This document shows positions 1 through 64,000 of a stretch of DNA of 64,000 nucleotides, piece by piece. Each line of letters begins with the position of its first letter. Position 1 is the stretch's first letter. The position numbers were made by a program, and so were the translations under genes. This stretch comes from Caulobacter mirabilis (GTDB lineage: Bacteria; Pseudomonadota; Alphaproteobacteria; Caulobacterales; Caulobacteraceae), in contig NZ_CP024201.1 of the NCBI RefSeq assembly GCF_002749615.1, positions 1,240,001 to 1,304,000 of the forward strand, read 5' to 3'. The notes beneath the pieces were generated by a model. The model was given only the letters and a program-made list of their open reading frames with translations, did no database searches and had not been told where the DNA came from.

Positions 1-120
1 GCTGTGTCATGGCGTCCAATGAGCCGACGCCGCCCCGGTTCGTCGCGTCCGGATCGGCGAAAGGCGCCTGCCGATCGGTCAATGGCGCCGTCGCCCGGCG
101 AACGGCGCTATAGAGGCGCC

Positions 121-1614
121 ATGTGGCGCATCCTCATCCTCGCCGGCCTCCTGGCCGCCCTCTCGTCCGCCGCCTCGACGGCCTGGGCGCGCGAGGCGGC
201 GTGGGCGGTCTGCACCGGTCGGCGGGCGGCGGAGGGGCCGGTGCTGCGCGACTGCCGTCCGCTCGAGGGCGTCATCGATCCCCAGGGGCGCGAACTCTGG
301 ATTCGCGCGATGGTTCAGGCGCCGTCCGGCGACGGACCCCACGCCCTCTACCTGGCCGGCGCCGCCTCTTCGGAGGCTTGGCTGAACGGACGCCGCCTCG
401 GCGCCAACGGACGGCCCGGGGCCGACGCGGGGCAGGAGCAGCCGGGCCGCTACCAGAGCGCGCTCCCGGTCCCGGCCGCCGCCTGGAAGCCCGGCGCCAA
501 CGAGCTGGTCGTGCATCTGTCGTCGTTCCATGGCGGCCTGCCGCTGGCCCGTCCGATGGGGATGGCGGCGATCGGGCCCTATCCCCTCCCGTCGCGCCTG
601 CCCGTGCTGGCGGTCACCCTGGCGACGGCGGGCGCCCTGGCGGCGGCGGCGTTCGGCTTCGGCGCGATCCACGGCGTCCGTCGTACGCGGTCCAGCCTGA
701 TCCTGGCGGCCCTCGCGGCGGTCGCGGCGCTGCAGGCGGCCGCGGAAACCCTGCGTCCGCTCTACAACTATCCCTATCCCCTGCACGTCTGGCGGCTCGG
801 CCTGATCTGGCTGCTGGCGGCGGCCTTCGCGATCCTGCTGGCGACCTATGCCGCCGGGCGGTTTTCACCGCGCTGGCGACGGGGGATCGTCGGGGCGGCG
901 CTGGTCCTGGTCGGCGGGACCGCCTTCCTGCCCGGTTTCGACAGCAAGACCGGCTGGGCGCTGCTCGCCGGCATCGTCCTGGCTCTCGCCGCCGCGTTGA
1001 TCGGCGTCCGGAGCCGGGTCCCGGGCGCGCGCCCGACGGCGGCCTATCTGGCGCTCTTCATCGTCCTGGCCTTCGCTCTCCCGGAACTGTTCGTCGATCT
1101 GTCGCACTTTCTCTTCGCCGCGGGCCTGGTCCTGCCGCTGCTGATGGTCGAGGTGGTGCGGCTGGGCCGGGCCGACCTGGGCCGCGAAACCGCGCTCACC
1201 CAAGCCGTCCACCGGCCAGATCGCCTGACCGTGGCCTCCGCCAAGGGCGTGGAGTTCGTTCGCATGGCGGAGATCATCGCCATCACCGGCGCCGACGACT
1301 ACGCTGAGCTTCGGTTGGCCGGCGGTCGGCGGCTGCTCCACGCCGCCCGTCTCGATCAGCTGGAGAGCGAGCTGCCGGCCGACTTCCTGCGCGTTCACCG
1401 CTCGGCGATCGCCAACCTGGCCTTTGTCCAGCGGCTGGAGCGCGCCGGCGACGGCCGTTGGCGGTTGCACCTGGCCGGGGGGGAGGTCCTGAATGTCAGC
1501 CGGTCGCGTCTGCCGGCCCTGCGAGACCAGCTCGACGATCGGGCCCCGCCCGTCGTCGCGACCGCCCTGACGACCACCGGCGCGCCACGAGAACGTCAAG
1601 ACGCTCCTGTCTAG
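121..1614 (+). CDS. membrane-anchored LytTR-family transcriptional regulator
   Basis: The first ATG that gives a clean signal peptide (MWRILILAGLLAALSSAAS) is at 121; the frame stays open upstream to position 4, but that extension is Arg/Pro-rich and unlike a protein N-terminus. The 497-aa product has a signal segment, a soluble extracytoplasmic part (about residues 25-155), several hydrophobic helices (about 160-350) and a C-terminal LytTR DNA-binding domain (about 385-485, including FLRVHRSAIANLAFV). This architecture suggests a one-component regulator that senses outside or in the membrane and binds DNA through LytTR. Its target genes are not evident; alaS follows 222 bp downstream on the same strand. 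The domain is clear, the sensed signal unknown. Confidence 0.8.
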   Translation: MWRILILAGLLAALSSAASTAWAREAAWAVCTGRRAAEGPVLRDCRPLEGVIDPQGRELWIRAMVQAPSGDGPHALYLAGAASSEAWLNGRRLGANGRPGADAGQEQPGRYQSALPVPAAAWKPGANELVVHLSSFHGGLPLARPMGMAAIGPYPLPSRLPVLAVTLATAGALAAAAFGFGAIHGVRRTRSSLILAALAAVAALQAAAETLRPLYNYPYPLHVWRLGLIWLLAAAFAILLATYAAGRFSPRWRRGIVGAALVLVGGTAFLPGFDSKTGWALLAGIVLALAAALIGVRSRVPGARPTAAYLALFIVLAFALPELFVDLSHFLFAAGLVLPLLMVEVVRLGRADLGRETALTQAVHRPDRLTVASAKGVEFVRMAEIIAITGADDYAELRLAGGRRLLHAARLDQLESELPADFLRVHRSAIANLAFVQRLERAGDGRWRLHLAGGEVLNVSRSRLPALRDQLDDRAPPVVATALTTTGAPRERQDAPV

Positions 1615-1836
1615 CGGCCGCCTGGATCGAAGACGCCGCCGCGGCTGGGCTATGGGCTCTCCCGGGCCGATGGGGACGTGCGCGTCCGCCCTTGCATCGC
1701 CCCCGCCGCACCCCGATCTCCCCTGACCGGGCCGCGACGGCGAATTCCTTTGTGGCCGGAGCGGGGCTTGGCTATGGAACCCCCTCACAATTCTTAACAG
1801 GCCGGGATTCCGCCGGCTCCCAGCGACGACCGGACG

Positions 1837-4479
<2,643 letters not shown>

Positions 4480-4551
4480 GCGGGGCGGCCCCTCGCAAGA
4501 GCGGGGGACTGGCTGCGGCGGGTGCTGAAACCGCGGGATCCGAACTGAATA

Positions 4552-4660
4552 CCGGTCGTCCCGGCGAAGGCCGGGACCCAGCTTCAGGCTCGGCGATGGG
4601 TGACCATGCGCTGAAGCATCGCCCTATGATCTGGATCCCGGCCTTCGCCGGGATGACCGG
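4552..4660. repeat. long inverted repeat, CCCGGCGAAGGCCGGG family (copy A)
   Basis: Two 30-nt arms, 4552-4581 and 4631-4660, are inverted copies with only 2 mismatches; each arm also contains its own short palindrome around GAAGGC/GCCTTC. The spacer begins with a CTTCAGGCTCGGCG-type sequence also seen in the other copies. It lies between the convergent 3' ends of alaS and arsH, so it may act as a bidirectional terminator as well as a REP-type dispersed element. Confidence 0.85.
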
Positions 4661-4680
4661 CAATAGGGCTGACCCCAACC

Positions 4681-5412
4681 CTAGCCCGCCGCCTCATGGC
4701 GCATCGCCTCGGCGGCGAGGGCGACGTGTTCGGGAATGCGGCCGTCGGCCTTCCGCTCGCTGTAGCGGTCGACCAGATAGGCGGCCCGGTCGCGGGTCAG
4801 CAGGGTGAGCTTCACCAGCTCCTCCATCACGTCCACGACCCGGTCGTAGTAGGCGGAGGGCCGCATCCGGTCGGTCTCGTCGAACTCCCGGTAGGCCATC
4901 GGCACGGACGACTGGTTGGGGATGGTGATCATCCGCATCCAACGGCCCAGCAGGCGCAGGGTGTTGACCGCGTTGAACGACTGCGAGCCGCCGCTGACCT
5001 GCATGACGGCCAGGGTCCTGCCCTGAGTGGGACGGACGCTGCCGATCTCCAGCGGAATCCAGTCGATCTGGGACTTCATCACGCCGGTGATGGCGCCGTG
5101 CCGTTCCGGACTGCACCAGACCTGGCCTTCGGACCACAGCGACAGCGCCCGCAGTTCCTGGACCTTCGGATGATCCGGGCCCGTCGCATCCGGGAGCGGC
5201 AGATCGCGCGGGTCGAAGATCCGGGTCTCGCAGCCCAGCGCCTGAAGAATGCGTGCGGCTTCCTCGACCAGCAGGCGGCTGAACGACCGTTCCCGCAGCG
5301 ACCCGTACAGCAGCAGGATGCGCGGCGGATGCGTCGAAGGCTGCACGGTTTCCAGCCGTCGTGGGTCGATCTGGGCGAGGAACTCCGGGGCGAGGGCGGG
5401 GAACTCAGTCAC
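4681..5412 (-). CDS. arsH: ArsH NADPH-dependent FMN reductase (organoarsenical oxidase family)
   Basis: ArsH proteins are flavoproteins that oxidise trivalent organoarsenicals and other toxic compounds. The family core is plain: the flavodoxin-like opening [38 protein letters not shown], and the later [15 protein letters not shown] and [15 protein letters not shown] segments. The frame is open to 5682, but that would overlap arsR. A GTG at 5412 with GGAG about 7 nt upstream gives a 243-aa protein of family size and is the chosen start. It is divergent from arsR across 55 bp, so the operator there probably controls both sides. Symbol and function are well supported; the exact start is inferred. 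Confidence 0.9.
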
Positions 5413-5449
5413 GAGAGACTCCAAGCATGGCCGTTGAATTATCTTATAA

Positions 5450-5465
5450 TTCCAGTATATTGGAA
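5450..5465. promoter_or_regulatory. probable ArsR operator in the arsH/arsR intergenic region
   Basis: A perfect palindrome TTCCA-GTATAT-TGGAA lies 2 bp upstream of the arsR ATG, in an A/T-rich stretch (5433-5475) that contrasts with the surrounding GC-rich DNA. Position and symmetry fit an ArsR/SmtB-type operator that would repress both the arsR-aqpS-arsC operon and arsH. Binding is inferred. Confidence 0.65.
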
Positions 5466-5467
5466 AT

Positions 5468-5824
5468 ATGGAATCTAATGCCGCTGTCAACATGCTCTCA
5501 GCCCTCGGCCACGAGGGGCGCCTGGCGATCTTCCGCCTGCTGGTGAAGGCCGGTCCGGACGGCGTGGCGGCCGGCGAGATCGCGCGGGCGCTGGAGGTTC
5601 TGCCCAACAGCCTCTCCGCCAATCTCAACATCCTGTCGCACGCCAACCTGGTCACGTCCCGCCGTGCGGGCCGCTCGATCATCTACACGGCCGACTATGG
5701 CGCGATGAGCGGACTGCTGGGCTTCCTCATGGAGGACTGCTGCAACGGCGCGCCGGAAGTCTGCGCGCCGCTCGGCTCGATCCTCTCCCGCGCCGGCGGC
5801 TGCGGCCCCGGCGTGGTCGTCTGA
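5468..5824 (+). CDS. arsR: ArsR-family arsenite-responsive repressor
   Basis: A 118-aa winged-helix repressor. The HTH spans about residues 32-66 ([30 protein letters not shown]). Near the C-terminus it has Cys91-Cys92 and Cys99 in [11 protein letters not shown], the arrangement used for As(III) binding in the Acidithiobacillus/Corynebacterium-type ArsR proteins, rather than the CVC box in the recognition helix of the plasmid R773 type. Cys112 lies in the GGCGPG tail. It leads the arsR-aqpS-arsC operon, with aqpS 12 bp downstream, and is divergent from arsH. It should repress the locus until arsenite binds. Confidence 0.92.
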
Positions 5825-5836
5825 TCCTCTCCGATC

Positions 5837-6511
5837 ATGGGCGCCTTCAGCCTGTCGCGACGGCTCGCCGCCGAAGGCCTGGGAAGCGCCCTGCTGCTGG
5901 CCGTCGTCGTCGGGTCCGGCGTCATGGGAGAGCGCCTCGCCGGCGGAAACGCGGCGCTCGCCCTGTTGGCCAACAGCCTGGCGACGGGCGCCGCGCTCGT
6001 GGTCCTCATCTGGGTGCTCGGGCCGATCTCGGGCGCGCATTTCAATCCGGCGGTGACCCTGGTCGCGGCGCTGCGGCGCGATCTGCCGTGGCGAACGGCG
6101 TTGGCCTATCCGATCGCGCAGGTCGTCGGCGCGGCGGCGGGCGTCTGGGCGGCGCACGCCATGTTCGGCGAGCCTATCCTGCAGAGCTCCGCCAGGTTGC
6201 GTGACGGCGAAGCCCTGGTCTTCTCCGAGGTCGTGGCGACCTTCGGTCTTCTCGCGGTCATCCTCGGCGCAGGGCGCCTTCGGCCCGAGAGCGTCGCGCC
6301 GGCGGTCGGCCTCTACATCGTGGCCGCCTACTGGTTCACGGCCTCGACGTCCTTCGCCAACCCGGCCGCCACGATCGCGCGCAGCCTGTCCGACACCTTT
6401 GCCGGCATCGCGCCGTCCAGCGCGCCGGCCTTCATCCTGGCCCAGCTCGTCGGAGCGCTGCTGGCGGCGGGCGTCTTCGGTTGGCTTCTCAAGGCGGAGG
6501 AGGGATCATGA
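5837..6511 (+). CDS. aqpS: MIP-family aquaglyceroporin of the arsenic operon (AqpS type)
   Basis: A 224-aa six-helix channel of the MIP family with both NPA boxes: Asn70-Pro-Ala in SGAHFNPAV and Asn175-Pro-Ala in TSFANPAATIAR. In ordinary aquaporins Arg directly follows the second NPA; here that position is Ala178 and the first Arg is Arg182, as I recall for the arsenic-linked AqpS subgroup, implying a wider selectivity filter. In Sinorhizobium meliloti AqpS lets arsenite made by ArsC leave the cell down its gradient. The next gene is arsC with a 4-bp ATGA overlap, so the two are translationally coupled, and there is no ArsB/Acr3 pump. Confidence 0.88.
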   Translation: MGAFSLSRRLAAEGLGSALLLAVVVGSGVMGERLAGGNAALALLANSLATGAALVVLIWVLGPISGAHFNPAVTLVAALRRDLPWRTALAYPIAQVVGAAAGVWAAHAMFGEPILQSSARLRDGEALVFSEVVATFGLLAVILGAGRLRPESVAPAVGLYIVAAYWFTASTSFANPAATIARSLSDTFAGIAPSSAPAFILAQLVGALLAAGVFGWLLKAEEGS

Positions 6512-6921
6512 CCGACGCCGACTTACCCATCACTATCTTCCACAATCCGGCCTGCGGAACGTCGCGCAACACGGTCGCCATGGTGCTGGCGGCCGGCTAC
6601 GCGCCGACCGTGGTCGACTATCTCCAGACCGGATGGACCGGCGAGCAGCTCCGCGATCTGGCCGGCAGGGCGGGCCTGTCGTTGCGCCAGCTCCTGCGCG
6701 AAAAAGGCTCGCCCGCCGAAACGCTGGGGCTGCTCGCCGAAGGCGTCGACGAGGAGCGGCTTCTCGTGGCGATGCTCGACCATCCCATCCTGGTGAACCG
6801 GCCGATCGTCGCGACGCCGAAGGGCGTGAAGCTCTGCCGTCCGTCGGAAGTCGTGTTCGACCTGTTGGAGCGAAGGCCCGCCAGCTTCACGAAGGAGGAC
6901 GGCGAGGTGGTGACGCCCTAG
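6508..6921 (+). CDS. arsC: glutaredoxin-type arsenate reductase
   Basis: Reduces arsenate to arsenite using glutathione/glutaredoxin. The start ATG at 6508 overlaps the aqpS stop as ATGA and gives 137 aa, the normal ArsC/Spx-fold length; an upstream in-frame start at 6481 would lie inside aqpS. The catalytic cysteine is Cys16 in HNPACGTSRNT. The later segment HPILVNRPIV and KGVKLCRPSE carry the conserved arginines that bind the oxyanion. It is the last gene of arsR-aqpS-arsC; the product arsenite would leave through AqpS. Confidence 0.93.
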   Translation: MTDADLPITIFHNPACGTSRNTVAMVLAAGYAPTVVDYLQTGWTGEQLRDLAGRAGLSLRQLLREKGSPAETLGLLAEGVDEERLLVAMLDHPILVNRPIVATPKGVKLCRPSEVVFDLLERRPASFTKEDGEVVTP

Positions 6922-6934
6922 GCCGGGCGCCGCC

Positions 6935-7612
6935 TCACGCATACGCGGCCCAGCCCCGCCAGGCGAAGGCGGCGTAGAAGGGCGTCACCGTCTGGAAGCC
7001 GGCATGCCGCAGGATCGCCTCGTCCTCCTCCGGGCTGAGCATGTGCAGCTGGGCGGCGACGGCCGCGCGGGCGCCCTCGGCCTGGGCCGGGTCGACGCCC
7101 GAGGCGACGGCGAAGGCGGCGTAGCGCGCCAGCCAATCCTCGCGTGCGTCCCGCGGCGCGCTGGCGTGGGCCATGACGAAGGGCGCGCCGGGACGCAGGC
7201 GGCGACGGATCTCGACCAGGGTGCGCCGGCGTTCGTCGGCCGGGAGGAAGTGGAGAGTCAGCAGGCAGGCGGCGGCGTCGAACGGCCCCTCGGGCGCGTC
7301 GTCGACATAGCCCTCGTGCAGGCGGGCCCGGGACGCCAACGGTCCCAACGTCCGCTCGGCCAGCCGCAGCATCTCGCCGGCCGGGTCGACGCCGTCGAAG
7401 GTCCAGCCCGGGTGGGCTTCGGCGAAGACCTTCATCTCCAGCCCGCCGCCGGCGCCCAGGACCAGCACTCGGGCGTCCGTCGGAGCCCGCTCGGCCAGCA
7501 TCAGCGCCGCCATCCGCTGGAGGTCGGCGAAGCCCGGCACGAAGCGTGGCGGCCCCTCGGCGTAGCGGGCCACGGCGTCGGGGTTGGAGAAGTGGGCGAG
7601 CAGGGCGTTCAT
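6935..7612 (-). CDS. class I SAM-dependent methyltransferase
   Basis: A 225-aa protein with a Rossmann-type SAM site: motif I RVLVLGAGGGLEMKVF, the acidic motif II residue in DGVDPAGEML, and DAAACLLTLHFLP as the motif IV region. The start at 7612 has GGAG about 10 nt upstream and avoids the short N-terminal extension. It converges on arsC with a 13-bp gap. The substrate is not evident; it lacks the Cys pairs expected of an ArsM arsenite methyltransferase, so I do not assign it to arsenic metabolism despite its position. Confidence 0.8.
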   Translation of the reverse strand: MNALLAHFSNPDAVARYAEGPPRFVPGFADLQRMAALMLAERAPTDARVLVLGAGGGLEMKVFAEAHPGWTFDGVDPAGEMLRLAERTLGPLASRARLHEGYVDDAPEGPFDAAACLLTLHFLPADERRRTLVEIRRRLRPGAPFVMAHASAPRDAREDWLARYAAFAVASGVDPAQAEGARAAVAAQLHMLSPEEDEAILRHAGFQTVTPFYAAFAWRGWAAYA

Positions 7613-7708
7613 CGGCGATCTCCGGTCGTGAAACTTTCTCGCCACTTAAAATGTTACGTGATGAGGGTCGGCGCAACCATCGTCGCGCCAGTTTCGCGCC
7701 AGAAGCGC

Positions 7709-8245
7709 CTAGAGGCCCATCCTGAGAACGCCCACCACCACGGGACTAGTCGGATCCAGGGCGTCGAGGGGACTCACGGCCAGCACCTGGGCCACCGTGT
7801 CCGTTGCCGAGAGCCGGGCGGCCCAGGTTTCCATGGTCCGGTCCTTGGAGAGGGGCTTGGGCGGCGCGACCTGCCGCCAGCGTTGCTCGCCCAGGGCGGC
7901 GCGATACGTTTCAACGGCTTCGACGGACCCGTACACCGACACCATACAGAACGGCATGCCATCCTGGGCGTTGACCCTTATCCGGCCGCCCTCGGCGGTC
8001 CGACGTTCATAGGCTGGGCGCTCGGCTCCGTCGGTTCCTGTTTCCGTAACCACCTGGAAGCCCGACTGCTCGACGAGATCCCGGGCCGGCAGTTTGGCGC
8101 CGATCAGCACCGGAACACAGAGGATGCCGACAGCGTCGCTGATCGCCTGCTGGGTCGACGGCGACGTCCCGGCCCCGGCGGCGAACGTCGGTGAGGCGAC
8201 GATCGACAGGGCGGCGGCGAGCGCGCCGACGGGTCGTGAAAGCAT
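7709..8245 (-). CDS. secreted protein of unknown function
   Basis: 178 aa from an ATG at 8245, which begins with a Sec signal peptide (MLSRPVGALAAALSIVASP, cleavage probably after TFA). The mature part is short, with Cys residues in AVGILCVPVLIG and DGMPFCMVSVYG that could form a disulfide. I recognise no family. It stands alone between the methyltransferase and the AraC gene on the same strand, 96 bp upstream of the methyltransferase and 54 bp from the AraC stop. Confidence 0.6.
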   Translation of the reverse strand: MLSRPVGALAAALSIVASPTFAAGAGTSPSTQQAISDAVGILCVPVLIGAKLPARDLVEQSGFQVVTETGTDGAERPAYERRTAEGGRIRVNAQDGMPFCMVSVYGSVEAVETYRAALGEQRWRQVAPPKPLSKDRTMETWAARLSATDTVAQVLAVSPLDALDPTSPVVVGVLRMGL

Positions 8246-8299
8246 GGTCCTGATCCCCCGATGGTCCGGCCCACATCTGGCCGAGGTCACCCGGCGGCG

Positions 8300-9211
8300 T
8301 CAAACGCCCGCCGCGGCGAAGCTCCGGCCGTAGCGGCCCGGCGGCTGGCCGACGAAGCGGCTGAAGGCGGTGCTGAAGGTGGCGGGCGAGCTGTAGCCGA
8401 CGCGTTCGGCGACCTCGGCCAGGGCGACCTTGCCGCCGCGGATCAGGTCCTTGGCCAGGGCCATCCGCCAGCCGAGCAGATAGTCCATCGGCGAGGTTCC
8501 GACGACGCGGGTGAAGCGCTCGAAGAAGGTCGAGCGCGACAGGGCGGCCTCGGCGGCCAGCTGCACCACGGTCCAGGGACGGGCGGGCGAGTCGTGCATC
8601 CGGCGCAGGGCCGTCGCCAGGCGGGGGTCGCCGAGACCGCGCAACAGGCCCGGCGGGGCGTCGTCGTGCTGGGCCGCGCGGAGGGCCTCGACCATCAGCA
8701 CCTCGATCAGGCGCGAGAGGATCAGGTCGCGGCCGGGGCGCTGGTCCGCCGCTTCCTCGCCGACCAGCCGGACCAGGATCGACAGCCGCTCCGCGCCGCG
8801 CATATGGACCAGGGGCGGCAGCAGGGAGACCAGCAGGTCCGCGTCCGGGGAGTCGAAGACGAAGTAGCCGCCCAGCAGCCGGGCGTTGGCGGGGCCGTCG
8901 GGATCTCCGTGCCGGACCTCGTCGGTCGGGGCCGGCGTGGTCCTGGGGTCGATCAGCCTCGCGGCGCCCGGTTCCAGGCTCGACATTACGAACCCGGGCG
9001 TGGCCGGCAGCAGCACGAAGTCGCCCGCTTCGAGCACGACCTGGGCCTGCCCCTCGACGGTCAGGCGGCAGGCGCCGTCCAGGACGGTGCAGAAGCTGGG
9101 CTGGCCGAAGTCGGTATAGCGCACGGCCCAGCGGCCGGCGCCGCTGATGCCTTTGGTGAACACCGTGCGCGGACGGAGCAGGGCGATGACGTCGGAGAGG
9201 GGGTCGATCAT
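8300..9211 (-). CDS. AraC-family transcriptional regulator with N-terminal cupin (Cupin_6)
   Basis: 303 aa. The N-terminal half is a cupin-like sensor typical of the AraC subgroup that begins DPLSDVIALLRPR. The C-terminal ~100 residues carry the double HTH, including LAAEAALSRSTFFERFTRVV and VALAEVAERVGYSSPATFSTAF, ending GQPPGRYGRS. It is divergent from an SDR gene across 95 bp; in many genomes this regulator subgroup controls an adjacent oxidoreductase, so it is probably the local regulator of the SDR. The effector is unknown. Confidence 0.85.
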   Translation of the reverse strand: MIDPLSDVIALLRPRTVFTKGISGAGRWAVRYTDFGQPSFCTVLDGACRLTVEGQAQVVLEAGDFVLLPATPGFVMSSLEPGAARLIDPRTTPAPTDEVRHGDPDGPANARLLGGYFVFDSPDADLLVSLLPPLVHMRGAERLSILVRLVGEEAADQRPGRDLILSRLIEVLMVEALRAAQHDDAPPGLLRGLGDPRLATALRRMHDSPARPWTVVQLAAEAALSRSTFFERFTRVVGTSPMDYLLGWRMALAKDLIRGGKVALAEVAERVGYSSPATFSTAFSRFVGQPPGRYGRSFAAAGV

Positions 9212-9306
9212 ATTCGGACTATTGCAAAAGAAATGCGGACTTCAAATCGTATATCGTCCGGAATTCGTCGCCTATCGTCTGATCATCGAGACGAAAGGAC
9301 CTCGCC

Positions 9307-10053
9307 ATGAAGACCGTTCTGATCACCGGCTGCTCGTCGGGCTACGGCCTGGAGACCGCCCGCCATTTCCATGCCGAAGGCTGGAACGTCATCGCCACCC
9401 TGCGCCGCCCGCAGCCGGACCTGCTGCCGGCGTCGGTGCGCCAGCTGGCGCTGGACGTGACGCGCCCTGAGAGCATCGCCGCCGCCATCGCGGCCGCCGG
9501 GCCGATAGACGCCCTGGTCAACAACGCCGGCATCGGGGTGATCGGGGCCCTGGAGGCCACGACCATGGCCAAGACCCGCCAGGTCTTCGAGACCAACACC
9601 TTCGGGGTGATCGCCATGTGCCAGGCCGTCGTCCCGCAGTTCCGCCGGCGGGGCTCGGGGGTGATCGTCAACGTGACCTCCAGTGTCACCCTGGCCGCGA
9701 TGCCGCTGGCCTCGGTCTATACGGGCAGCAAGACGGCCATCCAGGGCTTCACCGGCTCGCTGGCGCTGGAACTGGCGGCGTTCGGCGTGCGCGCCAAGCT
9801 GGTCGAGCCGGGCTATGGTCCCGGCACCCGCTTCACCCAGAACAGCGACGTCAGCCTCGACGACATGATCCCCCCGGCCTACCGGCCGTTCGCCGAGCCG
9901 ATCCTGTCGGCCTTCGCCCAGCCGGGCCTGATCACCACCGCCGAGGACGTCGCCGAGACGGTCTGGCGGGCGGTCAATGACGCTTCCGCGCGGCTGCGCT
10001 ATCCGGCCGGCCCCGACGCCTTGGCGCTGGCGGCCCAGGCGTCCGCCGCCTGA
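9307..10053 (+). CDS. short-chain dehydrogenase/reductase
   Basis: A classical SDR of 248 aa. It has the cofactor motif TGCSSGYG (from residue 8), the NNAG motif at residues 72-75, catalytic Ser125, and the YxxxK pair Tyr138/Lys142 (VYTGSK). The residues that choose NAD or NADP follow ATLRRPQ (residues 30-36), where Arg33/Arg34 favour NADP(H). A good ribosome-binding site (AAAGGA) precedes the ATG. It is transcribed away from the AraC gene, which is probably its regulator. The substrate cannot be told from sequence. Confidence 0.88.
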   Translation: MKTVLITGCSSGYGLETARHFHAEGWNVIATLRRPQPDLLPASVRQLALDVTRPESIAAAIAAAGPIDALVNNAGIGVIGALEATTMAKTRQVFETNTFGVIAMCQAVVPQFRRRGSGVIVNVTSSVTLAAMPLASVYTGSKTAIQGFTGSLALELAAFGVRAKLVEPGYGPGTRFTQNSDVSLDDMIPPAYRPFAEPILSAFAQPGLITTAEDVAETVWRAVNDASARLRYPAGPDALALAAQASAA

Positions 10054-10125
10054 TCCGGCGCGCGGCCTGTCTCCGCTTTACGGGCGACGCCGGCGCGGCT
10101 AGAAGCGCCGGCGATGGCCTTGAGC

Positions 10126-11338
<1,213 letters not shown>

Positions 11339-11997
11339 GGCCGCGCAATCCACCTGAAGGACGGAGGGGACACGTACGCTCTGCGTCCATGTCCCCAGCG
11401 TCGGATGGGGACATGCTCCCGCGGGGGGCGTGTCCCCAAAGGCCGGTGAAGGCTTCGACCTGATATCCGGGGGCCAGGGCGGCGAGCTGGTCGCGGCGCC
11501 TTGACGGTGAACTCCATCGCGGTGCGGGGGACGCTCGGCCGAACGGGACGGGCGGCGCGGCGTGATTGGCAGGGGCGGTTTGCCCAGGTGAGCAAGCGTT
11601 CCTGACGGCGGCCCTCTCCGCTGTGCTTCACAGGGGCCCCCGGGTTCCAAGGGAGAGGTCGAGTGCGGGTGAGGCCTATCGGCTTCGCCTCCGCGAGGTC
11701 CCCTTGCAGAGAGACTCCGCCCAGGTGATCGAACGCTCCTGACGGCAGCCCTCTCCACCATGCTTCGCATGGTCCCCCTCTCCCAGGGGAGAGGATCGAG
11801 TTGGGGGGCGACCCTTGCCGCCTTCCCCGTCGCCAGGCGTACCGGAAAGCGGAGACAACACATCTTCGGTACACAAGCCCCAGCGACGCCTATCGGCGAG
11901 GGGCCGAGGACGCCGGCGTCGCCATGCCAATCTGCCCGCCACACCTCACCGTCCACGCGACGAGCGTGGGGATGACGCGCCGCCCCGCCGCTTCGGC
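11339..11997. other. gene-free, repeat-rich stretch between asd and a VOC gene
   Basis: 659 bp with no credible gene on either strand. It begins with a GGGGACA hairpin pair (listed separately), then from about 11560 to 11800 holds two degraded, direct copies of a CCCAGGTGA...CGNTCCTGACGGC...CCCTCTCC module, each ending in the CACCATGC/CCCTCTCCC signature of another repeat family. It looks like an accumulation site for small repeats; the short ORFs across it are repeat-encoded. Confidence 0.7.
11366..11437. repeat. GGGGACA hairpin pair (family 1)
   Basis: Two imperfect palindromes, 11366-11396 and 11407-11437, each opening GGGGACA and closing TGTCCCC, in opposite orientation to each other (one has GGGGACACG..., the other GGGGACATG...). 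It starts 28 bp after the asd stop. Confidence 0.85.
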
Positions 11998-12402
11998 TCA
12001 GGCCTGCGGCTGGTAGAAGGCCGCCAGCTTGTTGCCGACCGGATCGCGGACATAGGCGAGGTAGTGGCCCACGCCATAGTCGGTGCGCGGACCGGCGGGG
12101 CCTTCGCAGGTCCCGCCGTTGGCCATGGCCGCGGCGTAGAAGGCGTCGACCTGCGCGTGACTCTCGGCGTGCAGCCCGATCATGATGCCGTTGCCCGCCC
12201 GGGCCGGCTCGCCGTTGTAGGGGGCGCAAAGCAGGATCACGCCGTGGTCGTCGCCCTCGGGGCCATAGGCCGCCCAGGTCCCGTGAACCCACAGCCGAAC
12301 GTGCCCCAGCGCCCCCAGCGCGGCGTCGTAGAAGGCCATGGCCGTCGGCAGATCGTCGGTCCCGATGGTGATGTAGCTGACCACGGACTTGGCGGCGCTC
12401 AT
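11998..12402 (-). CDS. VOC-superfamily (glyoxalase/bleomycin-resistance-like) protein
   Basis: 134 aa. It has the paired beta-alpha-beta-beta-beta modules of the vicinal oxygen chelate fold: the opening VSYITIGTDDLPTAMAFYDAAL and the closing HYLAYVRDPVGNKLAAFYQ. The ATG at 12402 (MSAAKSVV) is preferred over an upstream start because GGAG lies about 8-11 nt before it. It is a paralogue of the next upstream gene, with shared segments such as AQVDAF.AAA and CEGP.GPR, and follows it on the same strand. Metal ligands and substrate cannot be assigned with confidence. Confidence 0.8.
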   Translation of the reverse strand: MSAAKSVVSYITIGTDDLPTAMAFYDAALGALGHVRLWVHGTWAAYGPEGDDHGVILLCAPYNGEPARAGNGIMIGLHAESHAQVDAFYAAAMANGGTCEGPAGPRTDYGVGHYLAYVRDPVGNKLAAFYQPQA

Positions 12403-12467
12403 GAGCAGGTCTCCTGTGACGCCGGATCCGTTCCGACCCACCCGTCTCTCCCGATTCCGGAGTCTCG

Positions 12468-12875
12468 TCAGGCGTCGTCTTCTGGTCGATCGTGAACGAT
12501 GGCCAGCTTGTTGCCGGTCGGGTCGCGCAGATAGGCCGCATACCAGGTCGGGGTGTAGTGCGGACGCGGACCCGGAGGGCCTTCGCAGACCGCCCCCGCG
12601 GCCAGGGCCGCGGCGTGGAAGGCGTCGACCTGCGCCCGGTTCTCAGCGCCGAAGGCCAGCATGGCGCCGTTGCCGGCGCTGGCCGCCTGACCGTCGAACG
12701 GGTTGCACAGCCAGAGCGTCTGGCCGTCGCCGACGCCGTCCGGACCATAGGCGACGAAGCCTGGAAACTCGTTGAACCGCGACCAGCCGAGCACCGGCAT
12801 GACCGCGTCGTAGAAGGTCTTCGCCGCCGCCAGGTCGCCGGCGCCGAGCGTCAGATAGGTGATCGTCGCGGGCAT
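12468..12875 (-). CDS. VOC-superfamily protein, paralogue of the downstream gene
   Basis: 135 aa from an ATG at 12875 with a strong AGGAGGGA site about 9 nt upstream. It opens ATITYLTLGAGDLAAAKTFY and closes WYAAYLRDPTGNKLAIVHD, the usual one-domain VOC layout. It is a tandem duplicate of the 11998-12402 gene, 65 bp apart and probably cotranscribed. The family covers lactoylglutathione lyase-like enzymes, antibiotic-binding proteins and dioxygenases; nothing here picks one of these. Confidence 0.8.
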   Translation of the reverse strand: MPATITYLTLGAGDLAAAKTFYDAVMPVLGWSRFNEFPGFVAYGPDGVGDGQTLWLCNPFDGQAASAGNGAMLAFGAENRAQVDAFHAAALAAGAVCEGPPGPRPHYTPTWYAAYLRDPTGNKLAIVHDRPEDDA

Positions 12876-12945
12876 GGTCCGCTCCCTCCTGCTCATCTCC
12901 CTAGGCTCCGGACGCTAGGCGCGCGAATCGAACAAATCAAGAACA

Positions 12946-14862
12946 TTATCCTCCGAACGTGATCGTCAGGGAGGCCCGGATCGTGCGGGGGGCGATCGGC
13001 CAGATCAGGCCGTTCGGACTGCCCCAATAGCCGGCCTCGTCGGTCACGTTGGAGGCCAGCACGCGGAACTGGGCGGGTCGGCCGCCCAGCTCGAAGCGCC
13101 GGCGGGCGCCGATGTTCAGGGTGGTCTGGGCCGGGGCGCGAAGGGTGTTGGCGCTGTCGACCCAGCGCTCGTTGTTGTAGGTGACCTGGGCGTCGAGCGA
13201 CCAGCCTGCGCCGAGCTGGCGTTCGATGTTGCCGTTCAGAACCACCGTGCTGATCCCGGCCGCCTCCGCCCCGACCACGCCGGCGTCGACGAGTTCCCCG
13301 CTGACCTCGGCCTCGAAGGCGACGCCGCCCAGCACGACGCTGGTCTTCTCGCCCAGCGATCCGGCCAGCGAGGCCTCGACGCCGCGGTGAGCGACTTCGC
13401 CGACCAGGCCGAACGAGCCGTCGGCGCGAAAGCCCGTGGTCGGCTTGCTGACCTCGAACAGGGCGGCGATCAGCGTCAGATCGCCGAGCGATTGGCGCAC
13501 GCCCAGCTCGCGCTGTTCGGCCTCGACCGGCGCCAGCACCTCGAAGGCGTTGGTCGCCGACTGCGGCGCCGAGCCGGTCTCCTCCAGGCCGGTCACCCAG
13601 CTGGCGAACAGGCTGGTGCGCGGCGTCGGGCTCCAGATGACCGAGGCGTTGTAGAGGGTGGTCTCGTCCTGGCCGCGCGTCACCGGGCCGGCGACGCTCT
13701 CGACGGTCTTCTCGTAGCGGGTGCGATGGACGCCGAGACGCAGCTGCAACCTGTCGTTCCAGGACAGGCCGTAGCCCAGGCTGGCCGTGGTCTGATCCAC
13801 GCGATCCTCGCCTCGCGTCCCGCGCCAGGCGACATCGGGCTTCACGGGCGTCGGTCCGGCCAGGGTGAAGTCGGGCAGGGCGACGGCATGGGTGGACGTC
13901 AGGTCCACGGTGCTGCGCCGCATCCGCAGGGAGGCGCTGACCAGATGGTTGAACGCGCCGCGGGCGAAGACGCGCGAGAGGCGCAGCTCGCCGGAGTCGG
14001 AGATGTTGGTCTTGCGCGGGGCGAGCATGGCCGAGGCCGAGACGTTTCCGGCGCCGTCGACCTTGAGCAGGGTGAAGTCGGACTCGCGGGCGTCCCAGAT
14101 CGAGCGGAAGGCCGAGGCGTCGACGGTCCAGCCTCCGAGCGCGAGGTTGTAGAGCAGGCCCGTGTTGAAGCTGGTCGCCTCCACCCTGGACCCACGCGCG
14201 GCATAGTGGCGAAGCGGTTGGACGCTCGGCGGCAGAATGGTCCCGACGGCCTTGAGCCCGTAGTCGCCGTCGTAGCCGCGCTCATAGACCGTGGCGAAGG
14301 CGGTCAGGCGCTGGCTCTCGCCGAGCCGGAACCGGCCGACCAGGCCGAGGTCGACCGCTTCGCCCTCCGATCCGGCGGGCCAGCGGACCGTCGGCCGCAC
14401 CACCAGTCCGCCGGCCAGCGACAGCCGGTCGTCCTCGGCGCGCCACGAGCCGTTCGCCTCGAACGTGGGGGTCTCGTAGTCGCGCATGCCGAAGCCGAGC
14501 GACAGCTGGTTGCGTTCCGAGGGCGTCCGCAGGCGGTAGTTCACCACGCCCGACGGGGCCGGGTAGGGCAGGCGGGCGGCGTTGACCCCGACTCGCACGC
14601 TGACGCCGGCCAGCACCGGATCGTTCAACGGCGAGGCGCGGACGAAATAGGCGTCGTCGATGCGGTAGGCGCCGCTGTTCTGCAGGTCGAAGCCGCGCAC
14701 CTGGCCCTCGCTGTAGAGGCCCAGCTGCTCGATGCCGGCGCGCTCCCCGAAGGCGTCGGCGGCGGCGCGGACGGCGTTGTCCTGCGCCAGGGCGGACCCG
14801 GCGGCCATCGATGCTGCCATCGACGCGGTGAGGGCGGAGACGGCTGCGGCGAAACGTTGCAT
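12946..14862 (-). CDS. TonB-dependent outer-membrane receptor
   Basis: 638 aa with a signal peptide (cleavage after SALAQ, about residue 27). A short plug domain follows (about 30-115, with GVSVRVGVNAARLPYPAPSG), then a long series of amphipathic beta strands forming the barrel, ending in the aromatic-rich IRASLTITFGG. It is on the small side for a TonB receptor, and no clear TonB box is visible after the signal. It is divergent from a membrane-bound winged-helix/beta-propeller gene across 105 bp, so that protein probably controls it. The substrate is unknown; siderophore or small organic ligand are both possible. Confidence 0.8.
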   Translation of the reverse strand: MQRFAAAVSALTASMAASMAAGSALAQDNAVRAAADAFGERAGIEQLGLYSEGQVRGFDLQNSGAYRIDDAYFVRASPLNDPVLAGVSVRVGVNAARLPYPAPSGVVNYRLRTPSERNQLSLGFGMRDYETPTFEANGSWRAEDDRLSLAGGLVVRPTVRWPAGSEGEAVDLGLVGRFRLGESQRLTAFATVYERGYDGDYGLKAVGTILPPSVQPLRHYAARGSRVEATSFNTGLLYNLALGGWTVDASAFRSIWDARESDFTLLKVDGAGNVSASAMLAPRKTNISDSGELRLSRVFARGAFNHLVSASLRMRRSTVDLTSTHAVALPDFTLAGPTPVKPDVAWRGTRGEDRVDQTTASLGYGLSWNDRLQLRLGVHRTRYEKTVESVAGPVTRGQDETTLYNASVIWSPTPRTSLFASWVTGLEETGSAPQSATNAFEVLAPVEAEQRELGVRQSLGDLTLIAALFEVSKPTTGFRADGSFGLVGEVAHRGVEASLAGSLGEKTSVVLGGVAFEAEVSGELVDAGVVGAEAAGISTVVLNGNIERQLGAGWSLDAQVTYNNERWVDSANTLRAPAQTTLNIGARRRFELGGRPAQFRVLASNVTDEAGYWGSPNGLIWPIAPRTIRASLTITFGG

Positions 14863-14967
14863 TGTTGTAATCCCGGTTGAACTGGCTGTTCAGGAACCGG
14901 TGTTTGATGGAGATTGCCGCCGGGGACGGCGTGGCTGTGGGCGTGATTTATTCGTGATGGTTTGGCG

Positions 14968-17085
14968 ATGACCGAACACCTGGCCGCAGAGAACCGCGAG
15001 CTGATCCTGGCCCGGGAGGCCCCGTTCGGCCTGGCCGGAACCCAGGTGCGGCCGGCGGCGCTGGAGGTCGAGCACGACGGCCGGGTCGCCGCGCTCGAGC
15101 CCAGGGTGATGAAGGTCCTAGTCGCCTTGGCGCGGTCGCGCGGCGAGCCGGTGAGCCGCGACGAACTGATCGAGCTCTGCTGGGGCGGCCGGATTGTCAC
15201 CGAAGGCGCGCTCAATCGTTGCACGGCGCAGCTGCGCAAGGCCCTGGCGGACAATCCCCGCATCCGCATCGACACCATTCCGACCGTCGGCTACCGGCTG
15301 CAGGCCAGCGCCGATCTGCACGTCCATCCCCTGGGCGGGGCCGGCGCGACGACCGCGGCGGCGGCCGACGAGGTCGATCCCGCGCCGCGTCGCCTGTGGC
15401 CGATGGCCGCCGCCGCCGTGGCGGCCGTGGCCGTGATCGGCGGCGCGGCCTGGTGGTGGACCGCGCCCAAGCCGGTGACCTGGACCGCCGCCAGCTATCG
15501 GCCGATCACCAGCGAACGCGGCCTGGAGACCCATCCGGCCCTGTCGCCCCGGGGCGACCAGCTGGTCTATGCGCAGCGCTACGACAGCTCACAGACGCGG
15601 GACCTGTACCTGCGCGGCGTCGGGCCGGGCGCGACGCCCGTGCGGCTGACCCGCGATTCCGGCGACAACCACAGTCCGGCCTGGTCGCCGCGCGGCGACC
15701 GGGTGGCCTTCGTCCGCGCGGGCTGGTCGGGCCCCTGCAGCCTGGTCGTGGTGCCGATGCCGCTGGGGCCGGAGCGTGTCGTCGGCCGCTGCCAGGCGGC
15801 GACCTACACCAAGGTCAGCTGGCTGGACGACGAGACCCTGGTCATTTCCGACCGTCCGACGCCGTCCGCCATCCGCCGCGTACGGGCGATCGACATCCGG
15901 ACGGGCGTGGGCCGCGACCTGACTGCCCCCACCGCCGAGACGCTGGGCGACAGCGATCCGGTGGTCTCGCCCGACGGGCGCAGCATCGTGTTTCGCCGCG
16001 GCCTGATGCACGGCGCCGACGACCTGTTCCTCAAGGACGTCCGGACCGGGCGGGAGCGGGCCTTGACCACCGACGGCTGGAAGGCGGTCGGCTACGTCTG
16101 GTCGGCCGACAGCCGGCATGTCTTCTACTCAACGAACCGCGGCGGGGCCTTCGGCCTGTGGACCGTGGACACCCGCCGCAGCGGCCCGCCCCGACGCGTC
16201 AGCCTGGGCCTCGGCAACGTCAGTTTCAGCCGCATGGGGGCCGACAGCGGCAACCGGCTGGCGGTCGAGGCGCCGAGCGGCAGCTCGAACCTGGCCCGGC
16301 GCGCGCCGGACGGGACCGTCAGCGCGGTGACCAGCAGCTCCAACAGCGACGACTGGGACCCGACGGCCTGGCGGGACGGGACGGTGGCCTACATCTCCGA
16401 CCGCAGCGGCGCGTCCGAGGTCTGGATCGTCAATCCCGACGGTCGCGCGGTCCAGCTGACCTCGCTGGTCGGCAGCTACGTTTCGGCGCCCTCGTGGTCT
16501 CCGGACGGCCGCGACATCGCCTTCGTCTCGGTGAAGGGGCGGCGATCGGAAATCTACAGCGTGGGTCGCGACGGCTCCCGTCTGCGCGCCTTGACCGACG
16601 ACGGCGCCGACAAGCTCAGCCCGGTCTACGCGCCCGCCGGCGACCGTCTGCGCTACGTTCTGCATGACGCGGGCGGCTATCGGCTCATGGAGCTGCCGCT
16701 GGCCCCGGGCGCGCGGGCGCGGGCCGTGCCCGGCGGCGCCGGTTGGCGGGAGGTGAAGGGCGGACCGGACGGGCGCCTCTACGGCGTGCGCGGCGACGGC
16801 GTGGTCCGGGCGGTGCTCGGCGGCGCCGAGCCGGAAGCGCCGGTGCGCCTGGGGACGGACGACAGCTGGGCGCCGACCGCGGACGGCGTCTACGTCCTGC
16901 GCGCCCGCCGGGATTCCCAGACGCCGCCGACCGCGTGGCTGCACCCCTGGACGGGACCGGCCCGCAAGGTGACCGAGCTGCCCTTCACCTGGGGGGATCT
17001 CAGCCTGGCGCCGGACGGGTCGCTGATCTTCATCCGCGACCTCGACGAGCAGATCGACCTCGGGCTGATCGAGCTGACCAGCTGA
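14968..17085 (+). CDS. CadC-like membrane regulator: winged helix, one TM, periplasmic PD40/TolB-type propeller
   Basis: 705 aa from ATG 14968 (an in-frame TTG lies 6 bp earlier). Residues about 25-115 form an OmpR/CadC-type winged helix (RVMKVLVALARSRGEPVSRDELIELCW ... TVGYRLQA, given here in parts). A single TM helix follows (about 142-165, ending GGAAWWWTA), then about 530 residues of WD40-like PD40 repeats with the repeated SPDG(R/D) and SPRGD signatures (SPAWSPRGDRVAFV, SAPSWSPDGRDIAFV). The layout means DNA binding inside and a beta-propeller sensor outside. It is divergent from the TonB receptor and probably regulates it. Confidence 0.85.
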   Translation: MTEHLAAENRELILAREAPFGLAGTQVRPAALEVEHDGRVAALEPRVMKVLVALARSRGEPVSRDELIELCWGGRIVTEGALNRCTAQLRKALADNPRIRIDTIPTVGYRLQASADLHVHPLGGAGATTAAAADEVDPAPRRLWPMAAAAVAAVAVIGGAAWWWTAPKPVTWTAASYRPITSERGLETHPALSPRGDQLVYAQRYDSSQTRDLYLRGVGPGATPVRLTRDSGDNHSPAWSPRGDRVAFVRAGWSGPCSLVVVPMPLGPERVVGRCQAATYTKVSWLDDETLVISDRPTPSAIRRVRAIDIRTGVGRDLTAPTAETLGDSDPVVSPDGRSIVFRRGLMHGADDLFLKDVRTGRERALTTDGWKAVGYVWSADSRHVFYSTNRGGAFGLWTVDTRRSGPPRRVSLGLGNVSFSRMGADSGNRLAVEAPSGSSNLARRAPDGTVSAVTSSSNSDDWDPTAWRDGTVAYISDRSGASEVWIVNPDGRAVQLTSLVGSYVSAPSWSPDGRDIAFVSVKGRRSEIYSVGRDGSRLRALTDDGADKLSPVYAPAGDRLRYVLHDAGGYRLMELPLAPGARARAVPGGAGWREVKGGPDGRLYGVRGDGVVRAVLGGAEPEAPVRLGTDDSWAPTADGVYVLRARRDSQTPPTAWLHPWTGPARKVTELPFTWGDLSLAPDGSLIFIRDLDEQIDLGLIELTS

Positions 17086-17093
17086 GCTTCCGG

Positions 17094-17212
17094 CATATCC
17101 GATCATCCCGGCGAAGGCCGGGACCCAGGTTCAGCCTCGGCGCCGAGTGAGTTCGCGCCGGCTCGGAGTTCTACGAGCTGGATCCCGGCCTTCGCCGGGG
17201 CGGTCGGATATG
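17094..17212. repeat. long inverted repeat, CCCGGCGAAGGCCGGG family (copy B)
   Basis: Arms 17094-17128 and 17178-17212 are near-perfect inverted copies, starting CATATCCGATC and ending GGTCGGATATG. The interior shares TTCAG.CTCGGCG and TACGAGCTGGATCCCGGCC with copies A and C. It fills the gap between two convergent genes (stops at 17085 and 17219), so it may terminate both. Confidence 0.85.
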
Positions 17213-17218
17213 GAATGC

Positions 17219-17785
17219 CTACCGCTCGTCGGCCGGCAGCTGGATGTGCGACAGCTTCCAGGTGAACAGCGCCCGCCGCTCGAAGGTGAAGACCGTGATC
17301 TTCGACGGCTCGCCCGGACGGCGGACGGTGATCCGGGCCCGGTCCGGATCCCAGTAGGAGAACAGCGGCGGCAGGCCGCCGAGGGCCTGTTTCAGCTGGC
17401 CCGGGAAGCCCGAGGCCGGCGGCGGCGGCGGCGGGGCCTTGCCGGGCGCGTAGCCCTGACTCAGCGCCGCCAGGCCCTTCAGCGTCAGGTAGCGGTCGGC
17501 CTTGGGCTCGGGCGGGGCGATCGGCTCGATGGCCTTCTTGAAGGCGCCGATCGGGTCCTGCCAGATCGACGGCGGTTCGGGCGAGGCGGCGGGGGCGATC
17601 GGGACCAGCTGGCCGGTCAGGCTCTTGCGCACCGCCGGGAAGTCGACGAGCTGGGCCACCGCCGCCACGTCCTCGGCCGTCGTCGCCGCGCGCAGGGCCC
17701 GGAACGCGAACCAGGGCGCGCTCGCGAACGCCAGCGCGAAGGCGAGCACGCTCACCACGAAGATCTTGAAGAGGTCTAACCGCAT
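17219..17785 (-). CDS. DUF2939 protein
   Basis: 188 aa. A single N-terminal membrane helix (LFKIFVVSVLAFALAFASA) anchors the protein, followed by the DUF2939 signature WFAFRALRAATTAEDVAAVA...LVDFPAVRKSL. A proline run (about residues 118-124) separates this from a C-terminal domain with YWDPDRARITVRRPG and FERRALFTWKLSHIQLP. The family is widespread in Proteobacteria and has no established function. It stands alone, converging on the propeller regulator gene. Confidence 0.85.
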   Translation of the reverse strand: MRLDLFKIFVVSVLAFALAFASAPWFAFRALRAATTAEDVAAVAQLVDFPAVRKSLTGQLVPIAPAASPEPPSIWQDPIGAFKKAIEPIAPPEPKADRYLTLKGLAALSQGYAPGKAPPPPPPASGFPGQLKQALGGLPPLFSYWDPDRARITVRRPGEPSKITVFTFERRALFTWKLSHIQLPADER

Positions 17786-17875
17786 AACGCCCCGCCGTTA
17801 ACGCTGTCGGCGCATCAGCGCAAAGGCGCGCTTCGAAGGCAAGGGGCCTCGCGCCGAGAGGGAGCCCAACAAAAA

Positions 17876-17956
17876 GGGGACACGTTCCGCGCAGCGGTGC
17901 GTGTCCCCTGATCGTCTGTGGCAGTGAGGGGGACACGTACTGAAGTACATGTCCCC
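17876..17956. repeat. GGGGACA hairpin pair (family 1)
   Basis: Hairpins 17876-17908 and 17929-17956, each with GGGGACACG at the left and TGTCCCC at the right. It lies just 3' of the icd stop (17963), where it could act as the icd terminator or an mRNA-stabilising element. Confidence 0.85.
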
Positions 17957-17962
17957 GACAGC

Positions 17963-19177
17963 TTAGGCCGCCATCGCCTTCTTGAGGTTCTCGTCGATCT
18001 TGTCGAGGAAGCCCTCGGTGGTCAGCCAGCCCTGCTTGTCGCCGACCAGCAGCGCCAGATCCTTGGTCATGAAGCCGCTCTCGACGGTGTCGATGCAGAC
18101 CTTCTCCAGGGTGGCGGCGAACTTGGCCAGCTCGGCGTTGTCGTCGAGCTTGGCGCGGTGCGCCAGGCCGCGGGTCCAGGCGAAGATCGAGGCGATCGAG
18201 TTGGTCGAGGTCGACTCGCCCTTCTGGTGCTGGCGGTAGTGGCGGGTGACGGTGCCGTGGGCGGCTTCGGCTTCCACCGTCTTGCCGTCCGGGGTCATCA
18301 GCACCGAGGTCATCAGGCCCAGCGAGCCGAAGCCCTGGGCGACGATGTCCGACTGCACGTCGCCGTCGTAGTTCTTGCAGGCCCAGACGTAGCCGCCCGA
18401 CCACTTCAGCGCCGAGGCGACCATGTCGTCGATCAGGCGGTGCTCGTAGGTGCCGCCGAACTCGGCGAACTTGGCCTTGTAGTGCTCGTCGAACACTTCC
18501 TGGAAGATGTCCTTGAAGCGCCCGTCATAGGCCTTGAGGATGGTGTTCTTGGTCGACAGATAGACCGGGTACTTGCGGTTCAGGCCGTAGGCGAACGAGG
18601 CGTGGGCGAACTCGCGGATCGAGTCGTCGAGGTTGTACATCGCCATGGCGACGCCGGCGCTCGGGGACTGGAAGACCTCGTGCTCGATGGTCTCGCCGTC
18701 TTCGCCGACGAACTTGATCGTCAGGGTCCCCTTGCCGGGGAAGCGGAAGTCGGTGGCGCGGTACTGGTCGCCGAAGGCGTGACGGCCGACGATGATCGGC
18801 TGGGTCCAGCCGGGCACCAGGCGCGGGACGTTCTGGCAGATGATCGGCTCGCGGAAGATCACGCCGCCCAGGATGTTGCGGATCGTGCCGTTGGGCGACT
18901 TCCACATCTTCTTGAGGCCGAACTCCTCCACGCGGGCTTCATCCGGCGTGATGGTCGCGCACTTCACGGCGACGCCGTGCTTCTTGGTCGCGTTGGCGGC
19001 GTCGATGGTGACCTGGTCGTTGGTCGCGTCGCGGTTCTCGACCGAGAGGTCGTAGTAGTCCAGCTCGAGGTCGAGGTACGGGAAGATCAGCTTGTCCTTG
19101 ATGAGCTTCCAGATGATGCGGGTCATCTCGTCGCCGTCCATGTCGACGACGGGATTGGCGACCTTGATCTTGGCCAT
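17963..19177 (-). CDS. icd: NADP-dependent isocitrate dehydrogenase (eukaryotic-type)
   Basis: Oxidative decarboxylation of isocitrate to 2-oxoglutarate in the TCA cycle. 404 aa, colinear with the homodimeric eukaryotic-type enzyme of alphaproteobacteria: [16 protein letters not shown] at the N-terminus, [11 protein letters not shown], the substrate-binding [12 protein letters not shown], the metal-binding [20 protein letters not shown] region (first part DDMV), and the NADP-site [14 protein letters not shown]. It is monocistronic, with a GGGGACA hairpin pair just after the stop. Confidence 0.97.
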
Positions 19178-19378
19178 TGGGCGAATGTCTCCGATTAGGC
19201 GCGGTCGGGACCGTACGGCGCACAGGGCCGGACGGGCGCGCGGTGCGCAGGGCTATAGCCGCTCGCGGTGACAGGGAGAAGTCCGATTGTCGCACCCCGG
19301 ACAAACCCTCCGCCAAATCAACGGCCTATTCAGGGATCGCTCGTAGAACAGGGTTCCCTAAGGAGAGCCGCCGTCTCG

Positions 19379-21877
19379 ATGATCGCCGTCGCCAAGCCCC
19401 TTGCGCGCAAGCTGCTCGGCATCGTGGTCGTGCTCTCGATCGTGGTGACGGGGCTGACCAGCCTGGCCACCTTCTTCTTCGTCCAGAAGGCGTCGATCGC
19501 CCACCAGGTCGAGCACCTGAAGCTCTATGTCACCGAACGCGCCCAGACCGAGGACCGGCTGTTCTCGGAACTGGTCAAGGTCCACGCCGACGCCAACCGC
19601 GCGCTGATGCTGCGCTATGGCCTGCTGCGCGGGCGAGCGCTTGATGCGCGTTTCCAGGAGCTGTTCCCGCTGCAGCCTGACGGCACGCGCCGCAGCGCCC
19701 CCGATCTGTTCGACGGCCGGCTGCGCAGCGAGACCGACTACATCTACGGCATGGGATCGTTCATGGCGAACGGCGCCGCGGTCACCAACGACGAGAAGGC
19801 GCTGTACCTGGCGGTGCTGGAAGTGGCCTCCATGGTCGGCGAGGCGCAGCGCGCCCGCTACGACAACTTCTACATGTTCAGCACCGACAACCGGCTGATC
19901 ATGTACGGGCCCGAGCGCAAGGATCGGCTGCTCTACTATCGGCGGGACGCGCCGGCGGACTTCGGCTTCCAGAAGGAAGAAATGACCGAGATCACCCGGC
20001 CGACGGCGAACCCGGCGCGGGTGATGCGCTGCACCAAGCTGCGCAAGCTGCTGAGCGATCCCAGCGGCAAGGCCCTGACCACCGCCTGCATGACCCCGAT
20101 CGACATCGACGGCCGGCATGTCGGCGCCTGGGGCACGACGGTGACGCTCGACAGCTATCTGCTCGAAGCGGTCGGCCGATCGGCGGCGGGCAGCGAGAAC
20201 ATCATCGTCTCCGCCGACGGCGAGTTGATCGGCGCGCCCGGCATGGGCCGCGGCGGTGTGGTCAGCCCGGACGAACTAGAGGCTCAGGAGAAGAGTCGCG
20301 GCGTCGCCGACCTGGTGAAGGCGATCCGGGCCCGTGGGACGGAGTCGGGGGCGTTCGAGTATCGCGACCAGATGATCGCCTATGGTCACCTCAAGGAGCC
20401 GGACTGGTACTTCGTCATGAGTCTGCCGACGGCGGACGTCGTGCGCTCGGCGGCGCTGACGGCCTCCTGGGTGCTGCTGTTCGGCCTGCTCGGCATCGTC
20501 GCCCAGGCGGTGCTGCTCGTGCGGATCGTCAACCGCGAGGTGGTCGCTCCCCTGGAAATCCTGTCCAACACGCGCGGCGGCGCCGCCGGCTGCGCCGAGG
20601 GCGTCGAGCAGCGCGCCGACGAGATCGGCGCCCTGGCGCGGATGCTGCGCGGCCAGCGCCAGCGGAACGACGAGCTGCTTCGATCGCTGGAGGATCGGGT
20701 CGCCGCCCGCACCGCCGAGCTGCAGCGCGCCAACAAGGCCAAGTCGACCTTCCTGGCCAACATGTCTCACGAGCTGCGCACGCCGCTGAACGGGGTCATC
20801 GCCCTGACCGACCAGCTGGCCGAGACCGACGACCGGGACCGTCGGCGGGAGCTGGCGGGGCTGGTGTCCTCCTCCGGCCGCCTGCTGGAGCAGGTGCTCG
20901 GGGACATCCTCGACGTCTCCAAGATCGAGGCCGGCCAGTTCCGCCTGTCGCCGGCGCCGTTCGATCTGGTCGAGACGGTCTCGGGCATGGCCGACCTGCA
21001 TCGCGCCGCCGCCGAGGCCAAGGGGTTGGCCCTGACCTGGACGGTCGCGCCGGAGGCGCGCGGCGGCTGGTCGGGCGACAGCGGCCGGATCGCCCAGATC
21101 CTGTCCAACCTGCTCGGCAACGCGGTGAAGTTCACGGAGCGGGGCGGAGTGGCTCTGGACGTCGACCTCGACGGCGAGGGGCGACTCCGCTTCGTGGTGC
21201 GCGACACCGGGGTCGGGTTCGACGCCGAGGCCAGGGCCCGGCTGTTCCGGCGGTTCGAGCAGGCCGACGACTCCATCACCCGTCGGTTCGGCGGCACGGG
21301 GCTGGGCCTGTCGATCTGCGCCGCCCTGGCGCAGATGATGGGCGGCGAGATCGACGCGGCGGCTGAACCTGGCGAAGGGGCGGCCTTCACCGTGGTGCTG
21401 CCGCTGCTTCGGGCGGATCTGGCGGCGGCGGAGCGGGCCGACCCGGATCAGGACGCCGAAATGAGTCTCGAGGGGCTGAGGGTGCTGGTCGCCGAGGATC
21501 ACCCGACCAATCAGAAGGTGGTTCAGATCATTCTCGAGCCGTTCGGGGTCGAGCTGACCCTGGTCGGAAACGGGGAAGAGGCGGTGGCCGCCGCCGAGCA
21601 GCGGCGGTTCGACGCCGTCCTGATGGACATGCAGATGCCGGTCATGGACGGTCTGACCGCCACCCGGCGACTGCGCGCCCGCGAGGCTGCATTGGGCCGG
21701 TCGCCGGCGCTGATCGTCATGGTCACCGCCAACGCCATGGACGAGCACGTCGAGGCGGCGATCGCGGCCGGCGCCGACCTGCACATCGCCAAGCCCCTGC
21801 GCCCGGCCCAGCTGGTCGCGGCCCTGGCCATGGCGCCTCGTGAGCGCGGCGAGGAGAGCGAGCGGGCGGCGGGGTAG
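19379..21877 (+). CDS. hybrid sensor histidine kinase with receiver domain
   Basis: 832 aa from ATG 19379 with AAGGAG about 13 nt upstream; the frame is open back to 19268 but without protein-like content. TM1 is about residues 8-32, then a large periplasmic sensor (about 33-355), TM2 (about 359-384), a HAMP-like and coiled linker, HisKA with the phospho-acceptor His464 (NMSHELRTPLNG), HATPase_c with Asn581 (NLLGNAVKF) and GGTGLGLSIC, and a C-terminal receiver with phospho-acceptor Asp750 (VLMDMQMPVMDG) and Lys in IAKPLRP. The phosphate probably passes on through an Hpt protein. No response-regulator gene lies beside it; the signal is unknown. Confidence 0.92.
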   Translation: MIAVAKPLARKLLGIVVVLSIVVTGLTSLATFFFVQKASIAHQVEHLKLYVTERAQTEDRLFSELVKVHADANRALMLRYGLLRGRALDARFQELFPLQPDGTRRSAPDLFDGRLRSETDYIYGMGSFMANGAAVTNDEKALYLAVLEVASMVGEAQRARYDNFYMFSTDNRLIMYGPERKDRLLYYRRDAPADFGFQKEEMTEITRPTANPARVMRCTKLRKLLSDPSGKALTTACMTPIDIDGRHVGAWGTTVTLDSYLLEAVGRSAAGSENIIVSADGELIGAPGMGRGGVVSPDELEAQEKSRGVADLVKAIRARGTESGAFEYRDQMIAYGHLKEPDWYFVMSLPTADVVRSAALTASWVLLFGLLGIVAQAVLLVRIVNREVVAPLEILSNTRGGAAGCAEGVEQRADEIGALARMLRGQRQRNDELLRSLEDRVAARTAELQRANKAKSTFLANMSHELRTPLNGVIALTDQLAETDDRDRRRELAGLVSSSGRLLEQVLGDILDVSKIEAGQFRLSPAPFDLVETVSGMADLHRAAAEAKGLALTWTVAPEARGGWSGDSGRIAQILSNLLGNAVKFTERGGVALDVDLDGEGRLRFVVRDTGVGFDAEARARLFRRFEQADDSITRRFGGTGLGLSICAALAQMMGGEIDAAAEPGEGAAFTVVLPLLRADLAAAERADPDQDAEMSLEGLRVLVAEDHPTNQKVVQIILEPFGVELTLVGNGEEAVAAAEQRRFDAVLMDMQMPVMDGLTATRRLRAREAALGRSPALIVMVTANAMDEHVEAAIAAGADLHIAKPLRPAQLVAALAMAPRERGEESERAAG

Positions 21878-21883
21878 GGGCAG

Positions 21884-21997
21884 TGCGTGGTTCGAGACGC
21901 CGGGCTGAGGCCCGGCTCCTCACCATGACGCGTTCAGTAGCGCTCTGAATTCGTCATCCTGAGGAGCGAGCCTCAAGCGAGCGTCTCGAAGGACGCA
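21884..21997. repeat. inverted repeat, TTCGAGACGC/GCGTCTCGAA family (family 4)
   Basis: Outer arms TTCGAGACGC (21891-21900) and GCGTCTCGAA (21981-21990), with inner CTCCTCACCATGACG and CGTCATCCTGAGGAG segments that also pair. It fills the gap between the convergent kinase and beta-lactamase genes; related copies are at 45615 and 47253. Confidence 0.75.
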
Positions 21998-21998
21998 C

Positions 21999-23033
21999 CT
22001 ACCCCGCCGCCTTCACGATCACGCGCATGGCTTCGGCGATGGCGGCGTCCCGCGTCGGGTCGTCCTGCGAGGAGGCGGCCAGGAACACCACCACGGCGTA
22101 GCGCCTGCCGTCCTTCAGGGTGACGACGCCGACGTCGTTGGTGGCCAGGGTCAGGCCCAGGTCGGTCGCCGCCGTGGCGCTCTTGTGGGCGATGGTCGCG
22201 CCCGGCGGCAGGCCCGCCTTCAGCCGTTCCTCTCCGGTCGGGCTGTCGGTCATGATCTTGAGCAGCAGCTGGGTCGACGCCGGCTTGAGCAGCTCGCCGG
22301 CCGACAGCTGTCGCAGGAAGTTCAGCACCCCGGACGCCGTGGCGGTGTCGCGCGGGTCGGCGAGGTAATCCTGCTGCGCCTTGCGGCGGGCGGCCTCCGG
22401 AATCTCGTCGCGGGCGGCGACCCAGGCCGGCCAGCTCTTCCAGGCGATACGAAACGAGCCCAGACCCTGACTCTCGGGCTGCAGTTCGCGCTCATAGCGG
22501 TCGACCCGGAACTCCTTGATGCGCTTGGCGCGCAGCCAGGCCGTGACCGCGCCCGGCCCGCCGATCCGCTTCATCAGCACGTCGGCGGCGGTGTTGTCGC
22601 TGTCGCCGACCGCCTTCTCCAGGAGCTCGCGCACCGTGTAGGTCTCGGTCTCGGGCCAGGCGTCCGCCACCGGGCTGTAGGGCGGCGAGATGTCCGCCTC
22701 GGTCAGGGTGATCTGATCATCCAGGGCCAGCCGCCCGGCGTCGACCTCGGCGAGGACCGCCGCGCCGAGAACCATCTTGAACACGCTCTGCAGGGGGAAG
22801 GCCTTCTGACCGTTCCAGGCCCACATCTCCCCGCCTTCAAGGTTCTGCACGGCCACCTCGAGCTCGGCCGGCTGGACGCTGTCGGCGATGACCGCGATCT
22901 CCTTGTCGAGCAGGGCGGCGTCCAGCTCAGGCGTCTTGGCTCCGGTGCGCGGCGTCGTCGGTTCGCAGGCGGCGACCAGCACGGCGACGGCGAGCAGGAC
23001 GAGCGGGGCGAAGAGGCGCATGAGTCTCTTCAT
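21999..23033 (-). CDS. class A beta-lactamase-family lipoprotein
   Basis: 344 aa with a lipoprotein signal; the lipobox VAAC puts the lipidated residue at Cys23. Active-site elements of class A serine beta-lactamases are present: SxxK at Ser83-Lys86, SDN at 145-147, RYERELQ at 179-185 where Glu181 aligns with Glu166, and Lys284-Ser-Ala in place of the usual KTG/KSG. Asn170 of the omega loop is replaced by Gln185. It could hydrolyse beta-lactams or be a distant homologue with another periplasmic role. It is divergent from the trmJ-type gene across 42 bp. Confidence 0.85.
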   Translation of the reverse strand: MKRLMRLFAPLVLLAVAVLVAACEPTTPRTGAKTPELDAALLDKEIAVIADSVQPAELEVAVQNLEGGEMWAWNGQKAFPLQSVFKMVLGAAVLAEVDAGRLALDDQITLTEADISPPYSPVADAWPETETYTVRELLEKAVGDSDNTAADVLMKRIGGPGAVTAWLRAKRIKEFRVDRYERELQPESQGLGSFRIAWKSWPAWVAARDEIPEAARRKAQQDYLADPRDTATASGVLNFLRQLSAGELLKPASTQLLLKIMTDSPTGEERLKAGLPPGATIAHKSATAATDLGLTLATNDVGVVTLKDGRRYAVVVFLAASSQDDPTRDAAIAEAMRVIVKAAG

Positions 23034-23075
23034 AGCGCCCTTTGCCCCGTCTGGGGGAACGGCTTATCAGGGGGA

Positions 23076-23855
23076 ATGGAAGCAAAGTCCCCCGTCGTCA
23101 TCCTCAACGAGCCCCAGCTGGCCGAGAACATCGGCGCGGTCGCCCGCGTCATGGCCAACTTCGGCCTTTCGGACCTGCGCCTGGTGCGGCCGCGGGACGG
23201 CTGGCCGCAGGAGCGGGCCTGGGCCAGCGCCTCGGGGGCCAACTGGCCGCTGGACGGGGCCCAGGTGTTCGAACGGCTGGAGGACGCGGTCGCCGACCTG
23301 CGGCTGGTCTACGCCACCACCGCTCGACCGCGCGAGACCCAGTTGCCGGTGATCACGCCGCGCGAGGCCGCGGCCGAGCTGAAGGCCGCCAGCGAGGCGG
23401 GGCAGGGCGTCGGCCTGCTGTTCGGCGGCGAACGGGCGGGGCTGGAGACGGGCGACATCGCCCTTTGCCACGGCATCGTCACCATCCCGATCGACGACCG
23501 GTTCCGCTCGCTGAACCTGGCCCAGGCCGTCGCGATCAACGCCTACGAATGGCGAATGGGCGTGTTCGACCGCCCGCGCGAGGCCTTCGCCCATAACATC
23601 GCCGAGCCCGCCGACATGGAGTCGATGGTCGGCCTGTACGAACAGCTCGAAGGCCAGCTGGACGAGGCCGGCTTCTTCCATCCGCCCGAGAAGCGGCCGT
23701 CGATGGTGCGCAACCTGCGGGTCTCGCTGGGCCGCGCCCGCTTCACCGACCAGGAGGTCCGCACCTGGCGCGGCGTGATCACCGCCCTGTCGAAGGGGCG
23801 GGGCCGCGTCCTGGAAAAGCTGGCGCGCCAGAAGGCTGAGAAGGGCGAGGGGTAG
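23076..23855 (+). CDS. TrmJ-family SPOUT RNA methyltransferase
   Basis: 259 aa from ATG 23076 with AGGGGG just upstream; the reading frame extends far upstream but through the antisense of the beta-lactamase gene. It opens PVVILNEPQLAENIGAVARV, and carries the SPOUT knot motifs GLLFGGERAGLET and VTIPIDDRFRSLNLAQAVAI, which form the trefoil knot and bind SAM. These match TrmJ (tRNA 2'-O-methylation at position 32). The C-terminal tail is Lys/Arg/Glu-rich. trmJ is the likely symbol, but other TrmH-like RNA methyltransferases look similar. Confidence 0.85.
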   Translation: MEAKSPVVILNEPQLAENIGAVARVMANFGLSDLRLVRPRDGWPQERAWASASGANWPLDGAQVFERLEDAVADLRLVYATTARPRETQLPVITPREAAAELKAASEAGQGVGLLFGGERAGLETGDIALCHGIVTIPIDDRFRSLNLAQAVAINAYEWRMGVFDRPREAFAHNIAEPADMESMVGLYEQLEGQLDEAGFFHPPEKRPSMVRNLRVSLGRARFTDQEVRTWRGVITALSKGRGRVLEKLARQKAEKGEG

Positions 23856-23897
23856 GGGTCAACCCCTTACGGTTCGAGATCCTCTCCAACACCGTAT

Positions 23898-23989
23898 GTC
23901 CCCGCGAAGGCGGGGACCCAAGCTGAGATCGATCATTCCGCCAGCTTGATAAGTCCAAGCTCGGCTTCGATCCCCGCCTTCGCGGGGAC
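23898..23989. repeat. long inverted repeat, CCCCGCGAAGGCGGGG variant (copy D)
   Basis: Left arm GTCCCCGCGAAGGCGGGGAC at 23898-23917, right arm GTCCCCGCGAAGGCGGGGAT read on the reverse strand (23970-23989), with further pairing inward (AAGCTGAGATCGA against TCGGCTTCGA). It is like the A-C family but with an altered palindrome core. It lies in the 365-bp gap after the trmJ-type gene. Confidence 0.8.
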
Positions 23990-24101
23990 GAGCGGCGGAG
24001 ATGCGGTTGGTCCAAGTTTCATTCTCGCAAGGCCGATGAGCCGACCCAGAAGGGCGCGGCCGATCCGCTGTGCATCCTCCCATTCGCCTGTGTTCATGGG
24101 T

Positions 24102-24120
24102 GGCCCGAACACGTCGGGCC
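24102..24120. repeat. short GGCCCGA hairpin in the 23.9-24.2 kb gap
   Basis: GGCCCGA-ACACG-TCGGGCC, a perfect 7-bp stem preceded by TGTTCATGGGT and followed by ATGACGG. Similar flanks occur in the inverted repeat at 51242-51366. The rest of the gap (23990-24220) holds no gene. Confidence 0.6.
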
Positions 24121-24220
24121 ATGACGGAGAGAGATGCGGGCTTGCGCGTCGGAGCGCTTTCGATACAAATGAGACCAAGGGGTAACATTAAGCCCCGGCC
24201 ATAGGATCGGGAGCACGTCC

Positions 24221-25489
24221 ATGAACCGTCGGGAACTCTTCCTCGCCCTCGCCGCGGCGGGGATCGCGCCGCAGGCGCTGGCCCAGGCGGCGCCGGGCGC
24301 GGCCGACCCGACCGCCACGGCGCGCGACCTCTGGCTCTATGGCTTGCCGCTGATCGAGATGGCCACGACCCGGGCCCGGCACCTGAAGGGCGGCGGCGGG
24401 ATCAACCGCCTGCAGCACACCCGCCAGCTGGCCGACGACCGGTTCCGGACGGTCACCACGCCGAACAACGACACCCTGTATTCGTTCGCCTGGCTGGACC
24501 TGTCGCAGGGGCCCGTGACGCTGACCGTCCCGCCGCTGGACCGCTACTGGTCGGTGGCCTTGATGGACATGTACACCAACAACAACGCCGTGCTGGGAAC
24601 CCGCACGGTCGGGCCGCAGGGCGGGACCTTCACCATCGTCGGGCCGGGCCAGGCCGGGGGCGGGCCGGAGACAATCCGGGCGGCGACCCCGCACGCCTGG
24701 CTGCTGGTGCGGCTGCTGACCGACGGCGGCGACGACCTGCCGGTCACCCATGCCCTGCAGGACCGGTTCAAGCTGACCGGTCCGGCCGGCGCGACGACGC
24801 CCGTCTATGCGCCGCGCGAGGCCCAGCCGGCCGACTACTTCGCCTCGATGCTGAAGCTGCTGGAGGCTGATCCGCCGCCGGCTGTCGACCGTCGCATGCT
24901 GGCGCGGCTGAGGACGATCAAGCTCGACAGCTCCGAGACCGCCGCCGGCGTCCAGCAGGCGCGGATGATCGCCCAGATGGCCAAGGGGCGTCAGGGCTAC
25001 GTCCAGGGCTGGAGCTATACCCGCCCGAACCTGGGCGACTACGACCAGGACTACCTCTACCGCGCCATCATCGCCCTGCTGGGCCTGGGCGCCCTGCCGG
25101 TGGCGGAGGCCATGTACATGCGGGCCGAGGGCGACAGCGGCGGCCTGTTCAAGGGCGACGACCTCTACCGCCTGAGCCTGCCGGCCCAGATGCCGCTCGA
25201 CGCCTTCTGGTCGCTGTCGATGTACGAGGTGGTCGAGGACGGCCAGCAGTTCTTCACCGCCAATCCGCTGAACCGCTACTCGATCGGCGACCGCACCAAG
25301 GGCCTGAAGCGCAACGCCGACGGCTCGATCGACCTCTGGATCGGCCGGAGCGACCCGGGCGGCGAGCGCAGCGCCAACTGGCTGCCGGCGCCCAGGTCGG
25401 GACCCTATTCGATGACCATGCGCACCTACCTGCCGCGGGCCGAGCTGCTCGACGGCCGCTGGCGCCTGCCCGCCGTCGCGAAGGCCTGA
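24221..25489 (+). CDS. exported DUF1254/DUF1214 protein
   Basis: 422 aa with an N-terminal signal peptide starting MNRRELFLALAAAGIAPQAL (twin Arg at 3-4 followed by a hydrophobic stretch, so Tat or Sec export, cleavage near LAQA). The first half is DUF1254 (WLYGLPLIEMA ... TVTTPNNDTLYSFAWLDL), the second DUF1214 (DAFWSLSMYEV, NPLNRYSIGDRTKGL, ANWLPAP). The function of these envelope proteins is not established. A paralogue follows after 3 bp, clearly cotranscribed. Confidence 0.85.
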   Translation: MNRRELFLALAAAGIAPQALAQAAPGAADPTATARDLWLYGLPLIEMATTRARHLKGGGGINRLQHTRQLADDRFRTVTTPNNDTLYSFAWLDLSQGPVTLTVPPLDRYWSVALMDMYTNNNAVLGTRTVGPQGGTFTIVGPGQAGGGPETIRAATPHAWLLVRLLTDGGDDLPVTHALQDRFKLTGPAGATTPVYAPREAQPADYFASMLKLLEADPPPAVDRRMLARLRTIKLDSSETAAGVQQARMIAQMAKGRQGYVQGWSYTRPNLGDYDQDYLYRAIIALLGLGALPVAEAMYMRAEGDSGGLFKGDDLYRLSLPAQMPLDAFWSLSMYEVVEDGQQFFTANPLNRYSIGDRTKGLKRNADGSIDLWIGRSDPGGERSANWLPAPRSGPYSMTMRTYLPRAELLDGRWRLPAVAKA

Positions 25490-25492
25490 GCC

Positions 25493-26749
25493 ATGACCGA
25501 CCTGCGCGCCGCCGCCCGCGAGGCCTGGCTCTACGTCCTGCCGCTGATCGAGATCGCCGCCGTCCGCAGCGTCGGACAGCTGGTCGGCTCGCAGCCGAAC
25601 ACCTTCGGGGCGATGCGGAAACTGGCCGACCACCGCTCCCGCGCGGTGACGACGCCGAACAACGACACCCTCTACGCCACCGCCCAGCTGGACCTGTCGG
25701 CGGGACCGGTGACCCTGACCGTTCCGCCGTCGGGCGAGCGCTACGTCTCGTTGCAGCTGATGGACGCCTACAGCAACAGTTTCGCCGTGTTGGGCACGCG
25801 GACGACCGGGACCGGCGGCGACGTCTTCACCCTGGTCGGGCCCGAGGCGGCGGCCGAGGGGCGCAACGTCGTCCGCGCCCCGACCCGCCACGTCTGGGCC
25901 CTGGCCCGGATCCTGGTCGAGGGACCGCACGACTTCGAGGCCGCTCAGAAGGTCCAGCTCGGCTTCTCCGCCCAGGGACCGGAGGTCCCGCCCTTCGCCG
26001 GCCACGCCAAGCGCGTCGACTCCTGGCCCGAGTATTTCGCTTCCGCCGATGTCCTGATGGCCCAGAACCCGCCGCCGGTCACCGACCTGGCGATGCGGGC
26101 CCGCATCGCGCCGCTGGGCCTGGGCGAGGGGCGGTTCGACCCGTCCCGCTTCAGCGAGGCCGAGCAGGCCGAGATCGCCGCCGGAGTGGAGGACGCCCGC
26201 AAGGCGGCCCGATCGGGCGGCGGCCTGTCGGGCGACACCTTCATCGAGGGCTGGGCCTATCCGGCCAGCAAGCTGGGCGATTTCGGACAGGACTACGGCT
26301 TCCGCGCCGCGGTGGCGCTGGGCGGGCTGGCGGCGCTGCCGTTGGTCGAGGCCACCTATCTGCGCGCCGGCGCGCCGGGCGGGGGCGGGGCCTTCGATGG
26401 AACCCGGAACTGGCGGCTGCACATCCCGGCCGACCGTCAGATCCCGGTGAACAGCTTCTGGTCGCTGTCGATGTACGAGATCACGCCGGAGGGGCAGTTC
26501 TACTTCACGGACAACCCCCTCGGTCGCTACGCCATCGGCGACCGCACGGCGGGGCTGAAGTGGAACGACGACGGCTCGCTGGACCTCTGGATCGGTCATG
26601 AGCGGCCCTCGCCCGAGCGTGAGAGCAACTGGCTGCCGGCCCCGGCCGGGCCCTTCGCCCTGTTCATGCGCGGCTATCTGCCGAAGGCCGAACTGCTCGA
26701 CGGCCGCTATCGTCTGCCGGCGGTCCAGGAGGCCTCGTCCCCACCATAG
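25493..26749 (+). CDS. DUF1254/DUF1214 protein lacking a signal peptide
   Basis: 418 aa, paralogue of the preceding gene with the same landmarks (VTTPNNDTLYATAQLDL, NSFWSLSMYEI, NPLGRYAIGDRTAGLKW, NWLPAPAGPF). It starts 3 bp after the first gene stops. Unlike its neighbour it begins directly with the domain (MTDLRAAAREAWLYVLPL), so it seems to be cytoplasmic unless carried out with the exported partner. The pair may be a duplicated heterodimer split across compartments; that is inference. Confidence 0.82.
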   Translation: MTDLRAAAREAWLYVLPLIEIAAVRSVGQLVGSQPNTFGAMRKLADHRSRAVTTPNNDTLYATAQLDLSAGPVTLTVPPSGERYVSLQLMDAYSNSFAVLGTRTTGTGGDVFTLVGPEAAAEGRNVVRAPTRHVWALARILVEGPHDFEAAQKVQLGFSAQGPEVPPFAGHAKRVDSWPEYFASADVLMAQNPPPVTDLAMRARIAPLGLGEGRFDPSRFSEAEQAEIAAGVEDARKAARSGGGLSGDTFIEGWAYPASKLGDFGQDYGFRAAVALGGLAALPLVEATYLRAGAPGGGGAFDGTRNWRLHIPADRQIPVNSFWSLSMYEITPEGQFYFTDNPLGRYAIGDRTAGLKWNDDGSLDLWIGHERPSPERESNWLPAPAGPFALFMRGYLPKAELLDGRYRLPAVQEASSPP

Positions 26750-26832
26750 GGAGTCCCGTCCTCGCTCTTGGGGACGGGGCGGGCTACCCCTCGGGTCCGA
26801 TCAACCCGGCGGGCGAGACCCGCAGACAGGCC

Positions 26833-27972
26833 ATGACCACTCGTAGACACTGCGTTCAACAGCTCTCGGCGACCGCCGGGATCACCCTTGCGGCTTCTTT
26901 CGGCGTCGGAGGCGCCGCCAGCTGTGCGCCGGCGGCCAAGCCGGCCGCCAAGCCGGGCGCCGGCTGGCGCATGCCGGACGAGCACCTGCCGCAGGCGCGG
27001 GTGTTCGTGTCCTACGCCGCGGCGCCGGCCGTCTGGGAGGACATCGCCGAGGACGTCAACGAGACCATCGCCGAACTGGCCCGCACCATCGCCGAGTTCC
27101 AGCCGGTGACCGTGCTCTGCCGGCCCGACCAGGCCGCGGAGGCCAAGGAAGCCTGCGGCGAGAAGAACACGACCTACCTGACGCTGCCGCTCGACGACGT
27201 CTGGGTGCGCGACTACGGCGGCGTCTTCGTCGAACGCGACGGCAAGCTCGGACTGGTCGACTTCAACTTCAACGGCTGGGGCGGCAAGCAGTCCGCCGCC
27301 CGGGACGGCCGCGCGGCCAAGGTCCTGAGCGAGACGCTGGGCGTGGACTACATCCAGAGCCGCCTGACCGGCGAGGGCGGCGGCCTGGAGGTCGACGGCC
27401 ACGGCACGGCGATCCTGACCGAGAGCTGCTGGGTCAACGACAACCGCAACCCCGGCCTTACCCGCGACGCCATCGAGGCCGAGCTGAAGACGCTGCTGGG
27501 TCTGCGCAAGATCATCTGGCTGCCGGGCATCAAGGACATGGACATCACCGACGCCCATGTCGACTTCTACGCCCGCTTCGTGACGCCCGGGGTGGTGATC
27601 GCCAACCTGGACAACGACCCGCAGTCCTACGACCACGCCGTGACCCGCCGGCATCTGGAGATTCTGAAGGCCGCGACCGACGCCGACGGCCGGCCGCTGG
27701 AGGTCCATACCCTGCCGCCGCCGCTGAAGCCGCGCCGCAGCGTCTTCCGCCAGCGCAACCCGGACTTCGCCGCCGGCTATATCAACTACCTGCCGATCAA
27801 CGGAGCGGTCATCGCGCCGGAGTTCGGCGACGCGGCGGCGGACGGCTACTGCAAGGACCTGCTGACCCGGCTCTATCCGGGGCGTGAAGTGGTGCAGATC
27901 GACATCGACCCGATCGCGGCCGGCGGCGGCGGCATCCACTGCGTCAGCAAGAACATGGTGCGGGCGGGGTAG
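26833..27972 (+). CDS. Tat-exported agmatine deiminase / peptidylarginine deiminase-family protein
   Basis: 379 aa. The N-terminus has a twin Arg (TTRRHCVQQ) and a hydrophobic run to about residue 30, so export as a folded protein by Tat is likely. The enzyme domain (PAD_porph family) has the agmatine deiminase landmarks: DDVWVRDYGG (120s), EGGGLEVDGHGT (181-192), ITDAHVDFYARF with His242, and the catalytic Cys370 in GGGGIHCVSKN near the C-terminus. It would turn agmatine, or a similar guanidino compound, into the carbamoyl product outside the cytoplasm. Most agmatine deiminases are cytoplasmic. It lies 83 bp after the DUF1254 pair. Confidence 0.85.
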   Translation: MTTRRHCVQQLSATAGITLAASFGVGGAASCAPAAKPAAKPGAGWRMPDEHLPQARVFVSYAAAPAVWEDIAEDVNETIAELARTIAEFQPVTVLCRPDQAAEAKEACGEKNTTYLTLPLDDVWVRDYGGVFVERDGKLGLVDFNFNGWGGKQSAARDGRAAKVLSETLGVDYIQSRLTGEGGGLEVDGHGTAILTESCWVNDNRNPGLTRDAIEAELKTLLGLRKIIWLPGIKDMDITDAHVDFYARFVTPGVVIANLDNDPQSYDHAVTRRHLEILKAATDADGRPLEVHTLPPPLKPRRSVFRQRNPDFAAGYINYLPINGAVIAPEFGDAAADGYCKDLLTRLYPGREVVQIDIDPIAAGGGGIHCVSKNMVRAG

Positions 27973-27977
27973 CGGAA

Positions 27978-28093
27978 GGGGGCGTGTTCCGCAGGTACGC
28001 GTCCCGTTTCCCAAGGGGTGGGGGACACGCACCTTCGGAGCATGTCCCCGCTCATCTCCGGGGACATGTTCCGGCTTACCGGTACGTGTCCCC
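27978..28093. repeat. GGGGACA hairpin cluster, three units (family 1)
   Basis: A degraded unit (27978-28005), then 28021-28049 (GGGGACACG...CATGTCCCC) and 28060-28093 (GGGGACATG...CGTGTCCCC). It begins 5 bp after the deiminase stop and is the only three-unit copy in the window. Confidence 0.82.
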
Positions 28094-28154
28094 GTTGTCC
28101 GGAAGGAGGGAGGAAGGGGTGGCGTCGCGTCGGCGCCGTCCCTAGCTTTCCCTC

Positions 28155-29234
28155 ATGACCCGCGCCGCCGACCTCCTCGCCCGCCTGCCGATCCCGATCA
28201 TCCAGGCGCCGATGCTGGGCGCATCGTCCTATGAGATGGCCCGAGCGGTCGGCGCCGTGGGCGGGCTGGGGTCGCTGGCCAGCGCCGGCTCGGCGCCGGA
28301 CGAGATCGAGGCCGACGCCGCGCGAATGCGGGCCGACCTCGGGGATGCGCCCTTCGCCATGAACCTGTTCGTGCTGGGCCGGGCGGAGCCCCCCGCCGAC
28401 GAGGTCGACCGCGCCATCGCCCGCCTGGCCCCCTGGCGCGCCGAGCTGGGCCTGCCCGAGCCGGCCGCGCCCAACAGTTTCGCGCCTGATTTCACGGCGC
28501 AGTTCGAGGCCGTGGTCCGCGCCGCCCCGCCGGTCGCCAGCTTCGCCTTCGACACCCTGACGCCGGAGCAGGTCGCGACGCTGCAGGCGCGCGGGACCCT
28601 GGTGTTCGGCACGGCGACCACCGTGGCCGAGGCCCGCGCCTGGGCGGCCGTGGGCGCCGACGCCGTCGTGGCCCAGGGCTATGAGGCCGGCGGCCATCGC
28701 GGCCACTTCCTGGCCCCGGTCGACAAGAGCCTGGTCGGGACCTTGGCCCTGGTCGCGACGATCCGGCGGTCGGTCGAGGTCCCGGTGATCGCCGCCGGCG
28801 GGATCATGGACGGCCAGGGCGTCGCCGCCGCCCTGGCCCTGGGCGCGAGCGCGGTCCAGATGGGCACCGCCTTCCTGCTGGCTGACGAGACGGCGATCAG
28901 CGCGCCGTGGCGCGACGCGGTCGCGACCGCCGAGGACGAGGCCACGGCCCTGACCCGCGCCTTCAGCGGCCGTCACGCCCGCGGCCTCGAGAACCGCTTC
29001 ATGCGCGAGATGCGCGCCGTCGAGGACGAGGTCCCGGCCTATCCGGTGCAGAACCGCCTGACCAGGGAGCTGCGCGCCGAGGCCGCCAAGGCCGGCGTGG
29101 CCGACATGCTGTCGCTCTGGGCCGGACAGGCGGTCACCCTGGCGACGCCGGGCGCCTCGGGCGTGCTGGTGCAACGCTGGTGGGCCGAGGCGAGGGCGGC
29201 GAGCGATCGCCTGGGGGACATGGTCCGGCGATAG
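28155..29234 (+). CDS. nitronate monooxygenase-family flavoprotein
   Basis: 359 aa with the TIM-barrel NMO layout: PIIQAPMLGASSYEMA near the N-terminus, FGTATTVAEARAW, the FMN/active-site loop AQGYEAGGHRGHF with His181, and IAAGGIMDGQGVAAALALGA plus VQMGTAFL for phosphate binding. Class I NMOs oxidise propionate 3-nitronate and other alkyl nitronates. The last codons and stop (GGG GAC ATG GTC CGG CGA TAG) are made of the left half of a GGGGACA repeat, so the C-terminal residues GDMVRR are repeat-derived. Not clearly part of an operon. Confidence 0.87.
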   Translation: MTRAADLLARLPIPIIQAPMLGASSYEMARAVGAVGGLGSLASAGSAPDEIEADAARMRADLGDAPFAMNLFVLGRAEPPADEVDRAIARLAPWRAELGLPEPAAPNSFAPDFTAQFEAVVRAAPPVASFAFDTLTPEQVATLQARGTLVFGTATTVAEARAWAAVGADAVVAQGYEAGGHRGHFLAPVDKSLVGTLALVATIRRSVEVPVIAAGGIMDGQGVAAALALGASAVQMGTAFLLADETAISAPWRDAVATAEDEATALTRAFSGRHARGLENRFMREMRAVEDEVPAYPVQNRLTRELRAEAAKAGVADMLSLWAGQAVTLATPGASGVLVQRWWAEARAASDRLGDMVRR

Positions 29235-29286
29235 CCGGTCCGTGTCCCCTTCTGCGGGGACACGTACGCTTCGCGAACATGTCCCC
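29214..29286. repeat. GGGGACA hairpin pair overlapping the 3' end of the NMO gene (family 1)
   Basis: Units 29214-29249 and 29256-29286. The first 21 bp are coding and contain the stop codon of the nitronate monooxygenase gene. Confidence 0.85.
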
Positions 29287-29335
29287 GGGGACAGCGAACC
29301 GGCTATAAGGCGACCAGGTCCACAGGAGTCGCCTC

Positions 29336-30445
29336 ATGAAAACCCGCGCCGCCGTCGCCTTCGAAGCCAAGAAGCCGCTGGAGATCGTCGAGGTCGACCT
29401 GGAAGGCCCGCGCGCCGGCGAGGTGCTGGTCGAGATCAAGGCCACCGGCATCTGCCATACCGACGCCTACACCCTGGACGGGCTGGACAGCGAGGGCATC
29501 TTCCCCTCGATCCTGGGCCACGAAGGCGCCGGCGTCGTTCTGGAAGTCGGCCCCGGCGTGACCAGCGTGGTCCCCGGCGACCATGTGATCCCGCTCTACA
29601 CGCCCGAATGCCGGCAGTGCAAAAGCTGCCTTTCCCGCAAGACCAACCTCTGCACGGCGATCCGCGGCACCCAGGGCAAGGGCCTGATGCCGGACGGCTC
29701 CAGCCGCTTCTCCTACAAGGGCCGGACCATCCACCACTACATGGGCTGCTCGACCTTCGCGAACCACACGGTCCTGCCCGAGATCGCCCTGGCCAAGATC
29801 CGCAAGGACGCGCCGTTCGACAAGGCCTGCTACGTCGGCTGCGGCGTGACCACAGGCGTCGGGGCGGTGACCAACACGGCCAAGGTCGAGCCGGGCGCCA
29901 ACTGCATCGTCTTCGGCCTGGGCGGCATCGGCCTGAACGTGATCCAGGGCCTGAAGATGGTCGGGGCCGGCATGATCGTGGGCGTCGACATCAACCCGGC
30001 CCGCGAGGCCTGGGGCCGCCGCTTCGGCATGACCCATTTCGTGAACCCCAAGGCCGTCGACGGCGACATCGTCCCCTATCTGGTCGAACTGACCGGCGGC
30101 GGCGCGGACTACACCTTCGACGCCACCGGCAACGTCACGGTCATGCGCCAGGCGCTGGAGGCCTGCCACCGCGGCTGGGGCGAGAGCATCATCATCGGCG
30201 TGGCCGAGGCCGGGAAGGAGATCGCCACCCGGCCGTTCCAGCTGGTCACCGGCCGGGTCTGGAAGGGCACGGCCTTCGGCGGCGCCCGCGGCCGCACCGA
30301 CACGCCCAAGATCGTCGACTGGTACATGGACGGGAAGATCGAGATCGATCCGATGATCACCCACACCCTGCCGCTCGAAGACATCAACAAGGCCTTCGAC
30401 CTGATGCACGCGGGCGAGAGCATCCGGTCCGTCGTGGTGTTCTGA
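29336..30445 (+). CDS. frmA: S-(hydroxymethyl)glutathione dehydrogenase (class III alcohol dehydrogenase)
   Basis: Oxidises the formaldehyde-glutathione adduct, first step of glutathione-dependent formaldehyde removal; also reduces S-nitrosoglutathione. 369 aa with a catalytic zinc site from Cys40 ([12 protein letters not shown]), His62 (LGHEGAG) and a Cys in [12 protein letters not shown], and a structural zinc site at Cys92, Cys95, Cys98 and Cys106. The NAD fold has [14 protein letters not shown]. The next enzyme of the pathway, fghA, is 1.2 kb downstream with one opposed gene between. frmA is also called adhC in other genomes. Confidence 0.96.
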
Positions 30446-30457
30446 TCCTCTCAATCT

Positions 30458-30574
30458 GATCCTCCCCCATCGGGGGAGGGGGACCATCCCGCAGGGATGG
30501 TGGAGAGGGGCCTCGGCGTTTGACCCCCTCCACCATCCCTGCGGGATGGTCCCCCTCTCCCAGGGGAGAGGATC
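30458..30574. repeat. long inverted repeat, GATCCTCCCC/GGGGAGAGGATC family (family 3)
   Basis: Arms 30458-30511 and 30524-30574 pair almost throughout (GGGACCATCCCGCAGGGATGG against CCATCCCTGCGGGATGGTCC). It sits between the convergent frmA and HTH_42 genes and its last bases (GATCA) hold the HTH_42 stop codon. It would be a strong bidirectional terminator. Confidence 0.85.
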
Positions 30575-31670
30575 AGGCAAACACCACCTCCACCGTCTTC
30601 GCCTCCGGCGCCAGGAAGCGCAGCAGGGCCTCGCCTTCGGCGGTCAGGTCGTCCTTGGCGGCCTTCGTCAGCGTCCCGAACGGCGTCGCGGTCAGCACGG
30701 CCTTGGTCTTGGACGCCGTCAGGCTCCAGCTTCCGGCCGCGAAGCCGTCGACCAGAAAGACCGCCGGCACCCGCAGGTTCTGGTTCCACAGCCGCTTGCG
30801 ATCCTCCTCGGCGATCACCCGGGCCCGGTCGGCGTGGCCCAGCATGATCCCGTCGAAGTCGGCCACGAACCGCGCCGGAGCCGGCGTCCCGCCGTCGGCG
30901 ACCGGTCCGTCCTTCACGTCGTACAGCGTCTTGCCGGCCTCGTTGCGGTAGGCGGCCAGCGCCATCCCGTCGACGACCGCCTTCAGGCTCTTCATCGCCG
31001 TGAAGGTCTGGATGTCGGCGACCGTCGCCGGGCCGAAGGCCTCCAGGTAGCGGCGCACGAGGCCCTCGACATCGGCTTTCGGGTCCGGCGCGCGGCCCAG
31101 CCACCGATCGGCCAGGGCGAAGGCCCCGCCGGCCTTGCCGCCCCAAGGACCGTCGTGCGGCATGGCGACCAGCGGCAGGTTCAGCCGCACGGCGTAGGCC
31201 AGGTGGCGCCCGTTCAGGCCGGGCCAACGCTCGGCCAGCACCGTCTGCAGGTCGGCGAAGGCAAGCGGCCCCGCCTCCAGTGCGGCGCGGCCCGCCGCGA
31301 CGACGTCGGCGATCGGGACCACCTTGGTGATCTCGCTCATCTCCGGGCGCATGGCCGCCTCGAGCATCAGGGCGTGCGTGGACCGGAAGGCGACGTAGTC
31401 GCCGGCGCTGACCAGGTGCAGCGTGCCGCGGGTGAAGGTGGCCTTGACCACGCTGCGGTCGGCGAGCGCGCCCAGCAGGGCCTCGCGCCGGAACGCCTGC
31501 AGCCGAGACCACAGGGCGATGAAGGGCGGCCGCGCCTCTTGCGCCTGGAGGCCGTTCAGCCAGTCGATGGCCTCGACGATGGGCGCCTGCCGGCGCTCCA
31601 GCAGCCACTGCCGCGCCAGCAGCGTCCGGTTCAGGGTTCGCGTATCGAGTGTTTGTGGCTTGGCCGTCAT
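30573..31670 (-). CDS. winged-helix DNA-binding domain protein (HTH_42 / YcaQ-AlkX-like)
   Basis: 365 aa belonging to the HTH_42 (formerly DUF1006) family, recognised by LNGLQAQEARPPFIALWSRL near residues 38-57 and the later FTRGTLHLVSAGDY, TFTAMKSLK and WNQNLRVPAVFLVDGFAAGSW. Characterised members (YcaQ, AlkX) are DNA glycosylases that open crosslinks or remove bulky alkyl adducts; many others are unstudied. It is divergent from fghA with a 26-bp gap and lies between frmA and fghA, genes that remove formaldehyde, a DNA-damaging agent. Confidence 0.8.
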   Translation of the reverse strand: MTAKPQTLDTRTLNRTLLARQWLLERRQAPIVEAIDWLNGLQAQEARPPFIALWSRLQAFRREALLGALADRSVVKATFTRGTLHLVSAGDYVAFRSTHALMLEAAMRPEMSEITKVVPIADVVAAGRAALEAGPLAFADLQTVLAERWPGLNGRHLAYAVRLNLPLVAMPHDGPWGGKAGGAFALADRWLGRAPDPKADVEGLVRRYLEAFGPATVADIQTFTAMKSLKAVVDGMALAAYRNEAGKTLYDVKDGPVADGGTPAPARFVADFDGIMLGHADRARVIAEEDRKRLWNQNLRVPAVFLVDGFAAGSWSLTASKTKAVLTATPFGTLTKAAKDDLTAEGEALLRFLAPEAKTVEVVFA

Positions 31671-31696
31671 GAGCCGCAGGCTACATTGCGCCCGTC

Positions 31697-32542
31697 ATGT
31701 CTTCAGTCGAAATCCTCTCCGAACACCGCACCTTCGGCGGAACGCTCCGCTATTGCCGCCACGCCGCCGCCGCGACCGGCGTTCCGATGCGGTTCAGCCT
31801 GTTCCTGCCGGACGGTCCGGGGCCGTTCCCGATGGTCACCTGGCTGTCCGGCCTGACCTGCACCGAGGAGAACTTCACCGCCAAGGCCAACGCCTACGGC
31901 GCGGCTTCGGATCTGGAGATCGCGATCCTGGCTCCAGACACCAGCCCGCGCGGCGAGGGCGTGGCCGATGACCCGGGCTACGACCTTGGGCAAGGGGCTG
32001 GCTTCTATGTCGACGCGACCCAGGCGCCGTGGAAACCGCACTTCCAGATGGAGACCTACATCGTCCGGGACCTGCTCGAGGCGGTCGGGGCGGCGTTTCC
32101 GGTCCATGCCGGGCGGCGCGGGATCATGGGCCATTCGATGGGCGGCCATGGCGCGCTGACCCTGGCGCTGCGCCATCCGAACCTGTTCAAGACGGTGTCG
32201 GCCTTCGCGCCGATCGCCTCGCCGACGCGCTGCCCCTGGGGCCGGAAGGCGTTCGAGGCCTATCTCGGCGCGGACGAGCGCCGGTGGCGAGAGCATGACG
32301 CCGCCCTGCTGATCGAGGCGGGCGTGGCCAAGGGCAGGTTCGACGACATCCTCGTCGAGCAGGGCCTGGCCGACAATTTCCTGGCCGAGCAGCTGAAGCC
32401 CGAACTGCTGGAACAGGCGGCCAAGGCGGCCGGCCAGAAGCTGACCGTCCGCCGTCAGCCCGGCTACGACCACAGCTACTTCTTCATCGCGACCTTCATC
32501 GCCGACCACCTGGCCTGGCACGCGGCCAAGCTCAGGCGCTAG
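31697..32542 (+). CDS. fghA: S-formylglutathione hydrolase
   Basis: Hydrolyses S-formylglutathione, made by FrmA, to formate and glutathione. 281 aa, an esterase D-type alpha/beta hydrolase: oxyanion region WLSGLTCTEENF (49-60), nucleophile Ser147 in GHSMGGHGALTLAL, and the catalytic His in GYDHSYFFIATF near the C-terminus. DTSPRGEGVADD and GAGFYVDATQAPW are family signatures. Its 3' end overlaps that of the convergent peptidase gene by 11 bp. Confidence 0.96.
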   Translation: MSSVEILSEHRTFGGTLRYCRHAAAATGVPMRFSLFLPDGPGPFPMVTWLSGLTCTEENFTAKANAYGAASDLEIAILAPDTSPRGEGVADDPGYDLGQGAGFYVDATQAPWKPHFQMETYIVRDLLEAVGAAFPVHAGRRGIMGHSMGGHGALTLALRHPNLFKTVSAFAPIASPTRCPWGRKAFEAYLGADERRWREHDAALLIEAGVAKGRFDDILVEQGLADNFLAEQLKPELLEQAAKAAGQKLTVRRQPGYDHSYFFIATFIADHLAWHAAKLRR

Positions 32543-33563
32543 CAGGCGTGATCGCGGCGGCCAGGCGCGGCGTCCACCGGGGCAGGTCCGTCCTGGCGGC
32601 GGCGGTGTTGTAGGCCGCCAGCACCCAGCCGTCCCGGAAGGCCGCGATCAGCCGCGGCCGCCCCAGAGCGCGCTCCACGGTCACGGCCATGCGCCAGCCC
32701 ACCGTGTACCAGGCGCCTTGGGTTCCGAAGTAGCCGGTCATCCTGGCGTCGACCGCAGCAGCCTCGCCGGCGGTTCCGTCCAGCACCCGCAGGAAGAAGG
32801 CGTCCTGCTCGGCCAGCAGTTCGGGGAACCGGGCGGCGTTGGCGTCCCATTCGGCGCGTTCGGCCGGTTCGCTGACGGCGTGCGGATGGATGTCCGGTCC
32901 GCCGGCCGCCGCCAGCATCGCCAGGCCTTCGCCGAAGCCGCTGGTCCAGCGGCGCAGCTGGGCGACCCCGGGCGGCGTCCCCGGCGGGTTGGCGATCCGC
33001 GAGACGGCGCCCATGCCGATGTGATGCAGTTCGTGCGCCATGGTGTTGCGCGCCTTGGCTGCCGACACCTTCGGGTCGAGGTGCAGGAAAATCGCCGGAT
33101 CACCCTTCAGGTCGAAGACGAAGGAGTTGGCCTTCGGCTTGATGACCGGGAAGACGGTCGCGCGCAGCGTCGTCCCGGGCGGCAGATAGGCCCTCGCCAG
33201 AGCGGCGGCTCCGTCGACCGGCGTCTCTCGCCAGGCGGCCAGCGTCCGGCGCAGGTCGGCGGCCCTGGCGCGGCTTTCCGGCGCGGTCAGGAAGGCGCGC
33301 ATGTCGTCGTCCGAGAAGGCGCGGCCCAGGCTCGCCTCGCGGGCCTTCAGGCGATGGTGACCGGCGCTCTCGAACAGCCGGCGCCAGTCGGTCTCGCCAA
33401 GGGGCCGGCCGGCGTTCAGGGCGTCCAGGATGGCCAGCGCCGCCTCGGCCTGATCGACGTCCAACGCGACGCCCGACGCCTGCGCGGCGGCGGACGGAGC
33501 GATCAATCCGGCCGCCGCCATCACGCCCAGGCGACGTCGGGTCAGGGTCCAGTCGGCGGTCAT
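32532..33563 (-). CDS. Tat-exported putative zinc metallopeptidase (DUF5700-like)
   Basis: 343 aa. The N-terminus TRRRLGVMAAAGL is a twin-arginine signal with cleavage near AAAQA. The mature part contains His177-Glu178-x-x-His181 (NTMAHELHHIGMG) and, about 30 residues later, Glu212 in GFGEGLAML, the spacing of a gluzincin-type zinc site (HExxH plus Glu). It resembles the DUF5700 putative zinc-dependent peptidases; no substrate is known. The neighbour on the same strand, 65 bp upstream, is another exported HExxH protein of similar size. Confidence 0.75.
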   Translation of the reverse strand: MTADWTLTRRRLGVMAAAGLIAPSAAAQASGVALDVDQAEAALAILDALNAGRPLGETDWRRLFESAGHHRLKAREASLGRAFSDDDMRAFLTAPESRARAADLRRTLAAWRETPVDGAAALARAYLPPGTTLRATVFPVIKPKANSFVFDLKGDPAIFLHLDPKVSAAKARNTMAHELHHIGMGAVSRIANPPGTPPGVAQLRRWTSGFGEGLAMLAAAGGPDIHPHAVSEPAERAEWDANAARFPELLAEQDAFFLRVLDGTAGEAAAVDARMTGYFGTQGAWYTVGWRMAVTVERALGRPRLIAAFRDGWVLAAYNTAAARTDLPRWTPRLAAAITPASA

Positions 33564-33628
33564 GCTCCAGGCCTCTCGCGGAGCCCTATGGCTACGCCCG
33601 CCCGGCCCGATCGCCTAGCAGACTCGCC

Positions 33629-34567
33629 TCAGGTTTTGGCAGCCAGCAGGGCGTCGATCGCCGCGGCTAAGCGCGCCGGGGCGTCGGCCTCGGGGATGCG
33701 GGCGATCTGCGCCCAGCTGAGGCCCTGGTCGTGCAACGCTCCGACCACGACCCAGCCGGCGTAGTAGGCCTCGCGCTCGATCCCGGCCGGCCCCTTGCCG
33801 ATGGTGAAGCGGTGGACGTCGTCCGAGCCGGACAGCGCGGCGGCGTCCCGCACATCGGCGAGGATCTGGCGCCGCTTGGCGGTCGCCTCGGCGAACCAGC
33901 CCGGGCGGTGCGAGGTGATCTCCTCGGGCGACCGGTCCGGATGCAGGGCGTGCGCGACGCGCATGGCCAGGCCCTCGCTCAGCGCGGTGACGCCGATGCT
34001 GCGCTCCCAGGCGCCGGAACTCACGCCCATGCCGATCTGGACCGCGTGGGTCAGTTCGTGGGGCAGGATGTAGGCCCGCATGCCCGGGTCCATCTCGATG
34101 GGGATGGCCACGACCGGCCGTTTGCTGTCGCCGGCGGTGAAGGCGTTCGGCTCCAGGCCGCCGACATAGGCCAGCAGGGTGATGGTCACCGGCTTGTCGG
34201 GCTTCAGCAGGCCGACGACCTGGTCGAGCGCCGACTGGGGCGAGGGGGTCATGCCGGCGGCGCCGGCGCGGATGCGGTCCATCACCGTCGGATAGCGGTC
34301 CCAGGCCGCGTCGAGCAGGCGGCGGGCCATGGCCTGGCCCTCCGGCGTCGGCGGCACGGCGGCGAACCCGTAGAGCTCCTTCCACAGCGCCCAGCGGCGG
34401 TCCGGATCGGCCTTCTCCCGCGTCGCCGCCTCGTAGAAGGCGAGGAACTTGGGCGACAGGTCCTTGATCACGAGCGTCGAGGCCGCGGGCTCGACGGCCG
34501 CGGCGCTGCCGGCGGTCGCGGCCGAGGCGGCGAGGAGGCCGAGGGTGGTTCGTCTGCTGATCATCAT
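33629..34567 (-). CDS. Tat-exported putative zinc metallopeptidase (DUF2268-like)
   Basis: 312 aa with a twin-arginine signal (MMISRRTTLGLLAASAATAG). The zinc motif is His170-Glu-x-x-His174 in ILPHELTHAVQIG, followed by Glu198 in LSEGLAMRV, which resembles DUF2268-type peptidases. The separation of HExxH and the third Glu (24 residues) is slightly shorter than in its neighbour. ATG is doubled (ATGATG), so the start could be 34567 or 34564. It probably forms a transcription unit with the following 32532-33563 gene. Confidence 0.75.
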   Translation of the reverse strand: MMISRRTTLGLLAASAATAGSAAAVEPAASTLVIKDLSPKFLAFYEAATREKADPDRRWALWKELYGFAAVPPTPEGQAMARRLLDAAWDRYPTVMDRIRAGAAGMTPSPQSALDQVVGLLKPDKPVTITLLAYVGGLEPNAFTAGDSKRPVVAIPIEMDPGMRAYILPHELTHAVQIGMGVSSGAWERSIGVTALSEGLAMRVAHALHPDRSPEEITSHRPGWFAEATAKRRQILADVRDAAALSGSDDVHRFTIGKGPAGIEREAYYAGWVVVGALHDQGLSWAQIARIPEADAPARLAAAIDALLAAKT

Positions 34568-34629
34568 GCGCGCTAGGTCGCGGCGCGGACAGGATCGGGC
34601 AACTTAATTCGCCGTCACCTGGCGGCGGG

Positions 34630-36066
34630 CTAGATTCCGGCGCCGAGGTCGAGGAACACCGTCGCCAGGGCCGGCGCATGGTCGACGTCGCGCGCCAGCA
34701 CATGGGCCAGGCCGTCGACCTGGGCGGCGATCTCGGGCACGGCGGTGATCTCCCACCAGGCCGGCCGGGTCAGCGGGCCGACGGCGTGGAGCCAGGTCGA
34801 AGCCTCGCCCCTGGCCGACAGCACGGCGCAGTCGGCGGTCTCCAGTCCCAGGCCCAGGGCGTCCGGCGCGATCAGGCCTCGGCGGGCCAGGTCGGCGAAC
34901 AGCGGGACCTCCAGCCCCTTCAGGTCGCTGCGCGGGCCGGTGCAGTTGATCACCCGCGCCGCCGCCAGGGTCTCCGCCGCGCCGCCGCCGCGGGGATGCA
35001 GGGTGATGGCCAAGCGGTCGCCGTCGCGTCGCCAGTCGCGCAGCCGGCCGCCCTTGACCGTCAGCCGGCCCTCGGCCGTCAGGGTCTCTATGCCGGCGGC
35101 GATGCGCGGCGCCATGCGGTGGCGGAAGACGTCCCAGCGCGCCCGCTGATGGCGCAGGAAGCGGCTGCGGTCAGCCGGAGTCCATTCGGCCCAGATCCGG
35201 CCGATGTAGGGGCGCACGGCGTCGATGACCCGCTGCCAGGGCTGGCCCTCGGCCACCGCCTTGCGAATCTCGGCGCGGATGATCCGCGACAGCACGGCCG
35301 GGCCGGCGGGCAGGTGCGGCGCGAGGAAGGTCGGCCAGGCGCCGCCGTAGCGGTGGGCGCGGGGCAGCAGGCCGCGGCGCGAGACGGCGACCATCGGCCC
35401 GCGGTGGCCGTCCTCGGTCAGCTTCAGGGCGATGTCGACCATGGTCAGGCCGGTCCCGATCAGCAGCACCGGGGCGTCGGGATCGAGCCCTTCCAGCGCC
35501 GTCCGGTCCCAGGGATCGACGACGAAGGCCGGATCGTCCTGCAGCCAATGGTCCGCGGGCAGGGGCGGGCGCGGCGGCAGGTTGCCGGTGGCCAGCACCA
35601 CCGTCTCCGCCTCGACCTCGCGGCCGTCGCGCAGGACCAGGCCGCGGCGGGGCGCGTCGAGCATCCGCACGGCCTCGCCGCGCAGCACGGTCACGGCGCC
35701 CGAGGCCCGGGCGGCCGCCAGCTGGTCGGCCAGATAGCGCCCCCACAGCGCGCGCGGCGCGAAGGCGGCCGCCATGTCGCCGCCGCTCTCGGCCAGGGCC
35801 TCGTCCATGCCGCCATGGGCGGCCAGCCAATCGGCGAAGGTCGGCGTCAGCCCGACCTCCATCCGCGCCACCGGCACGTTCAGCAGGTGCGAGGGCGCGC
35901 AGGCGCCATAGGCCAGCCCCCGGCCCGGCCGGTTCGACGGCTCGATCAGGAGGACGCGCCCTTCGGGTCGCGCGGCGGCGAGTTTCAACGCCAGCAAAGT
36001 CCCGCTGAAGCCGCCGCCTACGATGGCGACGGCCGCACGGCTGCCGGCGGGCGGTTCGAAAGCCAT
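34630..36066 (-). CDS. FAD/NAD(P)-binding oxidoreductase-like protein
   Basis: 478 aa from ATG 36066; the frame runs on to 36231 but the extension is not protein-like. FAD site GxGxxG at Gly17-Gly22 (VAIVGGGFSGTLLAL), with the matching acidic residue in LLIEPSNRPGRGLAYG; a second Rossmann motif is VLLIGTGLTMVDIAL. The family (NAD_binding_9, HI0933-unrelated) is usually annotated as FAD/NAD(P)-binding protein or hydroxyacylglutathione-linked oxidoreductase without proof. It is divergent from a serine hydrolase across about 206 bp. Confidence 0.8.
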   Translation of the reverse strand: MAFEPPAGSRAAVAIVGGGFSGTLLALKLAAARPEGRVLLIEPSNRPGRGLAYGACAPSHLLNVPVARMEVGLTPTFADWLAAHGGMDEALAESGGDMAAAFAPRALWGRYLADQLAAARASGAVTVLRGEAVRMLDAPRRGLVLRDGREVEAETVVLATGNLPPRPPLPADHWLQDDPAFVVDPWDRTALEGLDPDAPVLLIGTGLTMVDIALKLTEDGHRGPMVAVSRRGLLPRAHRYGGAWPTFLAPHLPAGPAVLSRIIRAEIRKAVAEGQPWQRVIDAVRPYIGRIWAEWTPADRSRFLRHQRARWDVFRHRMAPRIAAGIETLTAEGRLTVKGGRLRDWRRDGDRLAITLHPRGGGAAETLAAARVINCTGPRSDLKGLEVPLFADLARRGLIAPDALGLGLETADCAVLSARGEASTWLHAVGPLTRPAWWEITAVPEIAAQVDGLAHVLARDVDHAPALATVFLDLGAGI

Positions 36067-36272
36067 CGGCCCTGAGGATTCGAAGTGGATGCCCGAACCG
36101 GTGATGTAGCGGTCGGGGGCGAGTCTGGATAGCGATTTGACCCCGATGCAGTCCAGGTCGAGCGGTGCAGGGCCAATGCAGTTCGGACCAATTCTCGGCC
36201 AGGCTCGGCGCGGAGCTCTTGACCGCCCCATCGGCCATGCGTCGGATACCGTCGATACATCGGAGGGGTGAC

Positions 36273-37691
36273 ATGCGTCTGCTTCTGCTGGGGTGCGTGG
36301 TCGGGCTGTCCCTGTCGGCGACGGCCGCCGTCGCCGCGGACCCGGATCGCCAGCGCCGGGTCGAGACCGGCCTCATGGGCGCGGCGGTGTTCGGGGATCG
36401 GCCGGAGACCTGGTCCCTCGAGTCGCGGATGGCGCACTGGAAGGTCCCAGGCGTCAGCATCGCGGTGGTCGACGACGGCAAGATCGTCTGGGCCAAGGGC
36501 TACGGGGTGCTGGCGGCGGGCGAGCCGGCGCCGGTGACGGCCCGGACCCGCTTCCAGGCGGCCTCGATCAGCAAGCCGGTCGCGGCGGCCGGCGCCCTGT
36601 CGCTGGTCGAGACCGGCCAGCTCAGCCTCGACGGCGACGTAAGCAAGGTCCTGAAGACCTGGACCCTGCCGGCCAATCCCTACACGGCCGAGCGGCCGCT
36701 GACCCTGCGCGATCTGCTGTCCCACACCGGCGGAACCAGCCAGCACGGCTTTCCGGGTTACGCCCAGGGCGCGGCCGTTCCGACGCTGACGCAGCTTCTG
36801 GACGGCAAGGCGCCGGCCAGCAACCCCGCGATCACCTTCGAGGCTAGGCCCGGCGAGCGCTGGAAGTACTCCGGCGGCGGCTACGAGATCGCCGAGCAGG
36901 TGATGATCGACGCCGCCGGCAAGCCCTTCCCCGACATCCTGGCCGAGCGCGTGTTCAAACCGGCCGGGATGGCGGCCAGCGGCTACGCCCGGCCGGACAT
37001 GGGCGCCTTCGCGCTCGCCCACGGCCGCGACGGCAGGACCATCCCTGGCGGTTGGCACACCTATCCGGAGCATGCGGCGGCCGGGCTCTGGACCACGCCG
37101 ACCGACCTGGCGCGGTTCGGCATCGCCCTGTCCCGGGGCTGGCAGGGCAAGGCCGGCGGCATGCTCAAGCCCGGGACGGTCAAGGCCATGGCGACCGAAG
37201 TGAAGGACGGCTACGGCCTGGGCGTCGGCCTGCAAGGCGAAGGGGAAGCCTTCGCCCTGATCCACGGCGGGGCGAATCGCGGCTTCAAGGCCAACTGGGT
37301 CATCCACCCCGGCTCGGGCGACGGCGTGGCGGTAATGACCAACGGCGAGGCCGGCGACCTGCTGGCGCGTGAGATCCTGCGCGCGGTGGCTCGCACCTAC
37401 GACTGGCCCGACTACAGGCCCGAGGTCTATCAGCCCCACGCCCTGCCGCCGGACGTTCTGGCCTCCCGCGTCGGGGATTGGAGCGTGGGCGAGGGGGACA
37501 AGCGCATGGTCTTTCCCGCCAAGCTGGTCGATGGGCGGCTGGTCTTCGTCACGCCGCGCGGCGAATTCGGCTTCGTCCCGATCGGGCCGACGACCATGGT
37601 CTCGGTCGACCTGGGCATAAAGGCCGAGTTCTCGAAGACCGAGGACGGACGCGACAAGGCCAGGGTGTTCGGCGAGACCCTGACGAAGTAG
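36273..37691 (+). CDS. exported serine hydrolase, class C beta-lactamase fold
   Basis: 472 aa from ATG 36273 with GGAGGGG 7-13 nt upstream and a signal peptide ending near AAVAAD. The catalytic SxxK is Ser98-Lys101 (QAASISKPV). The second element is Tyr in KYSGGGYEIAEQ, and LIHGGANRG provides the third strand motif. A C-terminal extension after residue 400 (VGDWSVGEG ... EFGFVPIGPTTM) looks like a lipocalin-like domain often fused to this family. Such proteins include esterases, D-aminopeptidases and peptidoglycan enzymes; activity is not predictable here. Confidence 0.82.
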   Translation: MRLLLLGCVVGLSLSATAAVAADPDRQRRVETGLMGAAVFGDRPETWSLESRMAHWKVPGVSIAVVDDGKIVWAKGYGVLAAGEPAPVTARTRFQAASISKPVAAAGALSLVETGQLSLDGDVSKVLKTWTLPANPYTAERPLTLRDLLSHTGGTSQHGFPGYAQGAAVPTLTQLLDGKAPASNPAITFEARPGERWKYSGGGYEIAEQVMIDAAGKPFPDILAERVFKPAGMAASGYARPDMGAFALAHGRDGRTIPGGWHTYPEHAAAGLWTTPTDLARFGIALSRGWQGKAGGMLKPGTVKAMATEVKDGYGLGVGLQGEGEAFALIHGGANRGFKANWVIHPGSGDGVAVMTNGEAGDLLAREILRAVARTYDWPDYRPEVYQPHALPPDVLASRVGDWSVGEGDKRMVFPAKLVDGRLVFVTPRGEFGFVPIGPTTMVSVDLGIKAEFSKTEDGRDKARVFGETLTK

Positions 37692-37718
37692 TCTCCAGCG
37701 GCCCTGGGGCCGAGCGAC

Positions 37719-38216
37719 CTAGCCGTCTTCGTCTCCCGCGTCGCCGGCGGCGCCGCGGCGGCGCCGCAACAGCTTCAGCGGGCGCAGCAATTCATCCGCC
37801 GCGGCGCGGTCGGCGAAGATGAGGACGATGGCTTCGAGATGGATCCGCGTCCGGGTCGGCGACGGCGGGTCGTGGCCGGCCAGCAGTTCGCATAGTCCCG
37901 CGGCGGCTTCGCCGAGCTCGGGCCGTCCGAACAGCCCGGCCAGTCCGGCGATCCTTTCGGCCGCCATGTAGAGGTCCGGCGCGCTGGCGCCGATCCGACC
38001 GTAGCCGCGCAGGAAGTGCAGCTCGGCGTGAAGCACGCCGACCAGGCGGTCGATCTCGGCGACGGCCTGCTCGCGGCGCCCGGCCACGGCCCGGTTCGCG
38101 GCCGAGACGGCGGCGCGTGAGTCCAGGCCGCGACGCTCCCTCAGGAAACCGGCCAGGGTGTTGCCGGACGTGAGAAGGCGGGGGCCGTCCACGGCCTTGG
38201 ACGCGCGCGGCCTCAT
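37719..38216 (-). CDS. helical, Hpt-like protein in an operon with an atypical receiver
   Basis: 165 aa starting at ATG 38216, which overlaps the stop of the preceding receiver gene as ATGA. The part from about residue 45 to 150 is nearly all helical, with HAELHFLRGYGRIGASAPDL and MAAERIAGLAGLFGRPELGE followed by AAAGLCELL. This resembles histidine phosphotransfer (Hpt) four-helix bundles, with His candidates in VLHAELHFL, but I cannot prove a phospho-acceptor. The C-terminus is a run of Arg and Gly (RRRRGAAGDAGDEDG). Translational coupling says it works with the receiver-like protein. Confidence 0.6.
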   Translation of the reverse strand: MRPRASKAVDGPRLLTSGNTLAGFLRERRGLDSRAAVSAANRAVAGRREQAVAEIDRLVGVLHAELHFLRGYGRIGASAPDLYMAAERIAGLAGLFGRPELGEAAAGLCELLAGHDPPSPTRTRIHLEAIVLIFADRAAADELLRPLKLLRRRRGAAGDAGDEDG

Positions 38217-38749
38217 CGGATCGCCGCGGCGTGGTCGAGAGGATCGCCTGCTCGCCGGTCCGCTTCGCCCAGCGGCGGCCCGTCGTCCCGCATTCGCCGA
38301 TCCGGCCCGAAGTAGGCGTCCATGTCGACGAACTCGCGAGGCGTCTTGGCCAGCCAGAGGATGCGGTCGAAGACGGTCCGCGCCTGCAGGGGCTTGCTCA
38401 GCACGAAGGTCGCGCCGGCCTCCCGAGCGCGCTCGATCAGGGACCGGGGCGTGTAGCTGGACATCACCACCACCGGCGCCGTGCGGGAGGGGTGGTCGAC
38501 CGAGCGTCGGAGCGCCGAGATGCTGTCCAGCTCGTGCAGGTTGATGGCGGTCACGCCGACGAAGATCAGGTCGAAACCCTGTTCCGTCCAAAGCGGGATC
38601 TGGCTCGGATAGCGGGATCTCTGGACCCGTCTCAGGCCGAAGCCGCCGAGCATCGCGACGAGCATGTCCTGCTCGGTCGCGCTGGGCTCGCAAACGAGCG
38701 CGGACGCCTCGGAGAGGTCGATTCTGTTGTATTGGAGTACATTTGCCAC
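38213..38749 (-). CDS. receiver-like protein without the phospho-acceptor Asp
   Basis: 178 aa from a GTG start at 38749. Residues about 14-140 have the order of a CheY-like receiver: beta-1 ALVCEPSATEQDML, beta-3 FDLIFVGVTAIN, beta-4 VVVMSSYTP with the conserved Ser/Thr, beta-5 FVLSKPLQARTV with the conserved Lys. The acidic pair after beta-1 is reduced (CEPSATE) and the Asp at the end of beta-3 is replaced (Gly/Val in FVGV), so it cannot be phosphorylated in the usual way. It is coupled to the following Hpt-like gene. A pseudo-receiver role, binding partners by conformation, is inferred. Confidence 0.75.
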   Translation of the reverse strand: MANVLQYNRIDLSEASALVCEPSATEQDMLVAMLGGFGLRRVQRSRYPSQIPLWTEQGFDLIFVGVTAINLHELDSISALRRSVDHPSRTAPVVVMSSYTPRSLIERAREAGATFVLSKPLQARTVFDRILWLAKTPREFVDMDAYFGPDRRMRDDGPPLGEADRRAGDPLDHAAAIR

Positions 38750-38779
38750 GGATTTCGCCCCGATATTGGACCGGCCAAT

Positions 38780-38900
38780 GCGACGAAATCTGAGTTAAGT
38801 CAGTGTTTATAGAGTCAAGTGTTTGCAGTGAGTTGTAATTGTGACAACGTTGAAGCTGATTTTACAATGGTAAAATCTGATGATCGGGTCGGTCTTGGGT
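38780..38900. promoter_or_regulatory. A/T-rich island with two palindromes upstream of the receiver-like gene
   Basis: An unusually A/T-rich stretch in a GC-rich chromosome. It has GTTGT-AATTGTG-ACAAC (38832-38848) and the perfect GATTTTAC-AATG-GTAAAATC (38858-38877). These could be binding sites controlling the gene starting at 38749. Nothing here is coding. An inverted repeat of family 2 follows. Confidence 0.45.
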
Positions 38901-38916
38901 ATTGTGTATTCAATAC

Positions 38917-39022
38917 CGATCATCCCGACGAAGGTCGGGATCCAGTTTCAGGCTCGGCGCCAGAAGATTTCACATCAAACTACAGCCCTACGAGCTGGAT
39001 CCCGGCCTTCGCCGGGACGACG
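38917..39022. repeat. long inverted repeat, CCCGGCGAAGGCCGGG family (copy C)
   Basis: Left arm 38917-38945, right arm 38994-39022, inverted with few mismatches. The left arm is slightly decayed (CCCGACGAAGGTCGGG). It shares TTTCAGGCTCGGCG with copy A and CTACGAGCTGGATCCCGGCC with copy B. Confidence 0.82.
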
Positions 39023-39079
39023 GGCTGAAAGGACGTGGCTGAGGCTTTGAAATCCCGAGGCCCCAATTGAGTCGGGACC

Positions 39080-39748
39080 CTAGCTCGGACGCCGCTCCAG
39101 CCGGATGTCGCGGCGCGCCTGCCAGACGCCGGCCCCATCGCGGGTCAGGGTCACGATGCCCCCGCCTCCGCGCAGCTCCTGCTTGGCCCGGTAGGCGTCG
39201 TCGACCTTGAACTCGCCCGCGAAGACCACGTCGTCGATGTAGTAGGGCGGGCGGCCGGCCTCCTGGATGAACAGGTGGACGTGGGCCGGCATGGTCCGGT
39301 CGGGATAGGGCGCCGGCTTGATGGTGTCGAAGCCGTAGCGGCCGTCGGCGCCGGTCTTCACCCAGCCGCGCAGCCGCCCGTGCCGGCGGCTCCACTCCGT
39401 CTCGGGCGTTCCGTCGGCGTAGTACCCGTCGGCGTTGGTGTGGTGGGCGTAGATGACCACGCCGGGCGCCGGGGCGCCGTCCACGGTCAGCACCCGGCCG
39501 GTCAGGACCATCCGCTCGCCCGGCTGGCCGGCCTCCGCCAGACGCAGGCGGGCGGGCAGGGTGGCCGGATCGCGCTCCAGGACCGCCTGGCAGCCTTCGC
39601 AGCTGTAGAGGTCGGGCCGCGCCTTGCCGGCGGCCGCCGTCTTGGCCGGCGCGCTCGCGGCCGGGCTGCAGCCGCAGACCCCCGCGCCGCCGATCGCGGC
39701 CAGGCCCAGCAGAGTCAGGCGTCGGTGGGGTTTCGGCGTCGGGGTCAT
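39080..39748 (-). CDS. exported intradiol ring-cleavage dioxygenase-like protein
   Basis: 222 aa from ATG 39748. The N-terminus has twin Arg (HRRLTLLGLAAIGG) followed by a Cys-rich GVCGCSPA, so it is a Tat substrate and perhaps a lipoprotein (Cys25 or Cys27). The domain is of the intradiol dioxygenase type: GRVLTVDGAPAPGVVIYAHH, NADGYYADG, and PYPDRTMPAHVHLF, in which Tyr109/110, Tyr148, His156 and His158 are the likely iron ligands. Exported members have no agreed substrate. Before the domain, SCEGCQAVLERDP could hold another metal or a disulfide. Confidence 0.8.
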   Translation of the reverse strand: MTPTPKPHRRLTLLGLAAIGGAGVCGCSPAASAPAKTAAAGKARPDLYSCEGCQAVLERDPATLPARLRLAEAGQPGERMVLTGRVLTVDGAPAPGVVIYAHHTNADGYYADGTPETEWSRRHGRLRGWVKTGADGRYGFDTIKPAPYPDRTMPAHVHLFIQEAGRPPYYIDDVVFAGEFKVDDAYRAKQELRGGGGIVTLTRDGAGVWQARRDIRLERRPS

Positions 39749-39852
39749 GGCGGCGTGTCCGGTGGAGTATCGACGATATCCCGGTTGCGCGCCGAGCGCA
39801 TGCTTGCACATCCTGGACGGCGCGCGCAGGCTGGCCGCAGGGAGGCGGGATC

Positions 39853-40263
39853 ATGCCGGGCAAGCTGTTCAGCCGGATCGACCTGACGCCGATGGTGGGC
39901 GTGCTGCTGGCGCTGTTCGCGGTGACCGCGACGGTCGGCTGGCCTCCGTCGGAAGTGGAGGCCTTCGACCTCGATCATCCGGGCTGCAATCTGCCGCCAG
40001 CGGGCGTTGATCATGGCGCTCGGTCCAAGGTCCTGGTGGTGTCCGCCAACAGCGACGGTTCGGTCTCGCTGAACGAGCGCCGCATGCCGCGCGCGGCCTT
40101 CGCGACGGAGCTCCGGCATCTCGCCGCCCTGGAGCGCGCGCCGGGCATCTGGGTCCGGGCCGACGCCGACGTCCAGTACGGCGCGGTCTTCGCCCTCTAT
40201 CGCCAGATCGAAAGCGTCGGGCTGGCCGCCGAGATCGGGGTGATCAACGAGGAGATCGGCTAG
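39853..40263 (+). CDS. ExbD/TolR-like protein lacking the membrane Asp
   Basis: 136 aa with one N-terminal TM (about residues 14-30) and a periplasmic domain, the ExbD/TolR layout: KLFSRIDLTPMVGVLLALF, then VLVVSANSDGSVSLNERRM and VRADADVQYGAVFALYRQIE. ExbD and TolR have an essential Asp in the TM (the D of TPLVDVML); here that position is Gly16. There is no exbB/tolQ beside it. It may be a non-conducting relative that keeps only the periplasmic role, or one working with a distant ExbB. It is divergent from the dioxygenase-like gene. Confidence 0.78.
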   Translation: MPGKLFSRIDLTPMVGVLLALFAVTATVGWPPSEVEAFDLDHPGCNLPPAGVDHGARSKVLVVSANSDGSVSLNERRMPRAAFATELRHLAALERAPGIWVRADADVQYGAVFALYRQIESVGLAAEIGVINEEIG

Positions 40264-40441
40264 CGGCGGCCGGCCGGCCCGTGATCATTGACTCTCCGGC
40301 CCCCCTCCGCCATAAGCCGCCGCTTCAACGCCGCCGGTCCGCCGTCGGCGCGGGAATACATGACGGGTTGATGCCTGGCCGCCGTTGAGATCGCGCCTCC
40401 ATTGGGGAGGAGCCGGCCCGCGTCGAAGTGAAAGTGACACT

Positions 40442-41059
40442 ATGTCCAAGCGCCACAGCGCCAAGTACAAGATCGACCGCCGGATGGGCGAGAACATCTG
40501 GGGTCGTCCGAAGTCCCCCGTCAACTCGCGCTCCTACGGCCCCGGCCAGCACGGCCAGCGCCGCAAGTCCAAGATCTCGGACTTCGGCCTCCAGCTCCGC
40601 GCCAAGCAGAAGCTGAAGGGCTACTACGGCAACCTGACCGAAAAGCAGTTCGCCAAGACCTACACCGAGGCCGCCCGTCGCAAGGGCAACACCTCGGAGA
40701 ACCTGATCGGCCTGCTGGAAGCCCGTCTGGACGCGGTCGTGTACCGCGCCAAGTTCGTGCCGACCGTCTTCGCGGCCCGCCAGTTCGTCAACCACGGCCA
40801 CGTGCTGGTGAACGGCAAGCGCGTCAACATCGCCTCCTACCGCGTGAAGGCCGGCGACGTGGTCAGCGTCCGTGAAAAGTCCCGCAACATGGCCCTGGTG
40901 CTCGAAGCCCTGGGTTCGTCGGAGCGCGACACCCCCGACTACATCACCGTGGACGCCCGCCACATGTCGGCGACCTTCGTCCGCGCGCCGGAACTGGCCG
41001 AAGTGCCGTACCCGGTGAAGATGGAGCCGAACCTCGTGGTCGAATTCTACGCGTCGTAA
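40442..41059 (+). CDS. rpsD: 30S ribosomal protein S4
   Basis: Binds 16S rRNA early in 30S assembly and lines the mRNA entry. 205 aa from ATG 40442 ([20 protein letters not shown]), the normal alphaproteobacterial length; the frame is open upstream to 40385. The S4 RNA-binding domain follows in the C-terminal half ([38 protein letters not shown]). It is monocistronic with its own terminator. The leader has a small CCTCC-ATTGG-GGAGG hairpin (about 40397-40411) that could play a part in control. Confidence 0.98.
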
Positions 41060-41088
41060 GACGCCGACCATTCGGATCGACAAGCGAA

Positions 41089-41118
41089 GGGCCCGGAGAG
41101 CGATCTCCGGGCCCTTTT
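41089..41118 (+). terminator. rho-independent terminator of rpsD
   Basis: A perfect 11-bp stem (GGGCCCGGAGA at 41089-41099, TCTCCGGGCCC at 41104-41114) with a GCGA loop, then TTTT. It begins 29 bp after the rpsD stop. Confidence 0.93.
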
Positions 41119-41128
41119 GCCTGGGCGG

Positions 41129-42274
41129 CTACTTGCCGGCCTGGTCGCCGTACTCCCAGTCGTAGGGGGCGCCCGCGTCGCCGAGGATGAACCGGACCAG
41201 GTCCGCATAGACGGTCTCGCTGCGGACGTCGTTGCTGAGCAGGACCACGCAGTCGCGGGTCTTATCGACGCAGGCCCAGGTGTTGCCGGTGACGTCGTTG
41301 TGGCCGCCCTTGAAGAAGCCGCGTCCCTGCGGGCCCTCGAAGGTCACCACGCCGAGGCCGGCGGCCAGGCCCTTCTTGCGGGCGGCGGGCGGCAGTTCGT
41401 CCTGCAGCGGCGGAAACTGGGTCGCCGTGGTGATCGGCAGCTGCGCCTTGGCGAACTCCGCGCGCATCTTCGGCGACAGGCCTTCGCCCGAGGCCACGGC
41501 GGCCGAGAACCGGGCGAAGTCGTTGATCGTGGTGTCCAGCGAACCGGCGGCGCGCACCTTGCCGCGTTGGTCGTGCGGTTCGGGCTTGCCGTCCTTGTCC
41601 CAGCCGTCGGCCAGGTTCGTCGCGAAGTCGGGCCGCCAGATCACGCTGCTGGTCTTCATGCCGTAGCGGTCGAACACCCGGCGCTGCATCTCCAGGCCCA
41701 GGTCCAGGCCCAAGCCCTGTTCGATCGCGAACTGGAGCAGCATCAGTCCGTCGCCCGAGTAGGCGTAGCGCGAGCCGGGATCGAAATGGATGTGCAGTTT
41801 CCGGTCCGGCTCCAGCCAGTAGAAGTTGGCGAAACCGCCGCTGTGGGTCAGCAGGATACGCGGCGTGATCTTGCGCCACCGCTCGTCCGACAGCGTGTCC
41901 CAGGCCGAGTAGCGGTTCGCCTGGCCGACGTACTCGGGCAGGGGCCTGGGCAGGTATTCGGCGATCGGCCGATCCAGATCCAGCAGGCCGTCGTCGACCA
42001 TCTGCAGCACGGTCCAGGCGAACACCGCCTTGGTCAGCGAGGCGCCGTACATGACCGTATCCGGGGTCAACGGATCGCCCTGGGCGTTGCGCTTGCCGTA
42101 GGTCTTCACATAGGCGACGCGGCCGTCGTCGATCACCGCCAGGGCGAGGCCCTGGGACCCGGCCTTGGCCATGGCCTGGGCGACATAGGCGTCGATGGCG
42201 GCGTCCTTGGGCCGGGCGACGGCGGCGGACGGCAGGGCGAGCGCGGCGGCGAGCAGAACCGGAGCCAGCTTCAC
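41129..42274 (-). CDS. exported serine hydrolase, class C beta-lactamase fold
   Basis: 381 aa from a GTG at 42274, chosen because GGAGG lies 6 nt upstream and the product then starts with a signal peptide (KLAPVLLAAALALPSAAVA). An upstream in-frame ATG at 42310 would add 12 residues. Active site SxxK is Ser79-Lys82 (YGASLTKAVF), the Tyr motif YAYSGDGLMLLQ, and GGHNDVTGN the third element. LLTHSGGFANF is the usual flanking helix. It converges on rpsD. Probably a periplasmic esterase or peptidase rather than a true beta-lactamase. Confidence 0.82.
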   Translation of the reverse strand: MKLAPVLLAAALALPSAAVARPKDAAIDAYVAQAMAKAGSQGLALAVIDDGRVAYVKTYGKRNAQGDPLTPDTVMYGASLTKAVFAWTVLQMVDDGLLDLDRPIAEYLPRPLPEYVGQANRYSAWDTLSDERWRKITPRILLTHSGGFANFYWLEPDRKLHIHFDPGSRYAYSGDGLMLLQFAIEQGLGLDLGLEMQRRVFDRYGMKTSSVIWRPDFATNLADGWDKDGKPEPHDQRGKVRAAGSLDTTINDFARFSAAVASGEGLSPKMRAEFAKAQLPITTATQFPPLQDELPPAARKKGLAAGLGVVTFEGPQGRGFFKGGHNDVTGNTWACVDKTRDCVVLLSNDVRSETVYADLVRFILGDAGAPYDWEYGDQAGK

Positions 42275-42339
42275 GGGAGTCCTCCAGGATGGCGGACGGA
42301 GCCTAGACAAGACTCGACGCGGCGTCTTTGGTCGCGGTC

Positions 42340-42693
42340 ATGAACCGTCGCCATCTCCTGATCGCCGGGGCCCTGCTGCTGGCCGGCTGTGCAACAACCG
42401 CCGTCTACACGGCGCCGGACGCCGGCATGGTCGAGTTGGAGCCGCTGCTGGCGGCCAGCGTGGCGGAGGGCAGTCTGACCATCCGGCTGCTGTCGACCGG
42501 CTGCACCAGCAAGGAGGCGATCGCCTTCTTCGTTGAAAAGAGCGGCGGCCGGCACGCCGTGGCCTTTGGCCGGCGAAAGCTCGACCGCTGCAAGGCCGCG
42601 CCGACGCCGGTCGACCTGACCTGGAGTTTCGAGGAGCTGGGCCTGCCGAAGGGCGCGTGGGTGGCGGTCGTGAATCCGCTGGGCGGACGCTGA
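42340..42693 (+). CDS. small lipoprotein of unknown function
   Basis: 117 aa from ATG 42340 (MNRRHLLIAGALLLAGCATT); the lipobox LAGC makes Cys17 the lipidated residue. The mature part has two further Cys (STGCTSKEAIAFFV and LDRCKAAP) that may form a disulfide. I recognise no family beyond a vague resemblance to secreted hypothetical proteins of Caulobacterales. It is divergent from the serine hydrolase at 41129-42274 across 65 bp. Confidence 0.65.
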   Translation: MNRRHLLIAGALLLAGCATTAVYTAPDAGMVELEPLLAASVAEGSLTIRLLSTGCTSKEAIAFFVEKSGGRHAVAFGRRKLDRCKAAPTPVDLTWSFEELGLPKGAWVAVVNPLGGR

Positions 42694-42696
42694 CCC

Positions 42697-42826
42697 GATC
42701 CTCCCCTCTGGGGGAGGTGGACCGCCGGAGGCGGGACGGAGGAGGTCATGGTGCAGATCCGCCGTCCGACGCCGTTCACCCCCTCAGTCGGCTTCGCCGA
42801 CAGCTCCCCCAGAGGGGAGCATCCAG
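42697..42826. repeat. inverted repeat, GATCCTCCCC...GGGGAGCATC family (family 3)
   Basis: Opens GATCCTCCCCTCTGGGGGAG and closes CTCCCCCAGAGGGGAGCATC; the interior has CGGAGGCGGGACGGAGG against CCGCCGTCCGACGCC-type pairing and CGGCTTCGCCG. It lies between the convergent lipoprotein and thioesterase genes. Confidence 0.82.
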
Positions 42827-42828
42827 GC

Positions 42829-43245
42829 CTAGGTGAACATCGTCTCCATCCACTCCGGCACCCGGGCGGGGCGTTTCGTGGCCGCGTCGATGAGGACCCA
42901 CTCCGAGCGGGTCTGGGCGCACATCTGGCCGTCAGGGCCGTCGATGCGGACGTAGCGGTCGAAGCGCGGACCGCGGCGCTCGCCGACCCAGGTGCGGGCC
43001 CGGGCGGTCTCGCCGGGCATCAGGGCGCGGCGGTAGTCGATCTCGTGGCGCATGACGACCCACGCCCATTTCGACTGTTCGTCGGCGGGCGCGCGGCTTT
43101 CCCAGTGGGCGATGGCGATGTCCTGGACCCAGCCCAGATAGACCACGTTGTTCACATGGCCGTTGGCGTCGATATCGCCGTCGACGGGCGCGAAGGTCCG
43201 CGCGAAGACCTGGCGGTCCTCCGGCGGCTCCAGCAGCTTGGTCAT
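42829..43245 (-). CDS. hot-dog fold acyl-CoA thioesterase
   Basis: 138 aa of the 4-hydroxybenzoyl-CoA thioesterase/YbgC group. The catalytic region is PVDGDIDANGHVNNVVYLGW, where the DxNGHVNN pattern holds the Asp near the N-terminus of the hot-dog helix. RHEIDYRRALMPGETARART is the second family segment. Its substrate acyl-CoA is unknown. It follows grxD on the same strand with a 14-bp gap, so is probably the last gene of the bolA-AKR-grxD-thioesterase run. Confidence 0.85.
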   Translation of the reverse strand: MTKLLEPPEDRQVFARTFAPVDGDIDANGHVNNVVYLGWVQDIAIAHWESRAPADEQSKWAWVVMRHEIDYRRALMPGETARARTWVGERRGPRFDRYVRIDGPDGQMCAQTRSEWVLIDAATKRPARVPEWMETMFT

Positions 43246-43259
43246 GCCGCGGCCTTGGG

Positions 43260-43604
<345 letters not shown>

Positions 43605-43681
43605 GGCGTGACCCTTTCCGGAGTAGAGAAATGGGCAGTAGAGAGAAACTGGCTATCAGCTAGGCATCGCGCCCTTGCGGG

Positions 43682-44506
43682 TCAAGCGGATGCGACCGAG
43701 AAGCGCGCCATCTCGATCTGGGCGGACACCCCGGCGGGCAGGTCACGCTCGGCCGTCTCGGCCAAGCCCTGCAGGTGGGCCAGGCTCTCGGGCGCGACCC
43801 GTACGGAGGCCACAGCCGGCTCGGTCAGGACGTGGGCCAGGCAGATCTCCTCGGGCGTCCAGCCCGGCGTGCTGTCCAGAAACTGGTAGGAGCCGGCGCC
43901 GGCGAGCGGGTGCGCCTTGTCCCGGAACAGGGCCTTCTTGAGCATCGGCGCCGGTTTGGGCCGCAAGGCCTCGGGCAGGACGTCGTGGGCGAAGACGGCC
44001 ATGTCGCGGGCCGCGGCGGCCTTGATGCGGTTGCGCTCCTTCCAGCCGGAGATCGGCGTGTAGGGCGTGGCCAGGACCTGATGGCCGCCGGCCGCGATCA
44101 GGGCGTCGGCCGCGTCGTCCTCGCCCGCCAGGCCGAAGGCGCGGATGCGGCGCTCGGTCCGCAGGGTCTGGAGGCCGGCGTCGGCCGGGCCGGGCAGCAT
44201 CACGATCTCGAACTGCTGCAGGCCGGTCTGTTCGAGCAGGGCCTCGATCGTTCGCGCGGCGGCGGCCGGGATCGTCGGCCGCCAGGCGATGACCAGCAGC
44301 TCGCGCTCGACCTCGCTCAGGACATCGATGACGCCTTCGATCAGCGCCGGCGCGTCCCCGACGAGCTCGAAGGTGTTGACGCCCAGATCCAGGGCGGCGC
44401 CGGTCAGGTCTCGCCAATCCCGGGCCGACCGGCGGGCGCTTCCGTCGCATAGCAGGGAGACGGCCGAGACGACCTGGCCGGACTTGCCGAACGGGCGATA
44501 GCGCAT
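43682..44506 (-). CDS. aldo/keto reductase-fold protein lacking the catalytic tetrad
   Basis: 274 aa. It aligns by eye with the AKR family along its length (MRYRPFGKSGQVVSAVSLL, ALDLGVNTFELVGD, LAGEDDAADALIAAG, ATPYTPISGW). The usual tetrad Asp-Tyr-Lys-His appears lost: FFDTA..Y becomes TFELVGDA, the TK strand becomes VIAWRPT, and the YLLHRPD strand becomes EIVMLPGPAD. It lies between bolA and grxD, 5 bp from bolA, so is cotranscribed with them. I infer a non-catalytic or altered role connected with Fe-S trafficking; the alignment needs checking. Confidence 0.75.
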   Translation of the reverse strand: MRYRPFGKSGQVVSAVSLLCDGSARRSARDWRDLTGAALDLGVNTFELVGDAPALIEGVIDVLSEVERELLVIAWRPTIPAAAARTIEALLEQTGLQQFEIVMLPGPADAGLQTLRTERRIRAFGLAGEDDAADALIAAGGHQVLATPYTPISGWKERNRIKAAAARDMAVFAHDVLPEALRPKPAPMLKKALFRDKAHPLAGAGSYQFLDSTPGWTPEEICLAHVLTEPAVASVRVAPESLAHLQGLAETAERDLPAGVSAQIEMARFSVASA

Positions 44507-44511
44507 CGACG

Positions 44512-44742
44512 CTACTCGGCGGGAGGCGCGGTCTCGAGGGCGAGGGCGTGCAGCGTCCCGCCCAGGACATCGGCCAGCGCCTTGTTGACGAGCTGGTGCT
44601 GGCGCACGCGCGGCAGGCCGCGGAAGGCTTCGGAGACGATGCGCGCCTTGTAGTGGTCGCCGTCGCCCGCCAGGTCGGTGATCACCACCTCGGCGCCCGG
44701 GAAGGCGGCGAGCAGGCGGCTCTCAAGATCGGCGGCGGACAT
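44512..44742 (-). CDS. bolA: BolA-family protein
   Basis: 76 aa from ATG 44742 (MSAADLESRLLAAFPGAEVV). It has the class II KH-like BolA fold with GDGDHYKARIVSEAFRGL and PRVRQHQLVNKALADVLGG, including the conserved His residues used with Grx to bind [2Fe-2S]. It heads the unit bolA, AKR-like gene, grxD, thioesterase. It may be a BolA2/IbaG-like rather than the classical BolA; the short length favours that. Confidence 0.88.
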   Translation of the reverse strand: MSAADLESRLLAAFPGAEVVITDLAGDGDHYKARIVSEAFRGLPRVRQHQLVNKALADVLGGTLHALALETAPPAE

Positions 44743-44840
44743 GGGCACGGCGGAAACACTCCCCAACTCAGGTGTTTGAATGCGTTACAAAGTTTAACAA
44801 CGGCTGGATAGGGGCGCAGGTCGCCTCGACGGAGGAACTC

Positions 44841-45566
44841 ATGCGCAGTCTGCTGATCGCCTGTCTGGGCCTTTCGCTGGCGGCCTGCAATATGGTCGTG
44901 ACCGAGACGCCGATGTTCACCGCGGCCGATCAGACTGGGGCGACGCCGCGCGAGGGAATCTGGCTGTCGGCCGACGCGGACTGCGCGGTCGATGTCGCCA
45001 AGAAGGCCGACGCCTGGCCCGAGTGCGCCGATTGGTTCGTCTACCGCCAGGGCCGCATGGAGTTCCCGAACGAGAAACCGGACCTGCCGTTCAGCGGGCC
45101 GGTCCCGGTCGTGGTCGCCGGCGGTTCGCCGCAGGTCTGGCAGATGACGCTGGAGCTGCCGGCCAAGGCTGGCGAACCGAAGAGCCGGATGAGCCTCTAT
45201 GCCGGCTTCGAGCCGCTTGAGCGGGACGGGCAGGGGCGGGTGACGCGCTATCGGTCCTGGCCGGCGCTTTGCGGTCCCCCGCCGCCGCCGGAAGAGGAGA
45301 AGAAGGCCGCCGCCGCCGCGCCGCCGGCCCCGCGATCCGGCAAGGCCTCCGACAAGAACGTTCCGGGCGCGAGCGGCGAGGCGAGCGCGGACGAGCTGAA
45401 GCTGCCCGACCTGATGACCAAGGCGCCGTTCCCGGGCCTGACGCTGATGGGCAAGGCGGGCTGCAAGCCGGACGACGAGGCCGCCCTGCGCAACGCCGTC
45501 GCCGCCAGCCGCGCCTTCGCCGAGGAGCACGAGGAAATCCGCTGGGTGCGGGAGCGGTATCCGTAG
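44841..45566 (+). CDS. lipoprotein of unknown function
   Basis: 241 aa from ATG 44841, with GGAGG 6-10 nt upstream; the lipobox LAAC makes Cys16 the lipidated residue (MRSLLIACLGLSLAACNMV). The mature part has DADCAVDVAKKADAWPECADW and WPALCGPPPPP, then a long Ala/Pro/Lys linker (about residues 150-185), then LPDLMTKAPFPGLTLMGKAGC. I recognise no family. It is divergent from bolA with a 98-bp gap containing an A/T-rich GTTACAAAGTTTAACAAC that may be part of a promoter. Confidence 0.65.
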   Translation: MRSLLIACLGLSLAACNMVVTETPMFTAADQTGATPREGIWLSADADCAVDVAKKADAWPECADWFVYRQGRMEFPNEKPDLPFSGPVPVVVAGGSPQVWQMTLELPAKAGEPKSRMSLYAGFEPLERDGQGRVTRYRSWPALCGPPPPPEEEKKAAAAAPPAPRSGKASDKNVPGASGEASADELKLPDLMTKAPFPGLTLMGKAGCKPDDEAALRNAVAASRAFAEEHEEIRWVRERYP

Positions 45567-45614
45567 CGGCGGGGGATATGCACCGGTTGGGCGCCTGCCC
45601 CCGGTGGGCGGCGC

Positions 45615-45743
45615 TGCGTCCTTCGAGACGCGATCCTGACGATCGCTCCTCAGGATGACGAAGTCAGAGCCTTGCTGAATACGTCATGGTGAGGAGCCGG
45701 CCCTCGGGCCGCCCCGGACTCGATCTGGGGCTCGAACCACGCA
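45615..45743. repeat. inverted repeat, CGTCCTTCGAGACGC family (family 4)
   Basis: Opens TGCGTCCTTCGAGACGC and closes GGGGCTCGAACCACGCA, with inner GCTCCTCAGGATGACG and CGTCATGGTGAGGAGC that pair. Similar to 21884-21997 in reverse order, so the element exists in both orientations. Confidence 0.75.
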
Positions 45744-45760
45744 AGGCGCTTGCGGACGGA

Positions 45761-45793
45761 GGGGACACGCACCGCTTCGCGGAGCGTGTCCCC
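45761..45793. repeat. single GGGGACA hairpin (family 1)
   Basis: GGGGACACGCACCGCTTCGCGG...CGTGTCCCC, one unit only. It lies in the 417-bp gap before the serine hydrolase at 45984. The rest of that gap holds no gene. Confidence 0.8.
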
Positions 45794-45983
45794 TCCGGAC
45801 AACCGTTCGCCGGGACAGGTCGCCGTTCACCGATCCGGGCGTGTCACTGACCGAGCCGGGGTGGCGGAGCGCGACGTGAACGGATCAACCCAGGGCATGA
45901 CCAACATATCGCTCGATCGACGCCCCTGCTCGTCCCGCTACGCAACGGCCGAGACATCCCTCAAGCCTTTGGGTTCCCGCGCA

Positions 45984-47144
45984 ATGCTGAACAAGATTTC
46001 CGCCGCCATCGGCCTGATCGCGGTCATGGGCGGCATTGCCGCGAGCGCCCACGCCGCGCCGATCGCCGGAGCGGGCGACAAGACTGCCGCGGTCGAACAG
46101 CTGGTCCGAAGCGAGATGGAGGCCCGCGGCATTCCGGGGCTCCAGCTGACGATCGTACGGAGGAACAAGATCCTGTTCACCGGCGCCTACGGCCAGGCCA
46201 ATATTGAGGCCTCGACCCCCGTGACCGAACGAACCACCTTCCCCGTCAACTCGATCAGCAAGGCCGTCGCCGGCGTCGCGGCGATGCAACTCGTCGAGGC
46301 CGGCAAGCTCGATCTCGATGCGTCGATCGAAACCTATCTCGACGCACTTCCAGCGTCATGGAAGGGCATCACCGTCCGGCAGCTTCTGACCCATATGTCG
46401 GGTCTGCCCGAAATCGCCGACGACAATCTTCGACTCCTCGACGGCGCCGCGCCGGACGCCGCCTGGGCGAAGGTTCAGGCGCTTCCCCTGAAGTCCTCGC
46501 CCGGCGTGAAGTTCGACTACACCCAGACCAACTATGTCGTGATCGGGAAGATCATCGAGACGATCACGGGCAGGTCCTATGCCGATTTCGTACGCGATCG
46601 GCAGTTCGACGCCGCGGGGATGAAGCGGACGCGCTTCGCCGAGGTGTCGGGCGCCGGAGCCAGGCCCGAGGCGGCGGCGCTCTATACCCATCTGACGCTG
46701 CGGGTTGAGGGGATGAAGACCGTCGGCGTCGACCGCAGCAAGGCGCCGTTCGTGCGCCATGAACCGTGGACGGAAATCCTGTACCCGGCCGGCGGCGTCC
46801 AGACGACGTCCACCGATCTGGCGAAGTGGACGATCGCTTTGCAAAAGCGGAGGTTGGTCAACAGAGACGGCCTGGAGCGGCTCTGGAAACCGCAGCCGCA
46901 GCAGGACGGAACCTATCGCGGCTTCGGCTCCACCATAACCGGCTATGGACTGGGTTGGCCCTCGATCCGACGGGCCGATCATCCCGCCGTCACGCCCGTG
47001 GGCGGAGCCCGGGCCGCCGTCTTCATCTATCCCGAAGACGATCTCACGATCGTCGTTCTGACGAACCTGATGGGCGCTTCGCCCGAGAAGTTCGTCGACA
47101 AGATCGCCTCCCTGTACATCCCCGGCCTGGCCGTCGGAAAGTAA
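45984..47144 (+). CDS. exported serine hydrolase, class C beta-lactamase fold
   Basis: 386 aa from ATG 45984, chosen because it starts a signal peptide (MLNKISAAIGLIAVMGGIAA, cleavage near AHAAP); starts at 45750 and 45897 are in frame but add unlikely sequence. SxxK is Ser90-Lys93 (PVNSISKAVAG), the Tyr motif is in FDYTQTNYVVIGK, and PVGGARAAVFIY holds the third element. Codon use looks slightly less GC-rich than in the neighbours, a weak hint of later arrival. No clear ribosome-binding site is seen before 45984. Confidence 0.8.
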   Translation: MLNKISAAIGLIAVMGGIAASAHAAPIAGAGDKTAAVEQLVRSEMEARGIPGLQLTIVRRNKILFTGAYGQANIEASTPVTERTTFPVNSISKAVAGVAAMQLVEAGKLDLDASIETYLDALPASWKGITVRQLLTHMSGLPEIADDNLRLLDGAAPDAAWAKVQALPLKSSPGVKFDYTQTNYVVIGKIIETITGRSYADFVRDRQFDAAGMKRTRFAEVSGAGARPEAAALYTHLTLRVEGMKTVGVDRSKAPFVRHEPWTEILYPAGGVQTTSTDLAKWTIALQKRRLVNRDGLERLWKPQPQQDGTYRGFGSTITGYGLGWPSIRRADHPAVTPVGGARAAVFIYPEDDLTIVVLTNLMGASPEKFVDKIASLYIPGLAVGK

Positions 47145-47181
47145 GGCGGCGGCGTGCGGAAATCCGCCGGGGGCGGGCGCG

Positions 47182-47245
47182 TTGTCCCCGGGTCGGGCGT
47201 TCTCGGGGACGTTCTCGGGGACACGGAGCTTCGGGGCATGTCCCC
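47182..47245. repeat. GGGGACA hairpins, one complete and one decayed unit (family 1)
   Basis: A decayed unit 47182-47210 and a complete one 47217-47245 (GGGGACACGGAGCTTCGG...CATGTCCCC). It begins 38 bp after the preceding serine hydrolase stop. Confidence 0.75.
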
Positions 47246-47252
47246 GGCTCAT

Positions 47253-47313
47253 TGCGTCCTTCGAGCCCCGGCCCTCAGGTTACCCCGGACTCGATCCGGG
47301 GCTCGAACCACGC
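47253..47313. repeat. short copy of the CGTCCTTCGAG family (family 4)
   Basis: TGCGTCCTTCGAGCCCCGG at the left and CCGGGGCTCGAACCACGC at the right form an inverted repeat; the middle of the longer copies is missing. It is directly after the GGGGACA element. Confidence 0.7.
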
Positions 47314-47330
47314 TCGGCGACCCCGCCCCC

Positions 47331-48566
47331 TCAGTCCTCGATCGCGCTGTAGATCAGGGTCTTCAGCTGGCCGCGGAAATCGAAGGTGGCCGAGGGCATC
47401 AGCTGGGTGAGGAAGACCACGCTCAGCTCCTCCTTGGGATCGGCCCAGAAGATGGTCGAGGCCGCGCCGCCCCAGTAGTAGTCGGCGCTGCTGAGGCCGC
47501 CCGTGGCCACCTGGTCGATGGTCATGGCGAAGCCCAGGCCGAAGCCGATGCCGGCGTTGTCGGTCTCCGAGAAGCTGCCGATCGCCATCTTCGTCAGATC
47601 GGCGCCGCCCTTCAGATGGTTCTTCGTCATCAGCTCCAGGGTGCGCGGACCCAGGATCCGCCGGCCGTCCAGCTCGCCGCCCCGGCGCAGCATCTCGGTG
47701 AAGCGCAGGTAGTCGGCCATCGTCCCGGCCAGGCCGCCGCCGCCCGACTTGAACACGGGGTCCTTGAGGTAGGGGCTCTTCTGCGGATCGTCGGCCAGCC
47801 GCAGGCTCTTGTCGGGCATGCGCATGTAGTTGGCGGCGAAGCGATGGGCCTTGTCGGCCGGCACATGGAAGGCGGTGTCGACCATGCCCAGCGGTTCGAA
47901 CACGGCCTCGCGCAGGTACTGGTCCAGTGGAACCCCGCTGACCCGCTCGACCAGCGCGCCGCAGACGTCGGTGGCCAGACTGTACTGCCAGCGCTCGCCC
48001 GGCTGATAGCGCAGCGGGACCTCGGCCAGCTTGGCCATGAACTCGTCCAGCGTCTCCTCGCCGCGCCGCACGCCGACGGCGTCGTAGGCCTTGTCGACCG
48101 GATGCTCGATCGGCAGGCCGCTGAGCTGCGACAGCAGCGAGCCGTAGGTCAGGCCGCCGGTGTGGCTCAGCACGTCCCGGAAGCTGACCGGCCGGGCCGG
48201 CGCCTCGGTGACCATGTCGGCGCCTTCGCCGGAGACCCAGACGCGATGCTTCTTCCATTCGGGCGCGAAGCGATGGACCGGGTCATCGAGCTTGAAGCGG
48301 CCCTGTTCGAACAGGGTCATCAGCGCCACGGAGACGATCGGCTTGGTCATCGAATAGATGCGGACGATGGTGTCGTCGCTCCAGGCCGTCCCGCGCTCGC
48401 GGTCGCGCAGGCCGAAGCTGCGGGCGTAGGCGAGCTGGCCGCGCCGCATGACCGCGACCTGGCAGCCGGGAATCTTGCCGGGCGCGATGTAGTTGCGCTC
48501 CAAGTGGTCGGTGATCCGGTCCAGCCGGTCGGCGTTCAGCCCCGACCACTTCGACTTCGCGTCCAT
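47331..48566 (-). CDS. serine hydrolase, class C beta-lactamase fold (EstB-like esterase)
   Basis: 411 aa from ATG 48566 with GGGAG about 9 nt upstream; the frame stays open far upstream but through other genes. There is no signal peptide, unlike the three other class C-type proteins here, so it is probably cytoplasmic. Active site SxxK is Ser72-Lys75 (YSMTKPIVS), Tyr in WQYSLATDV, and WGGAASTIFW the third element. This set is like the EstB family VIII carboxylesterases. It converges on the hydrolase at 45984-47144. Confidence 0.83.
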   Translation of the reverse strand: MDAKSKWSGLNADRLDRITDHLERNYIAPGKIPGCQVAVMRRGQLAYARSFGLRDRERGTAWSDDTIVRIYSMTKPIVSVALMTLFEQGRFKLDDPVHRFAPEWKKHRVWVSGEGADMVTEAPARPVSFRDVLSHTGGLTYGSLLSQLSGLPIEHPVDKAYDAVGVRRGEETLDEFMAKLAEVPLRYQPGERWQYSLATDVCGALVERVSGVPLDQYLREAVFEPLGMVDTAFHVPADKAHRFAANYMRMPDKSLRLADDPQKSPYLKDPVFKSGGGGLAGTMADYLRFTEMLRRGGELDGRRILGPRTLELMTKNHLKGGADLTKMAIGSFSETDNAGIGFGLGFAMTIDQVATGGLSSADYYWGGAASTIFWADPKEELSVVFLTQLMPSATFDFRGQLKTLIYSAIED

Positions 48567-48643
48567 GTCTCGCTCCCGCCTCTTCTTGTCGCCGGCATGA
48601 TGGCCGGACCTTGGCGGGCTTGGGAAGTCGAAAACGCGGTATG

Positions 48644-49072
48644 CTACCTTGGTCTCGGCGAGGCGTAGAGCGGCGCGACCTTGGGCGCCTTGGGGCCGCC
48701 TTTCCAGATCCGCCCCTCCCGGGTGCGCACCTCGGTGGGGCCGCGCGCGCCGCGGCCGCCGACCATGCCCTTCATGTCCGTGAAGATGCGGTTGGCGTCG
48801 CGGGCGGAGGCCGTGGTGATGCAGACCGTCCGTTCGCCCTCGCGGCCCCAGGGGCGGACCACGCTGCCGACGATCAGCCGGTTGCCGCGCGCGAGGTAGC
48901 TCTCGACCCGTTCGAAGCCCTTCTCGTCGATGCCCATGGCGTAGCTGCTGAACTTCACGCTGACCGAGCAGATGTCGGGATTGGCGGCGGTCGGATCCGG
49001 CCGCACGGTCGCCGTCGCGGGCGCGGGAGCCTGCGCGGCGAACAGGGCCAGGGCGACGATCAGGACGGACAT
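48644..49072 (-). CDS. small secreted protein of unknown function
   Basis: 142 aa with a signal peptide (MSVLIVALALFAAQAPAPA). The mature part includes ANPDICSVSVKFSSYAMGID and ERTVCITTASARDAN, whose Cys residues could pair. The C-terminus is basic and Gly/Pro-rich. No family recognised. It lies 78 bp upstream of the EstB-like gene on the same strand, and is divergent from the M28 peptidase gene across 121 bp. Confidence 0.6.
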   Translation of the reverse strand: MSVLIVALALFAAQAPAPATATVRPDPTAANPDICSVSVKFSSYAMGIDEKGFERVESYLARGNRLIVGSVVRPWGREGERTVCITTASARDANRIFTDMKGMVGGRGARGPTEVRTREGRIWKGGPKAPKVAPLYASPRPR

Positions 49073-49193
49073 AGTGATTCCCCAGTCGAACGTGCGACGC
49101 GGCGATCCTGGCCGCAGTTACCTGAACGCAGGCTGACCGACTTGCGCTCCCTCGAAGGGACGGGCACTGACGGAAGATTCCTGGGGAGGAACG

Positions 49194-50102
49194 ATGATCA
49201 AGCGCATCCATGCCGCCGCGATCCTGGCGCTGCTTCTGGCGACCGGCGCCCACGCCGCGCCGGGCGACCGGGCTCTGGACGACGTCCGCATCCTGTCGGC
49301 CGACGACATGCAGGGCCGCCTGGTCGGGTCGCCCGGCGGCGCCAAGGCTCGCGCCTATATCGTCGAGCGCCTGAGCCAGATCGGTCTGACGGCCGTGGAG
49401 CAGCCCTTCGCCTTCAAGGGGCGGAACAAGGCCGCGCGCACCGGCGTGAACCTGATCGCCAGGATCGACGGGACCGAGCCCGGCGGCCGGGTCATGGTGG
49501 TCACCGCCCACTACGATCATCTGGGCGTCCAGAACGGCGAGATCTACAACGGCGCCGACGACAACGCCTCAGGCGTGGCCGGCCTGCTGGCCGTGGCCGA
49601 AGCGTTCAAGGCCCAGGCGCCGAAGCACGCCGTCTACATCGTGGCGCTGGACGGCGAGGAGGGCGGCCTCCAGGGCGCCAGGGCCTTCGTCGCCGCGCCG
49701 CCGGTTCCGCTCGCGCGCATCGCGCTGAACGTCAACTTCGACATGCTGTCCAAGAACGCCAAGGGCGAGCTCTACGCCGCCGGCGGGTCGCAGAACGCCT
49801 GGGTGAAGGCGCGGCTGGACGCCCTGGCGCCCGGCGCCGCGGTGACGCTGAAGCAGGGGCACGACACCGGCGCCGACGACAGTTTCGACAACTGGACCTA
49901 CCAGTCCGACCACGGCGTCTTCGCCAAGGCCGGCGTGCCCTGGGTCTATTTCGGGGTCGAGGACCACCCCGAGTACCACAAGCCGACCGACGACTTCGCC
50001 ACGATCCCGCAGGCCTTCTTCCTGGGGGCGGTGAAGACGGTGGTCGAGGCCGCGCGGGCGTTCGACGCCCAGCTGGACGGCCTGCCGGAGCGCGCGAAAT
50101 GA
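49194..50102 (+). CDS. exported M28-family metallopeptidase
   Basis: 302 aa with a signal peptide (MIKRIHAAAILALLLATGAH). The M28 di-zinc aminopeptidase core is complete: His106 (TAHYDHLG), Asp122/Asp123 (NGADDNASGV), Glu155-Glu156 (LDGEEGGLQGA), Asp183 (NFDMLSKN) and His262 (PEYHKPTDD). An AGGAACG-type site precedes the ATG. It is followed by the CinA-C gene with a 4-bp ATGA overlap. It is probably a periplasmic aminopeptidase or carboxypeptidase. Confidence 0.9.
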   Translation: MIKRIHAAAILALLLATGAHAAPGDRALDDVRILSADDMQGRLVGSPGGAKARAYIVERLSQIGLTAVEQPFAFKGRNKAARTGVNLIARIDGTEPGGRVMVVTAHYDHLGVQNGEIYNGADDNASGVAGLLAVAEAFKAQAPKHAVYIVALDGEEGGLQGARAFVAAPPVPLARIALNVNFDMLSKNAKGELYAAGGSQNAWVKARLDALAPGAAVTLKQGHDTGADDSFDNWTYQSDHGVFAKAGVPWVYFGVEDHPEYHKPTDDFATIPQAFFLGAVKTVVEAARAFDAQLDGLPERAK

Positions 50103-50590
50103 CCGTCTTCGCCGACCTGATCCCCATCGCCGAACGGATCGCCGCCCGGCTGGTCGAGCGGCAGGAGAGCGTGGCGGTGTCGGAGTCTTCGGCCGGCGGC
50201 CTGGTCTCGGCGGCGCTGCTGGCGGTGCCCAAGGCCAGCGTCTGGTATCAGGGCGCCAGCGTCACCTACACGCCCAACGTCGCCCGCGGCCTGCTGGGCC
50301 TGAGCCGCGGCGACCTGCCGGAGGGCGTGCGGTCCTCGACCGAGCCCTATGCGCTGTTCATGGCCGGGGTGATCCGCGAGAAGCTGCGCGGGACCTGGGG
50401 CCTGTGCGAGACCGGCGCGGCCGGGCCGGAGGGCAACCCCTACGGCGACGCGGCCGGCCATACCTGCGTGGGCGTGGTCGGGCCGACGACGGCGAGCTTC
50501 ACCCTGGAGACCGGGGCGAGCGACCGGCCGGCGAACATGCTGCTGTTCGCCCGGTTCGCGCTGGAGCGGTTCGAGGCGGTCATTCGCTGA
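50099..50590 (+). CDS. CinA C-terminal domain protein (PncC-like nicotinamide nucleotide amidase family)
   Basis: 163 aa starting at ATG 50099, overlapping the M28 gene by ATGA. The family's active-site segment is SVAVSESSAGGLVSAAL (the PncC form has ESCTGG), followed by VTYTPNVARGLLGL, ALFMAGVIREKL and GLCETGAAGPEGNPYG. PncC converts NMN to NaMN. Here the Cys of ESCTGG is Ser, and activity is not assured; many such CinA-C proteins are unproven. The stop TGA is the first part of a repeat. Confidence 0.82.
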   Translation: MTVFADLIPIAERIAARLVERQESVAVSESSAGGLVSAALLAVPKASVWYQGASVTYTPNVARGLLGLSRGDLPEGVRSSTEPYALFMAGVIREKLRGTWGLCETGAAGPEGNPYGDAAGHTCVGVVGPTTASFTLETGASDRPANMLLFARFALERFEAVIR

Positions 50591-50704
50591 TCCTCCCTCT
50601 TGGGGGGAGGGGGACCATGCGAAGCATGGTGGAGGGGGTCCAAGGCCTTTGGCCCGCTCCACCACCCCTGCGGGGTGGTCCCCCTCTCCCGGAGGGAGAG
50701 GATC
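50589..50704. repeat. long inverted repeat, GATCCTCCC/GGGAGAGGATC family (family 3)
   Basis: Arms open GATCCTCCCTCTTGGGGGGAG and close CTCTCCCGGAGGGAGAGGATC, with inner GGGACCATGCGAAGCATGGTGG against CCACCACCCCTGCGGGGTGG. It starts on the last two bases of the CinA-C stop codon. Confidence 0.83.
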
Positions 50705-50722
50705 TCGGGAGACGCCGCCGCG

Positions 50723-50808
50723 GGGGACCTGTAACGCGCAGCGGTGCGTGTCCCCTTCGTCGCCTTCGTCGAAGCGGGGACACGCACGACTTCGCCGAGC
50801 ATGTCCCC
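50723..50808. repeat. GGGGACA hairpin pair (family 1)
   Basis: A partly decayed unit (50723-50755) and a complete unit (50776-50808). It ends 1 bp before the VOC gene stop at 50810, in a gap between convergent genes together with the family 3 element at 50589. Confidence 0.82.
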
Positions 50809-50809
50809 G

Positions 50810-51202
50810 TCACGTCAGCTCGTCATATCCCCGGTTCAGCAGCTGGATCAGGCAGAAGCCGTGGCCGAACGGGTCGGCCATGTTGGCGATGCGGCCCCAG
50901 GCGCCGTCCGGCGGCCTGCGTTCCACGAGCGCTCCGGCCGCTGTGGCCCGATCGACCGCCATGTCGAGGTCCTCGACCAGGATATCGAGGTGCACGGGGC
51001 TCCAGTGCCGGTCGTAGCGACGCGGGTCACCGCCCGCGCCGGTCGTCCCCGGCGCCTTTTCCAGCAGGTGGAACAGCGCGCTCTCGCCGGTCAGCTCCAC
51101 CACCCCGTCGAACCGTCGGGTGACCGCCAGGTCGAAGGCGGCTGTGTAGAAGGCCTCGGCGGCGGCCAGGTCCGGGACGTCGATATTGACGATCAGCTTC
51201 AT
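50810..51202 (-). CDS. VOC-superfamily protein
   Basis: 130 aa from ATG 51202 (MKLIVNIDVPDLAAAEAFY) with GGGAG about 8-12 nt upstream. The longer frame to 51334 would run through an inverted repeat and is rejected. It has the one-domain glyoxalase/dioxygenase layout, with HWSPVHLDILVEDLDMAVDR and RIANMADPFGHGFCLIQLL as the repeated half. It is downstream of purL on the same strand but separated by that repeat and probably not part of the purine unit. Confidence 0.82.
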   Translation of the reverse strand: MKLIVNIDVPDLAAAEAFYTAAFDLAVTRRFDGVVELTGESALFHLLEKAPGTTGAGGDPRRYDRHWSPVHLDILVEDLDMAVDRATAAGALVERRPPDGAWGRIANMADPFGHGFCLIQLLNRGYDELT

Positions 51203-51241
51203 GCGCTCATCTCCCTCGCGCCGAACTCGATCCCATTCTCC

Positions 51242-51366
51242 GTCATCCTCGCGCTTGTCGCGAGGACCCATGAACACCGGCAGGCAGCAAGAGGGGCGCG
51301 GATCGCTCCGCGCCCCTTCCTTTCGACTCATCACGCATGGGTCCTCGCGACGAGCGCGAGGATGAC
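51242..51366. repeat. long inverted repeat between purL and a VOC gene (family 5)
   Basis: 31-nt arms, GTCATCCTCGCGCTTGTCGC... (51242-51272) and its near-perfect inverse at 51336-51366. The middle has a second hairpin, AGGGGCGCGGA-TCGC-TCCGCGCCCCT (51292-51317), flanked by A and T runs. Confidence 0.82.
51292..51317 (-). terminator. possible purL terminator inside the family 5 repeat
   Basis: An 11-bp GC stem with a 4-nt loop about 65-90 bp beyond the purL stop in the direction of purL transcription. On that strand it is followed by only a short CTTGCTG, so it is not a canonical U-tract terminator. Confidence 0.5.
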
Positions 51367-51380
51367 GCCGGTGAGGGACG

Positions 51381-53579
51381 CTACCCCATGTAGCCCGGCA
51401 TCCAGTCCTCGTGGGCCGAGCGCAGCTTCGCCAGCGGGATGCTGAACAGGTCCTTGGAGGCGAAGATCTCGCCCTCGGCGTGGCCGACGACGCTGGCGTG
51501 CAGCCCGGCCGCCGTCGCCGCGGCGATCAGGCCCTCGGCGTCGTCGGTCGCGATCAGGTAGCGGGCCTGGTCTTCGCCGAACAGGAACGGATGGGCGTGC
51601 GTCTGGCTGCTGGCGTCCAGCGCCACGCCGACGTTGCTGGCCAGGGCCAGGTCGGCCGCCGCGACCAGCAGGCCGCCGTCCGACAGATCGTGGACTACGG
51701 TGACGTCGCCCGACTGGATCAGGCCGCGGACGAAGTCGCCCGTCTTGCGCTCCAGCGCCAGGTCGACCGGCGGCGGGGCGCCGTCCTCGCGGCCCAGCAC
51801 TTCGCGCAGATAGATCGAGGCGCCCAGTTCGCCGTGGTTCTGGCCGACGACGACCAGGGTCTGGCCGGCCTTCAGGGCCGAGAAGTCCGCCCGCACGCCG
51901 TAGTCGGCCAGCAGGCCGACGCCGCCCACGGTCGGGGTCGGCGGAATGGCTGCGCCGTTGGTCTCGTTGTAGAGGCTGACGTTGCCGCTCACGACCGGGA
52001 AGTCCAGTGCGCGGCAGGCCTCCGCCATCCCTTCGATCGCCTTGACGATCTGGCCCATGATCTCGGGGCGCTCGGGGTTGCCGAAGTTGAGGTTGTCGGT
52101 GATCGCGATCGGCTCGGCGCCGGTGGCGGTCAGGTTCCGCCAGGCTTCCGCCACCGCCTGCTTGCCGCCCTCGTAGGGATCGTTCTGGACGTAGCGCGGG
52201 GTGCAGTCGCTGGTCACGGCCAGGGCCTTGCGGCTGCCGTGGACGCGCACGACGCCGGCGTCGGCGCCGGTGGCGCTGTCCTCCAGCGTGTCGGCCATGA
52301 CGTGGCGGTCGTACTGTTCCCAGACCCAGCGCTTGGACGCCATGTCGGGGCAGCCGATGACCTTCAGCACGGCCGCTTCCCAGTCGGTCGGGGCGGGGAC
52401 CTGGCCGGGGTCGAGGCGCGGCTGCTTGGCCGGCTCCACCCACGGGCGGTCATAGAGCGGCGCGTCGTCGGACAGCGGGCTCAGCGGGATGTCGCAGACC
52501 ACCTCGCCCTGGTGCTTCAGGACGATGTGGCCGGTGTCGGTGGTGCGGCCGATGACGGCGGCGTCCAGGCCCCACTTTTCGAAGATGGCGTGGCCTTCGT
52601 GCTCGCGGCCGGGCTTCAGGATCGCCAGCATGCGCTCCTGGCTCTCCGACAGCATCATCTCGTAGGCGGTCATGCCCTCTTCGCGCTGGGGCACGTGGTC
52701 GAGGTCCAGCTCGATGCCGACGCCGCCCTTGCCGGCCATCTCGACCGACGAGGAGGTCAGGCCGGCCGCGCCCATGTCCTGGATCGCGGCCACCGCGCCG
52801 GTGCGCATCAGCTCCAGGGTCGCCTCGATCAGCAGCTTCTCGGCGAAGGGATCGCCGACCTGGACGGTGGGCCGCTTCTCGTCGCTGTCCTCGTCGAACT
52901 CCGCCGAGGCCATGGTCGCGCCGTGGATGCCGTCGCGGCCGGTCTTGGAGCCGAAGTAGACCACCGGCAGGCCGGCGGCGGGGGCGGCCGAGTAGAAGAT
53001 CTTGTCCGCGTCGGCCAGGCCCACGCACATGGCGTTGACCAGGATGTTGCCGTCATAGCCGCGGTGGAAGTTGGTCTCGCCCGCCACGGTCGGCACGCCC
53101 ACGCAGTTGCCGTAGCCGGCGATGCCCGCCACGACGCCGCTGACCAGACGCTTGGTCTTGGGGTGGCTCGGATCGCCGAAGCGCAGGGCGTTCAGCAGGG
53201 CGATCGGCCGCGCGCCCATGGTGAACACATCGCGCATGATGCCGCCCACGCCCGTCGCCGCGCCCTGGTAGGGCTCGATGTAGGACGGGTGGTTGTGGCT
53301 CTCCATCTTGAAGATGCAGGCCTGGCCGTCGCCGATGTCGACGACGCCGGCGTTCTCGCCCGGGCCGCAGATGACCTTCGGCCCCGTGGTCGGGAACTTG
53401 CCGAGGTGTTTGCGGCTCGACTTGTAGGAGCAGTGCTCGCTCCACATCACCGAAAAGACGCCCAGCTCCACCAGGTTCGGCTCGCGGCCGAGGCGGTTCA
53501 GGATGACGTCGTACTCTTCCGGCTTGAGGCCGAATTCGACGGCCGTTTCGGCCATGCTCTTAGCGGGGGAGGCGGTCAT
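51381..53579 (-). CDS. purL: phosphoribosylformylglycinamidine synthase subunit PurL
   Basis: Synthetase subunit that turns FGAR into FGAM in purine synthesis, using ammonia channelled from PurQ through PurS. 732 aa is the small-type PurL of organisms with separate PurS and PurQ. Landmarks are [59 protein letters not shown] and [15 protein letters not shown]. It lies on the same strand as purC-purS-purQ but is separated from them by a HEAT-like gene, repeats and an opposed cyclophilin gene, so it needs its own promoter, probably in the 58-bp gap before the cyclophilin gene. Confidence 0.97.
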
Positions 53580-53637
53580 GCGGGGCCCTTAGCGGATTCC
53601 GCTCGAAATGTCACAGCGGGCGAGTCACTGTCGCGCC

Positions 53638-54243
53638 ATGACGCAGCATCGCAGATCGGTCCTGGCCGCCATCGCCGCCCTGCCGCTGGCGGGACCGGCC
53701 CTGGCGCAGGCCCCGGCGCCGCGTGTGCGCATCGAGACGCCGAAGGGCGCAGTCGTGCTGGAGCTCTATCCGGACAAGGCGCCGGTCACGGCGGGCAACT
53801 TCCTGCGCTACGTCGACGAGAACCGCTACGAGGGCGGGGTCTTCTACCGGGCGCTGCGGCTGGGCTTCGCGCCGGAGCGGGGGCTGCTGCAGGGCGGGCT
53901 GAACGGGATCGAGACCAAGGCCCTGCCGCCGATCGCCCACGAGCCGACCAGCCAGACGGGTCTCAAGCACCTGGACGGGACCGTCTCGATGGCCCGGTTC
54001 GACCCCGGCACGGCCAAATGCGAGTTCTTCATCTGTGTCGGCGACAGCCCCTATTTCGACGCCGACCCGAAGCAGCCCGGCGACAACCTGGGCTTCGCCG
54101 CCTTCGGCCAGGTGATCGAGGGCATGGACGTGGTCCGCGCCCTGCACCAGCTGCCGGTCTCCGAGACCGCTGGCGCCGAATTCGGCATGAAGGGCCAGAT
54201 GCTGGAGCCGCCCGTGCCGATCACCAGCATCAAGCGGGTCTAG
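53638..54243 (+). CDS. exported cyclophilin-type peptidyl-prolyl isomerase
   Basis: 201 aa from ATG 53638 (MTQHRRSVLAAIAALPLAG), which begins a signal peptide with cleavage near LAQA; a twin Arg is present. The cyclophilin domain has VRIETPKGAVVLELYPDKAP, FLRYVDENRYEGGVFYRAL, SMARFDPGTAKCEFFICVGD and FAAFGQVIEGMDVVRAL. Several residues around the active site are typical of the divergent bacterial periplasmic type. It is divergent from purL across 58 bp; no functional link to purines is evident. Confidence 0.88.
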   Translation: MTQHRRSVLAAIAALPLAGPALAQAPAPRVRIETPKGAVVLELYPDKAPVTAGNFLRYVDENRYEGGVFYRALRLGFAPERGLLQGGLNGIETKALPPIAHEPTSQTGLKHLDGTVSMARFDPGTAKCEFFICVGDSPYFDADPKQPGDNLGFAAFGQVIEGMDVVRALHQLPVSETAGAEFGMKGQMLEPPVPITSIKRV

Positions 54244-54246
54244 CCG

Positions 54247-54322
54247 GGGGACATGCTCCGAAGGTGCGTGTCCCCGCTCGGACGCGCTGCTCTGGGGACA
54301 CGTACCTGCGGTACATGTCCCC
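54247..54322. repeat. GGGGACA hairpin pair (family 1)
   Basis: Units 54247-54275 (GGGGACATGCTCCGAAGG...CGTGTCCCC) and 54294-54322 (GGGGACACGTACCTGCGG...CATGTCCCC): the best-preserved inverted pair in the window. It starts 3 bp after the cyclophilin stop. Confidence 0.87.
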
Positions 54323-54352
54323 AGCCGATGTAAGCGTGAAGGTTCCTCAGTA

Positions 54353-54505
54353 GATCCTCCCCTCTGGGGGAGGTGGCTCGGCGAAGCCGAGACGGAGGGG
54401 GTTATGTGCGGGCCGAGACCCGCCATCCCGCCGATCCCACAACTGAAGCCGTAGCCCCCTCAGTCGTCGCTGCGCGCCGACAGCTCCCCCAGAGGGGAGC
54501 ATCCA
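54353..54505. repeat. inverted repeat, GATCCTCCCC...GGGGAGCATC family, overlapping a gene 3' end (family 3)
   Basis: Opens GATCCTCCCCTCTGGGGGAG and closes CTCCCCCAGAGGGGAGCATC like the 42697 copy. On the minus strand the right part is coding: it gives the last residues GCSPLGELSARSDD and the stop of the HEAT-like gene. Confidence 0.83.
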
Positions 54506-55683
54506 GGCGCGGCGAATAGTCCGGCGGTGTTGGGGTCGGCGTCGAAGCGGCATTCCTCGGCGATCCACGTCGGCGTCTGCCCTGCCTTGACCAGATGCGA
54601 GACGGCGTCGCCGCGGCACATGCTGCAGGGGGTGTGCTCGTAGAGCGCGACGAGGATGTCGAGGCTCTCGTCGATCGGCGGGTTGTTCTCGCCAATCAGG
54701 TCCAGGACGGCGAGGCTGAGATCGTGGGCGACCTCGTCGCTCGGAGCGTCGCGCAGCATCGGCAGCAGCAGGTCGAAGTCCCCCGGCCGATAGTTCGCCT
54801 GCAAAAGCCGGGCGCCGCGCGGCTTGCCCGCCCGAAGCTGCTGCAGGGCCATCTCTCGGACGAGTGGAGAGGCGATCCATCCGAGCGCCAGCGTCGCCGA
54901 CCAGGAGGCTCTCGAATCCGAGCCGTTCATCCAGCCGACCAGTTCGGCGGGGCCTCCGATGAAGCGACGCCGCGCGAACAATCTGAGGTAGGGACGGGCG
55001 AGACCGACCTGTGTCTGCGAGCGGAAATCCTCGCAGATCAGGCGCCATTCATCGTCGGACAGCACCTTGTACAGAGCGCCGCGGGGTCCGATTCCTCGGC
55101 GCAGCTCCGCGCGGACAGTCGGGAAGTCGCGTGGCCAGTCGGCGTACAACGTGGGGGCGTCAGGGGCCTCCAAATGCGCCATGAGCCGCTCTAAGCTCGG
55201 ATGCTCCGCGCGGGCGGCGCTCAGCGCGCGGTCGATGTCCGGCTTGCCGCGCGTCTTCAGGGCGTCGAGCAGGTGCTTCCCCCGCCATCCGTCCTCGTCC
55301 AGGTCCTGTTCCAGCCGTTCGGCGCACCGGAGCAGGGCGGGCAGTCCATCGAGCCGGACCATCGCCTCCATGGCGTCCAGCCGGCCCTCGTCCGGCAGGT
55401 CCGCGTAGGCCCGTCGAACCGCCGCCGCCTCGGCTTCCCCGCCCTCGGCGGCCAGGCGCGCGATCACGTCGAACAGGAGCGCGACGTCCACGTCCGGATC
55501 GTCGATGCGCGAGGCCAGCCGGGTGAAGAGTCGCGTCCGGTCCCCCGTCTCGAGGATCAGGCGCGCCAGATAGGCGCTCCGGTCGTGCTCGCACTGTGGG
55601 TCGTAGGCCTGGTTGTGAAGGCAGGCGTGAACCAGCGCCTCCTCGAACGGTGCCGGGTCGCCGGCCCGCCTCAGGAGTAGCAT
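54460..55683 (-). CDS. HEAT-like helical repeat protein of unknown function
   Basis: 407 aa from ATG 55683, nearly all helical with repeated hydrophobic/charged spacing that resembles HEAT/ARM repeats (for instance RRAYADLPDEGRLDAMEAMV and REMALQQLRAGKPRGARLL). No family recognised. The frame stays open upstream to the purQ stop with protein-like sequence ([19 protein letters not shown]), but the only candidate start there is a CTG at 55752; the true N-terminus may thus be about 23 residues earlier. The last 14 residues are from a repeat. It follows purQ on the same strand. Confidence 0.6.
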   Translation of the reverse strand: MLLLRRAGDPAPFEEALVHACLHNQAYDPQCEHDRSAYLARLILETGDRTRLFTRLASRIDDPDVDVALLFDVIARLAAEGGEAEAAAVRRAYADLPDEGRLDAMEAMVRLDGLPALLRCAERLEQDLDEDGWRGKHLLDALKTRGKPDIDRALSAARAEHPSLERLMAHLEAPDAPTLYADWPRDFPTVRAELRRGIGPRGALYKVLSDDEWRLICEDFRSQTQVGLARPYLRLFARRRFIGGPAELVGWMNGSDSRASWSATLALGWIASPLVREMALQQLRAGKPRGARLLQANYRPGDFDLLLPMLRDAPSDEVAHDLSLAVLDLIGENNPPIDESLDILVALYEHTPCSMCRGDAVSHLVKAGQTPTWIAEECRFDADPNTAGLFAAPGCSPLGELSARSDD

Positions 55684-55756
55684 CGCGCGCCCCGACCCCC
55701 TGGCCAGGGCGGTGGTGAAGTCCTTGAGGTCGGGGATGATCGCCGTCGTCAGAGCC

Positions 55757-56419
55757 CTACGCGCTGGCCAGGGCGCTCTGGAACAGGATGGCGCCGTCGG
55801 CCGAGCCCAGTTCTTCCTCGAAGGCGCGGTCAGGATGCGGCATCAGGCCCAGGACGTTGCCGGCCGGGTTGACGATGCCGGCGATGTCGTCGACCGAGCC
55901 GTTCGGATTGTCGACATAGCGGAACGCCACCTGGCCCTCGCCCTCGATCCGCGCCAGGGTCTCGGCGTCGGCGAAGAAGTTGCCCTCGCCGTTGCCGATG
56001 GTCATCGTCACCTCGCGACGGCCCTGGTAGCCGGCGGTGAACCGGGTCTGGGCGTTGGTCACTTCCAGCGCCACCGGCTTGCAGATGTACTTCAGGCCCT
56101 CGTTGCGCAGCAGGGCTCCCGGCAGCAGGCCGGCCTCGCACAGGATCTGGAAGCCGTTGCAGATGCCGACCGTGGCCACGCCGCGGTTGGCGGCCGCGAC
56201 CACCTCCTGCATCACCGGCGACAGGGCGGCCATGGCCCCGCAGCGCAGGTAGTCCCCGTAGGAGAACCCGCCCGGCAGCACGATCAGGTCCAGCCCTTCG
56301 GGCAGGGCCGTCTCCTTGTGCCAGACCATCTCGACCTGGGCGCCGGTGGAGCGCTCGACGGCGACGGCGCAATCCCGGTCGCAGTTGGAGCCGGGGAAGA
56401 CGATGACGGCGGCTTTCAC
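55757..56419 (-). CDS. purQ: phosphoribosylformylglycinamidine synthase subunit PurQ (glutaminase)
   Basis: Class I glutamine amidotransferase that supplies ammonia to PurL. 220 aa from a GTG start at 56419, one base after the purS stop, so coupled to it. The triad is Cys87 ([10 protein letters not shown]), His195 ([10 protein letters not shown]) and a Glu in EEELG (201-203). The opening [13 protein letters not shown] is the family signature. It is part of purC-purS-purQ on the minus strand. Confidence 0.97.
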
Positions 56420-56420
56420 G

Positions 56421-56660
56421 TCAGGCCACCTCGACGCGGTAGCTCTCGATCACGGTGTTGGCGAGCAGCTTCTCGCACATCGCCTTCACCTCGGTCTCGG
56501 CGGCGGCCTTGTCGGTCGCGGCCAGGTCGAAGGTCAGGGTCTTGCCGACGCGGACGTCCTTGACCCCATCCCATCCCAGCCCGTGCAGGGCGCTCTCGAC
56601 GGCCTTGCCCTGGACGTCGAGGACGCCGGGCTTCAGGAAAACATGAACGGTGGCTTTCAT
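56421..56660 (-). CDS. purS: phosphoribosylformylglycinamidine synthase subunit PurS
   Basis: 79 aa, the small structural subunit that joins PurQ and PurL. The family sequence is [20 protein letters not shown], then [17 protein letters not shown] and [18 protein letters not shown]. It lies between purC (50-bp gap) and purQ (1-bp gap). Confidence 0.96.
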
Positions 56661-56710
56661 GGCGCGCGCTCTATCACCGTTCGGACGGAATCGCGAGGGG
56701 GCTGGGAGCC

Positions 56711-57472
56711 CTAGTGCAGCCCGCCGCGGATGACGGTCGGCATTTCCTTCATGATCCCCAGGCGGCGGGCCACCTCGGTGTAGCTCTCTATCACGTCGCC
56801 CAGATCGCGGCGGAAGCGGTCCTTGTCCAGCTTCTCGTTGGTCGCGCTGTCCCACAGGCGGCAGCTGTCGGGGCTGATCTCGTCGGCCAGGATGACCCGG
56901 GCGAAGTCGCCTTCCCAGATGCGTCCGAACTCGACCTTGAAGTCGACCAGGGTGATGCCGACGCCGCCGAACATCCCCGACAGGAAGTCGTTGATGCGCA
57001 GGGTCATGGCCATGATGTCGTCGATCTCCTGGGTCGAGGCCCAGTTGAACGCGGTGATGTGCTCCTCGGCGACCAGCGGATCGCCCAGTTTGTCGTCCTT
57101 GTAGCAGAACTCGATGATCGAGCGGGGGAGGGGCGTGCCCTCGTCGAGGCCCAGGCGCGTGGACAGGCTGCCGGCGGCGATGTTGCGGCAGATCACCTCC
57201 AGCGGGATGATCTCGACTTCCTTGATCAGCTGCTCGCGCAGGTTCAGGCGCTTGATGAAGTGGTTCTGGACGCCGATGGCGCCCAGGCGGGTCATCACGA
57301 ACTCGCTGATACGGTTGTTGATCACGCCCTTGCCTTCGAGGACCGCCTTCTTCTGGGCGTTGAAGGCGGTGGCGTCGTCCTTGAAGTACTGGATCAGGGT
57401 GCCGGGCTCGGGGCCTTCGTAGAGGATCTTGGCCTTGCCTTCGTAGATCTTCTTGCGGCGGGTGGTCATCAT
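56711..57472 (-). CDS. purC: phosphoribosylaminoimidazole-succinocarboxamide synthase
   Basis: Joins CAIR with aspartate (SAICAR synthetase). 253 aa with [20 protein letters not shown] at the N-terminus, [17 protein letters not shown], and [10 protein letters not shown] with [14 protein letters not shown] for substrate and metal binding. ATG is doubled (ATGATG) so the start is 57472 or 57469. It heads purC-purS-purQ and is divergent from the ATP synthase zeta-type gene, a neighbourhood common in alphaproteobacteria. Confidence 0.97.
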
Positions 57473-57727
57473 AAGGTCCCCATGGGGGTCTCAACAGCGA
57501 TCAGGGCGGCGATCTGGAATGAAAATAGCGCGCGGGCGGGAGAGCCTGCGCGCGCGTCTCGACTCAGGGGGGCCATCGCTGAAGTCGAGGCGAAACCTAC
57601 CCGAACGGGCGCTGTGGCGCAAACTGGTGACGCCGTCGCGTGTAAACAAGCGGGGATGAGACGAAGCGCGCGATTGCGGCGGCCCTCGCGAGGGGATATC
57701 AGGGCGGCCGCAACGACCGGAGTTTAC

Positions 57728-58045
57728 ATGAGCACGTTCGACGAACGCGAGAAGGGCTTTGAGAAGAAGTTCGCCCTCGACGCCGAGCAAGAGTTCAAGG
57801 CGGCCGCCCGCCGCAACCGCATGCTGGGCGAGTGGGCCGCGGGCCTGATGGGCCTCGAGGCCGTCGAGGAGTACGTGCGCGCTGTCGTGAAGTCGGACTT
57901 CGAGCAGCCGGGCGACGAGGACGTCCTGCGCAAGGTCTTCGGCGACCTGAAGGACGCGGGCGTCTCGGTCACCGAGGGTGAAGTCCGGATGAAGATGGAC
58001 GAACTGCTGGCCCAGGCCCGCGAAGCGATCAAGACCGAGGGCTAG
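57728..58045 (+). CDS. ATP synthase zeta-type inhibitor (DUF1476)
   Basis: 105 aa, predicted to be almost all helical: FDEREKGFEKKFALDAEQEF, RNRMLGEWAAGLMGL and DDEVLRKVF-like GDEDVLRKVFGDL. DUF1476 in Paracoccus denitrificans is the zeta subunit, which blocks reverse ATP hydrolysis by F1 through its N-terminal helix. The N-terminal MSTFDEREKGFEKKFALD here fits that inhibitory part; other alphaproteobacterial copies differ in potency. The 3' end overlaps the convergent permease gene by 17 bp. Confidence 0.9.
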   Translation: MSTFDEREKGFEKKFALDAEQEFKAAARRNRMLGEWAAGLMGLEAVEEYVRAVVKSDFEQPGDEDVLRKVFGDLKDAGVSVTEGEVRMKMDELLAQAREAIKTEG

Positions 58046-59549
58046 GGCCCTCCGTCTCCGCCGCGGACGGTTCCGGCGGCGACCCCTCCGAGGACATCGC
58101 AAACGCCTCTTCCGGCGAAAGCACCAGCTTTCGCCGGCTGACGGCCGTGAACCAGGCGATGGCGGCGGCGAACCAGACCGCCACGCCGATCACCCCCGCG
58201 CGATAGTCGGGCGAGCCCAGCTGGACGCAGACGGTGACCAGGGCGATGGCCAGGGTCAGCACCGCGCCGGCCAGGCCCAGGGGGCTGCGGAACGGCCGCT
58301 CGAGCGCCGGCCGCCGGCGCCGAAGCAGGATGAACGACACCGCCTGCAGGCCATAGGACAGCATGGCCCCGAACACGGCCATGTTCAGCAGGAAGCCGCC
58401 GATCACCCGTTCGCCGCGCTCGGCGCCCAGCGCGTACCAGACCACGGTCAGGACCAGCAGACCCACGACCGCGCCGGCGATCAGCGCCCGGTCGGGCGTC
58501 TGGCGCCTGGGATGGGTCACCGACAGGCCGCGCGGGAAGTAGCCCGCCCGCGACAGCGAGAAGATCCGGCGGCTGTAGGCGTACATGATGGCGTGGAAGC
58601 TGGCCGCCAGACCGGCGAGCGCGATGAAGGCCAGGATCCGGCCGCCGCCCTCGCCGAGAATCGACCGGAAGCCCTCCAGCAACGGCTCGGAGGAGTCCGC
58701 CAGGGCGTAGGCGCCCGGCGGGATGGCGGCGTTCAGCCAGATCACCATGCCGGCCGAGACGATCAGCGCTCCGACGCCCAGCAGCAGGCTGCGCGGCAGG
58801 TCGCGCCGCGGCGCCGTCGATTCTTCGGCGGCCAGCGGCAGCTGCTCGATGGCGAGGAACAGCCAGACCGCGAACGGCAGCTGGAGCAGCACGCCCTGCC
58901 AGCCGGCCGGCAGCAGGGGGCCGTGGCCGTCGGGCAGCCATTCGCCGCCAGGGGCGACGTCCAGGGCGTAGCGGTGCAGCTCGACCAGCGGCGCGGCGCA
59001 GGCCCAGAAGATGCTCAGGCAGCCGACCGCCAGCAGGGTGATGAACACCGCGACGCCGAACGAGACCGCGACCCCGGCGGCGTTGATTCCCACGAACAGG
59101 CCGTAGGCCGCCAGCCAGTAGAGCGGTTGCAGCGCCGGGGAGGTGTCGAAGACGCCGCCGAGATAGCCGCCCATGAAGAAGCAGATCACGGCCGCCGCCA
59201 GGACATACTCGACCGTCTCGCACAGCCCGGTCAGGAACCCGCCCCAGGGACCCATGGCCGCCCGGGCGAATCCGTAGGCTCCGCCGGTCTGCGGCAGGGC
59301 GGCGGCCATCTCGGCGATCGAGGAGGTCAGGCCCAGGTACATGACGGCGATGATGGCCGCGGCGATCATCAGACCGCCCCAGCCGCCGGTCGCGAGGCCC
59401 ATGTTCCAGCCCGAGAACTGTCCGGAGATCACGGCGCCGACGCCCAGCGCCCAGAGCGACAGCAGGCCCGCATGCGGTCTCAGCCGACGCCGCTCGAAAT
59501 AGGCGGCGTCCACCGGCTCGTACCGCACCCCGGACGGTCCATCGCTCAT
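58029..59549 (-). CDS. APC-family amino acid/ethanolamine permease
   Basis: 506 aa from ATG 59549 (MSDGPSGVRYEPVDAAYFER), about 12 TM helices. The first helix has LSLWALGVGAVISGQFSGWN, the APC consensus G-rich helix 1; EMAAALPQTGGAYGFARAAM and PWGGFLTGLCETVEYVLAAA are also family-typical and closest, as far as I can judge, to the ethanolamine permease (EutP/Eat) group. The C-terminus is a long cytoplasmic tail rich in Ser/Pro/Glu. No ethanolamine catabolic genes lie near, so the substrate is uncertain. Confidence 0.85.
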   Translation of the reverse strand: MSDGPSGVRYEPVDAAYFERRRLRPHAGLLSLWALGVGAVISGQFSGWNMGLATGGWGGLMIAAAIIAVMYLGLTSSIAEMAAALPQTGGAYGFARAAMGPWGGFLTGLCETVEYVLAAAVICFFMGGYLGGVFDTSPALQPLYWLAAYGLFVGINAAGVAVSFGVAVFITLLAVGCLSIFWACAAPLVELHRYALDVAPGGEWLPDGHGPLLPAGWQGVLLQLPFAVWLFLAIEQLPLAAEESTAPRRDLPRSLLLGVGALIVSAGMVIWLNAAIPPGAYALADSSEPLLEGFRSILGEGGGRILAFIALAGLAASFHAIMYAYSRRIFSLSRAGYFPRGLSVTHPRRQTPDRALIAGAVVGLLVLTVVWYALGAERGERVIGGFLLNMAVFGAMLSYGLQAVSFILLRRRRPALERPFRSPLGLAGAVLTLAIALVTVCVQLGSPDYRAGVIGVAVWFAAAIAWFTAVSRRKLVLSPEEAFAMSSEGSPPEPSAAETEGPSPRS

Positions 59550-59617
59550 TGCCTGCCCCCGCGAGACGCCGGGAAGGTGGCACAAGATTCGCGGGCGAGC
59601 GAGATGGGGGTTTCAGG

Positions 59618-59698
59618 GGGGCATGCTCCGAAGGTGCGTGTCCCCGATCGCCGGAGAGCACGGGGACACGTACGCGCCGGCGGCGCGAACATGTCCCC
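59618..59698. repeat. GGGGACA hairpin pair (family 1)
   Basis: Units 59618-59645 (one A to C change near the left end: GGGGCATGCTCCGAAGG) and 59662-59698. Its right edge touches the last base of the bioD stop codon. The central ATGCTCCGAAGGTGCGTG is identical to that of the 54247 copy. Confidence 0.84.
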
Positions 59699-60369
59699 TA
59701 CGCCAGCAGCAGCGCCGCCAGGTCGTCGGCCTGCCAGCGTCCGGCGCGATCGGCGGCCAGCAGCGGCGTTCCGCCCAGGAAGCGGCCCATGTCGGCGACG
59801 CTTTCGACGAAGTCGGGCGCCGGGGGCGGGCTTTCGCTGGCGACCACGGCGGCGACGGTCAGAACGCGGGCGTGCAGGACCTCGTAGGCGGTCAGCATAT
59901 GGCTGATCCCGCCCAGGTAGGTCCCGCCGACCAGGATCGTCGGCACGCCCAGCGCCGCCATCAGGTCCAGGCCGGTCTCGCGGTCGGTCAGCGGCGACAT
60001 CAGCCCGCCCACGCCCTCGATCAGCAGGACCTCGGCCGGCTCCGCCGCGATCCGCGCCTGGCAGAGGTCGACGAAGGTCGCCAGCTCCAGGGCCACGCCC
60101 TCGCGCCGCGCGGCGGCCGGCGGCGACAGCGGCTCGGCGAAGCGCAGCGGGCAGATCTCGTGGATCGCCTCCGGTGTCGGGGCGATGTCCAGGGCGGCCA
60201 GCAAGCGGCCGGCGTCGCTCTCTTCCGGATGGGCGGGGTCGTAGCCGCTGGCCACGGGCTTCAACACGGCGACGGTCTTCCCGGCCCGGCGCAGGGCGCG
60301 GACGAGCAGGGCGGTGACATGGGTCTTGCCGACGTCGGTGCCGCCGCCGGCGACGAAGAAGGTCCGCAT
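59698..60369 (-). CDS. bioD: dethiobiotin synthetase
   Basis: ATP-dependent ring closure of DAPA to dethiobiotin. 223 aa from ATG 60369, which overlaps the bioF stop as TGATG; a GTG one codon earlier is also possible. The P-loop is VAGGGTDVGKTHVTA at the N-terminus, followed by LKPVASGYDP and LLIEGVGGLMSPL, which bind substrate and metal. It is translated together with bioF. Confidence 0.95.
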   Translation of the reverse strand: MRTFFVAGGGTDVGKTHVTALLVRALRRAGKTVAVLKPVASGYDPAHPEESDAGRLLAALDIAPTPEAIHEICPLRFAEPLSPPAAARREGVALELATFVDLCQARIAAEPAEVLLIEGVGGLMSPLTDRETGLDLMAALGVPTILVGGTYLGGISHMLTAYEVLHARVLTVAAVVASESPPPAPDFVESVADMGRFLGGTPLLAADRAGRWQADDLAALLLA

Positions 60370-61529
60370 CACGCCGCCGCCTTCGCCAGCAGCGCGCGCA
60401 CGGCGTCGGCCAGGCGCAGGACGTCGGCGTCGCTATGCAGGGCGCTGAAGGTGAAGCGCAGGCGGGCGGTTCCGGCCGGCACCGTCGGCGGACGGATGGC
60501 CACGACCATGAAGCCCATGGCCTCCAGCGCGCGCATGGCGGTCAGCGCCGCCTCGGCCGGGCCGAACAGCACCGGGACGATCGGGCTCTCGGCCGGCGGC
60601 AGGCCCAGGGCCGCGGTGAACAGCCGCGCCTTGCGCACCGGCTCGCCGACGAGGACGGAGTCGCTTTCGATCAGGTCCAGGGCGGCGATCGCGGCGGCGG
60701 CGTTGGCCGGCGGCAGGCCGGTCGAGTAGACCACCGTCCGGGCCCGGGTCTTGATGAAGTCGATGACGGGCTTGTTGGCGCACAGATAGCCGCCGTAGCC
60801 GCCGATCGCCTTGGACAGGGTCCCCATCTGCAGCGGCGGCTTGGCCGTCGCCTCGAAGGCGTAGGACGAGCCGCGCCCGCCGCCGACCACCCCGACGCCA
60901 TGGGCGTCGTCGGTCATCAGCCAGGCGTCATGCGCCGCGCACAGGGGGACCATCCGGTCCAGCGGCGCCAGGTCGCCGTCCATCGAGAACACCCCGTCGG
61001 TCACCACCAGCACATGGCGGTAGGCGGCGCGCGTCTCGGCCAGCAACTCGGCCAGATGGTCGACGTCGTTGTGGCGGAACATGACCACGTCCGCCGGCGA
61101 CAGCTGCGATCCGGCCCACAGGCAGGCGTGGGCCAGTTCGTCGACCAGGATCAGGTCGCCTTCGCCGGTCAGGGTCGGGATGATCCCGGTGTTGGCCAGA
61201 TAGCCCGAGCCGAACACGCAGGCGGCCTCCGCGCCCTTCAGACGGGCGAGGCGGGTCTCCAGATCCTCGATCAGCGGGTTGTCGCCGGTGACCAGCCGCG
61301 AGGCGCCCGAGCCGGTCCCCCAGCGGGCCAGGGCGTCGGCGGCGGCGGCCTTGACCCGCGGATGATGCGACAGGCCCAGGTAGTCGTTGCAGGAGAAGCT
61401 GATCAGCGTCTTGCCGCCGCGCTCGACATGCACTCCGTCGGTCCGGCCGGTCGGGACCAGGGTCCGCTTCAGGCTCTTGGCCTCCAGCGCCGCGAGCTTG
61501 CCGCCGGCGAAGGCGTCCAGGCTGTCCAT
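60369..61529 (-). CDS. bioF: 8-amino-7-oxononanoate synthase
   Basis: PLP enzyme joining pimeloyl thioester with alanine, first step of the biotin ring assembly. 386 aa, with the substrate-binding [16 protein letters not shown] and [13 protein letters not shown], the PLP-ring residues [11 protein letters not shown], and the Schiff-base Lys240 in [15 protein letters not shown]. Its stop overlaps the start of bioD. It is divergent from bioA across 75 bp, the same general plan as in many bio operons. Confidence 0.96.
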
Positions 61530-61604
61530 GCCGCTTGTCTCCCTTGCGCGGGCTCGGCATAGGCAACCACGCCGCCGAGGGCAAACTGAAAGGGCGCTTC
61601 AGAT

Positions 61605-62867
61605 ATGTCGGAACCCGACTGGCTGGTCGAAGGCCGCCCGCACCTCTGGCGGCCCTACTGCCAGATGAAGACCGCCAACCCGGCCCTGCCGGTGGTCGCC
61701 ACCCGGGCCGCGCGGCTGGTGCTGGACGACGGGCGCGAGCTGGTCGACGGCATCGCCAGCTGGTGGACGGCCTGCTGGGGCTACAACCATCCGCACATCG
61801 CCGCCGCCGTCGAGGCCCAGCTGCGGACCATGCCCCACGTGATGTTCGGCGGGCTGAGCCACGAACCGGCCAACCGTCTGGCGACACGGCTGGCGAAGCT
61901 GCTGCCGGGCGATCTTGACCATGTCTTCCTGGCCGAGTCCGGCTCGGTCTCGGTCGAGATCGCCATGAAGATGGCGCTGCAGTTCCACATCAATCGGGGC
62001 GTGAAGGGGCGGACGCGCTTCCTGGCCTTCCGCGGCGGCTATCACGGCGACACCCTGGCCACGATGACCGTCTGCGACCCCGACGAGGGGATGCACAGCC
62101 TGTTCGCCGGGGCCATGCCGCAGCAGCTGATCGGGGATCTCCCACGCGATGCGGACAGCACGGCGGCGCTGGAAGCCCTGGTCGCCGCCCATGCGCACGA
62201 GCTGGCCGCCATCATCGTCGAGCCGCTGGTCCAGGGGGCGGGCGGCATGCTGTTCCATCCGCCGGAGGTGCTGCGGACCCTGCGCCGGATCGCCGACGAC
62301 CATGGCCTGCTGCTGATCCTGGACGAGATCTTCACCGGCTTCGGCCGCACGGGGACGATGTTCGCCATGGAGCAGGCCGGGATCGTCCCAGACGTGGCGA
62401 CCCTGTCCAAGGCCCTGACCGGCGGAACCATGCCGCTGTCGGCCGCGGTCGCCCGGCGGCCGGTCTTCGAGGCCTTCTGGAGCGACGACGCCGGCGCCGC
62501 CCTGATGCACGGCCCGACCTACATGGCCCATGCCCTGGCCTGCGCGGCCGCCAACGCCTCGCTGGACCTGTTCGAGGGCGGCGGCTGGCGGGACCAGGTC
62601 GCCCGCGTCTCGGCCGGGCTGGAGGCGGGGCTGGGGCCCTGCCGCGAGATGAAGGGCGTCCGCGACGTCCGGGTGCTGGGCGCGATCGGCGTGGTCGAGC
62701 TGGAGCGGGTCGACGACCTCGAGGCCCTGCGCCGGGCCTTCCTGGCTCACCACGTCTGGGTGCGGCCGCTGGGCCGCGTGGTCTACCTGACCCCGTCCTT
62801 TACGATTTCCGACGCGGATCTGGCGCAGCTGACCGGCGCGGTGCGGGCGGTGGTGGCGGGGCTCTAG
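61605..62867 (+). CDS. bioA: adenosylmethionine-8-amino-7-oxononanoate aminotransferase
   Basis: Makes DAPA from KAPA using SAM as amino donor. 420 aa, class III PLP aminotransferase with the BioA features RPHLWRPYCQMKT, DGIASWWTACWGYNHP (Trp pair near 53-54), GYHGDTLATMTVCDP and the Schiff-base Lys269 in ATLSKALTGGTMPLS. LDEIFTGFGRTGTMF supplies the Asp that contacts the PLP ring nitrogen. It is divergent from bioFD; bioB is not in this window. Its stop codon is the first base of a repeat. Confidence 0.96.
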   Translation: MSEPDWLVEGRPHLWRPYCQMKTANPALPVVATRAARLVLDDGRELVDGIASWWTACWGYNHPHIAAAVEAQLRTMPHVMFGGLSHEPANRLATRLAKLLPGDLDHVFLAESGSVSVEIAMKMALQFHINRGVKGRTRFLAFRGGYHGDTLATMTVCDPDEGMHSLFAGAMPQQLIGDLPRDADSTAALEALVAAHAHELAAIIVEPLVQGAGGMLFHPPEVLRTLRRIADDHGLLLILDEIFTGFGRTGTMFAMEQAGIVPDVATLSKALTGGTMPLSAAVARRPVFEAFWSDDAGAALMHGPTYMAHALACAAANASLDLFEGGGWRDQVARVSAGLEAGLGPCREMKGVRDVRVLGAIGVVELERVDDLEALRRAFLAHHVWVRPLGRVVYLTPSFTISDADLAQLTGAVRAVVAGL

Positions 62868-62944
62868 GGGACAGGCTCCCGCAGGGTGCGTGTCCCGTAG
62901 GCGGTCGAGGCGGGGACACGCACCGCGTCGCGGAGCATGTCCCC
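62867..62944. repeat. GGGGACA hairpin pair (family 1)
   Basis: Units 62867-62896 and 62912-62944. It begins on the last base of the bioA TAG and ends 6 bp before the stop of the convergent OmpA-domain gene, so it fills this gap almost exactly. Confidence 0.85.
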
Positions 62945-62950
62945 GGTCGG

Positions 62951-64000
62951 TTACGGCCGGCCGATGTCCACGCGGCGGGCCTCGGCGTCCTTGGTCCCGG
63001 CGGCGCCGGTCTCGACGGTCGCGGGCGGGCGCATCTCGATGTCGGCCAGCGGCACGCCGGCCTTCACCAGGGCGTCGCGGACCGCCTTGGCGCGGTTCTT
63101 GGCCAGCTCCTGGTTCTGGGCGAGGTTGCCGGTGCGATCGGTGTAGGCGGTGACGGTCGCCTTGCCGCCGCCCTCGGCCTTGAGCGCGCCCGCGGCGGCC
63201 TCGATGGTCTTGCCGCCGTCGGCGGAGATCGCCGCCGAGCCGGTGGCGAAGAAGACCTTGGCCGGGAAGCCGGCGGCCGCCGCCGCGGCGTCCGCGGTTC
63301 CGGCGGCTGCCCCGGCCGCGCCGGCCGCCCCCGCGACGCCGGCGGCCGTCGCATCGGCGGTCGCCGACGGAGCCGTCGCATCCGGGACCGCGGGCGCAGC
63401 GGCTTCGGCCGGAGGCGCGGTTTCCGTCGTCGCCGTCTGCCCTCCGGGGTTGCGGCCGGCCAGCAGCCACCACAGCAGCGCCAGCAGCGCCAGGCCCAGC
63501 AACAGCCACAGCAGCCAGCGCATGCCGCCGCCCGGCGCAGCGGTCGCGGCCGCGGCCGCTCCGCCAGCGGCGGCGCCGGCCGGACGGGCGCTGAAGGCCT
63601 GCACCGTCGACGCGGCTTCAGGCGGCGGCGCGGCCGGGGCGGCCGGGGCAGGTTTGGGCTCCGGCTCGCCGATCGAGGCGGCCGCCGCGGCGACGGCCCC
63701 CGCGGCTCCGGCCACGCCGGCCGCGGCGCCGGCGGCGAGGCCCAGGCCACCGGCCGGATTATCCACGCCGCCGAAGACCGACAGCTTCCGATAGGCCTCG
63801 GCCAGCAGATAGTAGACGGTGACGCGGTTCTTGGTCCGGTCGGCCTTCATCCGCTCGCCGACGGCGGCGATGGCGACATCGAGATCGGCGTCGGAGTCGG
63901 TCAGGCCGAGCTTCTTCTTCAGGAAGTTCTCGCGGACCCGGTCGGTCTCGGTCTTGTCGCTGAACGAGACCAGCGAGGAGTCGCGGTTTCGCAGAGCGAT
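62951..64000 (-). CDS. DUF2853-OmpA fusion protein (5' end beyond the window)
   Basis: The minus-strand frame is open from the stop at 62951 to the window edge, at least 349 codons; an internal ATG at 63850 is not the start. The visible N-terminal part (about 80 codons, with VSFSDKTETDRVRENFLKKK and KNRVTVYYLLAEAYRKLSVF) is DUF2853. Then a Gly/Ala/Pro-rich stretch, one TM helix (RWLLWLLLGLALLALLWWLL), an Ala-rich linker, and a C-terminal OmpA-like domain (ATGSAAISADG, AKNRAKAVRDALVKAGV, EARRVDI). The OmpA domain would bind peptidoglycan and DUF2853 would face the cytoplasm. Confidence 0.82.
   Translation of the reverse strand: MALRNRDSSLVSFSDKTETDRVRENFLKKKLGLTDSDADLDVAIAAVGERMKADRTKNRVTVYYLLAEAYRKLSVFGGVDNPAGGLGLAAGAAAGVAGAAGAVAAAAASIGEPEPKPAPAAPAAPPPEAASTVQAFSARPAGAAAGGAAAAATAAPGGGMRWLLWLLLGLALLALLWWLLAGRNPGGQTATTETAPPAEAAAPAVPDATAPSATADATAAGVAGAAGAAGAAAGTADAAAAAAGFPAKVFFATGSAAISADGGKTIEAAAGALKAEGGGKATVTAYTDRTGNLAQNQELAKNRAKAVRDALVKAGVPLADIEMRPPATVETGAAGTKDAEARRVDIGRP

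Follow-up and report, generated by a model that had tools for sequence, protein, structure and literature searches.

A c-di-GMP-type receiver and a CheE-family partner in Caulobacter mirabilis, both without their phosphosites: evidence that CheE is probably a histidine-less, CheA-P1-like Hpt protein

Two overlapping genes in a stretch of 64,000 nucleotides of the Caulobacter mirabilis genome (the window) encode a receiver without its phospho-acceptor Asp and a helical partner without a phospho-His. By its motifs, the receiver is assigned to the Cle type (CheYIII/CleA-like), with a [YF]xGPDRR...RR motif and an alpha-4 Arg, and by its profile scores the partner is placed in the CheE family. The known output of Cle proteins in Caulobacter is the flagellar switch protein FliM, together with surface attachment. 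We read the pair, with a probability of about 0.6, as a copy of the Caulobacteraceae CleA-CheE (CheYIII-CheE) module that has diverged and stands alone; it would be switched by c-di-GMP, with the partner as a docking subunit. The new part is the identity of the partner: CheE is probably a CheA-P1-like Hpt fold minus its His, and it belongs to a widespread Cle-Hpt gene pair. No paper making this identification came up in the open-access literature, which was searched mostly as listings.

Table 1. Features of the receiver-partner gene pair (window coordinates).
Feature	Position	Strand	Description
Window receiver, Cle-type	38213..38749	(-)	178 aa, GTG start; Gly65 at the phospho-Asp position, acidic pair E21-P22, S97, K119, alpha-4 Arg R109
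Window partner, CheE-family	37719..38216	(-)	165 aa, ATG start; predicted CheA-P1-like Hpt fold without phospho-His
ATGA stop-start overlap	38213..38216	(-)	Receiver TGA and partner ATG share ATGA
Arg-rich region (ARR) of window receiver	38243..38314	(-)	Residues 146-169: YFGPDRR (146-152) ... DRRAGD (164-169)
Degenerate Hpt motif of window partner	37944..37958	(-)	ERIAG (residues 87-91) at the HxxKG/HxxRG position of His-bearing relatives

In an alignment of 109 dereplicated pairs, the phospho-acceptor column of the window receiver holds Gly65 in place of the canonical Asp. The acidic pair has changed from DD to E21/P22, which amounts to the loss of half of it, and the Ser/Thr column (S97) and the beta-5 Lys (K119) are retained. 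The original prediction had described exactly this state, namely a receiver that lacks the beta-3 Asp, keeps the Ser/Thr and Lys, and has lost part of the acidic pocket. Pfam PF00072 recognises the receiver below its cut-off (E 2e-5; 25.1 bits vs 30.2). That earlier reading overlooked the C-terminal YFGPDRR...DRRAGD segment. The first repeat of this ARR is complete (YFGPDRR), and the flanking R138 and D169 are present; the second repeat is degenerate, being reduced to GEADRR, and is similarly reduced in L164, a che-cluster copy from Caulobacter vibrioides T5M6 (GTDGRR). The alpha-4 Arg is R109, and its column is invariant. Of 32 columns whose conservation among the other 108 receivers is 85% or higher, the window receiver keeps 25. 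Among these are Y146, GPDRR (148-152), P159, RR (165-166), R109 and K119; the first acidic Asp, replaced by Glu21, is one of the losses.

Judged from the alignment, the ARR of the window receiver is homologous to the c-di-GMP-binding motif of the Cle proteins, which, in the accessible text of PMC5677366, likewise consist of a single receiver with a C-terminal Arg-rich [YF]xGP[DE][RK]R region and an alpha-4 Arg. The window copy differs from them in its location outside a che cluster, in its identity of at most 40% to relatives, and in having lost the Asp, half of the acidic pair and the FliM-like C-tail. The same source (PMC5677366, Nesper 2017), as far as its text was available, reports that CleA of C. 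crescentus remains functional as D67A and is non-functional as RR153AA, with a partial contribution of R111. CleD E70A is functional as well, and E70 would occupy the Asp position. Both CleA and CleD bind c-di-GMP and FliM and are Asp-independent, and the authors conclude in that text that the conserved phospho-switch residues are dispensable in Cle proteins; according to this literature, the c-di-GMP motif would replace phosphorylation. The matching residues of L164 are D67, R111 and R153-R154, the same numbers as those of the CleA residues tested there. Of these, the window receiver has kept the arginines (R109, R151-R152) and lost the Asp (Gly65). L164 itself scores above the PF00072 cut-off, and its model matches CheY at a Z of about 19. 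Because the c-di-GMP motif is kept and the Asp is dispensable in CleA, the loss of the Asp in the window receiver is largely explained, and its oddity is accounted for by a known class. An ordinary kinase-driven receiver was rejected, since the Asp is absent but the c-di-GMP motif is present.

Among the 109 related receivers the Asp column reads D 77, A 11, N 11, E 8, G 1 and S 1; the pseudo-receiver state is therefore not what defines the family. The original prediction had named an Asp in orthologues as a reason to abandon it: 77 homologues do have one, and the searches gave no true orthologue of the window copy. On a quick tree, built from concatenated columns, with long branches and used only for the minimum number of Asp changes, at least seven changes between Asp and non-Asp are needed, in a direction that the method does not give. 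The first ARR motif ([YF]xGPDRR behind the receiver) is present in 104 of the 109.

Several variants occur within the family. The CleA-type receiver of the C. mirabilis che cluster (L113:5102-5713, C1:3865101-3865712; L061) has Glu in place of the phospho-Asp; this replacement is common to a clade of five che-cluster-type copies, and Ala takes the position in a second clade that includes che-cluster members. Five pairs (L033, L034, L108, L109 and L121) have the Asp and a CheE-like partner and have lost the c-di-GMP motif. In a further C. mirabilis protein (L064/L115, C1:4049586) an ARR receiver is fused to a helical-looking tail of ~100 aa; this tail does not match the CheE profile (4.2 bits for the whole L064 protein).

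The two-gene arrangement is itself conserved. In 78 of the 80 named loci the receiver is followed immediately by a frame of 130-190 aa, and in 69 of the 80 the two genes overlap by −1 (ATGA or GTGA). The loci were the 80 best of 112 that had been confirmed, and their partners were sought by frame, not by similarity. The coordinates and the overlapping ATGA of the original prediction stand. The 109 pairs, dereplicated at 97% from 138, contain only receivers followed by a partner frame, which 15 of 74 in one set and 2 of 80 in the named loci lacked; within this set all 109 partners proved mutually homologous in a two-fold profile test. A chance pair of open reading frames is ruled out by the recurrent overlap arrangement together with this homology.

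The fetched stretch contains cheD in 31 of the same best 80 of 112 loci, 30 of which have a partner frame, and homologous pairs located in chemotaxis clusters make the motility context proposed earlier a fair guess. The che cluster of C. mirabilis runs cheR, cheB, a CheY-like receiver and cheD (Pfam), followed by a CheU-like frame, a receiver and a partner. This is the order CheR, CheB, CheYII, CheD, CheU, CheYIII, CheE tabulated for Phenylobacterium zucineum in the available part of PMC2529317, so that the last two C. mirabilis genes correspond to CheYIII and CheE; two further adjacent CheYIII-CheE pairs are listed there for the P. zucineum genome. The partner gene of the window likewise lies directly 3' of a Cle-type receiver gene. 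The partners form one profile family that follows a CheYIII-type gene, che-cluster loci included, and their comparison with CheE (CC0441; PHZ_c3371 and others in P. zucineum) rests on gene position and family profile. Unlike CheE, the window copy is scattered and not in che1; the che1 copy of C. mirabilis (L113) lies elsewhere.

Two profiles that omit its own row give the window partner 61.4 and 67.3 bits, the latter with the His-bearing rows omitted as well; none of 2000 shuffles scores above 10.5. It keeps 10 of the 15 most conserved partner columns. Pfam has no match to it at E 1, and typical CheE proteins (L019, L007 and the partner of L164) are also without a Pfam Hpt match. Across other members, six of nine singly scanned partners match Pfam Hpt with an E of at most 0.1 (best 9.5e-6), and two of these six pass the cut-off; at the permissive limit of E 10 there are matches in 7 of 34 partners.

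The Hpt ancestry emerges from the family profile. When made from the window partner and those of named loci, 53 in all and none with His at the key column, it finds the stand-alone Hpt protein L120 (HDLKG) in a search of the C. mirabilis genome at E 5.7e-13, the next match being at E 0.33; L120 scores 49-52 bits with profiles having no His in that column. In a pairwise BLASTP alignment (E 3e-4, 42 residues), Glu87 of the window partner stands opposite the His of HDLKG. The partner resembles CheA P1 and stand-alone Hpt proteins (L120; HmrX, CC_1220, in the accessible part of PMC11481889) in its helical-bundle fold and in the match around the His site. It differs from them in its ERIAG motif, with Glu87 for the phospho-His and Ala90 at the Lys position, and so cannot be a usual phosphotransferase. 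With both phosphosites gone, usual phosphotransfer cannot run through the window pair, in agreement with the original prediction.

The same relationship is seen across the class. At least 85 of 385 alphaproteobacterial genomes have a profile match at 1e-5, a lower bound because at most nine candidates were scored in most genomes. In 66 of 94 Hpt-like domains a His falls precisely on the column where the profile has none, 62 times as HxxKG/HxxRG. These shares lean towards CheE-like members because, of the 89 loci that supply the 94 distinct domains, 29 were given by the class scan and 60 were chosen from among its higher-ranking entries. This alignment of CheE with Hpt is strongly supported, since a profile without His could not itself have drawn His to that column. 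Sixty-two of the 94 domains directly follow an ARR receiver; these comprise 35 pairs with Asp and His, 23 with Asp and no His, three with neither site (in one of which the Asp column is gapped) and one with His and a gapped Asp column. For 30 others no receiver was found directly upstream, and 28 of these have the His. The motif AHEIRG occurs in three distant family members with the same gene order. Because pairs with both Asp and His exist in other Alphaproteobacteria, the phosphosites have probably decayed and the c-di-GMP motif has stayed. In the main set, His is found in only three of 109 partners, the column reading S22 L21 N17 A15 T14 G6 D6 E5 H3. Several Hpt-like family genes, some without His, also cluster within a few kb in L278 (G246:C23) and L276/L291 (G315:C3).

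Modelled by AlphaFold from 53 rows, the window partner shows seven helices at a mean pLDDT of 87.3. CheA P1 and other Hpt proteins occupy the 14 top rows of a Foldseek search against the PDB; 12 are so titled, and two (8c5v_C and 4euk_B) we take to be such. The best E is 0.14 and none reaches 0.001; a designed four-helix bundle comes next, in row 15. In VIA, six CheA entries score Z 10.3-11.6, among them 2ld6 (Z 11.6) and CheA3 P1 bound to CheY6 (3kyj, Z 11.5; 3kyi, Z 11.3); the designed helical repeat 6ff6 ties at Z 11.6, and the tool warns that for helical bundles a Z below about 13 can be of little significance. Since designed bundles score too, the fold alone is weak evidence, and the sequence profiles carry the Hpt claim; the predicted model is consistent with an Hpt helical bundle. 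The earlier proposal of an Hpt-like helical partner, which a structure unlike any Hpt would have contradicted, thus agrees with both lines of evidence.

Many relatives of the window receiver have a further element at the C-terminus. SQDEID-like terminal peptides are found by a loose pattern in 63 of 109 receivers (e.g. L061, L164, L208 and L236), also outside Caulobacteraceae. In a shuffling test against the C. mirabilis FliM segment ILNQDEIDSLLG, 57 of 104 tails reach p 0.01, where one is expected, compared with two of 109 receiver cores used as a control; the five of 109 receivers without an ARR motif were excluded from the tail test, and 500 shuffles were used for tails and 200 for cores. 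CleA binds the N-terminal peptide of FliM and not its ID57WA mutant, according to the available text of PMC5677366, and the receiver tail may mimic FliM. In the AlphaFold model of L164 the tail includes a short helix at 186-193, in a low-confidence stretch (block mean pLDDT 57). The window receiver has no such tail by the same test (p 0.64).

The window copy is an extreme, orphan member of the family, diverged and standing alone. A receiver search of 61 genomes (C. mirabilis included) gave matches in 53, and among the matches listed none exceeded 38% identity except the window's own; the best in the named-loci search was 40% (best segment), and identities to relatives are about 24-36%. The best-scoring partner match in 75 genomes of the genus, C. 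mirabilis included and some of the other 74 incomplete, is 34% identical. No close orthologue of the pair was found in the genomes searched (75 of the genus for the partner, 61 for the receiver). The flanking genes match Pfam Beta-lactamase and Dioxygenase_C, and a promoter/terminator scan found no promoter on the strand of the pair. Upstream, at window 38922-38943, lies a palindromic element, CCCGACGAAGGTCGGG, which looks like a dispersed genomic repeat. The complete hybrid kinase noted previously at about 16 kb is indeed present (19268-21877; HisKA, HATPase_c and receiver by Pfam); no link between it and the pair was found.

In the proposed mechanism, c-di-GMP would bind the Arg-rich C-terminus of the receiver together with the alpha-4 Arg, as the Cle literature suggests, and would set the receiver surface without phosphorylation. 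The CheE-like partner would dock on the receiver as a P1 or Hpt domain does, solely as a binding partner, and may hold, stabilise or compete for it, whichever the direction of the effect. The complex would thereby answer c-di-GMP instead of a kinase.

Three other explanations were weighed against this mechanism. A pseudo-receiver and a pseudo-Hpt could form a pure decoy or adaptor that blocks or titrates genuine CheA/CheY, kinase or Hpt partners, with c-di-GMP being irrelevant. The absence of both phosphosites from the pair is in keeping with this, as are the P1/Hpt-like predicted fold of the partner and the CheY-like model of a homologous receiver; however, the c-di-GMP motif is among the best-kept parts of the receiver, and it is this motif, not the Asp, that CleA needs in the accessible text of PMC5677366, which makes the idea improbable. 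The pair may instead be a decaying duplicate, perhaps unexpressed and without present function, as loss of function is possible for a lone and fast-evolving pair. It has the longest end branch of the tree (2.01), without a supported sister, there is no close match in the 74 other genomes of the genus, some incomplete, and its GC3 is slightly lower than that of five nearby genes (0.87-0.88 vs 0.91-0.94). Yet both frames are intact with their overlap retained, and the 25 receiver and 10 partner columns have been kept despite a receiver identity of only ~24-36%; decay is, on balance, slightly less probable still.

We give the lowest weight to a CheE-type partner that acts, for example as a phosphatase or stabiliser, on phosphorylated CheY-like receivers and not on its neighbour. 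CheA P1, which it resembles, docks on CheY (3kyi and 2lp4, by their titles), homologues lie in che clusters, and 77 of 109 neighbouring receivers keep the Asp. Against this, the window receiver itself has no Asp, and the partner offers no obvious catalytic residue, since the old His site is variable and the commonest acid within -3 to +7 of it, D at +4, occurs in 51 of 109.

A wider evolutionary scheme is tentative, and we hold it to be rather less likely than its opposite. An alphaproteobacterial module of an Asp-receiver with a c-di-GMP motif and a P1-like Hpt protein may have been turned repeatedly into a phosphate-blind c-di-GMP switch. The Hpt His would have been lost first, giving the docking protein CheE, and then, in some receivers, the Asp; the FliM-like peptide of many members would let the receiver block itself or another CheY until c-di-GMP binds. 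The window pair, which has neither phosphosite nor tail, would have gone furthest along this path.

CheE is encoded in Caulobacter's main chemotaxis operon, and cheD, cheU and cheE are called "hardly described" in the available text of a 2023 paper (PMC10579534); the probable identity of CheE as a His-less, P1-like protein leads to a direct hypothesis for its function. The FliM-like receiver tail, in turn, suggests a simple link to CheY binding. The natural intermediates, with Asp and His, with Asp only, or with neither, provide a test set for the passage from phosphorelay to second-messenger control.
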